A DNA stretch of 54,796 nucleotides from positions 1-54,796 of the forward strand of contig JASEGS010000001.1 in the NCBI GenBank assembly GCA_030017995.1. The letters run 5' to 3'. Positions 1 to 54,796 of this stretch are shown one piece after another. A program made the position numbers and the translations under genes. Below the pieces are notes generated by a model. It did no database searches and was not told where the DNA came from. It was given only the letters and a program-made list of their open reading frames with translations. How positions within the stretch are numbered: position 1 is the first letter of the stretch; the number at the start of each line of letters is the position of its first letter. This DNA is from Thermodesulfovibrionales bacterium (lineage in GTDB: Bacteria; Nitrospirota; Thermodesulfovibrionia; Thermodesulfovibrionales; Dissulfurispiraceae).

Positions 1-173
1 ATACGTTGAGTCATCAAACCTCCGGTAACATTTTACTATGAGTCAACTGGGTGAATTTTCCGTGAAAATATCAGCTTATGCAGTTTTTATTATGCCACCT
101 GCTCATTCCTTTCCGGAGTCCAAATTTAGGTTGCCGAAGAAAGTATAATTCCCGGCAGGAAATTTGATTGTGC

Positions 174-185
174 TATAATTTTTGT
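174..185 (+). promoter_or_regulatory. candidate -10 box of a leaderless promoter
   Basis: TATAAT at 174-179 lies six bases before the ATG at 186, so a transcript would start at or next to the start codon. No Shine-Dalgarno sequence precedes the ATG. The -35 region is not clear. The same arrangement recurs before several other genes in this window. The preceding bases 1-173 hold nothing I recognise. Confidence 0.35.
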
Positions 186-425
186 ATGGGCTGGAAATGG
201 ACGGACCATATAGAAATACAACTGGGTGAAAGAAAAATATTGAAAGAATTGGTTGAAATAGCCCTTAATAATCCTGATAAGGTGGCAACTGGAAAGAAGA
301 ACCGTAAAATCTATCAGAAGGTAGTAAGCGATAAGCTTATCAGGGTTGTAACGGAAGGCGATAGCCTTATAACTGTTTATCTTACAGACAAGGTAAAAAA
401 ATACATGGGAGGGGTTAAAAAATGA
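186..425 (+). CDS. DUF4258-like small protein
   Basis: This 79-aa protein has the short basic layout of DUF4258 proteins: an N-terminal GWKWTDHIEIQLGERKI segment and a C-terminal strand pair around KLIRVVTEGDSLITVYLTDKVKKY. I start it at ATG 186; an in-frame TTG at 168 is weaker because it would lie upstream of the TATAAT box. Its last four bases overlap the start of the DUF2283 gene (ATGA), so the two are translationally coupled. DUF4258/DUF2283 pairs are common in bacteria and are often compared to toxin-antitoxin modules, but no activity can be read here. Family assignment is from sequence appearance only. Confidence 0.7.
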   Translation: MGWKWTDHIEIQLGERKILKELVEIALNNPDKVATGKKNRKIYQKVVSDKLIRVVTEGDSLITVYLTDKVKKYMGGVKK

Positions 426-646
426 GAATACATTACTCTCACGAGGCAGACGCCCTATATATCAGGCTAAAGGAAACCGATATAGCCAATACTGATGAAA
501 TTACCGAAGACATTATCATGGACTATGATGAAAACGGTAATGTGGTAGGCATTGAGGTTCTTTCAGCCTCTGAAAAGGCTGACACTACGCAGCTTATTAT
601 TCAGGCATTTGATAAAGTAATGGTAGAGCAGCCAGTAACTGCCTGA
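422..646 (+). CDS. DUF2283 domain protein
   Basis: This 74-aa protein carries the DUF2283 signature: an N-terminal YSHEADALYIRL strand, a TDEITEDIIMDYDENGNVVGIEVLSAS core and a short helical tail. The domain is a small beta fold of unknown function, usually encoded next to a DUF4258 or other small toxin-like protein, as here. It starts inside the upstream stop codon (ATGA overlap), so expression is coupled. I infer a two-gene module; whether it is toxin-antitoxin is not shown by the sequence. Confidence 0.75.
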   Translation: MRIHYSHEADALYIRLKETDIANTDEITEDIIMDYDENGNVVGIEVLSASEKADTTQLIIQAFDKVMVEQPVTA

Positions 647-690
647 AAGACTGTAGCAAAAATGTAGCAGAAATTATCAGAAAGGGCAGA

Positions 691-898
691 AAATAAGCCG
701 TAGCCAAACATTTACAGAAACAAAGCAGGCATGGGTGAAAAGGCTTTATCAGCGATACCTTAGCGCCGAACCCTCCGACATTAGAGGCAATTTCAATATC
801 ACCCTTTGCATTCAGCAGTATAAACAGGCATTTAATAATCTTATCGCATTGATAAAGACTTTGAAGCCGTGCCTGCTTTGCTTGATTACGGATTATGG
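691..898 (+). repeat. MITE-like element, copy 1
   Basis: This 208-bp segment matches 16763-16970 (reverse orientation) and 48595-48801 with roughly nine and a dozen mismatches by eye. The right end is intact (CGGATTATGG, 889-898); the left end is eroded (AAATAAGCCG against CCATAATCCG in the other copies). No target duplication is visible, so it looks like the oldest insertion of the three. A 63-aa open frame inside it is shared with the other copies but runs differently into the flanks, and I do not treat it as a gene. With its flanks this fills the stretch 647-962, in which I see no gene. Confidence 0.85.
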
Positions 899-962
899 AC
901 AATTTCCCATTCACTTTATTATATAATAAATAAATTATTGGATTTCCCGAAAAATAATTAGA

Positions 963-1463
963 ATGATAAAAAGAATATTCATAATCTGCCTGATTGCCGC
1001 GATATTGTATCCACAATTTGTATTCGCCACAGTATCATCGAAGGCGGACAAGGTAGTAGTAATTAAAAGCAAGAGAGTTATGATGCTGCTGAAGGACGGG
1101 GATATTATAAAAACCTATAAGGTTTCACTCGGCAAAAATCCTGTTGGCCCAAAAGACAGGGAGGGAGATAATAAGACGCCAGAGGGAAATTACATACTGG
1201 ATTCGAGAAACCTCAAAAGCAAGTATTATCTCGCAATCCACATATCGTATCCTAATGATAATGACATAATAAATGCACAGAGGGCAGGCGTCCCACCAGG
1301 CGGAGGCATAATGATACATGGCCTGCCGAAAGAGTTGGAAGAACTTGGGAAATTTCATCGAAATCTCAACTGGACAAATGGATGCGTCGCCGTAACCAAT
1401 ACTGAAATAGAAGAGATATGGCAGCTCATTGCTGATGGAACTCAGATAGAAATAAAACCGTAG
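963..1463 (+). CDS. L,D-transpeptidase (YkuD/ErfK family)
   Basis: This 166-aa exported enzyme has a signal peptide (residues 1-22, ending FVFA) followed by a single YkuD catalytic domain. The catalytic signature is visible as IMIHGLP (His119) and NWTNGCVAVTN (Cys141 as nucleophile), the usual HX(n)S/TXGC layout. Family members cross-link peptidoglycan or attach proteins to it through a meso-DAP 3-3 linkage; a precise substrate cannot be told. There is no LysM or SH3 domain, so it is of the minimal type. The start ATG lacks a clear ribosome-binding site and lies 64 bases after MITE copy 1. It converges with the TPR gene, five bases apart. Confidence 0.9.
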   Translation: MIKRIFIICLIAAILYPQFVFATVSSKADKVVVIKSKRVMMLLKDGDIIKTYKVSLGKNPVGPKDREGDNKTPEGNYILDSRNLKSKYYLAIHISYPNDNDIINAQRAGVPPGGGIMIHGLPKELEELGKFHRNLNWTNGCVAVTNTEIEEIWQLIADGTQIEIKP

Positions 1464-1468
1464 AATGA

Positions 1469-2491
1469 CTAACGATAAAGCAAATCGAACAGACTTTCAG
1501 CCTTCTCCTTGTCAAGTTTGTTAAGGATTATATACTCTTCATAAGCAGCGTTTCTGTCTCCTGCAAGCAAATATGCAATCCCGATATTAAAGCGCAATTC
1601 AGCATTCTGGGGATGTGAATTGATAGCATCTTTAAAACTGCCAACAGCCTTCTGATACTCGCCTAAAATGATATAGATGGTTCCAATTTTACTCTGGATT
1701 GATATGTCCAGTTTAATTTTCAATGCCTCGCCAAGCACCTCAATCGCCTCATGATATTTCGCAAGTCTGTAATAAACAAGTCCAAGGTTCACATATGCCT
1801 CAAAATAGTCGGGTTTTAACTTCACTGCCTGTTTGTATGACTCTATAGCATATGCATACTTCTTTGTTCCTTCATTAGACTGGCCGCGCTTAAAATATTC
1901 TCCGGCGCTCTCGGCTATCTGTTTCTCCGTCTTCTCAGGTTTATCCTGCCCCAAAGATACAGCCGATGTATCAGATGATTCGACAGGTTTTGAGATCGAA
2001 GCTGCTTTATCAGCAGGCTTTTCAGGAATATCCTTTTTAGGCTGAGGTTTCACTGATCTCCTATATATCTCTACCTGCTTCAGAATATATCTAACAACAG
2101 CATTTCCCCCATGCTCTTTAAGCCGCGTTGTTGAAAGACCATTAACATCTATTTTTAAGAGCGCTATGTCAAGAACTGCGTTATAGGAGATTAATCTATC
2201 CAGATGATGCAGGCTATTGTAATCTGTCCTGACAACAAGCACATTCTGAACATCCTCAAGCCATTTTTTTACAAGTCTGCACTCTGTTGCAATAATGCCG
2301 CTTTCATCAACAACAACACCTTTGTCCGAAGCTATTTCTAAGCCGTCTTTGTCGTTTATATGAACTGTCACTACAGTCTTTTTCTGTTTTAATAAAAATT
2401 CAGGGATTTTGGCTTCGGCAATAGAAAACATAAAGACATACAAAATAATGAAATAAAAGACCGTCTGAAATAATTTCTCTCCAACCTTCAT
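1469..2491 (-). CDS. exported protein with degenerate trypsin-like domain and TPR repeats
   Basis: The 340-aa product has a signal peptide (1-27, ending AEA), a segment of about 90 residues resembling the first barrel of S1C (DegP-like) proteases (GVVVDESGIIATECRLV, DIALLKIDV), a low-complexity Pro/Lys/Ser linker (about 145-195), and about four TPR units from residue 198 to the end. The protease-like part keeps the Asp motif (LDIALLKID) but has Cys-Arg where the catalytic His is expected and has no GNSGG serine barrel, so it should be inactive. It begins nine bases after rnr and is probably cotranscribed with it. Role unknown; periplasmic scaffolding is inference. Confidence 0.75.
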   Translation of the reverse strand: MKVGEKLFQTVFYFIILYVFMFSIAEAKIPEFLLKQKKTVVTVHINDKDGLEIASDKGVVVDESGIIATECRLVKKWLEDVQNVLVVRTDYNSLHHLDRLISYNAVLDIALLKIDVNGLSTTRLKEHGGNAVVRYILKQVEIYRRSVKPQPKKDIPEKPADKAASISKPVESSDTSAVSLGQDKPEKTEKQIAESAGEYFKRGQSNEGTKKYAYAIESYKQAVKLKPDYFEAYVNLGLVYYRLAKYHEAIEVLGEALKIKLDISIQSKIGTIYIILGEYQKAVGSFKDAINSHPQNAELRFNIGIAYLLAGDRNAAYEEYIILNKLDKEKAESLFDLLYR

Positions 2492-2500
2492 AATAAGCTA

Positions 2501-4597
2501 TTATATGCCAAAAATTATCTCTCTCTCCTCCATATCCACTCTGTCAATACGCACACTCAACTCATCTCCTATACTAAATATTTTTTTCTTATGAATGCCG
2601 CGCAAACGCATATTGCCCTCATCATACTGATAAAAGTCATCTGTCATAAAGGATACATGAAGAAAACCTTCCACATAATAATCTTTTAGCCTTATCTTCA
2701 AACCATAAGGCGTAATAGAAACAACCTTTCCTCTGAATTCCTCCCCGATTTTATCCTTCATAAACCACGCTCTCATTGCATCCAAAACCTCCCTTTCTGC
2801 TTCATCAGCCTGCCTTTCCATACGCGATGAATGAAAGGCTATGCCAGGCAGAATTGATTCGAGCTCTTTAAGTCTTTTATCGCTCAAATGTTTTTTTGCA
2901 AGAGTCTCTCTCAATATCCTATGAACTATTAGATCGGGATATCTCCTTATGGGCGATGTAAAATGAGAATACGACTCCGATGCGAGCCCAAAATGTCCGA
3001 CATTCACCGCTGAATACCTCGCCTGCTTCAGGCTCCTTAATATCATATGGTTTATTATCTCCTCTTCAGGAGCGCCCTGAATCTGTTTCAAAAGAGATGG
3101 AAAGTCCTTTGGCTTTATTCCCTTTCTGTTTTTGAGGACGCCGAGCGAGGTTATAATTTTCATCATGTCCTCAAGCTTTAGAGGGTCAGGCTCTTCATGT
3201 ATCCGGTAAAGATTCGGAATTCCCAAGCCTTCGAGATGTTCCGCAATCGCTTCATTCGCAGCGATCATGAACTCCTCTATGATCATATGGGCAAAATTCC
3301 TCTCTGCCCTTATGATGTCCTCAGGGTTGCCTTGAATATCAAGAAGCACCTCCGGCTCCGGCAGATCAAAGTCGAGACTGCCTCTTTTGATTCTCCATGA
3401 TTTCAGAATATTGCACAACTCTCCCATCGTCTCAAAATCATGCAGGAGGTAATCATATTTTTTTCTTTCGTGCCGGTCTTCATCAACGACTACTTTTTTA
3501 ACAGATGTATAAGTCATACGCTCGTTGCTATTGATTATGCTCGGATAAAACTTCGCGTCGAGCCTGTCGCCATGCTTGCTGAAATCCATCTCAACAGTAA
3601 ATGCGAGCCTGTCAACCTTTGGTTTTAGGCTGCATAAGTCCTCGGAAAGCTCTTTGGGGAGCATCGGGATAACCCTGTCAGGGAAATAAACGCTTGTGCC
3701 TCTTTTGCGAGCCTCGATATCAAGAAGCGAATCCTCTTTCACATAAAATCCGACATCCGCGATATGAACCCAGAGCTTATAGCCTTCATCGGTCTTTTTG
3801 ATTGATATGGCATCATCAAAGTCCTTTGCCCTTTCTCCATCAATCGTTACTGTCGGCAAAACACAAAGGTCTTTTCTTTTATGATTCTTAGCTTCGATTC
3901 CCTCTGCATAGAGCGTCTTAGCCTCTTCTATAACATCGTGAGGAAATCTTCGCGGAAGATTGAATTCATCAATAATTCCTTCGACCTCATCCAGAGGGCT
4001 TTCAGGCTTCTTTAAAATCTTGACAATTTTGCCTGATGGAGGACTTTTATCTGCGGGATAGCTGATTATCTCCGCGATAACGCTGTCCCCATCCTTTGCC
4101 TTATTCGTCTCCTTATGCGAGATATAAAGATCAAAGGGAATAGCCCTGTTTTTAGGCCTGACATAAAAACCCGCTCTTCCAGCCTCGAATGTTCCGGCTA
4201 TTCTCGTATGCGCCCTTTGCAGTATCCTGATTATACTTCCTTCTCTTCTGTGTTTATTCTCTATCCTTGCTATTACCCTGTCATTGTCCATTGCGCCGAG
4301 GGTCGCGCGCGCCGGGATGAATATATCCCTCTCACCGGGCTTTTCTAAAATCACAAATCCATAGCCGTCTCTATGAGCTTCGAAATAGCCGGTTATAAGG
4401 CTCATCTCTTCCGAAGTGCCGTAAAGTCCTTTTCGTGTCCTTATAACTGAGCCTTCATCAACCAACTCTCTCAGCAGTTTCTTCATCTTTCGCCTTTCGG
4501 ATAAAGCGAGATTCAATCTGTCAGAAATATCGCGGAAGCTAATCGGCTGGCTGACCTTTTGTTTAAAAAATGATAGGAGGAATTCTTTTGTAATCAT
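2501..4597 (-). CDS. rnr: ribonuclease R
   Basis: The 698-aa protein has the full RNase R architecture: N-terminal winged-helix segment (1-60), two cold-shock OB domains (about 65-200), the RNB catalytic domain (about 240-570) and a C-terminal S1 domain (about 615-698). The catalytic acidic cluster is seen as GERAKDFDDAISI (Asp259, Asp261, Asp262). The enzyme degrades structured RNA 3' to 5' and processively, and takes part in rRNA quality control and mRNA turnover. It lacks the long lysine-rich tail of the E. coli protein. It starts five bases after the cytochrome stop codon and precedes the TPR gene, so the three form one minus-strand operon. Confidence 0.97.
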   Translation of the reverse strand: MITKEFLLSFFKQKVSQPISFRDISDRLNLALSERRKMKKLLRELVDEGSVIRTRKGLYGTSEEMSLITGYFEAHRDGYGFVILEKPGERDIFIPARATLGAMDNDRVIARIENKHRREGSIIRILQRAHTRIAGTFEAGRAGFYVRPKNRAIPFDLYISHKETNKAKDGDSVIAEIISYPADKSPPSGKIVKILKKPESPLDEVEGIIDEFNLPRRFPHDVIEEAKTLYAEGIEAKNHKRKDLCVLPTVTIDGERAKDFDDAISIKKTDEGYKLWVHIADVGFYVKEDSLLDIEARKRGTSVYFPDRVIPMLPKELSEDLCSLKPKVDRLAFTVEMDFSKHGDRLDAKFYPSIINSNERMTYTSVKKVVVDEDRHERKKYDYLLHDFETMGELCNILKSWRIKRGSLDFDLPEPEVLLDIQGNPEDIIRAERNFAHMIIEEFMIAANEAIAEHLEGLGIPNLYRIHEEPDPLKLEDMMKIITSLGVLKNRKGIKPKDFPSLLKQIQGAPEEEIINHMILRSLKQARYSAVNVGHFGLASESYSHFTSPIRRYPDLIVHRILRETLAKKHLSDKRLKELESILPGIAFHSSRMERQADEAEREVLDAMRAWFMKDKIGEEFRGKVVSITPYGLKIRLKDYYVEGFLHVSFMTDDFYQYDEGNMRLRGIHKKKIFSIGDELSVRIDRVDMEEREIIFGI

Positions 4598-4602
4598 AAG
4601 AC

Positions 4603-6519
4603 TCAGTTTTTTACTTTAAACTCATTTATTTTAGCCATTGCATCTTCCTGGTTATGCAGAATAATTCTTTTGAATTCCTTAAATCTCTTCTGTGTTTTTT
4701 TATCTTTATCCTTCACATAATTCTCAAGTATTTTGAGTTTATTGTCAGTCAGCCTTGAAAGAGAAAAATATTTGCTATATCTCTCTTTATTTGTTTTAAT
4801 CGAAAAATCGCCCGGAACCTGCCATTTATCCTTAAAGAAAAGCCATGATGCAAAGTCTTCCAGCTTATAACCTTCTGCAACCTTAATTGATGTTGCGCTT
4901 TTCATATCAGCAATCCTTAACCCATTTTTATCAGCCACAATCTTATATCCTCCTTTGAATGCTTCCCTTGCCCCCTGATCATCCATATATTCCCATGTTG
5001 AAACAGTTATCTGTTTCTCACCGTGGCAGCTATCGCATTTCCTCGCCTTACCATAAGGGTGCGCAGCCTGCTGTATTTCAAGCCAGAGCAGGTGTTTGTT
5101 GTTGGCAAGCGCATTGAAAGTCCCGACTACATAATACGCATCCCTTGTCTCTCCACTTGGCCATCTGAACATTACTCTTTCTGAAGGCTTCACATCAGGC
5201 TTTATATTGCCTACGCTATGAGGCCATATCTTCACAGGCATCCACCTGCCTTTCTGATCTTTCATTAATACAGGTGGACTCTGGATACCATAATAAAGGG
5301 AATATTTTTTAAACGGATTTTTCTCTCCTCCAATTATGCCAGGCCCCCATATTGTAATCTGGTACCCCCTCAATTCACTTATATGGCATGTAGCGCAATC
5401 AAGATTTTTATGAATACTCTTTGAGTGCGCTTCCTCTATCTCTATATGACAGTCCTGACAATTAGCCTTTCTCTGCATATCGCCCATACCCTTTTCGCCG
5501 GTGGTATGGCAGTCGATACAATGTATATTCTTCAGATAATGAACATCCGGCTTCATTCCTGTTGGAATGGAGTAATCGCCCCCTATATAGGTTTCCCCCC
5601 TCCTGCTCTGCATAGCGCCGGGATGACAAATGCTCGTTCCCCTTCCATAACCGGCGCAACTCAAAGAACTTGGTTTATTGGTAAAATTGTGAACGCCCTT
5701 TTTCTTATCAGGTTCATAGTGGCAGTCAAGACAGCCGGCATGACATACATTGCAGAATTTCTGTTTGACAACTGCCTGTTCTCTGGAAAACGGGGCGTTG
5801 ACTTCCCTCAAAATATCTTCCGTATTCTTGAATGAGAACCCTGCGCTTTTTAATACCTCCGACGGAGGCATATCCGCAAAGGACGGTCCTCAGTTCTGAG
5901 GGCCATAAGGCTCAAGCCACGTTCGCATGGTGCGTTGTCTGAAATTAGTCGCCATTATAGTGGTATTGAACTGTTTCAGTTCTTCAGGATGGCATTCTGC
6001 TTTTCCGCATGTCTTTTTAGCGATATCAGGGTCAAAGTTAAATGTCTCTATATTCCTGTCATGCCAGAGCACATTACGCACTTCGGGATGGGGCTCCAAT
6101 GCACCATTTCCTTTTATCTTTGGCAGCATCTCTCTTATCTTATCGTCTCCTGAGGGCAGCAAGGCATAGGGATATATATTTTTTCTGTTTAGCATCTGGC
6201 CATTATGCCCAACGAGCAAAACCCTGAGCATTCCTTTATGAGCCTTATCAGGATCATTTGACCTGCCGTTACCTAAATGGCATTCATGACATTTCACATT
6301 AGGATGCTTAGCTTCATTTTCAATCATCTCCTGAGTTACATAAAATTGCGGATAGTTCAATTTGGCCATTTTTTCTTTATCGGAGTGACACTTTAAGCAC
6401 TCAACACTGGAATTTCTCCATGCCTGATACCCCAAAAGAGTAATGACCAATATAAGCTGGATTAAAAAGATAACAACCGTCTTTTTATTGATATAATTGC
6501 TTATAGTTCCGACCTTCAT
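4603..6519 (-). CDS. multihaem c-type cytochrome, probably selenocysteine-containing (UGA at 5890-5892 read through)
   Basis: Read through one in-frame UGA (codon 210) this is a 638-aa periplasmic cytochrome. An N-terminal membrane segment (about residues 14-33) is followed by eight canonical CXXCH haem sites (starting at residues 41, 77, 256, 263, 334, 354, 375 and 495), a CX4CH motif (171-177) and a Cys-X9-Cys-His segment (288-299). Support for recoding: both halves are in the same frame; the downstream half has six haem sites but no signal peptide; its first ATG (5871) has no Shine-Dalgarno sequence; and a SECIS-like hairpin follows the UGA. Alternatives are a nonsense mutation, an assembly error, or two proteins. 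No close family name is assigned; electron transfer in the periplasm or outer membrane is the inferred role. It heads an operon with rnr. Confidence 0.75.
5853..5892 (-). promoter_or_regulatory. candidate bacterial SECIS element after in-frame UGA
   Basis: On the minus strand the UGA (5892-5890) is followed after 18 bases by an 8-bp stem (5871-5864 with 5860-5853, one G-U pair) closed by a GUC triloop (5863-5861). Bacterial SECIS elements are expected within about 16-37 bases of the UGA with a short stable stem and a G at the start of the apical loop. This hairpin meets all three. The stem also spans the codons for MPPSEV, so coding and structure overlap. Not verified by folding software. Confidence 0.65.
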
Positions 6520-6623
6520 TGTCTAATCAATCCGAAAGAAATTATTACTGGTTGCATTTTATACAGCAAGACATCCTTAAAGCAAGGTTCAAACTATCTT
6601 TACGTATATGTGCCAAATTGAAA

Positions 6624-7439
6624 CTAATAGGAAGGCTGCACAGCTACTTTTAAGGACTCATCAATAGCCGGAAGGTTAAGTCTTAAGACTTGACCGCTGC
6701 TGCCAACGTTTTCAATCTCTTTACCGTCATATATCAGTTTGATTCCTCCGGCATTACCGATCAATATATTAAAAGATTCACTGGCAGAATAAATTGCACT
6801 CTCACCCTTCTTTAACAGCGCCTCCTTTTTATCAGTGCCGTCTATGATTACCTGCAGCCACACCTTATCTGTGGCCACCACATCAAGCCTATGCTTCTTG
6901 TTCATAACCATATCCGGTGCCTGAGACGTACCATTTGAGACAGCCTGCTCAACTGTTATACCCTTATTTTCAATAGAACTATCAGGAAGTATGTTTTTGT
7001 CTGTTTTCTGAACATTAGAGATTGGAGGGATCGGTTCAGGCATCTTCGCAACAGGAACTGGATGCCTTTGCTGAGAAACCGCTAAATAAACAGCGAAAAC
7101 CAGAAAAACAGGAGCAAGCCAGACAACCCTTTTCAAATGCTTGCGAGGAAAACTCAATGATGATTGTATATCTTCCGGTTTTGAATCTAAATTTCTCTCG
7201 TTCCCCTCCTCCTTTGCTAAGAGATATTTTTCATACTCAGAAAGCGCCTGTTCATGAGGAATTCCGAGAAATTTAGCGCATGTAATTATATAACCCCTTG
7301 CATATACCTCTGCGGGAAGTTTTGAAAAATCTTCTGCCTCTATCGCCTTCAGATAATACTTGTTGATACATGTCTGCGCGGCAATATCTTCTATTGCCCA
7401 GCCAAGCTCTTCCCTGCGTTTCTTAATCAGCCCCCCCAT
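6624..7439 (-). CDS. RodZ-like protein: N-terminal helix-turn-helix, one membrane span, C-terminal DUF4115
   Basis: Starting at ATG 7439 (MGGLIKKRREELG) the protein is 271 aa. It has an N-terminal HTH_25 domain (about 1-70, LKAIEAEDFSKLPAEVYARGYI), a single transmembrane segment (VVWLAPVFLVFAVYLAV, about 105-121), a Pro-rich linker and a C-terminal DUF4115 domain (VWLQVIIDGTDKKEALLKKGES onward in family terms). RodZ proteins anchor MreB filaments in rod-shaped cells; short HTH_25/DUF4115 proteins outside that context are only RodZ-like. A longer frame to 7565 would overlap fabF and has no typical residues, so I reject it. It is divergent from fabF across a shared control region. Confidence 0.8.
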   Translation of the reverse strand: MGGLIKKRREELGWAIEDIAAQTCINKYYLKAIEAEDFSKLPAEVYARGYIITCAKFLGIPHEQALSEYEKYLLAKEEGNERNLDSKPEDIQSSLSFPRKHLKRVVWLAPVFLVFAVYLAVSQQRHPVPVAKMPEPIPPISNVQKTDKNILPDSSIENKGITVEQAVSNGTSQAPDMVMNKKHRLDVVATDKVWLQVIIDGTDKKEALLKKGESAIYSASESFNILIGNAGGIKLIYDGKEIENVGSSGQVLRLNLPAIDESLKVAVQPSY

Positions 7440-7495
7440 AAACAACTTAAATTTAACACAATTTAATTGAAAATAAAAGTCTTTAATGAATCCAT

Positions 7496-7528
7496 TTGTA
7501 AACCAGTTTATGCTATTATAGTTTACAA
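7496..7528. promoter_or_regulatory. 8-bp inverted repeat spanning the fabF promoter
   Basis: TTGTAAAC (7496-7503) and GTTTACAA (7521-7528) form a perfect 8-bp inverted repeat with a 17-bp spacer. The spacer holds TATTAT (7514-7519), a plausible -10 box for fabF, and the right arm reaches the first base of the fabF ATG. A dimeric regulator bound here would block fabF and possibly the divergent RodZ-like gene. FapR and FadR sites differ, so the regulator is not named. Confidence 0.4.
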
Positions 7529-8751
7529 TGAAAAGGGTTGTAATTACAGGGATTGGCGCAGTCACTCCGCTGGCAAATAATTTTCAAGATTCATGGGCGC
7601 TTGTTAAAAAAGGCATTCCAGGAATTGACACTATTACGAGGTTTGATGCCTCAGCGCTAAAATGGACAATATCAGGCGAAGTCAAAGAATTTGATGCATC
7701 TTTATTCCTTACAAAAAAAGAGGTTCTAAGGCTCGATTCTTTCGTACAGTATGCAGTCGCAGCAGCATCAATGGCTATGGAAAACGCAGGGCTCACTAAA
7801 TTCGAAATTGATCGTGCAGGCGTGATCATCGGCTCAAGCAGAGGTGGAATCATTACAATAGAGAAAGAATTGGAAAAATCATTTGCATCGCGTATTACGC
7901 ATCACACATCACGCATTACGCCCTATCTAATGCCCTCGACCACCATAAGCATGGCTGTCTCATGTGTATCTCAAAAATTAGGTATTAAAGGGCATTGTAT
8001 TGGAATCTCCAATGCATGTGCATCAGGAGCCAATGCTATTGGAGAGGCCTATCGCCTCATAAAACACGGTTACGCTGGTCTAACAATAGCAGGAGGCGCA
8101 GAGGCGCCAATATGCAGACTTTGCATCGAGGGCTATGGAATGTCAGGAGCGCTGTCAAGGGTCAACGGACGTTCAGCAAGCAAACCTTTCGACAAATTTA
8201 GAGATGGCTTTGTAATTTCAGAAGGAGCTTGCATTCTGGTACTCGAAGAATACAAATCCGCAGTAAAAAGAAACGCAAAGATATACGCAGAGGTTATCGG
8301 ATACAGCAATACAACGGATGCCTTTCACATAACAAGACCTGATGTTCAGGGCGAAGCACATGCCATGCGTGCTGCCCTTGATGATGCAGGCATTTCGCCA
8401 GAGGATGTTGATTATATAAATGCCCATGGCACATCCACGCCGATCGGCGATAAAACAGAAGCGCAGGCGATTATATCAGTCTTTGGAAAAAATATTCCTG
8501 CCAGCTCGATTAAATCAATGACAGGTCACATGCTTGCAGCATCGGGAGCGTTTGAGACAGCATGCGCTGCTATGAGCATCAAAGAGGGCGTTATCCCGCC
8601 GACTATAAATCTAACCGAAAGAGATCCTGACTGCGATATACATGTTGTAACAGAGAAGAAAGAGGCAGATATAAAAATTGCTATAACCAATTCCTTTGGT
8701 TTCGGAGGATTGAATGCTGTGCTTGTTTTAAAGACTACCGACAATATATAA
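7528..8751 (+). CDS. fabF: 3-oxoacyl-[acyl-carrier-protein] synthase II (FabF type)
   Basis: The 407-aa ketosynthase shows the Cys-His-His triad: Cys164 in SNACASGANAIG, His300 in NAHGTSTPIGDKTE and His334 in MTGHMLAASG. It condenses malonyl-ACP with acyl-ACP in cytoplasmic fatty-acid elongation. Start at ATG 7528 (MKRVVITGIGAVTPL) is the family standard; there is no ribosome-binding site and a TATTAT box lies just upstream. Residues 121-131 (SRITHHTSRIT) are encoded by a 7-bp period repeat and look like an in-frame insert. It converges with the acyltransferase of a sphingolipid-like set, so it could be a dedicated rather than housekeeping FabF. Confidence 0.93.
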   Translation: MKRVVITGIGAVTPLANNFQDSWALVKKGIPGIDTITRFDASALKWTISGEVKEFDASLFLTKKEVLRLDSFVQYAVAAASMAMENAGLTKFEIDRAGVIIGSSRGGIITIEKELEKSFASRITHHTSRITPYLMPSTTISMAVSCVSQKLGIKGHCIGISNACASGANAIGEAYRLIKHGYAGLTIAGGAEAPICRLCIEGYGMSGALSRVNGRSASKPFDKFRDGFVISEGACILVLEEYKSAVKRNAKIYAEVIGYSNTTDAFHITRPDVQGEAHAMRAALDDAGISPEDVDYINAHGTSTPIGDKTEAQAIISVFGKNIPASSIKSMTGHMLAASGAFETACAAMSIKEGVIPPTINLTERDPDCDIHVVTEKKEADIKIAITNSFGFGGLNAVLVLKTTDNI

Positions 8752-8771
8752 AGACAGACGATCCATGGCAA

Positions 8772-9881
8772 CTACAATCTCTTTTCATAAATCCTATACC
8801 TTTTATAAAGCCGAGCACCGAACATCTCGCAGATCCTTATCACTAACATGTTATCTTCGAGTATCCACGAAAACTCTATTCGCTTGTAACCGCCTTTAAT
8901 GATATTCTTATGGCCTTCTTTAAAAAGAAGCGCATCAACACCCCTGTTGCGATATTCGGGCTTAATGCCGTAGAGCAGCAATCTAAGGTCGGCTATTTTC
9001 TTTGAATAATAAAGCGCCTTTAAAACAGTCAAAGGATTAAGTTTTCCTCCCATGTGCCGCAGGACAAAATTAAAGTCAGGAATTAGACCAAGAAATCCTA
9101 TCGGCTCTCCATCCTTTTCTGCTATAAGTGTCAGATCACAAACAACTAAAGGCTTCAGCCTTTCGGCACTGTAAGAAAGTTCGTCATCGGTAATGGGAAT
9201 GAACCCCCAGTTCTTCTCCCATGCCGAATTATAAATACTCTTAAAGACCTTCATATCAGCCATAAAATTCTTTTTATCAATAGGCCTGACTGTTATTCCC
9301 TTTCTTTCAGCCAATGCAGCCACCCGCAAAACCTTTTCAGGCAATTCCTCATGCATATCGTAAATATATGCATGGAGATCTTTTGATTTTGACATGCCGA
9401 AGGCTGTCATCAAATCATTATAATATGGCGGATTATAAGGCGTCATAAGCATGGGCGATGAGTCGAATCCTTCAATAAGAAATCCGCACTCCTCATTTGT
9501 GGAAAAATTCATAGGCCCGCGCATAATCTCCATGCCCCGATTTTTCAATTCATTCTGAACTTTTCCTAACAAGGCATTGGAGATATCGCTATCATTAACA
9601 CACTCAAAAAAACCGAAAAAACCTGCCTTTTCATTATGGAACCTGATGTGGTCTGGATTGATTATGCAAGCTATGCGGCCTGCAATCTTTCCATCCTTTA
9701 ATGCGAGAAAAAACCTGACATCAGCATGCTTTAAAAAGGGATTCTTCTGAGAAAAGTGTGTTTTTAAATCTCGTGTTAACTGAGGCGCATAAAGTTTGTC
9801 GTCCTTATAAAGATCGAGAGGAAATTTTATAAAGGCACTAAGGTCTGATTTCGATTTGACTTCTTTTATTTCAAAAGGCAT
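8772..9881 (-). CDS. GNAT-like acyltransferase, candidate bacterial ceramide synthase (bCerS)
   Basis: The 369-aa protein looks like the YghO/GNAT-like family that includes the bacterial ceramide synthase of Caulobacter, which N-acylates sphinganine or its keto form. Visible features are MRGPMNFSTNEECGFLIEGFD, a PYNPPYY segment, and a C-terminal GNAT-type acyl-CoA region (LLLYGIKPEYRNRGVDALLF). It lies three bases after the serine-palmitoyltransferase-like gene in the same operon, which is the main reason for the ceramide call. No membrane segment is seen; a cytoplasmic or peripheral enzyme is expected. Without the context I would call it only an N-acyltransferase. Confidence 0.65.
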   Translation of the reverse strand: MPFEIKEVKSKSDLSAFIKFPLDLYKDDKLYAPQLTRDLKTHFSQKNPFLKHADVRFFLALKDGKIAGRIACIINPDHIRFHNEKAGFFGFFECVNDSDISNALLGKVQNELKNRGMEIMRGPMNFSTNEECGFLIEGFDSSPMLMTPYNPPYYNDLMTAFGMSKSKDLHAYIYDMHEELPEKVLRVAALAERKGITVRPIDKKNFMADMKVFKSIYNSAWEKNWGFIPITDDELSYSAERLKPLVVCDLTLIAEKDGEPIGFLGLIPDFNFVLRHMGGKLNPLTVLKALYYSKKIADLRLLLYGIKPEYRNRGVDALLFKEGHKNIIKGGYKRIEFSWILEDNMLVIRICEMFGARLYKRYRIYEKRL

Positions 9882-9884
9882 TGC

Positions 9885-11096
9885 CTATATCAATCCAAGC
9901 GCCTTTCCGACCTTTTTGAATGCATCAAGCACTTTATCGAGATGCTCGTCAGTATGAATAGCCATGTAACTCGTTCTTATAAGGGCTTTCCCATGTGGCA
10001 CCGCCGGTGAGACAGCAACATTAGCAAATACTCCTTCTTCCTGAAGCATCATCACGAATTTAAAGGCAACTTCATCTTCTCCAACAATAATCGGTATAAT
10101 CGGCGTCTCACTCGGTCCCAAGTCAAAGCCCAAGTCTTTAAAGCCCTTAAGCATCTTATGCGTATTTTCCCAGAGCCTTTCTATCCTCTCAGGCTCATTT
10201 TCTATTATATCGACAGCCGCACTCACTGCCGCTATCGATGCAGGTGGTGGGCTTGCGCTGAATATCAATGCCCTTGCAACGTGCTTTATATAATGAATAA
10301 TATCAGTATCCCCGGCGATAAACCCTCCTATTGATGCCAGAGATTTGCTGTAAGTTCCCATTATCAGATCAACTTCGTTTTCCAATCCAAAATGCTCTAC
10401 TGTTCCCCTGCCTGTCTTTCCTAACACACCGATGCCATGGGCATCATCAACTAAAAGTCTTGCTCCATGTTTCTTTGTTAAACTTACCACTTCCGGAAGA
10501 TTAATAATGTCTCCCTCCATGCTAAAGACACCGTCAACCACTACAAGCTTACCCCTGTCATTATTATCATTCAGCACTCTCTCAAGGTCAGCCATATCAT
10601 TATGCCTGAAGCGCTTGATTTCTCCGTATGAAAGCCTGCAGCCGTCAACGATGCTCGCGTGGTCCATCTTGTCGATAATGACCACGTCATCTTTCCCGAC
10701 AAGGGCAGATATTACTCCCAGATTTACCTGAAACCCTGTAGAGAACACAAGGGCAGCCTCTTTTTTCATGAAACGCGCAAGCTTTTCTTCGAGTTTTACA
10801 TGGATATCGAGTGTGCCGTTCAAAAACCTTGAACCTGCGCAGCCTGTCCCATATTTCTTCACAGCTTCGATTGCAGCTTCTTTAACCTTTGGATGATTCG
10901 TGAGTCCTAAATAATTATTCGACCCGACCATTATCATCCTCTTGCCGTTCATGATCACTTCAGGATCCTGCGCGCTCTCTATTATCCTGAAGAACGGATA
11001 GACCCCCGCTCTCTGAAGCTCTTTTGCAGTCTTAAACTTAAAACACTTCTCAAATATGTCTGTCTTCTGTCTTCTGTTTTCTATCTTTTCGTTCAT
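9885..11096 (-). CDS. spt: alpha-oxoamine synthase, candidate serine palmitoyltransferase
   Basis: This 403-aa PLP enzyme of the BioF/KBL/SPT family shows [34 protein letters not shown] and the PLP lysine Lys251 in [13 protein letters not shown]. The [13 protein letters not shown] opening resembles serine palmitoyltransferase-like members more than BioF, and a separate clear bioF exists at 45322. SPT condenses serine with an acyl-CoA or acyl-ACP to 3-ketosphinganine. I start at ATG 11096, which overlaps the upstream stop (ATGA) with GGTGG just before it. Residues 3-14 ([12 protein letters not shown]) are encoded by a 7-bp repeat tract. The alternative, 2-amino-3-ketobutyrate CoA ligase, is less likely in this company. 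Confidence 0.7.
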
Positions 11097-12055
11097 AGCC
11101 ACCGATGTATCCTGTACCAGTCTGCTGTCCATCTTGTTCCTTCCTTTATCTTTACTTTTGGTTTAAATTTCAAGACCGATACCGCCTTAGCCACATCGCA
11201 AATCCAGTAAGAATGTCTCATCTCCTTTATCTTATCCGGATTGATTATATTCACACCCCTCGTCTTTTCAGATATAAATCCCAGAAGCGGCATAATAAAT
11301 CTGGGCATACTCAGCTTCAACGGCTTTTTTTGCACAGCATCGGATACGGCGTCAATAATATCATCGCTCGAATAAATATTGCCATCTGACATAAAAAAAA
11401 TCTCTCCCTCTGCCTCTGTGTTCAAAGTAGAAAGTATTATACCATTTATCAAGTCTTCTATATAGATAAATGAATAGTAACATCTGCCCCAATACGGGAC
11501 GATTCCAGTCCTGATCATTTTAAAGAAAACGAGTAAATCCTTATCTCGCGGGCCATAAACTGCAGGAGGCCTTATAATTGTTGAAGGCAAATCTTTGCTG
11601 TGCGCTAAAACTATTTTTTCCCCTTCCAGCTTCGTTTTACCATACACAGATACGGGCCTCATTTTGCAATCCTCTCCAAGCGGCCTTTCATCACAGCTTG
11701 GCCCCGCAGCAGCGAGACTGCTCAGATAAACAAACCTCCGTATGCGGGGGTTATTGTCAAGTACCGCTCTAACTATATTCTCTGTCCCTTTTACATTAGC
11801 ATTAAAATAATCTTCCTCAGAGCATGCCTTTGTAAGTCCGGCGAGATGAAACACGTAATCAATATTTTTTACAGCTTCGTTCAGTGATTGCCTGTCTGTA
11901 CAATCTCCGTGTATTAATCTGACATTAAGTCCCTCAATGAATCTCAGATTTGATGTTTTTCTTACAAGGCAATAAACATCAAACCCATTTCTCAAAAGGG
12001 CATCAGTGAGATGGCTTCCAATGAAGCCAGTTGCGCCTGTAACCAATGCTTTCAT
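11093..12055 (-). CDS. NAD-dependent epimerase/dehydratase (extended SDR), candidate ceramide reductase (CerR)
   Basis: The 320-aa extended short-chain dehydrogenase has the nucleotide motif [11 protein letters not shown] (residues 6-16), a downstream Asp-rich segment (HGDCTD), the catalytic YGKTK (Tyr138, Lys142) and the substrate-side [10 protein letters not shown]. It is the first gene of the set SDR - SPT - acyltransferase. In Caulobacter an extended SDR reduces the keto group during sphingolipid synthesis, and I infer the same here. ATG 12055 is chosen over a TTG nine bases upstream because it gives the usual [10 protein letters not shown] start. A sugar-nucleotide epimerase is the fallback reading. 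Confidence 0.7.
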
Positions 12056-12130
12056 AAATTGCAAACTACGAATAATGAATTACGGATTTGAAGAATTTTA
12101 ATTTATTCAGCAGAAATAATTCCACAATTG

Positions 12131-13432
12131 TTAACTCTTGATTTTCTTAACCCTGATCTTTAATCCCTTTACATCCTCAACAACTACTTTATCATCTTTC
12201 CCGATAACTTCATCTGAATATGCAGACCAGTATTCACCATGAACAATAACCATCCCTCTGTCAGGAGTAATCTCTGTCTTAGCAATACCTTCAAGACCAA
12301 CAAGACCCTCTGCGCCTGTGACAGGTTTTCTTTTGTATGCCTTGTAAGCAAGCCTGAATGTAAGCACGAAAAAGAGGGCAGTCACAATAGCAGCAGGAAG
12401 GATAACAGACAGGGACACTTTCAAAAAAGGCAGAGACGACTCAAAGAGCATTAACGAACCGAGAACCAATGATATTATGCCGCCAACAGTTAACATCCCA
12501 TAAGATGTGACCTTTACTTCGAGGATAAAAAGAATGAGCCCGATTACAATAAGCAGAAGTCCGGCATAATTAACCGGCAGTGTCTGAAATGAGTAAAAAG
12601 CAAGGACAAGGCATATACCGCCGATTACTCCAGGGAATATTGCACCGGGATTTGTCAATTCAAAAAACAGGCCGTAAAAACCTAAGAGCATAAGCAAGTA
12701 GGCGACATTTGGATCGCTGATTAAATTCAAAATCTTGTGTCTCAATCCAATCTCGTGCCTGATGAGCTTTGCATTGGCTATCTTCAGCGTTTTTTCTCCA
12801 TAAGAAATTTTTACCTTTCTGCCGTCTATTTCCTGAAAAAGCGCCGTCAAATCTTTCGCAACGAGGTCTATAATATTATTTTTCAGCGCCTCAGACTCTG
12901 TCGCTGAAACGCTTTTTCGCACAGCATCCTCAGCCCATTTTACATTCCTGCCCCTCATCTCTGCAATCGACTTTATATATGCCGCAGTGTCATTCGTGAC
13001 CTTTTCTGCAATAACCTTATCCATTTTCTCACCAACTGCAACAGGATGTGCAGCGCCTATATTTGTTCCCGGAGCCATTGCAGCTACATGGGCAGCCATG
13101 GTTACAAAAACCCCTGCTGATGCTGCCCTGGCGCCTGATGGAGAGACATATACAATAACAGGAACGCTGCTTCCGATAATGTCCTTCACAATGCTTCTCA
13201 TAGATGTATCGAGACCGCCCGGTGTATCCAGTTCGATAATTAATGCCTCTGCATTCATCTCAGACGCCTTTTTTATTGATTTGCCTATATACTCAGCAGC
13301 AATCGGATTTATAACACCGTTCACTGTAATGACCATGACCTCAGGCTTTTTGCTTTCCACAGACGATGAAGATGTGAGATATAAGAATATAGAGAATACT
13401 GCAACCGCGAGAAATACGAATCTCTTACTCAT
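12131..13432 (-). CDS. nfeD: NfeD-type membrane serine protease (ClpP-class, full-length)
   Basis: The 433-aa protein has a signal peptide (1-26), a ClpP/SppA-like protease domain (about 30-230; ELDTPGGLDTSMR and SGARAASAGVFV with the nucleophile Ser), four or five membrane segments (about 240-365) and a C-terminal NfeD OB domain (about 375-433). This is the long NfeD form, which cleaves hydrophobic peptides and usually acts with a stomatin/SPFH partner. No stomatin gene is adjacent here. The stop is 75 bases upstream of the SDR start, so the gene may share a transcript with the sphingolipid-like set. Confidence 0.92.
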   Translation of the reverse strand: MSKRFVFLAVAVFSIFLYLTSSSSVESKKPEVMVITVNGVINPIAAEYIGKSIKKASEMNAEALIIELDTPGGLDTSMRSIVKDIIGSSVPVIVYVSPSGARAASAGVFVTMAAHVAAMAPGTNIGAAHPVAVGEKMDKVIAEKVTNDTAAYIKSIAEMRGRNVKWAEDAVRKSVSATESEALKNNIIDLVAKDLTALFQEIDGRKVKISYGEKTLKIANAKLIRHEIGLRHKILNLISDPNVAYLLMLLGFYGLFFELTNPGAIFPGVIGGICLVLAFYSFQTLPVNYAGLLLIVIGLILFILEVKVTSYGMLTVGGIISLVLGSLMLFESSLPFLKVSLSVILPAAIVTALFFVLTFRLAYKAYKRKPVTGAEGLVGLEGIAKTEITPDRGMVIVHGEYWSAYSDEVIGKDDKVVVEDVKGLKIRVKKIKS

Positions 13433-13454
13433 GTAACATTATAGCATAGTCAAC

Positions 13455-14333
13455 TCAGTGATAAAGCACGATCAGCATAAATCCGGCAAGCATCAGAACA
13501 GTGCCGAGCATCCTCTCCTTTATTCCCGATTCTTTAAAAAAAAGGTAACCGTAAAAAACACCAATTAGCAGACTCAGCCTTTTTACAGAGATCATATACG
13601 CAACGTTTGCCAGGCTCATAGCTATCATATGTGAGATGATCATTGCTGATTGAAGAATCCCGGGGATAACTGCTGACTTTATAGCTCCGTTTTTTAAAAC
13701 CGGCCTCAACTCATCTCTTCCTTTATATAAGGCGATAGGAGTCAGGAAAAACACTAACACTGCAATATATGCAGCGCCGAAAAATACAGGCGATGAGTGC
13801 TCTATTGCCATCTTGCCCAAAGACGAAGTGAAGCTGAAAATAAGGGCTACTATTATCATATAAACTGAACCCTTCTCTCTTTTTATTGCCATAAAAGGCT
13901 CGAATATCCCTTTTTTGAATTCTTTTATATTGAGAGTGTAACCTCCTGCTGCGATCAGGAAGACCCCTATCCCTCCAAAAATAGAAATCCTTTCGCCTAA
14001 GAGAACATATGGAACAACTATCAGAAATACAGGAGTCAATGAAAGAAATGGCAATGTAAGGCTTAATGGAGAAATCCTGAGCGCTTTTATATAAAGTATA
14101 GTTGCAGCCACTTCAAGGGGCAATGCGATAAAAAATGCTGTAAAAAAATCCTTATCGAGGGGCGGTATAGGTATAAAAAGCAAAGACACAAAGAGTATGG
14201 GCAGTGAAAGCAAAAGCCTCAGCCATGCAATGAGATACTCATTATGAATTAACAACGCCTTTTTTGTAAAGGCGTCGCTCGTGGCAAGGGTAAAGGCGGA
14301 AACAAGCGCAAAGAGTATCCAGATATTCTCCAT
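13455..14333 (-). CDS. EamA-family (DMT) transporter
   Basis: The 292-aa integral membrane protein shows ten predicted hydrophobic segments arranged as two five-helix EamA repeats, with the typical start WILFALVSAFTLATSDAFTKKAL and LLGERISIFGGIGVFLIAAG in the first repeat. DMT transporters move small metabolites such as amino acids or sugars; the substrate cannot be read from sequence. It lies 22 bases upstream of nfeD on the same strand and is divergent from ilvC across an unusual folded element. Confidence 0.85.
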   Translation of the reverse strand: MENIWILFALVSAFTLATSDAFTKKALLIHNEYLIAWLRLLLSLPILFVSLLFIPIPPLDKDFFTAFFIALPLEVAATILYIKALRISPLSLTLPFLSLTPVFLIVVPYVLLGERISIFGGIGVFLIAAGGYTLNIKEFKKGIFEPFMAIKREKGSVYMIIVALIFSFTSSLGKMAIEHSSPVFFGAAYIAVLVFFLTPIALYKGRDELRPVLKNGAIKSAVIPGILQSAMIISHMIAMSLANVAYMISVKRLSLLIGVFYGYLFFKESGIKERMLGTVLMLAGFMLIVLYH

Positions 14334-14372
14334 TTACCATTTTAACTTAGAACCAATAACAAAAAACCATCT

Positions 14373-14512
14373 AAGATGACATGGCATTGTATTGTAGCGG
14401 TTTCAGCGGCTCGAATTTTCGCCGTGATGGCGAAACCGAGCCGGTGCCTCGGAGACGGACATGGATGTTCGTCGAGAATGAGCGGAAATACTGTGCCATG
14501 TCATCTTTTTTT
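14373..14512. other. folded palindromic element before ilvC (structured RNA or small repeat element)
   Basis: A 14-base perfect inverted repeat (AAGATGACATGGCA 14373-14386 with 14494-14507) is extended by GTATT/AATAC (14389-14393 with 14487-14491). Inside are two hairpins: GGCTC...GAGCC enclosing TTCGCC-GTGAT-GGCGAA (14408-14442), and GACGGAC-ATGGAT-GTTCGTC (14454-14473). CGGTTTC (14398-14404) can instead pair with GAAACCG (14432-14438), giving a competing fold. On the plus strand the outer stem runs into seven Ts (14506-14512), like a terminator; on the minus strand six Ts follow a few bases later. The interior is GC-rich in AT-rich surroundings. It matches no riboswitch class I know. A dispersed repeat is the alternative. 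Confidence 0.6.
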
Positions 14513-14557
14513 ATTGAACGCTCTTAAATTATGTGAGAAATTATTTCCAAAAATGTG

Positions 14558-14580
14558 TAAAATAATAACTCGTTATTTTA
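14558..14580. promoter_or_regulatory. 8-bp inverted repeat upstream of ilvC
   Basis: TAAAATAA (14558-14565) and TTATTTTA (14573-14580) form a perfect inverted repeat with a 7-bp spacer, 36 bases before the ilvC start. It is very AT-rich, so chance is possible, but its place between the folded element and the ribosome-binding site suits an operator or promoter core. Confidence 0.25.
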
Positions 14581-14603
14581 ACAACCATATAAACACTATA
14601 TAA

Positions 14604-15632
<1,029 letters not shown>

Positions 15633-15769
15633 GTGCAGTAACGATGCGGTTGAGCAGCTTGGCTTAGCAAACAACAGGGCTAAGTCCGCTCCAACTGGCG
15701 GTTAGCCATTTGAACTATGATTTTTTGCAACTTGTCATCTCCAACTAACTCGATTGCACCTTGACCTGC
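15633..15769. other. non-coding spacer after ilvC
   Basis: I find no gene here. A 6-bp hairpin CTTAGC/GCTAAG (15663-15668 with 15679-15684) and a nearby GGTTAGCC occur, but no T-run follows, so it is not a convincing terminator. The base composition differs from that of the AT-rich spacers elsewhere, in keeping with imported DNA bordering the mgsA pseudogene. Confidence 0.4.
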
Positions 15770-16237
15770 TTAGTCGTCCCCGGTTATCTTCCGGGTTTGA
15801 TACACATCGTAATCCGGCACAAGACGATCATAATCGCCATCCATCAATGGAGAGGAGATCATAAAATCTGCAGAAGCGCGATTGCAGGCAATGGGGATGT
15901 TCCAAACGACCGCCATGCGCAAGAGCGCCTTGACATCTGGATCATGGGGCTGCGGTTCGAGCGGATCCCAGAAAAAGATGAGAAAATCGATTTCACTATC
16001 GGCTATCTTGGCACCGATTTGCTGATCCCCGCCCAATGGTCCACTCTGAAGTTTGGTAATTTAAAAGCCAAGCTCTTGTTCCAAAATCTTGCCGGTTGTC
16101 CCTGTTGCATATATCTTGTGGTGAGCCAAGAGCACTCGATTGAATTTTGCCCATTCAACCAGATCACTCTTCTTGTTGTCGTGCGCAACAAGAGCAATCT
16201 TCTTATCATGCTCCATGGCGATTTTTTTATGAATCAT
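15770..16237 (-). pseudogene. mgsA: methylglyoxal synthase, broken by one nonsense codon
   Basis: Read through one TAA this is a 155-codon MgsA: IALVAHDNKKSD near the start, ATGTTGKI (phosphate binding), [12 protein letters not shown] with the catalytic Asp, and [20 protein letters not shown] with His and Asp. The enzyme makes methylglyoxal from dihydroxyacetone phosphate. Codon 59 is TAA (16063-16061), where family members have Lys or another residue in [11 protein letters not shown]-type context; AAA to TAA is a single change and the frame is otherwise intact. ATG 16237 is preferred because AGGGGG precedes it. UAA is not a recoding codon, so either the gene is dead or the base call is wrong. 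Confidence 0.85.
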
Positions 16238-16243
16238 ATATAT

Positions 16244-16372
16244 TTACCCCCTTCCATCGCAATATAGTGCGCATAATCCATGGATTTCATCGGCAAGAAA
16301 TCTCTTGCTGATAAAATCCATACTCTTGAAAAGCCTTTTAAGTTCTTTCTTTATATAGTCTCTATTGACCAT
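16244..16372 (-). CDS. possible 42-aa ORF upstream of mgsA
   Basis: A 42-codon frame (MVNRDYIKKELKRLFKSMDF at its start) runs from ATG 16372 to TAA 16244, ending inside the ribosome-binding region of mgsA. AAGGCG lies a few bases before the ATG. The product is basic and amphipathic, with no recognised domain. It may be a small real gene, a truncated remnant in the island, or chance. Confidence 0.25.
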   Translation of the reverse strand: MVNRDYIKKELKRLFKSMDFISKRFLADEIHGLCALYCDGRG

Positions 16373-16395
16373 ATTTATCGCCTTACCGCAAAAAA

Positions 16396-16656
16396 TTACT
16401 TTATCGCTGTCTTTTCCTGCTTTACGCGCTCGTGGAGCCAGACCTTTATCAATGCGCCCCTGTCAACCCCAATCCTTTGGCGAATATCATCTATCTCGTT
16501 TACCAGAGACTCGGCTATGTCCAGCGTTAACCGCACCTTTTTGCCATGATGAATAATCTTTGCCTTTGACATATCTATAAGGTCATGTATGTCCTCGCCT
16601 GCGTCGAATCGTCTGTCAAATTCAGACGCGCTCTTAGCTAATTTTTTCTTTGCCAT
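16396..16656 (-). CDS. brnA: BrnA-like CopG-family antitoxin
   Basis: The 86-aa protein has the layout of BrnT-associated CopG antitoxins: an N-terminal toxin-binding segment (SASEFDRRFDAGEDIHDLID) and a C-terminal ribbon-helix-helix (KKVRLTLDIAESLVNEIDDI then RGALIKVWLHERV). I start at ATG 16656, preceded by AAGGGG. BrnA neutralises the BrnT ribonuclease-type toxin and represses its own operon. The partner gene is reduced to its first codons immediately upstream, so this is an orphan antitoxin. Confidence 0.75.
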   Translation of the reverse strand: MAKKKLAKSASEFDRRFDAGEDIHDLIDMSKAKIIHHGKKVRLTLDIAESLVNEIDDIRQRIGVDRGALIKVWLHERVKQEKTAIK

Positions 16657-16705
16657 GTTTCCCCTTGTTCGTCTTGCTCTTGGCATCATCCCACTCGAAT
16701 TTCAT
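16634..16705 (-). pseudogene. brnT: brnT toxin remnant (N-terminal stump)
   Basis: The frame from ATG 16705 encodes MKFEWDDAKSKTNKGKHG, the conserved BrnT opening (FEWD, then N-x-x-KHG), then runs into five unrelated codons and a stop at 16634. The KHG codons (AAA CAT GGC) coincide with the brnA start (ATGGCA), so the rest of the toxin seems to have been deleted between two short CATGGC-type matches. Recognition rests on 18 residues only. Confidence 0.6.
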
Positions 16706-16756
16706 ATTTAATTATACAGTATTTGATTAAATTTTGGACAAAAAATCCTTGATCGT

Positions 16757-16976
16757 AATTGCCCATAATCCGCAATCAAGCAAAGCAGGCACGGCTTCAA
16801 AGTCTTTATCAATGCGATAAGATTATTAAATGCCTGTTTATGCTGCTGAATGCAAAGGGTGATATTGAAATTGCCTCTAATGGCGGAGGGATCGGCGCTA
16901 AGGTATCGCTGATAAAGCCTTTTCACCCGTGCCTGATTTGTTTCTGTAAATGTTTGGCTACGGATTATGGAATTGC
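16757..16976 (-). mobile_element. MITE-like element, copy 2, with 6-bp target duplication
   Basis: The element proper is 16763-16970 (208 bp), bounded by perfect 10-bp terminal inverted repeats CCATAATCCG / CGGATTATGG and flanked on both sides by AATTGC (16757-16762 and 16971-16976). It lies in opposite orientation to the other two copies. Subterminal blocks (CAGGCA, CTTTATCA, GCGATA) are also inverted between the two ends. It carries no transposase, so it would need one in trans. It ends 32 bases before the psd start codon. Confidence 0.9.
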
Positions 16977-16997
16977 TCAATATCTCTGCTTTAATGT

Positions 16998-17008
16998 TAT
17001 AATTTCTT
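16998..17008 (+). promoter_or_regulatory. candidate leaderless promoter of psd
   Basis: TATAAT at 16998-17003 lies five bases before the psd ATG, which has no Shine-Dalgarno sequence. TTGCTC (16973-16978), partly inside the MITE target duplication, could be a -35 with a long 19-base spacer. If this is used, the operon psd-pssA-leuA starts with a leaderless message and the MITE insertion helped shape the promoter. Confidence 0.4.
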
Positions 17009-17665
17009 ATGTTCAAACTCGCACCTGAAGGCTATCCGTTCATCGGTTTCTTTGGCGTTATTACAATAATCTCCTATATCGCAGGAGGGGCATTGACAGC
17101 CTTCCTGCCGTTTGTTTTGACGCTCTTTATGGCATATTTCTTCAGAGACCCTGAGAGACAAATACCTGATGGAGAAAACATATTCGTTTCCCCTGCTGAC
17201 GGAAGGGTCATACTTATACAGAATGTGCGCGAAGGACAATATTTAAAATGCGACGCCCTGCAAGTGAGCATCTTCATGTCTCCATTGAATGTCCATGTCA
17301 ACAGGGCTCCTTGCGATGGCACAGTGGAGTCCGTAGTCCATACCCCCGGCAGATTTTTGTCCGCATTCAAGCATGAAGCTTCCTTACAAAATGAAAATAT
17401 TGCTATGGTGATGAATACGAAGCACGGCAAAATCCTTGTCCGTCAGGTGGCTGGATTCCTTGCGCGAAGGGCCGTATGCAGGGTAAAATTAAATGATAGG
17501 TTAAAAAAAGGGGAACGTTACGGAATAATAAAATTCAGTTCGAGACTCGATGTCTATCTGCCAAAAGATGCTGATATTAAAATCAGGATTGGGGATAAAG
17601 TAAAGGCTGGAGAAACAGTTATAGGCATTATAAAACGCGAGTCATTGTCAGGCATGACCTGTTAA
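17009..17665 (+). CDS. psd: phosphatidylserine decarboxylase proenzyme (short type)
   Basis: The 218-aa protein makes phosphatidylethanolamine. An N-terminal membrane hairpin (about 10-45) precedes the catalytic core: FRDPERQIP, VSPADGRV, IFMSPLNVHVNRAP and the processing site near residue 177. The pyruvoyl group is normally formed by cleavage at Gly-Ser in an FGSR-like motif; here the residues are FSSR (Ser177-Ser178), so the Gly is replaced. The rest of the site (YGIIKF, RLDVYLP) is normal. The gene is six bases before pssA, and the two catalyse consecutive steps. Confidence 0.93.
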   Translation: MFKLAPEGYPFIGFFGVITIISYIAGGALTAFLPFVLTLFMAYFFRDPERQIPDGENIFVSPADGRVILIQNVREGQYLKCDALQVSIFMSPLNVHVNRAPCDGTVESVVHTPGRFLSAFKHEASLQNENIAMVMNTKHGKILVRQVAGFLARRAVCRVKLNDRLKKGERYGIIKFSSRLDVYLPKDADIKIRIGDKVKAGETVIGIIKRESLSGMTC

Positions 17666-17671
17666 ACGGCT

Positions 17672-18454
17672 ATGAGAGTCAAAAAAAGAGATATAAATAT
17701 AACACCCAAAAAAGGCGTATATCTTCTACCCAATACTCTAACGCTCTGCGGTATGTTCGCGGGCTTTTACGCAATACTGTCCGCAATAAACGGTAATTTT
17801 CTTCATGCGGCATGGGCAATAATTCTTGCAAATATATTCGACGGGCTTGACGGCTGGATTGCCAGACTCACAAACACAAGCACGAGGTTCGGCATTGAAC
17901 TCGATTCGCTTTCAGATCTCGTTGCATTTGGCATCGCTCCGTCAATAATGATGTATAAATGGGCGCTCATGCCGTTCGGAAGGGTGGGATGGGCTGCTGC
18001 TTTTTTGTTTGTTGCATGCGGAGCTCTGAGACTCGCGAGATTCAATGTGCAGACAGGAGCGCCTGGTTCAAAGGCATTCAAAGGCATGCCTATACCAGGG
18101 GCTGCTACCATCCTGGCATCAATCATAATTTTTTACTATGAGTTTAAAACAGGGATTCCCGGGAGAAATATATTTTTCCTGATTATCACAATACTTCTAT
18201 CCTTGCTGATGGTCAGCACACTCCGTTATCATGGATTGAAGGAGATCGACTTCAAGGAAAGAAAACCGTTCTGGGCATTGATTGTGTTTGTCATAGCCCT
18301 TTTTGTCCTTTTTGTGCATCCTTCAACAGCCATATTCATCTTTGCCATGACATACCTCCTTTGGGGTATAATTGAAAATGTCGTTCTTCTTATAAAAAGA
18401 GGAAGGGCAAGGCATGAGATAGAAGCTGGAGGATATACGGCGGAGCAAAAATGA
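17672..18454 (+). CDS. pssA: CDP-diacylglycerol-serine O-phosphatidyltransferase
   Basis: The 260-aa membrane enzyme carries the CDP-alcohol phosphotransferase signature DGLDGWIAR-x8-GIELDSLSD (about residues 63-83) and about eight hydrophobic segments. It makes phosphatidylserine from CDP-diacylglycerol and serine, the substrate of Psd encoded just upstream. The C-terminal tail is short and charged. It is followed seven bases later by leuA, so lipid and leucine genes share a transcript, an arrangement known from other bacteria. Confidence 0.95.
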   Translation: MRVKKRDINITPKKGVYLLPNTLTLCGMFAGFYAILSAINGNFLHAAWAIILANIFDGLDGWIARLTNTSTRFGIELDSLSDLVAFGIAPSIMMYKWALMPFGRVGWAAAFLFVACGALRLARFNVQTGAPGSKAFKGMPIPGAATILASIIIFYYEFKTGIPGRNIFFLIITILLSLLMVSTLRYHGLKEIDFKERKPFWALIVFVIALFVLFVHPSTAIFIFAMTYLLWGIIENVVLLIKRGRARHEIEAGGYTAEQK

Positions 18455-18461
18455 GGCCAAA

Positions 18462-19964
18462 ATGAGAATAATCAAGATATTCGACACGACATTGAGAGAC
18501 GGCGAGCAGTCGCCCGGCGCATCCATGAATGTGGATGAAAAAATACAGGTCGCAAAACAGCTTGTAAAGCTCGGCGTTGACATTATTGAGGCAGGATTCC
18601 CGTTTGCATCGCCAGGAGATTTCGACGCTGTCAAGCGCATAGCGGATGAAGTAAAAGGCGCAACTATTGCAGGACTGGCGCGCGCAAAAGAAGATGACAT
18701 AAAGAGCGCATACGAAGCGATTAAGGGTGCGCCGATGAAGAGGATCCACACATTTCATTCCACATCTGATATACACCTTAAATATCAGTTCCGGGTCAGC
18801 CGCGAAGAGGCTTTAAAGAGATCTGTTGAAATGGTGAAATTCGCGCGCAGCCTTGTTGAAGATGTTGAGTTCTCGCCAATGGATGCGACGAGAACAGAAA
18901 TTCCTTATCTGCTGGAAGTGCTTGAGGCTGTAATCGAGGCAGGAGCGTCAACGGTCAACATTCCTGATACCGTAGGATATATCACGCCGGTAGAGTTCGG
19001 GAATATGATTAAGGCTATCAGAGACAGGATCGGAGATAAGGCGGTTATCTCAGTGCACTGCCATAATGACCTTGGATTGGCTGTTGCAAACTCCCTCGCT
19101 GCGATAATCAACGGTGCAGGACAGGTGGAATGCACTATAAACGGCATTGGAGAAAGGGCAGGAAACTGCTCTATGGAAGAGATTGTCATGGGTTTAAAGA
19201 CACGCAAGGATTTTTACAACGCCGACACGAATATAAACACAAAAGAGATCATCAGGACAAGCAGACTGATAACGAGAATTACAGGCATGGCAGTACAGCC
19301 GAACAAAGCTATAGTCGGCGCAAACGCATTTGCACATGAATCAGGCATCCATCAGGACGGCCTGCTCAAGGAAAAAATGACATATGAGATAATCAGGCCC
19401 GAGGATATAGGCTTACAGAAAACGGAGCTGGTGCTCGGAAAGCATTCAGGCAGGCACGCGTTTAAAGATCGGCTTCAGGAATTGGGTTATGAATTGAGTG
19501 CAGAAGAGATTGATACTGCCTTTAAAAAGTTCAAGCACCTTGCGGATCAGAAAAAAGACATCTTTAATGAGGATCTGGAGGCGCTCGTTTCAGAGGAAGT
19601 ATCAAAAATCCCTGAGACATACAGCCTTGTTGACCTCTCTATATCAAGTGGCATAAGCGTAAAGCCTACTGCTGCATTGAAGCTGAAGGTCAACAATGAT
19701 GTTGTTGAAAAAATGGAACATGGAGATGGCCCTGTTGACGCCGTATACAAGGCTATTGCAGCTATTACACAGACAAAGAGCAATCTTTTAAAATTCGAGG
19801 TAAAAAGCGTAACCGGCGGGATGGACGCTCTCGGAGAAGTAACTGTCTCGCTCGAAGAAGACGGCAAGAGCGTAAGAGGACACGGCGCGGACACCGACAT
19901 CATTGTTGCAGCAGCAAAGGCGTATATAAACGCCCTAAATAAACTAATTATCAGAAAGAGATAA
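18462..19964 (+). CDS. leuA: 2-isopropylmalate synthase
   Basis: The 500-aa enzyme condenses acetyl-CoA with 2-oxoisovalerate, the first committed step to leucine. The HMGL-like TIM barrel is seen in FDTTLRDGEQSPGASM, HTFHSTSDIHLKYQ, EFSPMDATRTE and SVHCHNDLGLAVANS (metal-binding His residues), and FAHESGIHQDG. The C-terminal LeuA allosteric domain (about 380-500) is present, so leucine feedback is expected. GAGG lies before the start. Length is typical of the LeuA1 type rather than citramalate or homocitrate synthases. Confidence 0.96.
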   Translation: MRIIKIFDTTLRDGEQSPGASMNVDEKIQVAKQLVKLGVDIIEAGFPFASPGDFDAVKRIADEVKGATIAGLARAKEDDIKSAYEAIKGAPMKRIHTFHSTSDIHLKYQFRVSREEALKRSVEMVKFARSLVEDVEFSPMDATRTEIPYLLEVLEAVIEAGASTVNIPDTVGYITPVEFGNMIKAIRDRIGDKAVISVHCHNDLGLAVANSLAAIINGAGQVECTINGIGERAGNCSMEEIVMGLKTRKDFYNADTNINTKEIIRTSRLITRITGMAVQPNKAIVGANAFAHESGIHQDGLLKEKMTYEIIRPEDIGLQKTELVLGKHSGRHAFKDRLQELGYELSAEEIDTAFKKFKHLADQKKDIFNEDLEALVSEEVSKIPETYSLVDLSISSGISVKPTAALKLKVNNDVVEKMEHGDGPVDAVYKAIAAITQTKSNLLKFEVKSVTGGMDALGEVTVSLEEDGKSVRGHGADTDIIVAAAKAYINALNKLIIRKR

Positions 19965-19984
19965 AATTAATCAAGGAGAAGAAA

Positions 19985-20302
19985 ATGCAAGGTAAAACTC
20001 TTTATTTTTACATAATCGCAGCTTTTATTTTCCTCTTGTCTTTTCAGCCGGCTTATTCTGATGACCGTAGCGCTGATTCAGGTTTAGAGCAGAAAAAAGC
20101 ACAGATACTCGAAGATATCGGGACATTGGAAATAGGAGTGTCTGAACTTAAAAATTGCATATCCAGAGCAAAGACTGCCGTTGAACTACAGAGATGCCGT
20201 GAAGAGATAAAGATACGGAAATTCCATGAAGTTCAGGATATGTTATTTGAAATGGGTATGGATAAAGAGGAAAGAAAGATGAAAAGATTTCCGGAGAGAT
20301 AA
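19985..20302 (+). CDS. small exported protein of unknown function
   Basis: The 105-aa protein has a signal peptide (1-25, ending AYSDD) and a helical, charged mature part with two cysteines (KNCISRA, LQRCREE) that could form one disulfide between neighbouring helices. AAGGAGAAG precedes the ATG, a strong ribosome-binding site. It follows leuA by 20 bases and is probably on the same transcript. I recognise no family. Confidence 0.7.
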   Translation: MQGKTLYFYIIAAFIFLLSFQPAYSDDRSADSGLEQKKAQILEDIGTLEIGVSELKNCISRAKTAVELQRCREEIKIRKFHEVQDMLFEMGMDKEERKMKRFPER

Positions 20303-20330
20303 TTTTAAGGCTTGATTTCTCTTAGATATT

Positions 20331-20861
20331 CTATTCCTCAATTACGGTTACTGTGCTTGCCTGCAGCCCCTTTTCCCCTGACTCTTCAACAAAACGGACT
20401 TTCATTCCAACACTCAGATGTTTAAAATCACAATTTATCACGCTGTGTCCGTGAAAGTATATCTCCTTCCCGTCAGATGTAGCCAAAAAACCATAGCCTT
20501 CATCTAAGAACAAAGCGCTTATGCTGGCATGAGGCAATTCCTCATGGTATTTTATATCCCCTCTGAGGAGCCTTGCATGGTCTTCCAACTTGCGGCGGGC
20601 TACATCAAAAGCGTCTCTTATTGCCACATTTAAATCCTCATTTGCCTGTCTTTTAATTACAATCTCAGCGCCCGGAACTGTCATATCAATGCGCACATCA
20701 TATAATATCCCTTCACGGGAATGACGATGCGGCATATCCACAACAACCCTGCAACGGTTAATCCGCTCATGAAATTCCTTTAACTTCTCTGCCTTTGAGC
20801 GAATTTCTTTCTTTATCTCCTCGCTAAGATCAATATTATGAGCCTGTAGTTGGAAATTCAT
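20331..20861 (-). CDS. ribosome hibernation factor (HPF/RaiA) fused to a cold-shock domain
   Basis: Residues 1-100 form an HPF/RaiA (YfiA) ribosome-binding domain (MNFQLQAHNIDLSEEIKKEI; conserved DMPHRH region), which blocks the decoding centre of idle ribosomes. Residues about 110-176 form a cold-shock OB domain with RNP1-like GYGFLA and RNP2-like EIYFHGHSV, in place of the dimerisation domain of long HPF. The 176-aa size fits this fused class, which occurs in proteobacteria and relatives. Divergent from leuC; convergent with the small exported protein gene. Confidence 0.88.
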   Translation of the reverse strand: MNFQLQAHNIDLSEEIKKEIRSKAEKLKEFHERINRCRVVVDMPHRHSREGILYDVRIDMTVPGAEIVIKRQANEDLNVAIRDAFDVARRKLEDHARLLRGDIKYHEELPHASISALFLDEGYGFLATSDGKEIYFHGHSVINCDFKHLSVGMKVRFVEESGEKGLQASTVTVIEE

Positions 20862-20982
20862 TCCCTATCCTCCATCAACAAATATAGTTAGAAAACATTT
20901 TATCAATATGAGTTATTCTTGTCAATTATATCTTTAAGAGGCTATAATTAACACTTAAATAACAGTAACCTTTGGAGGATAC

Positions 20983-22242
20983 ATGACCATTACAGAGAAG
21001 ATACTTGCGGCGCATTGCGGTAAGAAAGAGGTATCTGCAGGAGAATTGATAAATGCGAAGGTTGACCTTATACTTGCCAATGACATTACTGCGCCCATAG
21101 CTATTCAGGAATTCAAAAAGACAGGAGCAAAGGATGTTTTTGATAAAAATCGTGTTGCCTTTATCCCAGATCATTTCGCACCGCAGAAAGACATAAAGGC
21201 TGCCGAGCAATGCAAAATGCTCAGGGATTTCTCAAAAGAATATCATCTCGGACTATATTTTGAGGTCGGCAGAATGGGTGTGGAGCATGCCCTGCTTCCT
21301 GAACAGGGACTTGTCGGCCCCGGAGATTTAGTCATCGGCGCTGACAGCCACACATGCACTTACGGAGCTCTCGGAGCATTCGCAACTGGTGTTGGCTCCA
21401 CAGATGTAGCCGCTGCTATGGCAACAGGAGAATGCTGGTTCAAGGTTCCAGAGAGCATGAAATTTATCTATTACGGAAAGCTCAACAAATGGGTAGGCGG
21501 AAAAGACCTGATCCTACACACAATAGGAGACATCGGAGTTGACGGCGCATTATACATGGCAATGGAGCTTGAAGGAGAGGCAATAAGAAACCTCCCTATG
21601 TACGGAAGGCTCACAATGTGTAACATGGCGATTGAGGCAGGAGGAAAGAACGGCATCATAATGCCCGATGCAATAACAGAAGAATATGTAAAAGGAAGGG
21701 CAAAAAGACCATACAAGTTTTATACATCCGATGCTGACGCAAAATATGTAGAGATTAGGGAATACGACTGTTCAAAAATACCCTTAACCGTTTCGTGTCC
21801 TCACCTGCCGTCAAATACGAAACCGGCAACAGAACTTTCGCATATTACAATAGACCAGGTAGTTATTGGCTCATGCACAAACGGAAGGCTCGAAGACTTG
21901 AGAGAGGCCGCACAAATCATAAAAGGCAGGAAGGTCAATCCGAATGTAAGGATGATAGTAATCCCAGCAACACAGCAGATTTACAAAGACGCAATGAAGG
22001 AAGGACTCCTCGATATATTCATAGACGCTGAAGCGGTTGTCTCGACACCTACATGCGGGCCTTGTCTCGGCGGGCACATGGGAATCTTAGCAAAAGGAGA
22101 GAGAGCACTTGCAACCACAAACAGAAACTTTGTGGGAAGAATGGGACATCCTGAGAGCGAGGTATATTTATCTAATCCTGCAGTAGCGACTGCATCGGCA
22201 GTGCTCGGAAGGATCGGAGTGCCAGAGGAATTGGGGTTGTAG
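20983..22242 (+). CDS. leuC: 3-isopropylmalate dehydratase large subunit
   Basis: The 419-aa aconitase-family protein isomerises 2- to 3-isopropylmalate. The [4Fe-4S] ligands are in [28 protein letters not shown] and [13 protein letters not shown]. The length (about 420) is that of the archaeal/short type shared by LeuC and homoaconitase; the leuA nearby favours leucine. GGAGG lies eight bases before the ATG. The small subunit gene leuD, usually next, is not here: two HEPN-like genes follow instead. Confidence 0.95.
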
Positions 22243-22249
22243 GATAGGT

Positions 22250-22261
22250 TATAATAAAAAC
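22250..22261 (+). promoter_or_regulatory. candidate leaderless promoter
   Basis: TATAAT (22250-22255) lies six bases before the ATG at 22262, which has no ribosome-binding site. It follows the leuC stop by seven bases. No good -35 box is seen. Confidence 0.35.
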
Positions 22262-22636
22262 ATGAAAGAGGCCGTCAGATACCTTGAAAATGCAAAAGAA
22301 CTCTTACGCAAGTCTCCGATTGAGGGGAATCGCTACTCCGACGAAAAGCATGTCAAGTCAGCCTGCGGGGTAGCGTATCTCGGCGTATTAAAGGCTATCG
22401 AAGAAAGTCTTCTCAAAAAGGGACTGCCAAAAAAAGAACTCCCTAAAAAAGTTGAAGAATACCGTAAAGCCCTCCAAAAATATATTTCTACTCATAACGG
22501 CAAACTTTTAAAAGAGTTTGACGACCTTTATGACGAACTCCACATTGCAGGCTATTACAGAGGATTGTTACACCGTGTGGATATTGTAAAAGGCGCGCTA
22601 AAAAGCGCTAAAGAGTTTATAGAGAAGTTGAGATAA
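22262..22636 (+). CDS. DUF5618 family protein (HEPN-like)
   Basis: The 124-aa all-helical protein has the features of DUF5618: RYLENAKELLRKSPIEGNRYSDEKHVKSA-type N-terminus, a central LPKKVEEYRKAL segment and an HNGKLLKEFDDLYDELHIAGYYRGLL C-terminal part. These proteins resemble HEPN domains and often sit in accessory gene blocks; the function is not established. It begins 19 bases after leuC but seems to have its own promoter. Very lysine-rich linkers suggest a solvent-exposed loop. Confidence 0.75.
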   Translation: MKEAVRYLENAKELLRKSPIEGNRYSDEKHVKSACGVAYLGVLKAIEESLLKKGLPKKELPKKVEEYRKALQKYISTHNGKLLKEFDDLYDELHIAGYYRGLLHRVDIVKGALKSAKEFIEKLR

Positions 22637-22838
22637 ACAACAACCGAGACATTCTATATAATTTCCCCATAGCTTATACGGAAACGGTATAATATTACTA
22701 ATTTTAATATTATATGGAAAAATTCATTTATTTTATGTTCTGAAAATATCTCTGAAAGGTTTTTTTGGACATATTATCAATAAAAATATCGCAGCAGTAT
22801 AAAAGACAATGTTATGCTGATGAAATGGGATACTAATT

Positions 22839-23360
22839 TTGACCCTAAGTAAGAAAAAAGCTAGAGAAATATTTGGATTTACATTCGACGAACAGGGAGA
22901 TAACACAGAAAACTGGTTTAATAGAGCGTGTTCGTTTAATGAAGCAGCTATTCTGCTTAAAGGTAGTTCAGAAAGCAGCCCCTCAATTGCGTATTATTAC
23001 AATGCCGGTTTGTCGATTGAACTCCTTCTGAAAGCGATTATCTTGGCTAAATCTAAAAGCTTCGGAACTAATCATAATCTTATTCAATTATCTAAGAATT
23101 CTGGAGTTAGTCTTACTAAAGACCAAGAATGCACTTTAGAGCTTCTTTCCGAGATTATTATTTGGAGTGGCCGCTATCCAATCCCTAAAAAAGAGGGGCA
23201 ATGGAATAATTACCATGATGTAATATTTGAAAAGCACATTATTAGGGAAAGGGACGGTAACACTTTTAGAACCCTTGCTAATAGAGGTCGTTTCCCATCA
23301 ATCGAAAATTACAAAAAGATATGGGATATCTGTGAAATCGAGTATAAAAAATCAGCATAA
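22839..23360 (+). CDS. HEPN-like protein
   Basis: The 173-aa protein has a HEPN-like helical core: NWFNRACSFNEAAILL, AYYYNAGLSIELLLKAIILAK and a NHNLIQLSKNSG segment typical of the HEPN/AbiV-like helices. The start codon appears to be TTG 22839; no ATG gives a better frame and the ribosome-binding site is weak (GGGAT). HEPN proteins are often RNases or nucleotidyltransferase partners, but the RX4-6H RNase motif is not evident. No nucleotidyltransferase gene is adjacent. The AT-rich 200 bases before it (22637-22838) hold nothing I recognise. Confidence 0.6.
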   Translation: MTLSKKKAREIFGFTFDEQGDNTENWFNRACSFNEAAILLKGSSESSPSIAYYYNAGLSIELLLKAIILAKSKSFGTNHNLIQLSKNSGVSLTKDQECTLELLSEIIIWSGRYPIPKKEGQWNNYHDVIFEKHIIRERDGNTFRTLANRGRFPSIENYKKIWDICEIEYKKSA

Positions 23361-23478
23361 CAATAGGGTCAAGCCGAGAAAAATATAACTTGACTTTTAA
23401 AATTCTCGGACTGAAATTAAAACATGTTCCTGCTAAACATGGAAAACCCAATCACTTGTGTTAAAATAGCCGATAAAT

Positions 23479-23964
23479 ATGAGCGTAGAAGATAAACTCG
23501 AAAAATTAGGCATCACGCTTCCCGAAGCGCCTAAGCCGCTCGGCTCATATGTTCCTTGCGTTCAGGCAGGCAATCTGCTTTTTTTAAGCGGTACCCTTCC
23601 ATTGAAAGACGGCAAGCTCATCAAGACAGGCCAAGTTTCCGGCCAAGTTTCAGAAAAAATTGGAGAATCCGTATCAATCGAAGAAGCTCAGGAATGCGCG
23701 AGGCAGTGCGTTATAAATGCTTTATCGGTTTTAAAAGCTCAGGTCGGCAATCTTGATAAGATTAAAAGGTGCGTAAAGCTCAACGGCTATGTCGCATCTG
23801 CCCATGATTTTACAGAACAGCCGAAGGTCTTAAATGCCGCGTCGGATCTTTTATTCGAGATATTCGGCGAGGCAGGAAGACATGCACGTGCAGCAGTCGG
23901 CGTCTCCGCGCTTCCTTTGAATTCGCCCATAGAAATAGATTTTATTTTTGAGATAAAGCCCTAA
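23479..23964 (+). CDS. RidA family protein (YjgF/YER057c/UK114, long type)
   Basis: The 161-aa protein begins with the LGITLPEAPKPLGSYVPCVQAGNLLFLSG segment of the longer RidA-like group and keeps RGxxAxRxAVG-like HARAAVGVSALPLNSPIEIDFIFEI near the end. Canonical RidA hydrolyses reactive enamine/imine intermediates from amino-acid metabolism; long-type members often differ in activity. Residues 51-58 (GQVSGQVS) come from an exact 12-bp tandem duplication. Its last 23 bases overlap the end of the convergent radical SAM gene. TAAAAT lies about 11 bases before the ATG and no ribosome-binding site is seen. Confidence 0.9.
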   Translation: MSVEDKLEKLGITLPEAPKPLGSYVPCVQAGNLLFLSGTLPLKDGKLIKTGQVSGQVSEKIGESVSIEEAQECARQCVINALSVLKAQVGNLDKIKRCVKLNGYVASAHDFTEQPKVLNAASDLLFEIFGEAGRHARAAVGVSALPLNSPIEIDFIFEIKP

Positions 23965-25585
23965 CATATTCATCCCATAATTTTTCTTTTGATATGCCCG
24001 TATCTATAAAATCCCACGGCAGAATTTCATTAAAGTCTTTCTGCCTGAAAATATAAAAGGCGATATCCACTCCTGCCCTAAGACATGCCGATTTATAATC
24101 ATCTGTCTTTATCATCTCTTTAAGGACATTGAATACTCTTCTGTCTCCCATCGAGAAAAGCCCCTGCATATGCGCATACTTGGGCACGTCGTGAAAGACC
24201 TTAATGCCTTTTTCATTCCGCAATTCTTTTTTAATGAACCGCAGCTTATCCTTCACAGGATCGAGCGGCTCCATCGGATGCCACTGAAAAGGGGTAAATG
24301 GCTTTGGCACAAAGGTGCTGACGCTCAATATGATATTCCCTCTCGCTGAGAGCCGCCGCACTTTTTTCACAAGCTCTACAATGCCGGAAACATCTATCTC
24401 CGTCTCTCCGGGAAGTCCGATAATGAAATAAAGCCTGAGATTCTCTATGCCTGCATTCAGAATAAGGCCAGATGTATCAAGTATATCCTGCTCCGTTATC
24501 TTTTTATTGACAATCCTTCTCATCCTTTCAGTTCCTGCCTCTGGAGCGATTGATACACTCTTGAGTCCTTTGAGAAGCTCGATAAGCTCCGCGCTTTTTG
24601 CGCTTGCGCGGAGAGATGTTATAGAGAAATCAACGCCATCAATACAGAGGACATCTTTAATGTGAACATAATCCGTAAGAGACGGGCCAATCAATCCTAT
24701 CTTTGATGTCATGTCCTTGGCTTTTTCTATTTCCGCTGTGATGGTCTCCAAGTCTTTTTTCCTTGCGGGACTATAAATATGCCCCACGAGACAAAATCTG
24801 CAATCCCAAGGGCATCCTCTCATCGCCTCGATAAGATACATATTTGAAAACCCGGATTCAGGCGTGGTAATCGCAGTTGTTATAGGGGAAAGGGATAAAT
24901 CTTTAAGATATGTTCTCTTTATCTTTTCAGGGGCACTATTAATAGGAATTTTCCTCAATATTGTTCCGTCAGGGTTGTAATCAATCTGATAAAATTCAGG
25001 AATGTAAATACCCTCGATACTCATAGCGTTTTCCTTAATCTGTCTCCTGTCTTCTGTCTTCTGTGTTCTGCTGTAAATATTTAGAAATTTATTAAGAGAC
25101 TCCTCTGCCTCGCCCACAAAGATGATGTCAAATATCGGCGCTATCGGCTCAGGATTAAAAAAACAGCAGACGCCGCCCGCTATAAGAAACGGATGATATT
25201 TGGTTCTTTCGTCTGAGGTAAAGGGTATCTTTGCAATATCAAGTATCTTCAGGATATTCGGATAGTCGTTTTCAAACGAAACAGAAAAGGCAATTATATC
25301 GAATTTACTTAAAGGTCTTTTGGATTCATATGAAAATATAGGCGTGCTTGTGCGTATATATTCCTGAATGTCGCTGTCGTCAGGCAGAAATGCCCTCTCG
25401 CATACAACATCTTCTCTCTTGTTCAGAAGACCATAAATGCCTTGAAAGCCAAGGTTCGACATGCCAACATGATATGTATTTGGATAAATAAGACATATAC
25501 TTATCTTACCGCCGGCGTTCTTAAATATAGCGCCCTTCTCCTTTAGGAGAAGGGCATCTATTTTTTCAACAAGTTTCCGGTTCAT
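23942..25585 (-). CDS. B12-binding-domain radical SAM protein (TIGR03960-like)
   Basis: The 547-aa protein has an N-terminal B12-binding-like region (about 25-190; YPNTYHVGMSNLGFQGIYGLL) and a radical SAM core with the cluster motif CPWDCRFCLVG (about residue 260), followed by APEAGTERMRRIVNK and IIGLPGETEIDV. It belongs to the UPF0313-like/TIGR03960 group, of unknown reaction, often fused or adjacent to a TIGR03936 domain that is absent here. It follows ftsZ by 20 bases and is the last gene of the dcw transcript. A 7-bp repeat tract (25038-25073) encodes the RTQKTEDRRQ segment. Confidence 0.85.
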   Translation of the reverse strand: MNRKLVEKIDALLLKEKGAIFKNAGGKISICLIYPNTYHVGMSNLGFQGIYGLLNKREDVVCERAFLPDDSDIQEYIRTSTPIFSYESKRPLSKFDIIAFSVSFENDYPNILKILDIAKIPFTSDERTKYHPFLIAGGVCCFFNPEPIAPIFDIIFVGEAEESLNKFLNIYSRTQKTEDRRQIKENAMSIEGIYIPEFYQIDYNPDGTILRKIPINSAPEKIKRTYLKDLSLSPITTAITTPESGFSNMYLIEAMRGCPWDCRFCLVGHIYSPARKKDLETITAEIEKAKDMTSKIGLIGPSLTDYVHIKDVLCIDGVDFSITSLRASAKSAELIELLKGLKSVSIAPEAGTERMRRIVNKKITEQDILDTSGLILNAGIENLRLYFIIGLPGETEIDVSGIVELVKKVRRLSARGNIILSVSTFVPKPFTPFQWHPMEPLDPVKDKLRFIKKELRNEKGIKVFHDVPKYAHMQGLFSMGDRRVFNVLKEMIKTDDYKSACLRAGVDIAFYIFRQKDFNEILPWDFIDTGISKEKLWDEYVRALSQK

Positions 25586-25605
25586 TACACCCGCAGATAA
25601 GCCTA

Positions 25606-26841
25606 TTAACTCTCTTTTCGTTTCCTCAAGAAAGTAGGGATGTCATAAATATCCTCTGAAATGTCAAAAAGATTCTTCTCTATAAATTTTCTGCTGACCT
25701 CTTCTCTTTTTTCCTCGCTAACCTTATCTTGCACATCAGGTGTGACAGTGTCTGCTGCCTCCTCAACTTCTCGCGAAGGGATCTCCATGGACTTTGACAA
25801 AATCCTTTCAGACCCCTTTAAGGTAATAGGCTCTTTCTTTGGTGTCCATTTCTTTATCTGGGGCAGATCTGCCTTCTCGACCCTGTCTTCAAGCCCTGTT
25901 GCAATTACAGTAACCCTTACATCATCTTCCATATCAGGGTTTATGACTGCACCAAGTATTATATTGGACTCGTCATGAGCAGAATCATGTATAAGAGATG
26001 CCGCTTCCTGAACAGCATCAATGGACAAGTTCAACCCTCCTGTAATGTTTATTAAAATTCCCTTTGCGCCCTCAATGGAAGATTCTTCAAGCAAAGGGTT
26101 GGATATGGCCTTTTTCGCTGCTTCAAAAGCTCCGCCCTCGCCCTTCCCTGTTCCCATCCCTATTACAGCCCTTCCGGCATTTACCATTATTGATTTAATA
26201 TCTGCAAAATCAAGGTTTATGAGACCCGGAAAGAGCACCAGATCAGAGATGCCCTGTACAGCCTGTCTCAGCACATCGTTGACAACTAAAAATGCATTAA
26301 GCAATGGCGTGCCCTTTTCCACAACAAGATGGATCCTGTCATTTGGTATAACTATCAGCGTATCCACATACTTTTTCAGTTCTCTGATCCCTTCCTCGCC
26401 ATTCATTGCCCGTTTCCTGCCTTCGTAATAAAAAGGCTTTGTAACTACTCCCACTGTAAGAATTCCCAATTCCTTTGCAATATTTGCCACAACAGGCGCT
26501 GCGCCAGTGCCTGTTCCACCGCCCATCCCGGCAGTAATGAATACCATATCAGCGCCTTCAATACAACTTATTATTGAGTCCTTATCTTCAAGGGCAGCTT
26601 GCCTTCCAATAGCCGGATTTGAACCTGCGCCAAGTCCCTTCGTCAGTTCCACGCCTATCTGAACTTTTACAGACGCCAATGAGGCATCGAGATGTTGACT
26701 GTCTGTATTAACTGCAACAAACTCAACTCCAAGTAGATTTTTTGAAGCGACCATGCTGTTTATTGCGTTGCCTCCTCCTCCCCCGACTCCGATGACTTTT
26801 ATCTTTGCGACCAGCCTGTCAACTTCTTCTAATTCAAACAT
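25606..26841 (-). CDS. ftsZ: cell division protein FtsZ
   Basis: The 411-aa tubulin homologue shows IGVGGGGGNAINSM, the GTP-binding signature GGGTGTGAAPVVA, the T7 loop region NLDFADIKSIM and the C-terminal tail peptide DIPTFLRKR that binds FtsA. FtsZ polymerises at midcell to form the Z ring. A variable linker of about 70 residues (320-390) separates the core from the tail. It lies 45 bases after ftsA at the standard end of the dcw order. Confidence 0.98.
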   Translation of the reverse strand: MFELEEVDRLVAKIKVIGVGGGGGNAINSMVASKNLLGVEFVAVNTDSQHLDASLASVKVQIGVELTKGLGAGSNPAIGRQAALEDKDSIISCIEGADMVFITAGMGGGTGTGAAPVVANIAKELGILTVGVVTKPFYYEGRKRAMNGEEGIRELKKYVDTLIVIPNDRIHLVVEKGTPLLNAFLVVNDVLRQAVQGISDLVLFPGLINLDFADIKSIMVNAGRAVIGMGTGKGEGGAFEAAKKAISNPLLEESSIEGAKGILINITGGLNLSIDAVQEAASLIHDSAHDESNIILGAVINPDMEDDVRVTVIATGLEDRVEKADLPQIKKWTPKKEPITLKGSERILSKSMEIPSREVEEAADTVTPDVQDKVSEEKREEVSRKFIEKNLFDISEDIYDIPTFLRKRKES

Positions 26842-26886
26842 GCCTCCCCCTTAGGTTTATCTAATTTTCTCGATATATATAAATTA

Positions 26887-28191
26887 TTATTTGCCTTTTA
26901 TCCTTTTAAACCAATCTATCACATTATTCACAATCCTGTTAAACATGCCGCTGGAAGATGCAGCTTTATCGGGATGCATGATTGTGTCTGCGCCATACAG
27001 CAAAAGCCCGATACCGGTAGAGTACATAGGACTATTGAACTCTGTCTTCAATCCCTGTATATCATAATTTCTATTATAATCCCTGACAGAAATATCAGCA
27101 ATTTTATTCTGCAAAGAGTCATGACAATTTAGTTGAGGGTACCCTATTCTTACCGGCATTGACAGTATAGCCTCAGCCATCCTGTCAATGCCTAAAAGTA
27201 AAGATGAACCTCCTGTAAACACAATTCTGGATATCTCTACCCCGTTATTATTTGACATATTTATCTCTTCCCTCACAAGCTCCAGCAGTTCCTCGCCTCT
27301 CGGCTGTATTATCTCCGATATATATCTTGCCGGTATATGTTTTACTTGGCCGTCAATGGATACTATCTCGATCTCTGTCATATCGTCAGTTTCTGACAGC
27401 ATTGTGCCATATTTCTTTTTAACCCTCTCTGCCTCATCAAAGGGAATTTTTAAACCAATTGATATATCGTTTGTAAAATGATTGCCCCCTATGCCCACAA
27501 CCGCAGTGTGCCTCATCCATCCGTTCTTGTATATAACAATATCACTTGTGCCGCCGCCTATATCCACAAGGGCAACGCCTATTTCCCGTTCATCATTAGT
27601 AAGGGTAATCTCTGCTGAGGCAAGCGGCTGCAGAATCAAATCTACAACCTCAAGCCCTGATAGCTCGCAGCACTTAAGCAGGTTCTGAACAGACGCAACA
27701 GCGCCAGTTACAATATAAACATTCACTTCAAGCTTAACCCCAGCCATCCCAACAGGATCCTTTATCCCTTCCTGTCCGTCAAGGATAAAATCGGTCGGAA
27801 ATACATGGAGTATTTCCCTGTCCAAAGGCATGTTCACTGCACTGGCTGAATTAATCGCCCTTTCAACATCTTCATGGCTCACCTCCCTGCCATTTATACC
27901 AATAGCCCCATAACTGTCAAAACCTTTTATATGATTGCCGGCAATCCCAATGTATGCCTTTGATATAGGAATGCCTGTTTGCTCGCCCGCAGATGCGACT
28001 GCCTTTTTTATGGAGTTAACCGCAGCCTCTATATCAACCACTATGCCCTTTCTGATACCATGGGAAGGATAGGAACTTACGGACAGCACATTAATCCCGT
28101 CTTCATGAACTTCTCCCACTATGGCGCATATCTTTGTTGTGCCTATATCCAGAGCTGCAACTATATTGCTGTTTCTATTCCGTTGTCTCAC
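26887..28191 (-). CDS. ftsA: cell division protein FtsA
   Basis: The 434-aa actin-like ATPase carries ALDIGTTKICAIVGEV (phosphate 1), the SHS2 insertion (about 85-165, HVFPTDFILDGQEGIKDPVGM), ALVDIGGGTSDIVIY (phosphate 2) and IVFTGGSSLL (adenosine). The C-terminal helix MFNRIVNNVIDWFKRIKGK is the amphipathic membrane anchor. FtsA tethers FtsZ to the membrane. Its start overlaps the ftsQ stop by four bases. Confidence 0.97.
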   Translation of the reverse strand: MRQRNRNSNIVAALDIGTTKICAIVGEVHEDGINVLSVSSYPSHGIRKGIVVDIEAAVNSIKKAVASAGEQTGIPISKAYIGIAGNHIKGFDSYGAIGINGREVSHEDVERAINSASAVNMPLDREILHVFPTDFILDGQEGIKDPVGMAGVKLEVNVYIVTGAVASVQNLLKCCELSGLEVVDLILQPLASAEITLTNDEREIGVALVDIGGGTSDIVIYKNGWMRHTAVVGIGGNHFTNDISIGLKIPFDEAERVKKKYGTMLSETDDMTEIEIVSIDGQVKHIPARYISEIIQPRGEELLELVREEINMSNNNGVEISRIVFTGGSSLLLGIDRMAEAILSMPVRIGYPQLNCHDSLQNKIADISVRDYNRNYDIQGLKTEFNSPMYSTGIGLLLYGADTIMHPDKAASSSGMFNRIVNNVIDWFKRIKGK

Positions 28192-28997
28192 CCTTGCCTC
28201 TTTTTGGATTTGCTCTTGTGAGTCTTATCCCCAGACTTGTCATTGGCAGGAACTGATGGTTTTACTATTATCTTATCTTCAAACCTCAAATCGAAATATT
28301 CAACCGATATATTTCTTTTTGCTATCTCATCCCTGACAATTTGCAGTTTGTCAAGTTTCCTGTCAAAATCACCGGAACCTATTATTATGTGGACATTATC
28401 AATTATTAGCGTAATATCCTCAGGTCTCCGACCTGTTATCTCGACATTGCCGCCGTTGAACAATACTTTTTTATCGCGAAGTATGCCGGCAAACTTAACA
28501 GCCTCCATATAGGCATCCCTGTCTTTATCAGGATCCATCCCCTTTATTACAGGCAGAAACAAAACTGTCCCTTCCTTTAACTGTTCAAGCATGTTACCGC
28601 TGTTATCTATCAGGTAATACGCATCATCCCTGCTAAAAATAGCAAGCGGCACAGCCTCTAAAACATTTATAAAAAATCTGCCTGTGTTTATGCCTGTCAT
28701 TTCTTTTCGTATTACTGCGTCCTTTATCCACGGGGATGTCTTCAATCTCTTATAAATTTCGCTGCTGCGGACGCCAAAAAGCCTGTCATTATTTCTTATC
28801 CCTGTCAACGATTTAATTTCGTCTTTTTTGAGATGATGATTGCCGATGGTTATTGTCTCTTTAGCAATAATGAAGTTCTTTGCGAAAAAATATATGACGG
28901 CGCTTACAAAGATGACGAGAAGAAACAGAAAAATGGCAGATTTAAACTTTTTCCTTTCCTGTTTCCTTCTTAATGTCCTAATGTTCCTTTTCTCCAT
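28188..28997 (-). CDS. ftsQ: cell division protein FtsQ/DivIB
   Basis: The 269-aa bitopic protein has a basic cytoplasmic N-terminus, one membrane span (about 22-41, FLFLLVIFVSAVIYFFAK), a POTRA domain (about 48-118, ITIGNHHLKKDEIKSLTGI) and the FtsQ/DivIB domain (about 120-235). It bridges early and late divisome proteins through FtsB and FtsL. A lysine-rich tail of about 25 residues follows. It starts 11 bases after ddl. Confidence 0.92.
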   Translation of the reverse strand: MEKRNIRTLRRKQERKKFKSAIFLFLLVIFVSAVIYFFAKNFIIAKETITIGNHHLKKDEIKSLTGIRNNDRLFGVRSSEIYKRLKTSPWIKDAVIRKEMTGINTGRFFINVLEAVPLAIFSRDDAYYLIDNSGNMLEQLKEGTVLFLPVIKGMDPDKDRDAYMEAVKFAGILRDKKVLFNGGNVEITGRRPEDITLIIDNVHIIIGSGDFDRKLDKLQIVRDEIAKRNISVEYFDLRFEDKIIVKPSVPANDKSGDKTHKSKSKKRQG

Positions 28998-29008
28998 AAG
29001 TGATTAGA

Positions 29009-29956
29009 CTAACTGGACAAATTATCTGAAACAGGCGCTGTTTTTAGAGCAAGCTTAAGAATCGCCTCTATTAAATCTGGAAACCCCATGCCTGCAAGCC
29101 TCGCTATCTTGGGTAGCAGGCTTGTTTCTGTCATTCCTGGAATTGTGTTCACTTCAAGCACATATGCTTTTCCAAAGCTGTCGAGGATAAGGTCAACCCT
29201 TGTCGCACCGCTGCAGCCGAGAGCATTGTGCGCCCTGAGAGCCGTTGATTGCAACATCTCATACTCCGAATCGTTTACCTGCGGTGGAAGTATATATTCG
29301 GTGAGACCCTGCGTGTATTTCGCCTCATAGCTGTAGAACTCCTTTGTAGGCCTTACTTCTACTCCTCCGAGAGCGCGCTGACCGAGTATGCCTATCTGTA
29401 TTTCCTTTCCTTTTATGTATTTCTCGATGATTATTTTTTTGCCATAATTAAAAGCGTCCTCTATCGCGCTATCAAGTTCTGTCTCGCTCTTCGCTATATT
29501 CACGCCTATGCTTGAGCCCTCGGAAACAGGCTTAACGACCCACGGCATTACGAATTGAGATTTGAGATTTGAAATTTGAGATTTGAGATTATCTTTTTCT
29601 ATCACGACAAATGGAGTTACGGGAATATTGTGATAAAGGAATATCTTTTTCGACGCTTCCTTGTCCATTGCCAGAGCAGAGGCAAGCACGCCTGAGCCGG
29701 TATAAGGTATTCCCATAACCTCAAGTAGCCCCTGAATAGCGCCATTTTCGCCGTATCCCCCGTGAAGGGCAATAAACGCGATTTCGATCTTCTCTCGTTT
29801 CAGGTCATCGCAGAGATTATCTGACGCATCAATAAATACCGCATTATAGCCTCTGCTTAGAAGCGCTTTATAAATCGTATTTCCGCTTTTAAGAGAGACC
29901 TCCCTCTCAGCGGATGCCCCGCCTGCAAGAACCCCTATTCGCTTATCCGTCAGCAT
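29009..29956 (-). CDS. ddl: D-alanine-D-alanine ligase
   Basis: The 315-aa ATP-grasp enzyme shows [33 protein letters not shown], the [19 protein letters not shown] region, [14 protein letters not shown] and [10 protein letters not shown]. It makes the D-Ala-D-Ala dipeptide for MurF. The segment [14 protein letters not shown] (about 120-133) is coded by a 7-bp period repeat at 29551-29590 and sits in a loop between the central and ATP-binding strands. Eleven bases separate it from ftsQ. Confidence 0.96.
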
Positions 29957-30019
29957 TTATCATTGCCTCTAATTTTTTTGTTTTCTATTTTATCAGGGAA
30001 ACGCATAATATCTCCAATC

Positions 30020-30928
30020 CTATGAGGTCCTCCCTATAATCCTTATCTCAGGCTCAAGAATGATGCCGGATTTTTCTTTAACCTTTCCGCTGACAGCATC
30101 CATGAGCCTCAGAAAATCATCTGCTGTTCCTTTGCCGTTGTTTACGAAAAAATTGGCGTGCATCGGGCTGACCTCTATGTCTCCAATTCTCATGCCCTTG
30201 CAGCCTGCCTCATCTATAAGCCTGCCTGCGGATATATCTTTCTGGTTTTTAAAAACACAACCCGCAGAAGGTTTTGATATAGGCTGTTTCGATTTCTTTT
30301 CATTGATGAATTCTGTGACCCTTTTTTTAATTTCAAATGGTTCATCTTTTTTAAATGATAAAGTTGCGCTGAGAATAATAGAATTGGAAGGGATCTTTGC
30401 GCTCCTATATTGAAAGCCCATATCACTTGCAGATAATTCTTTCATGTCTCCATCAGCCATTAATAAATTGACTGATTTAACCACATCCTTTATCTCGCAT
30501 CCAAAAGAGCCTGCATTCCCTGCAATTGCTCCTCCCACAGAACCCGGAATTCCTGCAAGACCCTCCATGCCGGAAAGCCCATGTTCAACACAGATATTGA
30601 TAACCTTCTGGAGGGAACAACCGGATTGCACACAGATGCATTCCGTGTCTGTCTCCTGTCCGATGGTATTCATGTTGGATGTAAAAACAACAGCGCCCTC
30701 GATGCCGCTGTCTTTCACGAGGATATTTGTTCCGCCGCCTACAACTGTATATTCGATGTGCTCGGAAATCAGAATCTTAAGAATTTCGGGCACGGTATTT
30801 TCATCAGGAAATATTGCTATATCCGCGGGGCCTCCGATACGGAGGGATGTATGCTTGGACATCGGTTCATTAAACCTGATGTCGATATTTTTTGAAGCGC
30901 AATATCCGGCTAGAGCATCATAAGTCAT
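30020..30928 (-). CDS. murB: UDP-N-acetylenolpyruvoylglucosamine reductase (type II)
   Basis: The 302-aa FAD enzyme reduces the enolpyruvyl group to form UDP-MurNAc. Signature segments are MSKHTSLRIGGPADI, VVGGGTNILVKDSGI, GMEGLAGIPGSVGGAIAGNAGSFG and the C-terminal AGCKGMRIGDIEVSPMHANFFVN. The short form without the type I Tyr loop is typical of non-enteric bacteria. It overlaps murC by four bases. Confidence 0.96.
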   Translation of the reverse strand: MTYDALAGYCASKNIDIRFNEPMSKHTSLRIGGPADIAIFPDENTVPEILKILISEHIEYTVVGGGTNILVKDSGIEGAVVFTSNMNTIGQETDTECICVQSGCSLQKVINICVEHGLSGMEGLAGIPGSVGGAIAGNAGSFGCEIKDVVKSVNLLMADGDMKELSASDMGFQYRSAKIPSNSIILSATLSFKKDEPFEIKKRVTEFINEKKSKQPISKPSAGCVFKNQKDISAGRLIDEAGCKGMRIGDIEVSPMHANFFVNNGKGTADDFLRLMDAVSGKVKEKSGIILEPEIRIIGRTS

Positions 30929-32292
30929 AGGCTTTTCAATATTTGTTCACCCATCTTATACACATCTCCGGCGCCGAGGGTTATCAGTACATCTCCCGAC
31001 TTCATCTCGGACTTTATCTTGTTGATCATCTCGCTCCTGTCCGGAATATGACTGACATCTTTAAGCCCTGATTTTTTTATCATCTCTAAAAGCAGTCCCG
31101 AGTTTATGCCTTCTATCGGCTTTTCTCCGGCAGGGTATATGTCCATAAGAAAAAGCCTGTCTATGTTATCGAAGCTTGCTGCGAACTCGTCAATCAAATC
31201 GCGCGTGCGCGTATAACGATGAGGCTGAAACAGGACAAAGAGCCTATGATCCTTGAGACACTCCTTTGCGGCTCCAAGCACAGCCTTTACCTCGGATGGA
31301 TGATGCCCGTAATCGTCAAAGACCTTAATGCCATTAACCTCTCCCTTGAATTCAAATCTCCTGTGAATGCCTCCGAATGAGCCAAGCGCCTTTGAGATGG
31401 TCTCTACAGGTATCTGAAGCTCCACAGCGACCGCTATTGCAGCGAGGCTGTTTAGAACATTGTGAATGCCTGGTATAGGAATGCTGAACCTGCCGAGAGA
31501 GCCTTCGTGAAAAACAGCCTCAAAGCTCATTTTAATGTCGGAATGCTTTATGTCTCTCCCATATATATCCGCATCCCCTGACAACCCGTAAGTTAGAACC
31601 TTTCTGTGAATGAACGGTATTATATCCCTTATGTGTTCGTCTTCCTTGCATACAACAGCCACCCCGTAAAACGGCAGCTTATCCGCGAAAGATACAAATG
31701 CCTGTTTCAATACATCCATGTCCTTGAAATAATCCATATGCTCCCTGTCAATGTTGGTAATAACGGCAATGGTAGGATTAAGCTTTAAAAACGAGCCGTC
31801 GCTCTCGTCAGCCTCTGCCACCATATAATCTCCCTGCCCCAGCTTCGCGTTGCTGCCCATTGACTTGAGCTTGCCTCCGATAACGACTGTGGGGTCGAGC
31901 CCTCCTTCTCCTAAAATCGTCGCTATCAAAGATGTCGTTGTAGTCTTTCCATGAGCCCCTGCAATAAGAACGCTGTATTTAAGCCTTCCGAGTTCTGCGA
32001 GCATTTCCGCCCTCGGGATAACCGGGATATTCCTCTTCTTTGCCTCTATCACTTCTGGATTATCTTGTGAAACAGCGGAGGATATGACTACCACATGTGC
32101 GCTGTTAATGTTTTCTGCAGTGTGGCCTGTAAAAACCTTTATCCCGAGATTCTTAAGTCTGATTGTCGTTTCGGAATCTTTCACATCCGAGCCGGTAACC
32201 TCATATCCCAGATTATGCAACACCTCTGCAATGCCGCTCATGCCAACGCCGCCTATCCCGATAAAATGAATGCTTCTATACCTATTGAACAA
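30925..32292 (-). CDS. murC: UDP-N-acetylmuramate-L-alanine ligase
   Basis: The 455-aa Mur ligase adds L-alanine to UDP-MurNAc. It shows the Rossmann start HFIGIGGVGMSGIAEVL, the P-loop GAHGKTTTTSLIATIL, the metal site EADESDGSFLKLNP and the C-terminal domain with DDYGHHPSEVKAVL. It lies three bases after murG. Confidence 0.97.
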   Translation of the reverse strand: MFNRYRSIHFIGIGGVGMSGIAEVLHNLGYEVTGSDVKDSETTIRLKNLGIKVFTGHTAENINSAHVVVISSAVSQDNPEVIEAKKRNIPVIPRAEMLAELGRLKYSVLIAGAHGKTTTTSLIATILGEGGLDPTVVIGGKLKSMGSNAKLGQGDYMVAEADESDGSFLKLNPTIAVITNIDREHMDYFKDMDVLKQAFVSFADKLPFYGVAVVCKEDEHIRDIIPFIHRKVLTYGLSGDADIYGRDIKHSDIKMSFEAVFHEGSLGRFSIPIPGIHNVLNSLAAIAVAVELQIPVETISKALGSFGGIHRRFEFKGEVNGIKVFDDYGHHPSEVKAVLGAAKECLKDHRLFVLFQPHRYTRTRDLIDEFAASFDNIDRLFLMDIYPAGEKPIEGINSGLLLEMIKKSGLKDVSHIPDRSEMINKIKSEMKSGDVLITLGAGDVYKMGEQILKSL

Positions 32293-32295
32293 CGT

Positions 32296-33480
32296 CTATC
32301 TCCTGTGTTTATTGACTGTCTTGTCTGCCATATCGGTCTTAATTATGCTCAATGCCATGTCAACAATCTTCTCAGACGCATCCGCTCTGCCAAAGGCAAC
32401 AGCAGCCTTCTGCATATCCTTCCTCATATCTTCGTTGGTATATAGCTCTCTTATTGCATTTGCCAGCCTGCCACCGTTCAAATCCCTGTCAAGTATCACC
32501 TTTGCAGCGCCCATATCTTCTAATTTCCTTGCGTTCATTTCCTGATGATTTGCCGCTGCATATGGATACGGAATCAATATAACAGGTTTGCCCATTGCTG
32601 TAATCTCAGACAGGGTGGTTGCGCCAGCTCTGCAGATAATTAAATCAGAACATACATACGCCTCTGCCATCTGATATATAAAAGGCGCCACAATACCATT
32701 AAAGCCGAGTTTCCTATAAGATTCCTTTACCTTTTCATAATCCACCTCGCCAGTCTGGTGGAGAAATTGAATGTTTTGCCTTAAGTCCAGCAGGTAATTC
32801 AATGCTTCCATCACGGAATAATTTATGCTTCTCGCTCCTGAACTTCCTCCAAAAACAAATATTGTAAACTTGCCTTTTTCCAACGGGAATAACGAATAAA
32901 TCAATTCGTTGTCCCTGCTGGTGTTTTTGTCGAGTATCTTTTTTCTTACAGGATTGCCGGTAAGATATGTCTTGTCCCTCGGGAAAAAAGCAATGCTCTC
33001 CTGATATGTAACAGCTATTGCATCCGCAAACCTTCCTAAAAATCTGTTTGCAGCCCCTGGCACCGAATTCTGTTCGAGGATCATAGTAGGCATGCCTCTT
33101 AAATGCGCTGACAGAACCATTCCAACAGATGCATACCCGCCTACTCCTATGACTATATCGGGTTTAACGGCTCTGAGGATCCTGAAGGATCCAAAAACAG
33201 AGAGGAAAAATATAAAAACAGCCTTGATCTTTTTTAACAGGGATTTACCAACTAACCCTTCAGCCTTTAAGAATCTTATCGGATAACCTTCGCGTGGAAT
33301 AACCTTAGCCTCTATTCCATGCCCGGTTCCAACAAAAATTATATCTTTCTTCTGTATCTTATCCGTTGACTTCGGATCCCTGACTCCTGTCTCCTGACTC
33401 CTGCATATAAACTCCTCTGCCAATGCAATGCCGGGATAAAGATGTCCTCCTGTTCCTCCGCCTGCGATTATTATTTTCAT
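32296..33480 (-). CDS. murG: UDP-GlcNAc : undecaprenyl-pyrophosphoryl-MurNAc-pentapeptide transferase
   Basis: The GT-B glycosyltransferase converts lipid I to lipid II at the inner membrane face. I use ATG 33480 (MKIIIAGGGTGGHLYPG); a TTG 15 bases upstream is possible and has GGAG before it. Other signatures are GVGGYASVGMVLSAHLRG, FGGSSGARSIN and ICRAGATTLSEITAMGKPVILIPYP. Residues 31-42 (SQETGVRDPKST) are encoded by a 7-bp repeat tract (33373-33405) and lengthen a loop that is short in other MurG proteins. Confidence 0.96.
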   Translation of the reverse strand: MKIIIAGGGTGGHLYPGIALAEEFICRSQETGVRDPKSTDKIQKKDIIFVGTGHGIEAKVIPREGYPIRFLKAEGLVGKSLLKKIKAVFIFFLSVFGSFRILRAVKPDIVIGVGGYASVGMVLSAHLRGMPTMILEQNSVPGAANRFLGRFADAIAVTYQESIAFFPRDKTYLTGNPVRKKILDKNTSRDNELIYSLFPLEKGKFTIFVFGGSSGARSINYSVMEALNYLLDLRQNIQFLHQTGEVDYEKVKESYRKLGFNGIVAPFIYQMAEAYVCSDLIICRAGATTLSEITAMGKPVILIPYPYAAANHQEMNARKLEDMGAAKVILDRDLNGGRLANAIRELYTNEDMRKDMQKAAVAFGRADASEKIVDMALSIIKTDMADKTVNKHRR

Positions 33481-33518
33481 CTGTAAAAATTCCAAACTCC
33501 AAACTTAAAATTCAGTTG

Positions 33519-34811
33519 TTAACGCCCAAAATTGAGCGTTTCTGACTGCTGGAGATCCTTTCTTCTCTGATTCTGGCACCATCTATATCCATACCCTCTC
33601 TGCCACTTCAGCGCTCCCGGTTCCTGACGTTGATGACCTGATGATATAATCCTGCTTTCATTGTTCAGCTTTGCATATTCATAGACCTTTGGTCCCGACC
33701 AAGATCTGCCCGCCGTTTTAGAAACATTGAGAAGCAGTCCTATAGCTGTCATATTAACAATGAGGGAAGAACCTCCATAGCTTACAAACGGCAAAGGCAG
33801 CCCTTTGGTAGGGACCATCCCTGTAACAACCGCAAAGTTCACAACTGCCTGTATTGCTATCATTATAGATATGCCAAAACATAAATAATAAGAGAAGGGA
33901 TCTGACATTTTTTTAGCAATAGAAACTCCCTTCATGAATAACACAAGAAACAAAAACACCACAGCAGTAGCGCCTATAAAACCCAATTCTTCTCCAATAA
34001 GTGAAAATATAAAATCAGTGTGAACCTCCGGCAGGAATGAAAGCTTCTGTTTGCTTTCGCCCAACCCCACCCCTTCAAACCCTCCACTTCCCAGCGCTAT
34101 AAAGGATTGGACAAGCTGAAATCCACTGCCCTGAGGATCCTTCCATGGGTCAAGGAATGCCAAGACCCTTTTCCACCTGTACGGCTCTAAAATCAGTTTC
34201 ACAATCACCGGCAATCCAACTATGCCAAGGGAAAGTAAATATCTCAGCCTTGTGCCTGACAGAAACAAGATCAATATTGTTAAAAGACCAAGGCTCATGA
34301 CAGCTCCAAAGTCAGGCTGCATTATAAAGATGCCTTGAAACACGCCCATTATAGCGACAGGAACAGCAAAGGATAAAAATTTATTCTTGCCATAACCTGT
34401 TCTGCTAATGAACCATGCGAGGAAAACAACCATGGTAAGTTTTACAAGTTCCGAGGGTTGAAAGGTTGAGGGCCAAACCTTTATCCACCTTTTTGCACCA
34501 CCTCCGCTTATGCCGAGTTTAGTAAACACCAAAAGAAGACAAAATAGAGATACAATAAGCAACGGGACCGCCAATCTCTTCAGGTATTCGAGCCTGATCT
34601 TGTAGGCAGCAAACATGGAAACAATGCCCAGAAAAACTGTAAACATCTGCCTCCTTATAAAATCAAACTGGCTCGCTTCAATCCCCTTTTCACGATATTT
34701 CTTCACCACATCAGGTGATATAACAGAAGTGGAGCTGTATACAGCCATGAGACCTATTAATATAAGCAGGACTGCTGTCAATAATATTACCCTGTCATAC
34801 CGTTGTGTCAT
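33519..34811 (-). CDS. ftsW: lipid II polymerase / cell division protein FtsW
   Basis: The 430-aa SEDS protein has about ten membrane segments and the signatures WPSTFQPSELVKLTMVVFLAW, LEPYRWKRVLAFLDPWKDPQGSGFQ and the C-terminal VSYGGSSLIVNMTAIGLLLNV. It polymerises glycan strands with FtsI. The last 60 residues (after GLLLNVSKTAGRS) are a basic, Gln/Arg-rich tail with no counterpart I recognise. Its start overlaps the murD stop by four bases. Confidence 0.95.
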   Translation of the reverse strand: MTQRYDRVILLTAVLLILIGLMAVYSSTSVISPDVVKKYREKGIEASQFDFIRRQMFTVFLGIVSMFAAYKIRLEYLKRLAVPLLIVSLFCLLLVFTKLGISGGGAKRWIKVWPSTFQPSELVKLTMVVFLAWFISRTGYGKNKFLSFAVPVAIMGVFQGIFIMQPDFGAVMSLGLLTILILFLSGTRLRYLLSLGIVGLPVIVKLILEPYRWKRVLAFLDPWKDPQGSGFQLVQSFIALGSGGFEGVGLGESKQKLSFLPEVHTDFIFSLIGEELGFIGATAVVFLFLVLFMKGVSIAKKMSDPFSYYLCFGISIMIAIQAVVNFAVVTGMVPTKGLPLPFVSYGGSSLIVNMTAIGLLLNVSKTAGRSWSGPKVYEYAKLNNESRIISSGHQRQEPGALKWQRGYGYRWCQNQRRKDLQQSETLNFGR

Positions 34812-36256
34812 ATATTCATGACCACCTTTTTAAACTGTCTGCCTCTGTCCTCAAAGTCCATGAACATATCAAAGCTGGCACACGCTGGCGAGAGCAAAAC
34901 CACATCGCCAGAGGAAGCCAATTGTCGTGCCTTTAATATAGCGGTTTTAAAATCGTCCTCCATGAAAACCTCGACCCCGTTGTTCACTGCCTTTTTAATC
35001 TTCTCCTTTGCCTCGCCGATGAGAACAAGGGATTTTACTCTATCCTTTATTAAAGACCTTAAGGCCGTAAAGTCGCTGTCCTTATCCCTTCCGCCAGCGA
35101 TGAGTATCACCGGCTCATTAAAGCTCTCGATGGACTTCAATACTGCGCCCACATTTGTCCCTTTTGAATCATTTATGAATTTGACCCCTTCTATCTCCCG
35201 CACAAACTCAAGCCTGTGTTCAAGCCCGGGGAATTTCTCAAGCGTATCGGACACTGCCATAGTGCTGCAGCCTGATAATAATGCTATCAGTGACGCTGCC
35301 ATAGCATTTTCAATATTATGAACACCCTTTATTCTAAAGTCGGAGGTCAGAAGTCGGAAGTCAGAAGAAAAATCTTGGATTTTAAATCTTAGATTTTGAG
35401 TTTTAGACTCAGGCAGATTGAATCTTATAACATTATCCTGAAGATAAGCACCTTCGACTTCTCTCTTTCTGCTGAAATAGAAAATTTCTGGTGTTCTTTT
35501 GACTCTTGACTTCTGACTCTTGACTCTCTGCATTATTTCTTCTGTTATAGGGTCGTCTGCATTCAACACAAGGAAATCATCAGAGACTTGATTCATAAAT
35601 ATCCTGCATTTTGCATCAATATAACCACTCATAGAGCGGTATCGGTCTAAATGATCTGGTGTAATATTAAGTATCGCAGAACCGTAAGGTCTGAATCCAT
35701 CTATACTCTCCAGTTGAAAACTTGAAACCTCAGCGACTATAAAATCAAGATTTGAAATTTGAAATTTGAAATTTGAAATTTCTTCCGTAAGCGCATTCCC
35801 TATATTGCCCCCAACAATGACATTGAATCCGCTGCTTTTAAGCATCTCATATACAAGCGTGGTAGTTGTTGATTTGCCATTTGTTCCTGTTATAGCAAGA
35901 AATTCGGCTCTTTGTCCTTTGACTTCTGCCTTCTGATTTCTGACTATCCGATATGCCAGTTCCAATTCACTTATTATCTCTATTCCTTTGTCTGAAGCTA
36001 TTTTCAGGGGAGGAATATGCAGCGGCACACCAGGACTTACCACAATAAGGCCGGCATCCTCAAATAGCTCTGCCGGATGTCCACCATGCCTGATTTTAAC
36101 AGCGGGATTTAGTCTCTTCAGGAAAGGTTTAAGTTCTTTTGGACATTTCTTATCTGTTACTGTAACATCTGCACCGAGTCTAACAAGCAGGTTAGCTGAA
36201 CCGACTCCGCTTCTCGCCAGCCCAACAACCACAACTTTTCTGCCTTTTAAATCCAT
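34808..36256 (-). CDS. murD: UDP-N-acetylmuramoylalanine-D-glutamate ligase
   Basis: The 482-aa Mur ligase adds D-glutamate. It shows VVVGLARSGVGSANLL, the P-loop TGTNGKSTTTTLVYEML, the LDFIVAEVSSFQLE metal site, ILNITPDHLDRY and FINDSKGTNVGAVLKSIES. It is longer than usual (about 450) because four 7-bp period repeat tracts (near 35338-35412, 35494-35530, 35743-35781 and 35910-35950) add residues such as NQKAEVKGQRAE and FKFQISN in surface loops, none breaking the frame. Motifs needed for catalysis are intact. Confidence 0.96.
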   Translation of the reverse strand: MDLKGRKVVVVGLARSGVGSANLLVRLGADVTVTDKKCPKELKPFLKRLNPAVKIRHGGHPAELFEDAGLIVVSPGVPLHIPPLKIASDKGIEIISELELAYRIVRNQKAEVKGQRAEFLAITGTNGKSTTTTLVYEMLKSSGFNVIVGGNIGNALTEEISNFKFQISNLDFIVAEVSSFQLESIDGFRPYGSAILNITPDHLDRYRSMSGYIDAKCRIFMNQVSDDFLVLNADDPITEEIMQRVKSQKSRVKRTPEIFYFSRKREVEGAYLQDNVIRFNLPESKTQNLRFKIQDFSSDFRLLTSDFRIKGVHNIENAMAASLIALLSGCSTMAVSDTLEKFPGLEHRLEFVREIEGVKFINDSKGTNVGAVLKSIESFNEPVILIAGGRDKDSDFTALRSLIKDRVKSLVLIGEAKEKIKKAVNNGVEVFMEDDFKTAILKARQLASSGDVVLLSPACASFDMFMDFEDRGRQFKKVVMNI

Positions 36257-36285
36257 AAAACTGTCAATTCCTTAGGAGACAATCA

Positions 36286-37401
36286 TCAGCCTCTTGTAGA
36301 GTCATGCTCCTGAACCAGCAGGCTTTTGTCTGAATAGTTATTTAGCTTTATATTTTTGACAGCCTTAATATCCTTGCTTTTTCTTATCTTATTTTTAGCG
36401 ACTGTTTTAGTCTTTTTGACACGCTGCTTGCTCTCATTCTTTTTAAGGCTTTTATGTTTCATGCCTGCATCTGCGTTGTAAGATGCGCGCACCACTGACA
36501 TTTCCTTCAGTCCGCTGAAATAGATCACTGGTTCTGCTTTCTGATTGACAACATCGTATCCCCTCGATAGAAGGATTGATGTTCCGGTCCAAAGATTATC
36601 CCTTACAGGCTCTCCAAGCACAGAAGTTATAATCGTGTGTTTTCCTTTCTGGGCTGCACAGACAAAGCAGTGCTTTGCTACTCTTGTATAACCTGTCTTG
36701 CCTCCAATCATTTCATCGTCAGACCAGAGAAGTTCATTGGTATTCTTTACAAATATATCTGCGCCGTCAGAGGTGATAATTTCCTTTGTCCTTGTATTGA
36801 TTATCTCCTTTATCAAAGGATATCTGAGAGATTCCTTCATTATCTTCGCAAGGTCATAGGCTGTTATATATTGACCATGTCCCGGAAGCCCTGATGAATT
36901 CACAAAATGAGCATTCTCTATTCCTAATTGAATCATCTTTGCATTCATCATGCTTACAAAAGCGCTCTCAGAACCTGCAACCGCTTCAGCAATAGCAACT
37001 GCTGCGCCGTTTACAGACCTCATTAGAGCAAGATACAAAAGGTCCCTGACAACAAATCGCTCTTTTGTCTTTAGTTTGGGACTAACAGAAGGCGTGTTTG
37101 CTGCTGTCTCGCTTATGCTTACAACCGCATCCGGATCAATCTTGTCCAGTGCTACCATGGCTGTTATGAGTTTAGTTGTGCTGGCAGGTTGAAGTTTTAA
37201 ATTGGGATTTTTTGCGAATAATATATTTTCATTCGCCCCGTCAATGACTACTGCAGCCCTCGCAGAGATGTCATCAGCATGAACAGAAGACAGAACACAG
37301 AATACAGAGAACAAAATATAGAGAACAGAATAGAGATTTGGAAATACTCCAGCTTCTGTTGTCTGACCTCTGACCTCTGACTTCTGACTTCTGTTCTTCA
37401 T
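36286..37401 (-). CDS. D-alanyl-D-alanine carboxypeptidase (S11 family, DacF/PBP5-like)
   Basis: The 371-aa exported penicillin-binding protein shows SxxK in PASTTKLITAM, SxN in MRSVNGAAVA and KTG in GGKTGYTRVAKHC. It trims the terminal D-Ala from peptidoglycan stem peptides. The N-terminus is odd: the basic start (KNRSQKSEVRGQ) and the hydrophobic signal core (LYSVLYILFSVFCVLSSVHA) are both encoded by 7-bp repeats in opposite orientation. The C-terminus is a Lys-rich tail rather than the PBP5 amphipathic anchor. It lies between murD and mraY, four bases from mraY; an S11 gene is not a usual dcw member. Confidence 0.9.
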   Translation of the reverse strand: MKNRSQKSEVRGQTTEAGVFPNLYSVLYILFSVFCVLSSVHADDISARAAVVIDGANENILFAKNPNLKLQPASTTKLITAMVALDKIDPDAVVSISETAANTPSVSPKLKTKERFVVRDLLYLALMRSVNGAAVAIAEAVAGSESAFVSMMNAKMIQLGIENAHFVNSSGLPGHGQYITAYDLAKIMKESLRYPLIKEIINTRTKEIITSDGADIFVKNTNELLWSDDEMIGGKTGYTRVAKHCFVCAAQKGKHTIITSVLGEPVRDNLWTGTSILLSRGYDVVNQKAEPVIYFSGLKEMSVVRASYNADAGMKHKSLKKNESKQRVKKTKTVAKNKIRKSKDIKAVKNIKLNNYSDKSLLVQEHDSTRG

Positions 37402-37405
37402 ATAA

Positions 37406-38488
37406 TCACCTCAATTTTAATGTTGCAAGGCTAAATAATGCAAGAATTATCCCTGCTATCCAGAACCTAACCACAACTTTCGGCTCAGGCCACCCTTTCA
37501 ATTCGAAATGGTGATGTATAGGCGCCATCTTAAATATCCTTCTGCCGGTCAGTTTGAATGACATGACCTGCATGACAACAGAGATCGTCTCTATAACAAA
37601 TATGCCTCCAATAACAGCTAAAACAATCTCATGTTTTGTTATAACAGCCAGTGTGCCGAGGGCTCCTCCAAGTCCTAAAGAGCCGACATCTCCCATGAAA
37701 ACCTCGGCTGGATGGGCATTGTACCACAGAAAACCAAGGGCTGCTCCGAACATCGCTCCGCAGAATACCGTCAGTTCACCGATTCCCGGAAGATAAAGCA
37801 CCTGCAGGTATTTTGCAAGTTGTGCATGGCCTGATAAATATACGAGAGCTCCGTTAGCCAGCGTAGCAACAGCTACAAGGCCGATGGCGAGTCCGTCTAT
37901 GCCGTCTGTCAGGTTTACTGCATTGGAGGAACCGACGATTACAAAAACTGAAAAGGGTATATAAAACATACCAAGGTCAAAGAGCCACTTTTTAAAAAAA
38001 GGTATGCTGAGAACAGTATTATACGGGTCTTTTGGATTTGCATAAAGGAATATCCCTATTATAAAGGCAAGGGCGAGCTGTGAGCCAAACTTATAACATG
38101 CTCTCAACCCTTTTGGATTTTTTTTAACAGACTTTAAAAAATCATCCATAAAGCCAATAGCGCCAAAACCGAGCAGTGATGCCATTATTACCCATATGAA
38201 TATGTTCTTGAAGTTTCCCCACATAAGCATAGAGACAGTGATTGACGCCAATATGATGATTCCGCCCATAGTTGGAGTGCCTGCCTTTGAATGATGAGCC
38301 GCTGGACCGTCATCTCTTATCTGCTGTGTCATGCTTATATTCTTCAGCCACTTGATAATTGCAGGCGCAATTACAAATGTTGCTATCAGGGCAGTGATGG
38401 CAGCCAGAGAGGTCCTGAAGGTTATGTATCTGAATACATTGAATGGTGAAAAATAACTACTCAGGCTGTAAAGCAGTTCATAAAGCAT
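37406..38488 (-). CDS. mraY: phospho-N-acetylmuramoyl-pentapeptide transferase
   Basis: The 360-aa membrane enzyme forms lipid I on undecaprenyl phosphate. About ten membrane segments and the signatures DGPAAHHSKAGTPTMGG, GFMDDFLK, NAVNLTDGIDGLAIG, WYNAHPAEVFMGDVGSL and the final FKMAPIHHHFELKGWPE identify it. It follows murF by 26 bases. Confidence 0.98.
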   Translation of the reverse strand: MLYELLYSLSSYFSPFNVFRYITFRTSLAAITALIATFVIAPAIIKWLKNISMTQQIRDDGPAAHHSKAGTPTMGGIIILASITVSMLMWGNFKNIFIWVIMASLLGFGAIGFMDDFLKSVKKNPKGLRACYKFGSQLALAFIIGIFLYANPKDPYNTVLSIPFFKKWLFDLGMFYIPFSVFVIVGSSNAVNLTDGIDGLAIGLVAVATLANGALVYLSGHAQLAKYLQVLYLPGIGELTVFCGAMFGAALGFLWYNAHPAEVFMGDVGSLGLGGALGTLAVITKHEIVLAVIGGIFVIETISVVMQVMSFKLTGRRIFKMAPIHHHFELKGWPEPKVVVRFWIAGIILALFSLATLKLR

Positions 38489-38514
38489 CCTCTTTCTCCT
38501 GTCTTTGGTTTCCT

Positions 38515-39921
38515 TTAATTATTTTCCTCAGTTATTGACTGTAACACCTTTTCCATTTTCATACTGCGTGAACCCTTTATCAGGACAATATCTCCTTCCT
38601 GCAGCATTCCTTTGATCCTCTGCCCGGCAGCTTCAGAACTATCAGTCCATATTCTTTCACCTGCGAATACATTCAGGGCATAGGACATTAGCGGTCCAAC
38701 ACCAATGAAGATGTCAACCGGCTGTTCAGAAAGTCTTTTCCCCAATCCTTCATGGGCATCCACTGCATAGTCTCCCAGCTCCAGCATATCACCGAGAATG
38801 ACTATAACCCTTTTGTATCTCTGTCCCTTCTGCTCTGAATATTTCAGCAGTCTGGACAACTCGTTTATTGCTTCCTCCATTGAAGACGGATTGGCATTAT
38901 AAACATCATTTAAAAATAGGGCGCCTTTGTGCCTCCTTACCTCAAACCTCATATCCACGCCACTGAAGAGTTCAAGCCCTTTCTTTATATCCAAAAGACT
39001 TGTTCCAACAGCATGTGCTGCTGCTGCTGCTGCGAGGGAATTATATACATTGAAACGGGCGATAAGTTTTGAATCTATATCAATGCACCTGCTGCCGGCA
39101 CATATGGAAAATCTTGTGCCATCATCTGAGGAGACTATGTCTCTTACAATTAAGTCAGCATCCGGGATTTCTATCCCAAACGTCACAAGCTCGCCGCTGA
39201 AATTTGCCTTAACGCCTTCCATAAGAAATGCATCATCAGCATTCACAATAATTTTTTTAAGATAAGGCAGTATTTCCAGTTCAGAATCCCTTACGCTCTG
39301 GAGAGAGCCAAACCCCTCAAGGTGTTCATATCCTATATTTGTTACAATCCCTATGTCTGGCTGGGCAATATCACAGAGTTCCTTTATATCCCCCGGTTTA
39401 TTTGCCCCCATCTCCAACACCATTGCTTCAGCATCGCTGTCAGTCCTTATAATTGACAGCGGCATTCCTATATGATTGTTTAAATTGCCCATAGTCTTTG
39501 AGACATTAAACTTTGTGCTAAGAATTGAGGATAATAGTTCCTTTGTCGTTGTCTTGCCGTTGCTTCCAACTATCCCTATTATATGACCGCTGAAAGCCTT
39601 TCTCCTGTGTCTCGCCATATTGTGAATGGCCAAAAGAGTATCATCAACAGCAATTATAGTCTTATTCCTGAAATTTGAACTTTGAATTCTGAATTCTGAA
39701 TTTACAATAGCCCCATTTCCTCTCCTCAGGGCATCCTCAACAAAATCATGCCCGTCAAACCTATCTCCTTTTAAGGTAACAAATAGTTCACCGTCTTTAA
39801 TCGTTCTCGAATCTATAGAAACGCCTGTAAAACCATTCCCCTCTTCAGAAATGACCTTACCGCCAGTTGCCTCAATAATATCCCTAACGGTCAGTCTAAG
39901 GCTTGCTCTTTTCTGCTTCAA
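38515..39921 (-). CDS. murF: UDP-N-acetylmuramoyl-tripeptide-D-alanyl-D-alanine ligase
   Basis: The 468-aa Mur ligase adds D-Ala-D-Ala to the tripeptide. It shows GVSIDSRTIKDGELFVTLKG, the P-loop GSNGKTTTKELLSSIL, LEMGANKPGDI and NDVYNANPSSMEEAI. A 7-bp repeat tract (39667-39703) encodes NSEFRIQSSNFRNK in the N-terminal domain. Its start overlaps the murE stop (ATGA). Confidence 0.97.
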   Translation of the reverse strand: MKQKRASLRLTVRDIIEATGGKVISEEGNGFTGVSIDSRTIKDGELFVTLKGDRFDGHDFVEDALRRGNGAIVNSEFRIQSSNFRNKTIIAVDDTLLAIHNMARHRRKAFSGHIIGIVGSNGKTTTKELLSSILSTKFNVSKTMGNLNNHIGMPLSIIRTDSDAEAMVLEMGANKPGDIKELCDIAQPDIGIVTNIGYEHLEGFGSLQSVRDSELEILPYLKKIIVNADDAFLMEGVKANFSGELVTFGIEIPDADLIVRDIVSSDDGTRFSICAGSRCIDIDSKLIARFNVYNSLAAAAAAHAVGTSLLDIKKGLELFSGVDMRFEVRRHKGALFLNDVYNANPSSMEEAINELSRLLKYSEQKGQRYKRVIVILGDMLELGDYAVDAHEGLGKRLSEQPVDIFIGVGPLMSYALNVFAGERIWTDSSEAAGQRIKGMLQEGDIVLIKGSRSMKMEKVLQSITEENN

Positions 39922-41453
39922 TGAACAACTTCCCTTATAGCATTCTCAAGGGCTGTCCTATCGCTAAATGCATGGCGAGCGCCCCTTACCTCCTGATAAT
40001 CCTCATGACCCTTTCCTGCCACTATCACTATATCACCCTTGGATGCCAGAATGACAGCCATCCTTATGGCGATACTCCTGTCAGAGATGACTATATAATG
40101 ATTGCCGTTTATCCCTTGTTCTATATCCCGTATAATCTTGCGGGGGTCTTCATCCCTCGGATTATCTGAGGTTATTATTACAAAGTTGCTGAATCTCGCG
40201 GCCACATTGCCCATCCTTGGCCTCTTTCCGACATCCCTGTTGCCGCCGCAGCCAAAGACAGTTATAACCTTGTTTATATCCTTTGCAAAATTATCCTCTC
40301 CTGCTAACTGGCGGGCTGTCAACAAAAGTCTTTCAAGGGCATCCTCTGTATGCGCATAATCAACAACAGCGAGGAAATCCTGTCCAAGTTCAACCCTTTC
40401 GAATCTTCCCTTCACATATGATGTGCCTGCAATGCCATATTTTATTATCTCCACCGGTATATTCAATGCCATAGATGTGCACACAGCAGAAAGAATATTG
40501 TACACATTTATCTCTCCCAAAAGGGAAGACTCTATGATCTCAGAATTTAGAGTTTTAAGTTCAGAGCCCAATGTCCTGAGTCTGAACGATGTCCCTTTAG
40601 ATGTTGTTTTTATGTCAAAGGCCTTCACATCTGCATCCTGATTTTTAATTGCACAAGTTAATATCTTTACCCCCTGACTCCTTAATGCGTCTGCAAGCCT
40701 TTTACCATACGGATCGTCAATATTGACAACAGCAACGCCGTCCTCCATAAGAAGTTCTGTAAACAGCCTCTTCTTCGCCGTGAAATAATCTTCCATTGAA
40801 TGGTGGAAATCAAGATGATCCCTCGTAAGGTTTGTAAAAACTGCTACCTTAAATCTTGTATGATCCACCCTTTTCTGAGACAATGCATGAGAAGAGACTT
40901 CCGCAACCACGTGACTGCAGCCCTCATCTGCCATAGCCCTGAGCAATGACTGAAAATCAAGAGCCTCAGGAGTTGTATGCTGCGCTTCATATGCCCTGTC
41001 CTTTATCAAATAAGTAATTGTTCCTATAAGACCTGTTTCCTTACCCCATTTCTCCAATATAGACTTGACAAGATATGTAGTGGTGGTCTTGCCATTAGTG
41101 CCTGTTATGCCTATAACTGTCAGATATTCCGAAGGCCTCCTGAAAAACTCACTGGCTATTGCTGCGAGGGCATCCCGGCTGTCTTCGACTCCTATCCAAA
41201 CCATATCTGGGTATTTATTCATCAGAGTTTCGAGTTTTGATTTTCGATTTTCAATTTTTTCATAAACTACTGCTGCTGCGCCTTTTTCAATGGCATCCTT
41301 GATGAAATCATGCCCGTCAAAGTTCTCCCCTCTGACGGCAACAAACAAATCTCCATCCTTAACATTTCTGGAATTATAAGCCACTCCGGAAACATCCCTC
41401 CCGGCGTCACCGCTTACGACATAGTTTTCTCTCAAAATATCTTTTATCTTCAT
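39918..41453 (-). CDS. murE: UDP-N-acetylmuramoyl-tripeptide synthetase, meso-DAP-adding
   Basis: The 511-aa Mur ligase shows GVAYNSRNVKDGDLFVAVRG, the P-loop TGTNGKTTTTYLVKSIL, THTPEAL-like HTTPEALDF and the DNPR motif (SDNPRDEDP) that marks meso-diaminopimelate specificity, so the peptidoglycan is DAP type. Two repeat-like inserts occur: IENRKSKLETL (41225-41263) and LGSELKTLNSEI (around 40541-40575). It starts 17 bases after ftsI. Confidence 0.97.
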   Translation of the reverse strand: MKIKDILRENYVVSGDAGRDVSGVAYNSRNVKDGDLFVAVRGENFDGHDFIKDAIEKGAAAVVYEKIENRKSKLETLMNKYPDMVWIGVEDSRDALAAIASEFFRRPSEYLTVIGITGTNGKTTTTYLVKSILEKWGKETGLIGTITYLIKDRAYEAQHTTPEALDFQSLLRAMADEGCSHVVAEVSSHALSQKRVDHTRFKVAVFTNLTRDHLDFHHSMEDYFTAKKRLFTELLMEDGVAVVNIDDPYGKRLADALRSQGVKILTCAIKNQDADVKAFDIKTTSKGTSFRLRTLGSELKTLNSEIIESSLLGEINVYNILSAVCTSMALNIPVEIIKYGIAGTSYVKGRFERVELGQDFLAVVDYAHTEDALERLLLTARQLAGEDNFAKDINKVITVFGCGGNRDVGKRPRMGNVAARFSNFVIITSDNPRDEDPRKIIRDIEQGINGNHYIVISDRSIAIRMAVILASKGDIVIVAGKGHEDYQEVRGARHAFSDRTALENAIREVVH

Positions 41454-41470
41454 ATTAGATAAACCCTCAT

Positions 41471-43177
41471 CTACTGATACACCTTGCCTGACACGAGCAA
41501 TAATCCCTTCTCCTCAGAATCGTCTCTCGGAATATTCAGATATGAGAGAGATTCACTTGCTATCTTCTTAAACACAGGACCGGCAACAACACCTCCGTAT
41601 ATCTGCCCTTTTGGCTCATGGACAACAACTATCATAGCCATCTTAGGATTATCAGCCGGCACAAATCCAACGAAGGAACTTACAAACTTATCTTTTGAAT
41701 ACCTCTTTGTCTTCGTATCCATCAACTGGGCTGTGCCTGTCTTTCCAGCGACCTGATTGCCTTCAACAGCAGCGCCGGTCGCTGTGCCGCCATCTTCTGT
41801 CACTGTCTTCAGAATCTCCCTAAAGGTATTCACCGTCTTTTCTGAAAGTATACGTTTCTGCTCCGGAATAGTTTTGAAAAGAACGCTGCCGTCAGGGGAT
41901 CTTATCTCTGAGACCACATGCGGCTTTACGAGAAACCCGCCGTTCGCTATAACTGAATATGCCCTTAAAACCTGCAGTGGCGTAACCGCAATCTCCTGGC
42001 CTATAGATATAGATCCTATAGACATACCTGACCATCGCTCAAGCGGCCTTACCAGACCGGAAACCTCACCCGCAAGATCAATACCGCTCTTTTCCCCAAA
42101 ACCAAATCGCCTGATATACTCATATACCTTTTCCTTGCCGAGACTAAGCCCTATCTTTATTGATCCAACATTGGAGGACTTCTGGATAACCTCTCTGAAT
42201 GCAAGCACACCGTGTCTGTGGGCGTCCTTTATCCTTCTGCCTCCTACCTCTATGTAACCAGCGCTACAATCATATTTCTTTTCAGGGGATACTATGCCTT
42301 CTTCGAGAGCAGCAGAGCCAATTATTATTTTAAATGTTGAGCCCGGTTCATAGCAATCCGTTACAGCCCTATTCCTTCTCTGGTGTGCAGAAGCTTCAGA
42401 AGGCTTATTTAAATCAAAAGTAGGGATGCTCGCCATTGCGAGTATTTCACCTGTGTGTGGATTCATTATTATTGCTGTAGCTGATGCAGCCCTCCACCTC
42501 AAAACTGCGTCTTCGATATTTTTTTCAAGGATATACTGAAGCCCTTCGTCTATAGTCAAAACTAAATTATTGCCTCTTATTTCTTTATTAAAGCCGTCTG
42601 AAAGGATATTTCCCTTTGCATCCCTGAGCACACGGGTCTTCTCATTCCTTACGCCAAGGTATTTATCATACCTCTGCTCTATCCCTTCAAGTCCATTATT
42701 GTCTATATCCACATAGCCTATTACCTGAGATGCCAGTTCGCCTTTTGGATAATATCTCTTTACTTCAGGGACAAACCCTATTCCGTTCAGCTTAAGATCT
42801 CTTATCTTCTGTGTGGATTGTACAGCGAGCTTTCTCTCTATCCAGTTAAACCTTTTGTCTCCAGTCAGTTTCGTCAGTATGACATCTGAATTCTGGGTAA
42901 TAACGCCTGACAGAATATTGGCTGTATCGTTAGGCCCCTTTATATCAAAAGGGTCGCAGTATATAGACTCTGTATCCAGATTGATGGCAAGCTCGCGTCC
43001 CCTTCTGTCGAAGATGATGCCCCGTTTGACAGGTATCGGCTCTTTTTTAAGCTGCTGGACTCTTGCTTTTTCTGAAAACCTTTCATGATTTAAAAGCATT
43101 ATATCAACAAGACGCAATGCAATGGCAAAAAAACCGAAGACAACAGCTACAGTCAATATAAGCGGCCTTTTGTTCAT
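41471..43177 (-). CDS. ftsI: septal peptidoglycan transpeptidase FtsI (PBP3)
   Basis: The 568-aa class B penicillin-binding protein has a membrane anchor (about 7-25), the PBP dimerisation region (RGIIFDRRGRELAIN, about 53-67) and the transpeptidase domain with SxxK in EPGSTFKIIIG, SxN in KSSNVGSIKIG and KTGTAQL. It cross-links septal peptidoglycan with FtsW. No PASTA domains follow. The ftsL stop and ftsI start overlap by one base (TAATG). Confidence 0.96.
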   Translation of the reverse strand: MNKRPLILTVAVVFGFFAIALRLVDIMLLNHERFSEKARVQQLKKEPIPVKRGIIFDRRGRELAINLDTESIYCDPFDIKGPNDTANILSGVITQNSDVILTKLTGDKRFNWIERKLAVQSTQKIRDLKLNGIGFVPEVKRYYPKGELASQVIGYVDIDNNGLEGIEQRYDKYLGVRNEKTRVLRDAKGNILSDGFNKEIRGNNLVLTIDEGLQYILEKNIEDAVLRWRAASATAIIMNPHTGEILAMASIPTFDLNKPSEASAHQRRNRAVTDCYEPGSTFKIIIGSAALEEGIVSPEKKYDCSAGYIEVGGRRIKDAHRHGVLAFREVIQKSSNVGSIKIGLSLGKEKVYEYIRRFGFGEKSGIDLAGEVSGLVRPLERWSGMSIGSISIGQEIAVTPLQVLRAYSVIANGGFLVKPHVVSEIRSPDGSVLFKTIPEQKRILSEKTVNTFREILKTVTEDGGTATGAAVEGNQVAGKTGTAQLMDTKTKRYSKDKFVSSFVGFVPADNPKMAMIVVVHEPKGQIYGGVVAGPVFKKIASESLSYLNIPRDDSEEKGLLLVSGKVYQ

Positions 43178-43512
43178 TATTTATTATTGTCTACAACAAA
43201 TGAAGCCTTATATGTTTCTTTATCTCCAGCCCTTTTTACATGAACCACCTTTACTCTGTCAGGGAAAGTGAATCCCTTTGCTGCAACATTTTTAAATCTT
43301 TCAACAGATACAAGCCTCGCTCTTTCTGCTGCGAGCGTTTTCCTCTCTGTCATTAATGCAATTCTTTTCTTCTCAAGATTGCTGATGTTGTATTCCAGAG
43401 AAACAATGCTCGATCTAAGCCAGACGATTGCAAAAATTGAAAAAAGCAGCAATGCAATAGAAAAAGGCTTCAATATAAAAATCATTCTGCTGCTGCTTCT
43501 TCTATATCCCAT
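43177..43512 (-). CDS. ftsL: cell division protein FtsL
   Basis: The 111-aa protein has a short basic cytoplasmic tail, one membrane span (about 15-32, SIALLLFSIFAIVWLRS) and a heptad-like coiled coil (about 35-70, SLEYNISNLEKKRIALMTE). FtsL joins FtsB and FtsQ and activates FtsWI. Identity rests on topology and its position between rsmH and ftsI, since sequence conservation is low in the family. It overlaps rsmH by 11 bases. Confidence 0.88.
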   Translation of the reverse strand: MGYRRSSSRMIFILKPFSIALLLFSIFAIVWLRSSIVSLEYNISNLEKKRIALMTERKTLAAERARLVSVERFKNVAAKGFTFPDRVKVVHVKRAGDKETYKASFVVDNNK

Positions 43513-44431
43513 GCCATTCCACTCCTTTGCCGCGTCCTTTTTGTTCTTCGCTGATTTTCATCGCTCCCCTGAGCTTTGCGCTCCTCGAAGAAGGATTCGT
43601 TCTTATTTCATCAAGGGAAGGAGTCAGGGGCTTCTTTGTCAATATCTTCAAACATCCACCCCTGCTGCCTTCCCGCATAAAATGCTTTACTATCCTGTCC
43701 TCAAGTGAATGATACGAAACAACACACAATCTCCCGCCCTCTTTAAGCAGGCTCAGAGCCTCATTAAGTCCTTTATTAAGCTCATTCAGTTCTTCATTCA
43801 CCTTTATCCTCAAAGCCTGAAATGTTCTTGTTGCAGGATGGGTTTTGCCCCTCTTTCTGCACACTTCAGCTATAATCTCTGCCAGTTCTGCGCAAGTATT
43901 TATGGAAGCTTTTTTTCTTTCGTTAACTATCTTTTTTGCTATCCTCTTTGCAAAAGGCTCTTCACCGTATTCCCTCAAAATCTCCTCTATTTCACTTTCA
44001 GAATATTTATTAACAATGTCCCACGCAGTTAATCCCTGCTCTGTATCCATCCTCATATCCAGTCTTTCGTCAGAAAAAAAGCTGAAGCCCCTGCTCAGTT
44101 CCTTTAGCTGGAGCATCGAGACACCAAGGTCAAACAAAACACCGTCAACCTCTTTTATATTCAATGAAGAGAGTATTTCTTTCATTTGGGAGAAACTCCC
44201 CTTTGCAAGAGATACCCTGTTATTATTGCCGAGTCTTTGCCGCGCATATTTCAAGGCATTCATATCCCTGTCAATACCCACGAGCCTGCCCCTGTCTATA
44301 CGGGAAAGGATATCTGCTGAGTGGCCTCCAAGCCCTACCGTAGCGTCAACATATGTTCCATTTGCCTTAACATCAAGCATTTCCAAAATCTCCCTTGTCA
44401 GAACCGGAATATGAATTAGTTCGTAATTCAT
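43502..44431 (-). CDS. rsmH: 16S rRNA (cytosine1402-N4)-methyltransferase
   Basis: The 309-aa SAM-dependent methyltransferase (formerly MraW) shows HIPVLTREILEML, VDATVGLGGHSADIL (SAM site), GVLFDLGVSMLQL, RGFSFFSDERLDMRMD and VVSYHSLEDRIVKHFMR. It modifies the ribosomal P-site base C1402. Position between mraZ and ftsL is standard, except that a small gene intervenes on the mraZ side. Confidence 0.97.
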   Translation of the reverse strand: MNYELIHIPVLTREILEMLDVKANGTYVDATVGLGGHSADILSRIDRGRLVGIDRDMNALKYARQRLGNNNRVSLAKGSFSQMKEILSSLNIKEVDGVLFDLGVSMLQLKELSRGFSFFSDERLDMRMDTEQGLTAWDIVNKYSESEIEEILREYGEEPFAKRIAKKIVNERKKASINTCAELAEIIAEVCRKRGKTHPATRTFQALRIKVNEELNELNKGLNEALSLLKEGGRLCVVSYHSLEDRIVKHFMREGSRGGCLKILTKKPLTPSLDEIRTNPSSRSAKLRGAMKISEEQKGRGKGVEWHGI

Positions 44432-44461
44432 AGCTCATAGTCAAAGATAGAATCCCATGAG

Positions 44462-44638
44462 CTATGAGCCGGCATAGACCTCTCCCACCTCGTCCGTGAT
44501 ATTGTGATTGTAGAGAGATAGCGGGTCTATATGCGCCTTTATCCTGTCGATTATTTCTTCGACATCTTTATCGCTTCCCCACTTATCATAGAAAGGCGAT
44601 GCCTTTATGGCTTTCTTTGCCTCTTCAACCGTCAACAT
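44462..44638 (-). CDS. small 58-aa protein encoded between mraZ and rsmH
   Basis: ATG 44638 follows a strong ribosome-binding site (AAGGAGGGAACGTT). The 58-codon frame ends at TAG 44464-44462 and fills the gap between mraZ (74 bases upstream) and rsmH (30 bases downstream). The product begins MLTVEEAKKAIKASPFYDKW and continues with a helix-forming acidic/basic segment and a PLSLYNHNITDEV tail. There is no membrane segment. I recognise no family; it is not a usual dcw gene. The ribosome-binding site, co-directional packing and clean fit make it likely to be real. Confidence 0.7.
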   Translation of the reverse strand: MLTVEEAKKAIKASPFYDKWGSDKDVEEIIDRIKAHIDPLSLYNHNITDEVGEVYAGS

Positions 44639-44712
44639 AACGTTCCCTCCTTGTCTTAAGAGAAAACCGGATGCGGCCTTTCATAATCTGTATCCGGCGT
44701 TCTGTGTTGCGA

Positions 44713-45168
44713 TTAAAGCCCATAGCCTGCAAGCACTGATTCATAAGCCTTTGCGTCAACCTTCTTGGGATCCGTTACATCGCTCCAGAATCCCTTATCC
44801 CATATCTCTATCTTGTCTAACTGCCCTACAATAACTACCTCTGTATTTATGTCTGCATCCTGCCTGTGCTCGTATGGGATCAGCACCCTCCCCTGCTTGT
44901 CCATTTCGCAGTCAATAGCAGATGCGATAACACGCCTTAAAAAATATTTCACAGCCTCTTCCATTTTGGGCATAGACCTTATCTTCTCCTCCAGCTTGTT
45001 CCACTCCTCAAGAGGATATATATGCAGGCACTTGTCAAATGCAGCGTTTGTGATATATAGTTTTGAATTATTATATTTTTTGGAAATTATCTCTCGGAGA
45101 GGAGCAGGGATGATGATTCTCCCCTTTGGATCTAATGTGTAATAGTATTTACCCAAGAACGATGTCAT
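44713..45168 (-). CDS. mraZ: transcriptional regulator MraZ
   Basis: The 151-aa protein has two SpoVT/AbrB-like MraZ domains: YTLDPKGRIIIPAPLREI (first) and CEMDKQGRVLIPYEHRQ (second). MraZ forms a ring, binds 10-bp-spaced repeats upstream of its own gene and represses the dcw operon. Four such repeats lie directly before the gene. It is the first gene of the 21-kb operon. Confidence 0.96.
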   Translation of the reverse strand: MTSFLGKYYYTLDPKGRIIIPAPLREIISKKYNNSKLYITNAAFDKCLHIYPLEEWNKLEEKIRSMPKMEEAVKYFLRRVIASAIDCEMDKQGRVLIPYEHRQDADINTEVVIVGQLDKIEIWDKGFWSDVTDPKKVDAKAYESVLAGYGL

Positions 45169-45172
45169 TGTT

Positions 45173-45206
45173 CCCTATTCCTCCACTTTATACCACTTTT
45201 TACCAC
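45173..45206 (-). promoter_or_regulatory. MraZ box array (four repeats at 10-bp spacing)
   Basis: On the minus strand GTGG occurs at 45206-45203, 45196-45193 and 45186-45183, and AGGG at 45176-45173, exactly 10 bp apart. MraZ is known to bind T/GGGN-type repeats with this period. The array lies just downstream of the predicted transcription start and overlaps the ribosome-binding region, as expected for autorepression. Confidence 0.75.
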
Positions 45207-45212
45207 AAGAAA

Positions 45213-45242
45213 ATAATATGTGGAAAAAATATGTATTGTCAA
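45213..45242 (-). promoter_or_regulatory. sigma-70 promoter of the dcw operon
   Basis: On the minus strand TTGACA (45242-45237) and TATTAT (45218-45213) are separated by 18 bases. Transcription would start near 45206, directly before or in the MraZ boxes. No other equally good promoter is seen before mraZ. Confidence 0.65.
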
Positions 45243-45321
45243 GAGAAAAATATGTTTTTTTTAATTTTTCTATATTATGTTGTTATTTTTTAAAATAGAT
45301 ACTATATATAGGGCTTAATTA

Positions 45322-46494
45322 ATGAATAATATGACCTTTTCACAAGAATTGGATAGACTGAGGCAGGATAACCTGTTGAGATTTATAAAGGACAGAGGCG
45401 AGGGTTACAACCTCGTAAGGATATCAATAGAAGGGAACGAGCATATAAACTTCTCATCCAATGATTACCTCGGCCTTGCAACTAACCGCTTGTTGATGTC
45501 CGCTGCTAAAAAAGCCATGGAAAGATATGGGTCTGGTTCTGGCGCTTCGCGCCTGCTTTCAGGCGGAACTGAACTACATAAAGAACTCGAAAACGAATTA
45601 GCCAAATTCAAAGGGACAGAGTCTGCACTAATATTCAACTCAGGCTATACAGCGAATGTAAGCGCCATTCCTTCCATTGCCAGAGAAGGGGATGTCATCT
45701 TCAGCGACGAACTCAACCATGCAAGCATTATTGATGGCTGCAAATTGAGCAGAGCAAAAAAAATAGTTTACAGACACAGGGATGTGGAACATCTGTCAGA
45801 ACTGATAAAAAAAGAAAAGGGCAATAAAAAAATAGTTATTACTGATTCTGTTTTCAGCATGGATGGCGATATTGCACCGTTGAGAAAAATTTATGAACTT
45901 TGTCATTATCTAAACTCTAAACTCCAACCTCCTAACTCTATACTCTTATATATAGATGATGCTCATGGGACAGGCGTTCTCGGCGGCGGAGCGGGCGTTT
46001 TAAAACATTTCAATATCAATCCTGAGCCGTGGACAATCCAGATGGGCACATTTTCAAAGGCGCTCGGTTCTTACGGCGGGTTTATTGCAGCTACCGAAGA
46101 TATAATAGGCTGGCTGATAAACACAGCGCGCGGTTTTATTTACTCTACAGCTCTTCCAGCATGTGTTACTGCCGCATCAGCAGCAGCATTACATTTGCTT
46201 CAAAAAGACAATTCTCTTTTAGAAAAACTATCGCAAAACCGCGACAGACTTTTTAATGACATAAAAAATTTAGGATTTGACACCTTACAGAGTGAAACTC
46301 CTATAATACCAATTGTTGTCGGCAATACAGAACAGACATTAAAATTCTCAGATGCTCTAAGGAACAAGCGCATCTATGCGCCTGCCATAAGGCCCCCAAC
46401 AACAAAGGTGCCGAGGATAAGGATTACAGTCACAGCAGCGCATGATGAAGAGGATATTAACCGGTTGTTAGATGCATTATCATTTGCTAAATAA
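45322..46494 (+). CDS. bioF: 8-amino-7-oxononanoate synthase
   Basis: The 390-aa PLP enzyme condenses pimeloyl thioester with alanine in biotin synthesis. It shows NFSSNDYLGLATN, GSGSGASRLLSGGTELHKELE, DDAHGTGVLGG and the PLP lysine in GTFSKALGSYGGF; these fit BioF better than the SPT-like paralogue at 9885. A 7-bp repeat (45910-45945) encodes LNSKLQPPNS in a loop. No other bio genes are nearby; gpsA follows. AGGG about eight bases before the ATG is a weak ribosome-binding site. It is divergent from mraZ. Confidence 0.88.
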   Translation: MNNMTFSQELDRLRQDNLLRFIKDRGEGYNLVRISIEGNEHINFSSNDYLGLATNRLLMSAAKKAMERYGSGSGASRLLSGGTELHKELENELAKFKGTESALIFNSGYTANVSAIPSIAREGDVIFSDELNHASIIDGCKLSRAKKIVYRHRDVEHLSELIKKEKGNKKIVITDSVFSMDGDIAPLRKIYELCHYLNSKLQPPNSILLYIDDAHGTGVLGGGAGVLKHFNINPEPWTIQMGTFSKALGSYGGFIAATEDIIGWLINTARGFIYSTALPACVTAASAAALHLLQKDNSLLEKLSQNRDRLFNDIKNLGFDTLQSETPIIPIVVGNTEQTLKFSDALRNKRIYAPAIRPPTTKVPRIRITVTAAHDEEDINRLLDALSFAK

Positions 46495-46520
46495 GATTAT
46501 TTCTGTTATATTTTCCAGCT

Positions 46521-47531
46521 ATGAACTATCCAAATAGCTACATATCAGTAATAGGCGCAGGCGCATGGGGCACTACCCTTGCAGCCCTTCTATCAGAAAA
46601 AGGCTATGATGTGACACTATGGACATATGAAAGCGAGCTGTCCGAACACATAAACAGAGAAAGGATAAATCATATATATCTGCCTGATGTTGTGCTGCCT
46701 GTTAACTTAAAGGCAACAGACGACCTGATTCGGGCAGTTGCAAGATCCCGGTATATACTGAATGCAGTTCCAACACAGCACATCCGTTCTGTGTTCAGCC
46801 AGATTAAATCCTATGTGAGAGAAGAGGCGGTCATAATCAGCGTTTCAAAGGGGATAGAGATCAACACTCTGTTTACGCCATCGGCCATACTGAAAGAGAT
46901 AATTAACAGGCCTGTTGCTGTGCTTTCAGGACCAAGTTTTGCAAAAGAAGTTGCAGCAAAGCTTCCGACAGCAATAACACTGGCTTCAGATGATAAGAAG
47001 ACAGGTCTGCTGCTTCAGGAAATATTTAATACAGACTATTTCAGGGTCTACACCCATGATGACATGATCGGATCGGAAATAGGCGGAGCGCTCAAAAACG
47101 TGATAGCTATTGCAGCAGGCATATGCAATGGACTCGGACTCGGGCATAATGCCAAGGCTGCCCTTATAACGAGAGGGCTCTCTGAAATAACAAGACTTGG
47201 AATACGCATGCATGCAAAGGAAATAACCTTTTCAGGTCTGAGCGGTCTCGGAGATCTTGTGCTGACCTGCACAGCCCCGTTGTCGAGAAACTATACAGTG
47301 GGTTATAAACTTGGTCAGGGCGTGACACTGCCAGATATTACGGGTAAGACAAGGGCTGTTGCCGAAGGCATATCTACTACACTCTCGGCATTTGAGCTTT
47401 CAAAAAAACACAATATAGATATGCCTATAACAGAACAGGTCTATCTCACCCTGTATAAAAACAAGGCGCCTGAGAAAGCTGCGATGGATTTGATGAACAG
47501 GTCTCTCAAATCAGAGTTTCATGGACACTAA
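46521..47531 (+). CDS. gpsA: glycerol-3-phosphate dehydrogenase [NAD(P)+]
   Basis: The 336-aa enzyme makes sn-glycerol-3-phosphate for phospholipids. It shows VIGAGAWGTTLAALLSEKG, the NAVPTQHIRSVF segment, VLSGPSFAKEVA, the catalytic EIGGALKNVIAIAAG and GLSGLGDLVLTCTAPLSRN. No ribosome-binding site precedes the ATG; TTATAT about ten bases upstream with TTGCTA as -35 may be its own near-leaderless promoter. It overlaps larB by 11 bases. Confidence 0.96.
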   Translation: MNYPNSYISVIGAGAWGTTLAALLSEKGYDVTLWTYESELSEHINRERINHIYLPDVVLPVNLKATDDLIRAVARSRYILNAVPTQHIRSVFSQIKSYVREEAVIISVSKGIEINTLFTPSAILKEIINRPVAVLSGPSFAKEVAAKLPTAITLASDDKKTGLLLQEIFNTDYFRVYTHDDMIGSEIGGALKNVIAIAAGICNGLGLGHNAKAALITRGLSEITRLGIRMHAKEITFSGLSGLGDLVLTCTAPLSRNYTVGYKLGQGVTLPDITGKTRAVAEGISTTLSAFELSKKHNIDMPITEQVYLTLYKNKAPEKAAMDLMNRSLKSEFHGH

Positions 47532-48264
47532 AACATTAAAAACCCTTCTTCTCAGCCTGAAAACAGGCAAAACCTCGCTAAATGAAGCATTAAGCATTCT
47601 CAAATCCCTCCCTTACGAAGACATTGATTTTGCGAAGCTTGACCATCACCGGCATATAAGAAGCGGCGTCCCTGAAGTAATATTTGCCGGGAACAAAAAA
47701 ACTGAAGACATTATCCACATTGCCAACGCAATGCTGGAGAAAAGTGGAAGATTTCTCATCACAAAGGCATCCGAAGAAACATACAAAAGGCTGAATATAC
47801 GCAAGGCAAAATTCTATCCCACCTCAGGGATAATCTCCTGCGGCGACATAAAAAAGAAACAGGGCAACATCCTTTTAATCTCCGCAGGCACATCAGACAT
47901 ACCTGTTGCCGAAGAAGCAGAAGTAACGGCATCCTTTCTCGGAAACAAAACAGAAAGACTTTATGATGTAGGCGTTGCAGGAATCCATCGCCTCCTTGCA
48001 CACAAGGAATTAATTAAAAAGGCACGGGTCATCGTAGTGGCAGCGGGGATGGAAGGGGCATTGCCTTCAGTAGTTGGAGGTTTAACAGACAAGCCTGTCA
48101 TCGCTGTGCCCACATCTGTAGGCTACGGCACAAGCCTTGGGGGACTAACCGCCCTGTTTGCAATGCTTAATTCATGCGTTCCGGGAATAGCGGTTGTGAA
48201 TATAGACAACGGATTCGGGGCAGGATGCCTTGCACACAGAATCAATATAATGAGACGAAAATAG
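47521..48264 (+). CDS. larB: LarB-like carboxylase/hydrolase of nickel-pincer cofactor synthesis
   Basis: The 247-aa protein has a C-terminal PurE-like domain with SAGTSDIPVAEEAEVTASFLG, VAAGMEGALPSVVGGL and VPTSVGYGTSLGGLTAL, the LarB signature. LarB carboxylates nicotinic acid adenine dinucleotide in synthesis of the nickel-pincer cofactor of LarA-type racemases. No larA, larC or larE is in the window, so the role is family-based. The gene starts inside the end of gpsA. Confidence 0.88.
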   Translation: MDTKTLKTLLLSLKTGKTSLNEALSILKSLPYEDIDFAKLDHHRHIRSGVPEVIFAGNKKTEDIIHIANAMLEKSGRFLITKASEETYKRLNIRKAKFYPTSGIISCGDIKKKQGNILLISAGTSDIPVAEEAEVTASFLGNKTERLYDVGVAGIHRLLAHKELIKKARVIVVAAGMEGALPSVVGGLTDKPVIAVPTSVGYGTSLGGLTALFAMLNSCVPGIAVVNIDNGFGAGCLAHRINIMRRK

Positions 48265-48293
48265 GCCAAACCAACGGTTTAGCAGGAAGGGCC

Positions 48294-48506
48294 TCAGCCT
48301 CCTCCAAAACCGCCTGAGGAACCAAAGGATGAATTAATGCCTCCGCCACTGCCTGCAGTAGAGCAGCAACTAAAGGCCGAAACCATCTTTTTTACATCAT
48401 TAGAACTGCATTTCGGGCATTCTGTATCATTTTCATCGGCATTTATGCTTTGAAACGCTGAAAAAACCTCGCTGCATTTCCTGCATACATATTCATAGAT
48501 TGGCAT
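48294..48506 (-). CDS. FmdB-family zinc ribbon protein
   Basis: The 70-aa protein has the FmdB/regulatory zinc-ribbon start MPIYEYVCRKCSEVFSAFQS and a second knuckle (ECPKCSSNDVKKM), giving four Cys ligands. The tail is Gly/Ser-rich with an SCCSTAG motif. Function is unknown in most genomes. GGGAGGGTT lies just before the ATG. Confidence 0.88.
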   Translation of the reverse strand: MPIYEYVCRKCSEVFSAFQSINADENDTECPKCSSNDVKKMVSAFSCCSTAGSGGGINSSFGSSGGFGGG

Positions 48507-48588
48507 TAAACAACCCTCCCGATAAGAATCTCATATTTTTTAATAATTGCATATCAATATCTTTAAAGTCAAACTCGCTATCTATTTA

Positions 48589-48807
48589 ATCAGCCCATAA
48601 TCCGTAGCCAAACATTTACAGAAACAAATCAGGCATGGGTGAAAAGACTTTATCAGCGATACCTTAGCGCCGATCCCCCCTCCATTAGAGGCAATTTCAA
48701 TATCACCCTTTGCATTCAGCAGCATAAACAGGCATTTAATAATCTTATCGCATTGATAAAGACTTTGAAGCCGTGCCTGCTTTGCTTGATTGCGGATTAT
48801 GATCAGC
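48589..48807 (+). mobile_element. MITE-like element, copy 3, with 6-bp target duplication
   Basis: The element is 48595-48801 (207 bp; CCATAATCCG at the left, CGGATTATG at the right with the final G missing). ATCAGC flanks it on both sides (48589-48594 and 48802-48807). It differs from copy 2 at about five positions by eye. The right target copy contains the last codon and stop of the response regulator gene, so the insertion fell exactly at the gene end without harm. Confidence 0.9.
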
Positions 48808-49159
48808 GCTGTATTATTGACAAGAGTTTTTTGAGAGGGAACGGCTTACGAAGAAAGAAGTTTGCCCCAGCATTCAAAAAATCCATGTCATCGCAATTGC
48901 CGCTCATGCCGATTATCAAAGAACAGACATTGCGGGATCTCAGAATTTTTGTAAGTTCAATGCCATTAATCCCCGGCATTTGATAATCAGTGACAATTAT
49001 ATCAAAACAAGCCTTTTCCAGAAACTCAACAGCAGATTTGCCATTACAAGCAACAGATGCATCAAATCCCATTTGGCTAAAGAATTCGTAAAAGAGATCT
49101 CTTATTGCATTATCGTCATCCACAATGAGAATTTTTTTATTCCGCAGCATATTAATCAT
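48803..49159 (-). CDS. stand-alone response regulator receiver protein
   Basis: The 118-aa protein is a single REC domain: acidic pair in LIVDDDNAIRDLF, phosphoacceptor Asp in DIIVTDYQMPGINGIEL, the Ser/Thr switch in IIGMSGNCDD and the conserved Lys in FFLRKPFPL. There is no output domain and no kinase nearby, so it is a CheY/Spo0F-like relay or protein-binding switch. A good promoter precedes it. Its 3' end lies in the target duplication of MITE copy 3. Confidence 0.92.
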   Translation of the reverse strand: MINMLRNKKILIVDDDNAIRDLFYEFFSQMGFDASVACNGKSAVEFLEKACFDIIVTDYQMPGINGIELTKILRSRNVCSLIIGMSGNCDDMDFLNAGANFFLRKPFPLKKLLSIIQR

Positions 49160-49173
49160 CTCGAACTGCTTAA

Positions 49174-49225
49174 AATATACAACTAAAGGTTGTTATTGTC
49201 AATATTCTACAACTTCAGGTTTATA
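49174..49225. promoter_or_regulatory. divergent overlapping promoters with internal inverted repeat
   Basis: Minus strand: TTGACA (49202-49197), 17-base spacer, TATATT (49179-49174) for the receiver gene. Plus strand: TTGTCA (49196-49201), 18-base spacer, TTTATA (49220-49225) for the XRE gene. The -35 boxes overlap. ACAAC-N5-GTTGT (49179-49193) is an inverted repeat inside the minus-strand spacer and could be the XRE operator. Confidence 0.5.
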
Positions 49226-49260
49226 GACTTTTAACTTACTCCTTATTTAGAGTGAGTTGC

Positions 49261-49615
49261 ATGAATAAAACCAAAAAAAAGACGCTCGGCCTTATTATAA
49301 AGGAATTCAGAAAGACAAAAGGAATATCCCAGATGGAACTGGCCGATATGGTAGACGTATCATACCAACAGATACAGAAATATGAGAAAGGTATTGACAG
49401 GATAAGTGTTGACAGACTTAAACAGATAGCAAATGCACTTGATGTATCTATAAATGAATTTTTTTTCAGCCGAAGAAGACATGATTTCTGAGACATCGAG
49501 AATCTACGGGAAAATAACAACAGACGAGCAACAGTTGCTGCACCTTTACAGAGACATAAAAGACAAAAAATTAAAAAGAACCGTTATAGAACTTCTCAGT
49601 GCGCTGGCAAAATAA
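49261..49615 (+). pseudogene. XRE-family transcriptional regulator, split by a one-base frameshift
   Basis: The intact frame from ATG 49261 encodes an HTH_3 domain (LIIKEFRKTKGISQMELADMV then YQQIQKYEKGIDRISVDRL). After DVSINEFF it stops at 49491. In the next frame the expected C-terminal part continues to 49615 (SAEEDMISETSRIYGKIT, then LHLYRDIKDKKLKRTVIELL). The break is at a run of eight Ts (49459-49466); seven would restore a 117-aa protein. Causes could be a real mutation, polymerase slippage on the tract, or a sequencing error. The HTH half could still bind DNA. Confidence 0.8.
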
Positions 49616-49644
49616 ACCGGTTCCGAAATTGCATATCTTCGTTT

Positions 49645-50082
49645 TTAAAGCTCCAGCATCATAACAACAGCATCCTCTGCTGGATATAAATAATAGTTTT
49701 TCCTAACCCCTATTGTCTTAAAACCAAAACCTGCATAGAGCCTCATTGCTGCATAATTGGAAGCTCTTACTTCAAGAAAAAGGGCCCTGCATCCCCACTT
49801 GTTCAGTTCCTGTATAACATTATTCAGCAATGTTGTAGCAATACCCTGATTCCTGTAGTCAGGACGCACTGCAAGATTTAACAGATGACATTCATCGGCC
49901 ATACGCTTAACACATATGTACCCTGCGATGGTCCCGTTCGTTTCCGCAATCCTCGTTATGGAGTGGTCACTGTAAATTTCGCTATAAAAGGATGTTTCAG
50001 ACCATGGGGTGCTGAAGGAAAGCCTCTCGATTTTCACCACCTCAGACACATCATCTGGCAACATCTCCCGGATATATATCAT
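49645..50082 (-). CDS. rimI: ribosomal protein S18-alanine N-acetyltransferase
   Basis: The 145-aa GNAT enzyme shows IRMLPDD-like start, FSTPWSETSFYSEI, the acetyl-CoA motif AVRPDYRNQGIATTLL and the C-terminal FLEVRASNYAAMRLYAGFGFK. It acetylates the N-terminus of ribosomal protein S18. The partner context with tsaB is classic. It overlaps tsaB by four bases. Confidence 0.93.
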   Translation of the reverse strand: MIYIREMLPDDVSEVVKIERLSFSTPWSETSFYSEIYSDHSITRIAETNGTIAGYICVKRMADECHLLNLAVRPDYRNQGIATTLLNNVIQELNKWGCRALFLEVRASNYAAMRLYAGFGFKTIGVRKNYYLYPAEDAVVMMLEL

Positions 50083-50765
50083 TCTGCTGTTTGTTTTATT
50101 TCCGCTTCTGATTTCCTTAGATATCTCGGTACAAGCTTTATAGGATTCTCGTACTCCCTCTTTTTTGCTTTTATCATTCCTAAATAAGCAACATTGGACG
50201 AGGACGGCACCATTATGTGAGGTTGTGCAAAGATGGCATTATTTAGCAGTCTCTTTTCAATGCTGTCCTTATAAATGAGAGCGCCCTCCCCTAAAAAAAC
50301 AGTAGGCTCATTTATCAATGACAAAAGAGTGTCTATTTTAATAGGACATTCATCAGTTGCTCTGACGAACCCGTTATCAGACCATTTAAAAATGGCAGCG
50401 TAAACCTCTTTTTTCCTTGCGTCAAGCACAGGACAGACCTGATACCTGCTATAAGGCAGACTCCATGCTAATGCTTCAAGCGTTGGGACAGATACAAGCT
50501 TCTTGCCTGTGGCATAAACAAGCCCTTTTGCAGTGCTTAGCCCCACTCTGAGCCCTGTGAAGGAGCCCGGCCCGATGGCAACAGCAAAAACATCAATATC
50601 ATCCATAGTCAAACCGGCCATTTTCAGTGTATGGTCTATCTCAGACATTATCCTCTCTGAATGAGTAACCTTTACATTTATTCTTGACTCGGCAAGCAGG
50701 GCATCATCATCCATTATCGCCACACCGCCCAGCGTTGTCGATGTTTCTATTGCAAGCAATCTCAA
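50079..50765 (-). CDS. tsaB: tRNA threonylcarbamoyladenosine synthesis protein TsaB
   Basis: The 228-aa ASKHA-fold protein shows LAIETSTTLGGVAIMDD, AVAIGPGSFTGLRVGLSTAKGL and VCPVLDARKKEVYAAIF. TsaB scaffolds TsaD and TsaE for the t6A modification of ANN-decoding tRNAs. The start is a TTG (50765) with AGGAAGGTG just upstream, one base after the MFS stop, so translation is coupled. Confidence 0.94.
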   Translation of the reverse strand: MRLLAIETSTTLGGVAIMDDDALLAESRINVKVTHSERIMSEIDHTLKMAGLTMDDIDVFAVAIGPGSFTGLRVGLSTAKGLVYATGKKLVSVPTLEALAWSLPYSRYQVCPVLDARKKEVYAAIFKWSDNGFVRATDECPIKIDTLLSLINEPTVFLGEGALIYKDSIEKRLLNNAIFAQPHIMVPSSSNVAYLGMIKAKKREYENPIKLVPRYLRKSEAEIKQTAE

Positions 50766-50766
50766 G

Positions 50767-51969
50767 CTACACCTTCCTTTTGAACAATCTCGAAAATATT
50801 ATGCTGCCCAATATGCAAAACGCCGCAAAAATCTTTAATGAGAAAACTGTACCGAACAGATCAGCGTTAATCCCTATAATAGAATTCCCCACAGGAGCAA
50901 AACCCAGAAAGACCAGCGTATATACACTCATTACCCTTCCCCTTAGGGAGTCCGGCACAGAGTGCTGGATAAAGCTGTTACTTGTTGCAAGGAAACTCAC
51001 AATGCCCAGACCAGCAAAGAAAATGAGCACCATCGAAATATTATAATCCTTTGAAAACGGGATACCGAAAATGGCTAAAGAAAAGACAATAGCAGACGCA
51101 GTGATAAATATCTCCTTCTGTCTGATTTCCCCCTTGAATGCAATAATCATTGCTGCCACAAATGACCCCGCACCAGCAGATGCAACTAAAAGACTGAGGC
51201 CTTTTGCGCCCACATCCAATACTTCTGCGGCAAGCACAGGCAACAGAGTTATATATGGAATGCCGAAAAGGCTGAATACAGATATGAGCAGCATAATATG
51301 CAAAACCTGCCTTTCTTTTGTGATAAACCTCAAGCCATCAGCCGCGCCTTTCACAAGACTATCCTGATGGACCTTTACAGTACCTCTGGCCTGAATCTTG
51401 GATAAGGCGAATATTACAGGGATAAAACTTGCTGCATTTATATAAAAACATGCTGGCATCCCGATATTCGCTATAATAAATCCTGCTATTACAGGGCCTA
51501 TGATCCTCGCGCCATTAAATGCCGCTGAGTTAAGGGCGATAGCATTTGTAATATCGCCCTTTTGCACCACTTCCCCAAGAAATGCCTGCCTTGCAGGCAC
51601 ATCAAAGGCATTTACTGTTCCCATAAAAGCCGCTGTTATTCCTACATGCCATACGGTTATGATGTTCTTATCAGCAAGCACAGCAACAATCAGGGCAGGC
51701 GCTACAGAGAGCACCTGTGTAACAATAAGGATGTTCCTCTTTGAATACTTATCAGCAACAATACCACCAAAAAGAGTAAACAGGAGGATTGGGAGGGAAG
51801 AAAGGGATGCAATTATCCCGAGATAGAGAGGAGATTTTGTCAATGAATAAACAAGCCAGCTCTGGGCAACAGAGTGCATCCATGTCCCTGATAATGATAC
51901 TATCTGCCCGAACCAGAAAAGCCTGAAATCTCTTACATATAAAGCTGAGAATCTCTGCCCCCTTTTCAT
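50767..51969 (-). CDS. MFS transporter (MFS_3, EntS-like exporter)
   Basis: The 400-aa membrane protein has about twelve spans and the MFS_3 start ALYVRDFRLFWFGQIVSLSGTWMHSVAQSWLVY, plus the loop motif GGIVADKYSKRNIL and NAFDVPARQAFLGE. Such proteins export siderophores or drugs; the substrate is unknown. TATAAT lies five bases before the ATG with no ribosome-binding site, a leaderless arrangement. It leads the MFS-tsaB-rimI operon and is divergent from the metal importer. Confidence 0.9.
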   Translation of the reverse strand: MKRGQRFSALYVRDFRLFWFGQIVSLSGTWMHSVAQSWLVYSLTKSPLYLGIIASLSSLPILLFTLFGGIVADKYSKRNILIVTQVLSVAPALIVAVLADKNIITVWHVGITAAFMGTVNAFDVPARQAFLGEVVQKGDITNAIALNSAAFNGARIIGPVIAGFIIANIGMPACFYINAASFIPVIFALSKIQARGTVKVHQDSLVKGAADGLRFITKERQVLHIMLLISVFSLFGIPYITLLPVLAAEVLDVGAKGLSLLVASAGAGSFVAAMIIAFKGEIRQKEIFITASAIVFSLAIFGIPFSKDYNISMVLIFFAGLGIVSFLATSNSFIQHSVPDSLRGRVMSVYTLVFLGFAPVGNSIIGINADLFGTVFSLKIFAAFCILGSIIFSRLFKRKV

Positions 51970-51972
51970 GTG

Positions 51973-51990
51973 TTATTATATCAGTAATAA
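51973..51990. promoter_or_regulatory. inverted repeat between the MFS gene and the metal importer
   Basis: TTATTA (51973-51978) and TAATAA (51985-51990) flank a 6-base spacer. The repeat overlaps the -10 box (TATAAT on the minus strand, 51980-51975) of the MFS gene. It is a plausible operator for a Fur/Zur-type or other dimeric regulator, but it is AT-rich and short. Confidence 0.3.
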
Positions 51991-52036
51991 ATAATAGGTT
52001 ACGAGCTAATAATCATTTCATCACAGGAAGGGATGA

Positions 52037-52948
52037 ATGAAAAGAGAGATTGTTGTTGCCTTTATTATTTTTATATGCCTGCTGCCGGTCAGTCCACTTT
52101 ACGCCGGCGAGATAAAAATCGTTGTGTCAATATATCCACTTTCTGATATAACAAGGCAGATTGGAAAAGATAAGGTGGCCGTAAAAACATTGTTGCCTGC
52201 CGCTGCTTCACCGCACACCTTCGAACCGGCGCCAGGACAAATGGCAGAACTTCAGAATGCAAGGATATTTATAAAGATAGGAGCCGGCCTTGAGTTCTGG
52301 GCGGAAAAGGTTGTAAAGGCAGTCTCAAACAAAAACCTGTCTGTTGTTGATCTCTCAAGTGATATGCCCCTCATTCGCAGCGTTCATGCTTATGGAGATA
52401 ATGAAAAGGGCAGTGAGCATAATCATAAAAACAGCAGTGCCGACCCGCACTTCTGGCTTGATCCCGTACTGTCAAAAAGAATTGTTGACAAAATTGCAAC
52501 TGTACTCACAAAAATTGACCCCTCAAATAAGCATTTTTATACAACCAATGCAGAAGAATACAAAAGACAACTGGACAGGTTAAATGCCGATATAGTCAGA
52601 AGGACGAGTCAGCTTAAAACAAAGGAATATGTGACATTCCACTCTGCGTGGAACTATTTTTCCAAGAGGTATGGGTTTAAGGTTATTGGGGTAATTGAAG
52701 AATCGCCGGGCAGAGAACCAAGCCCGGGCAATATCGCTAAGATAATAAATGAATTAAGAAGACTGAAGGCGAGGGTGATATTTGCAGAGCCACAGTTCAG
52801 TCCAAGGGTAGCTGAAACAATTGCAAAAGAAGTCGGAGCAAATGTCCTGCTACTTGATCCTCTCGGTTCGCCTGATAAACCTGACAGAGATACCTATATA
52901 GAACTGATGCTCTACAACCTCTCTCAGATTGAAAGGGCTATGAAATGA
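52037..52948 (+). CDS. znuA: metal ABC transporter substrate-binding protein (ZnuA-like)
   Basis: The 303-aa cluster A-I binding protein has a signal peptide (1-24, ending LYAGE) and metal ligands in SPHTFEPAP (His), ADPHFWLDP (His), VTFHSAWNYF (His) and a late acidic residue. A short His-rich loop (GSEHNHKNSS) before the second ligand favours zinc over manganese. AGGAAGGGA precedes the start. It lacks a lipobox, as usual in Gram-negative bacteria, so it is periplasmic. It overlaps the ATPase gene by four bases. Confidence 0.9.
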   Translation: MKREIVVAFIIFICLLPVSPLYAGEIKIVVSIYPLSDITRQIGKDKVAVKTLLPAAASPHTFEPAPGQMAELQNARIFIKIGAGLEFWAEKVVKAVSNKNLSVVDLSSDMPLIRSVHAYGDNEKGSEHNHKNSSADPHFWLDPVLSKRIVDKIATVLTKIDPSNKHFYTTNAEEYKRQLDRLNADIVRRTSQLKTKEYVTFHSAWNYFSKRYGFKVIGVIEESPGREPSPGNIAKIINELRRLKARVIFAEPQFSPRVAETIAKEVGANVLLLDPLGSPDKPDRDTYIELMLYNLSQIERAMK

Positions 52949-53727
52949 GAGCCGTTGAAATAGAGAATGTCGGGGTAACCATAAATGACAAAGAGATATT
53001 AAAGGAGATAACCCTTTCTCTCGATGAAGGAAGATTTTTAGGGATCGTAGGACCAAATGGCAGCGGAAAAACAACCCTTCTCAGAACGGTTTTGGGAATA
53101 ATAAAACCGACTTCCGGATCTATAAAAATATTTGGAGCATCCCCAGATGATGCCATAAAAAAGAATGTATTCGGATACCTTCCTCAAAGCCAAAAAATAG
53201 AACTTAATTTTCCTGCAAGGGCTATAGATGTGGTTTTGATGGGCATCTATGCAAAATTGGGAATGTTAAGATGGCCTGATAGAGAAGATATTAAGCAAGC
53301 TATGGAAATGTTGTCCATTATAGGCATGGCAGGGTACGAAAACGAAACACTCGGCAACCTTTCAGGAGGACAGCAGCAGAGGGTATCCATAGCAAGGGCT
53401 CTTATAAATAATCCCCGGATATTAATCCTCGATGAACCGAGCACGGGCATAGATGTGGTCGGACAGGAAGATTTTTATCATCTGCTTAAAGGCCTGCAGA
53501 GGAAAATGAACCTGACAATAATAATGGTCTCCCATGACATAGGCACAGTGACGTCTTATGTGGACGAAATAGCCTGCCTGAATAAAACCCTTCACTATCA
53601 TGGAAGCACTGTGGGCGCACTGAACGATGAGGTGCTAAAAAATCTCTACGGCAAAGGTATTGATATCATGCTGCATACAGAGTATTGTGAAAAATGTGAG
53701 AGGTTGCATAGTGAGCGCAAATCTTAA
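52945..53727 (+). CDS. znuC: metal ABC transporter ATP-binding protein (ZnuC-like)
   Basis: The 260-aa ATPase shows Walker A GPNGSGKTTLLR, the Q-loop FGYLPQSQ, signature LSGGQQQRVSIARAL, Walker B ILILDEPSTGID and the switch His in VSHDIG. It powers uptake with ZnuA and ZnuB. The C-terminal 15 residues contain two Cys (EYCEKCERLH) in a CxxC pair that may bind metal, a common feature in this family's tail. Confidence 0.93.
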   Translation: MRAVEIENVGVTINDKEILKEITLSLDEGRFLGIVGPNGSGKTTLLRTVLGIIKPTSGSIKIFGASPDDAIKKNVFGYLPQSQKIELNFPARAIDVVLMGIYAKLGMLRWPDREDIKQAMEMLSIIGMAGYENETLGNLSGGQQQRVSIARALINNPRILILDEPSTGIDVVGQEDFYHLLKGLQRKMNLTIIMVSHDIGTVTSYVDEIACLNKTLHYHGSTVGALNDEVLKNLYGKGIDIMLHTEYCEKCERLHSERKS

Positions 53728-54538
53728 CTGGTTTTCAGATATGCTTTCCTACGGGTTTATGCAGAGGGCAATACTGACAGGGGCGGTCCTGTCAATATTT
53801 TCAGGAATAATATCGGTATTCATTGTCTTAAGACGGGTATCATTTATGGGTTCAGGCATTTCCCACGCAGCCTTTGGAGGTGTGGCAATAGGTTTTCTTT
53901 CAGGCATCAATCCGCTTTTGACTGCCCTGATATATTCCATTGCCGTTGCCTTTGGAATTGAGCGGATAAGCGCAAAGGGACGGCTTGCTGAAGATACAGC
54001 AATAGGAATATTCTTTTCCAGTTCCATGGCGTTGGGTATTGTCCTTATAGGATTGTCAGCAAGTTACAACGTCGACCTGTTCGGATATCTATTTGGCAGC
54101 ATACTCGCAATAACCAGCGAAGATGCGTTAATAGCTGTATGTATAACGATATTCCTCATAGGAATCATATTTTTAATAATGAAGGAGCTGCACTTCATAA
54201 CATTTAATGAAGAACTGGCTCTTGTCAGCGGCATAAAGGTCAGACTCATAAAATCCGTATTCCTTTTATCAATGGCCATTGCCATAGTAATAGGAATTAA
54301 ATTAGTGGGTATTGTTTTAATCTCTGCCCTCCTTGTAATACCAGGCGCCACAGCCCATCTCCTTACAATGAGATTTTACAGGATGGTGTTCATTTCATGC
54401 CTGATCGCATTATTCTCATCCATTTCCGGCATATTAATATCTTATCATCTAAACCTCGCTCCCGGGGGCACTATTGTATTAATGTTGTCTTTAATCTTTT
54501 TCGTTGCGTTTTTAAGCAACGCTAAAAATAAAGCTTGA
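53711..54538 (+). CDS. znuB: metal ABC transporter permease (ZnuB-like)
   Basis: The 275-aa protein of the ABC-3 family has about eight or nine membrane segments with RRVSFMGSGISHAAFGGVAIG and GIKLVGIVLISALLVIPGATAHLL typical of ZnuB/MntB. I start at GTG 53711 (VSANLNWFSDMLSYGFMQR) with GAGAGG eight bases upstream; the longer frame from 53660 runs inside znuC and has no ribosome-binding site. It overlaps znuC by 17 bases. Confidence 0.92.
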   Translation: MSANLNWFSDMLSYGFMQRAILTGAVLSIFSGIISVFIVLRRVSFMGSGISHAAFGGVAIGFLSGINPLLTALIYSIAVAFGIERISAKGRLAEDTAIGIFFSSSMALGIVLIGLSASYNVDLFGYLFGSILAITSEDALIAVCITIFLIGIIFLIMKELHFITFNEELALVSGIKVRLIKSVFLLSMAIAIVIGIKLVGIVLISALLVIPGATAHLLTMRFYRMVFISCLIALFSSISGILISYHLNLAPGGTIVLMLSLIFFVAFLSNAKNKA

Positions 54539-54604
54539 AATTTTGCGTGTTTAGTTGTATTGTTTTTATAAATTAAGTTTATTCCACGAAAAGGAGGTGA
54601 AACA

Positions 54605-54796
54605 ATGAAGAAAACAGTAATGTTCGCGCTTGCATTATTATTTATCTTCTCCTTTGGCTGCGCCACTCAAGACTATGTCAAACAACAGGTGGATCCGCTG
54701 GTGGACAGGATAAGCAAGTTAGAGGCAAGGGTATCGGCTGTTGAGTCAAAGGTAAGCGCACTTGAAGGCAAGGTCAGCAGCCTTGAAGGCAAGGTC
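54605..54796 (+). CDS. coiled-coil lipoprotein, N-terminal part (runs off the window)
   Basis: AAGGAGGTG lies eight bases before ATG 54605. The 64 visible residues are a lipoprotein signal (MKKTVMFALALLFIFSFGC, Cys19 lipidated) followed by a coiled coil that becomes an exact 7-residue repeat (SALEGKV, SSLEGKV), coded by 21-bp repeats. This resembles Lpp-like or OmpA-type envelope lipoproteins with a coiled-coil stalk; the C-terminal domain lies beyond the window. Confidence 0.75.
   Translation, partial: MKKTVMFALALLFIFSFGCATQDYVKQQVDPLVDRISKLEARVSAVESKVSALEGKVSSLEGKV

Follow-up and report, generated by a model that had tools for sequence, protein, structure and literature searches.

Two selenocysteine (Sec)-containing cytochromes are included in a 2026 review of 119 selenoprotein families, namely ExtKL and an octahaem tetrathionate reductase-type protein (PMC13188914). 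ExtKL (NCBIfam NF040886; Geobacter gsu2937-2936) is a Sec-containing multihaem c-type cytochrome (PMC5877670, PMC13188914), and genes for a Rieske protein (ExtO) and a cytochrome b (ExtP) belong to the same ext cluster. The selenoprotein form of octahaem tetrathionate reductase (TIGR04315) is a multihaem c-type cytochrome with a single Sec (PMC13188914, Table 1). ExtN, ExtO, and ExtP of the selenite/tellurite ext cluster likewise combine a multihaem cytochrome with a Rieske protein and cytochrome b; ExtN is not among the selenoproteins listed in the review (PMC13188914). The b6f/bc1-type quinol oxidases share Rieske, PF00033 cytochrome b, and PF00032 subunit IV-like genes with the system described here, but their c-type partner is cytochrome f or c1, whereas here it would be a ten-haem Cys/Sec cytochrome.

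The window (the whole stretch of 54,796 nucleotides of Thermodesulfovibrionales DNA that was analyzed) carries a gene in which an initial annotation had proposed a Sec residue in a multihaem cytochrome (Table 1). The proposal began from two minus-strand frames parted by one UGA, and the open reading frames (ORFs) 6519-5890 (209 amino acids) and 5871-4603 (422 amino acids) do share a frame, with UGA 5892-5890 as the sole interruption. Read-through yields a 638-residue product with Sec as residue 210, the position originally suggested, in the motif GPQN-U-GPSFAD between haem motifs 3 and 4. Standard ORF calling cuts the gene into two ORFs, and its own terminator is also UGA (4605-4603). UGA 5892-5890 very probably encodes Sec, as judged from homologues, a downstream hairpin, and the gene content of the host.

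Table 1. Predicted features of the Sec-containing cytochrome gene, in window coordinates
Feature	Position	Strand	Remarks
Sec-containing multihaem c-type cytochrome, complete gene	4603..6519	-	638 residues; full-length homologues, 43-77% identity across the UGA
N-terminal membrane anchor or uncleaved signal, residues 12-35	6415..6486	-	Hydrophobic; single long helix in AF2 model
Haem motif 1, CXXCH (41-45)	6385..6399	-	
Haem motif 2, CXXCH (77-81)	6277..6291	-	
Haem motif 3, CX4CH (171-177)	5989..6009	-	Invariant, 91/91
UGA codon 210, read as selenocysteine	5890..5892	-	Opposite Cys or UGA in 91/91 distinct homologues
Bacterial SECIS hairpin	5853..5871	-	Stem AUGCCUCC/GGAGGUAU, 5871-5864 with 5860-5853; loop GUC, 5863-5861
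Haem motif 4, CXXCH (256-260)	5740..5754	-	
Haem motif 5, CXXCH (263-267)	5719..5733	-	
Putative haem motif 6, CX9CH (288-299)	5623..5658	-	C, C, and H invariant, 91/91; atypical spacing
Haem motif 7, CXXCH (334-338)	5506..5520	-	
Haem motif 8, CXXCH (354-358)	5446..5460	-	
Haem motif 9, CXXCH (375-379)	5383..5397	-	
Haem motif 10, CXXCH (495-499)	5023..5037	-	

The window protein resembles ExtKL in being a predicted Sec-containing multihaem c-type cytochrome, and a UGA homologue of ExtKL is found in the same host genome. Unlike the window protein, ExtKL has 5 haems in about 430 amino acids and places Sec after the haems, in AGHxIPDG-U-PTPNR. The window protein gave no match to the ExtKL model NF040886 (cut-off, 250 bits) and none to TIGR04315 at an E value of ≤1, and profile comparison of the window family with ExtKL by hhalign (probability of 11% over 27 columns) indicated no relation. 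Since both known models failed, the Sec motif is different, and no profile relation to ExtKL was found, the window cytochrome is a new predicted selenoprotein family, separate from ExtKL. The Sec-containing cytochrome of Geobacter to which the initial annotation referred therefore exists, as ExtKL (PMC5877670), but the window protein is not an extension of that family. Similarity to the ExtN model (NF040967) is confined to the haem core at residues 240 to 380 and scores 33.6 bits, below the cut-off of 200. The other papers found in the open-licence literature contain no description of the window cytochrome. The analysis thus adds a selenoprotein family that is split in two by standard ORF calling and is found in two families of the phylum.

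A search of the sequence collection returned 34 loci, 33 of them full-length or nearly full-length relatives, and many further relatives were present among 396 sampled genomes of the phylum. Removal of duplicates left 91 distinct sequences (69 family members and 22 more distant paralogues) for comparison at codon 210. The residue opposite the UGA, singled out in the initial annotation as a check on Sec, was never an unrelated one: the codon is TGC or TGT in 77 sequences, TGA in 14, and no other in any. The TGA members are the window gene, its nearest relatives L015 and L016, and 11 sequences of a distant family (L088 to L097 and L099); within the phylum, UGA cytochromes occur in two separate families. 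The maximum-likelihood tree needs four Cys/Sec label changes, three of which are forced by well-supported branches; with at least three changes forced, Cys and Sec appear to have been exchanged repeatedly. Cys is the norm in the family and the host assembly is a draft of 55 contigs, as would suit a sequencing or assembly error that turned UGC or UGU into UGA, which the initial annotation had named as a refutation. Such an error is nevertheless extremely unlikely, since 13 more sequences, from other genomes, have the UGA and a SECIS-like hairpin accompanies UGA but is mostly missing with Cys.

Both halves of the gene are under constraint, with divergence biased to third codon positions, and purifying selection, as read from these substitutions, acts on both. 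This argues against UGA as a true stop, with the gene a decaying pseudogene or the halves separate proteins, as does the fact that 13 other sequences, drawn from two families, have UGA at this codon too. Furthermore, the C-terminal half carries haem sites yet lacks an export signal, as was originally pointed out, and its ATG lies within the hairpin. The 5' arm of the SECIS opens with ATG 5871, so that the “start” of the downstream ORF merely marks where the hairpin begins. A true stop is very improbable on these grounds, even though the gene is divided by standard ORF calling and a strong ribosome-binding site is missing upstream. The lack of a ribosome-binding site at ATG 5871, offered in the initial annotation in support of read-through, was observed but is not evidence, as the start at 6519 is likewise without a clear one.

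The 8-bp stem with a GUC triloop reported 18 bases past the UGA was also found. The hairpin AUGCCUCC-GUC-GGAGGUAU includes one G.U pair, has a small apical loop with a G, the form expected of a bacterial SECIS, at 26 nucleotides, and is unexpected among 1,000 synonymous recodings of the same peptide (P = 0.002). The corresponding probabilities are 0.001 to 0.002 for the three members closest to the window and 0.015 to 0.18 for intact hairpins of the distant family, the hairpin of L091 not being beyond synonymous chance (P = 0.18). A SECIS-like hairpin at one fixed distance is shared by the Sec members, in all 14 of which the apical loop starts 26 nucleotides after the UGA. Ten of these stems are perfect and four (L089, L092, L097, and L099) are the same stem with one mismatch, read from the sequences, as the strict scan had scored no hairpin or another one. 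Stems near the window (CCUCC-GUC-GGAGG, extended to 8 bp) and in the distant family (CCCUGCC-GGUC-GGCAGGG) differ in sequence but have the same loop distance, and compensatory changes are seen in L091 (CCCAGCC/GGCUGGG) and L095 (CCCUUCC/GGAAGGG). Cys homologues are mostly without the hairpin, and the mean hairpin energy is -9.0 kcal/mol in the Sec set versus -1.6 kcal/mol in Cys members, a comparison that is indicative only, as the sequences are related. In L101, the distant family's only Cys member, the hairpin is lost.

L065, a Cys relative of L015 and L016, has retained a hairpin of 8 bp (GUGCUUCC-GGC-GGAAGUGC) precisely where the SECIS would lie. This is probably a relic of a Sec ancestor, and SECIS-like relics in Cys forms are a known pattern (PMC1794560). 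The natural pairing of Cys and Sec forms at a single invariant site, with at least one Cys form retaining such a SECIS-like relic, would allow a direct experiment on the benefit of selenium in a haem protein.

The Sec machinery sought as a further check is complete in the host genome, which has genes for SelA, SelB, and SelD and a tRNA-Sec with anticodon UCA. SelB and Sec-tRNA(Sec) would decode UGA 5892-5890, directed by the SECIS hairpin 26 nucleotides downstream. Among 13 scanned genomes with a UGA cytochrome, selA was found in 12, and tRNA-Sec is present in the thirteenth (G084; 74% complete). Several host genes contain an in-frame UGA, as might also be expected if UGA were read as a different amino acid, whether because the code had changed or by plain read-through. 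However, UGA terminates 14 of 40 long window ORFs, as well as the cytochrome gene itself, and the code is therefore not reassigned. The remaining in-frame UGAs seen are in at least three other host selenoproteins (SelD, within SSCAG-U-ASKF; ExtKL; and YeeE), each at a known Sec position, and this, together with the complete machinery, makes insertion of another amino acid highly improbable. Loss of the machinery was considered for G041, which has the one Cys member of the Sec-rich family and in which selA was not found, but was dropped, as tRNA-Sec and two UGA ExtKL genes are present.

The ExtKL homologue of the host (L146, G000:C18, 7175-8362, minus strand), a second Sec multihaem cytochrome in this genome, has its UGA after RIPDG and lies near an operon for a molybdopterin oxidoreductase, an FeS protein, and an NrfD-like protein (3396-7117). 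On the same contig, a YeeE/YedE-type transporter (about 11400-12402, minus strand) has its UGA at AGG-U-TVGHALTG. In another genome (L148, G294:C99, 21763-25007), a 36% paralogue of the window protein directly adjoins an ExtKL gene.

Upstream of residue 210 lie two CXXCH motifs and one CX4CH; downstream of it are six CXXCH and one CX9CH. The initial annotation had named the six downstream CXXCH and the CX4CH but missed CX9CH (residues 288 to 299). The ten motifs are essentially invariant in the 69 family members and the 22 more distant paralogues and would provide for ten putative haems (eight CXXCH, CX4CH, and CX9CH); the unusual CX9CH could be something else. The product would be a periplasmic cytochrome c, anchored in the membrane, with about ten haems and Sec at residue 210. 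The AF2 model has a pLDDT of 80 and is poor at residues 295 to 319 and 339 to 356, where several haems would sit. A PDB sequence search gave NrfA/NrfH-like haem-motif similarity only (E values of 5e-4 to 2e-3) and a fold search with the cytochrome gave nothing significant, so no structural assignment is made.

Residue 210 is the sole invariant Cys position outside C-Xn-CH motifs and forms no UxxC or CxxU pair. Besides the ten proximal His residues, eight other columns are invariantly His or Met (72, 94, 189, 277, 327, 345, 370, and 487), and in two of these His and Met interchange, as is usual for ligands. Eight such columns for ten haems leave two haems without a fixed His/Met ligand, and by this column arithmetic H153 (conserved at 88%) and Cys/Sec210 are the obvious candidate ligands. 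Sec/Cys210 may tentatively be placed at a haem, as a sixth ligand or beside an open site, where the selenium of Sec210 could tune the potential or exchange with a sulphur- or selenium-type substrate. If residue 210 binds haem, this would be, to our knowledge, the first natural selenolate-ligated haem.

A genuine Sec could instead serve in thiol/selenol chemistry at a distance from the haems, such as the formation of a selenenylsulphide with C288 in a protein of nine haems, which bears on the location of the residue at a haem and not on the presence of Sec. The unusual spacing of CX9CH and the invariance of C288 would fit such chemistry, as would the occurrence of Sec in thiol redox motifs in most selenoproteins (PMC13188914). 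All invariant Cys residues except 210 fit a C-Xn-CH motif, however, UxxC and CxxU are absent, and the AF2 model is weak at residues 295 to 356, where the geometry is not fixed; this alternative is doubtful. The most specific form of the haem-site reading, in which Sec210 is an axial c-haem ligand within a quinol-oxidizing Rieske/cytochrome b complex and lineages switch between sulphur and selenium, is unlikely as a whole. At residue 208, His is found in 46 of 55 Cys members and in none of the 14 Sec members, which have Gln or Asn. A His208 that activates a thiol and is superfluous for a selenol would fit this pattern, which is confounded by descent.

The neighbours of the gene in near relatives of the host are housekeeping genes (those for RNase R, a RodZ-like protein, and FabF) and are uninformative on cytochrome function. 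No relative of the Sec cytochrome was found in the plasmids searched. Elsewhere in the family (L021, L031, L037, and L041), the cytochrome gene adjoins genes for a Rieske protein and cytochrome b, and in G334, G286, G362, and G211 the cytochrome b gene is on the same strand, ~34 bp from the cytochrome gene. We know of no other Sec-cytochrome with Cys relatives encoded in a Rieske/cytochrome b operon.

The linked cytochrome b type scores 241 bits against ExtP, below the cut-off of 290. Among the 396 genomes, 82 have both this type and the cytochrome, 8 have only the cytochrome, and 3 have only the cytochrome b type, i.e., it is present in 82 of 90 genomes with the cytochrome versus 3 of 306 without, at a score cut chosen after the data were seen and with a count inflated and confounded by shared descent; gene linkage is independent support. 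In the host, the Rieske, cytochrome b, and subunit IV-like trio (Pfam matches to Rieske, PF00033, and PF00032) is on a different contig from the cytochrome gene, and partnership there is thus proposed by homology only. The host cytochrome b is nearest to ExtP, again below the cut-off of that model. The cytochrome is probably the c-type electron-accepting subunit of, or a partner to, a b6f-like Rieske/cytochrome b/subunit IV complex, from which it would pass quinol electrons outward. One of the operon-encoded members (L041, 2472-4373) comes from a metagenome-assembled genome labelled Desulfobacteraceae and is nested among Nitrospirota, owing to either transfer or mis-binning.
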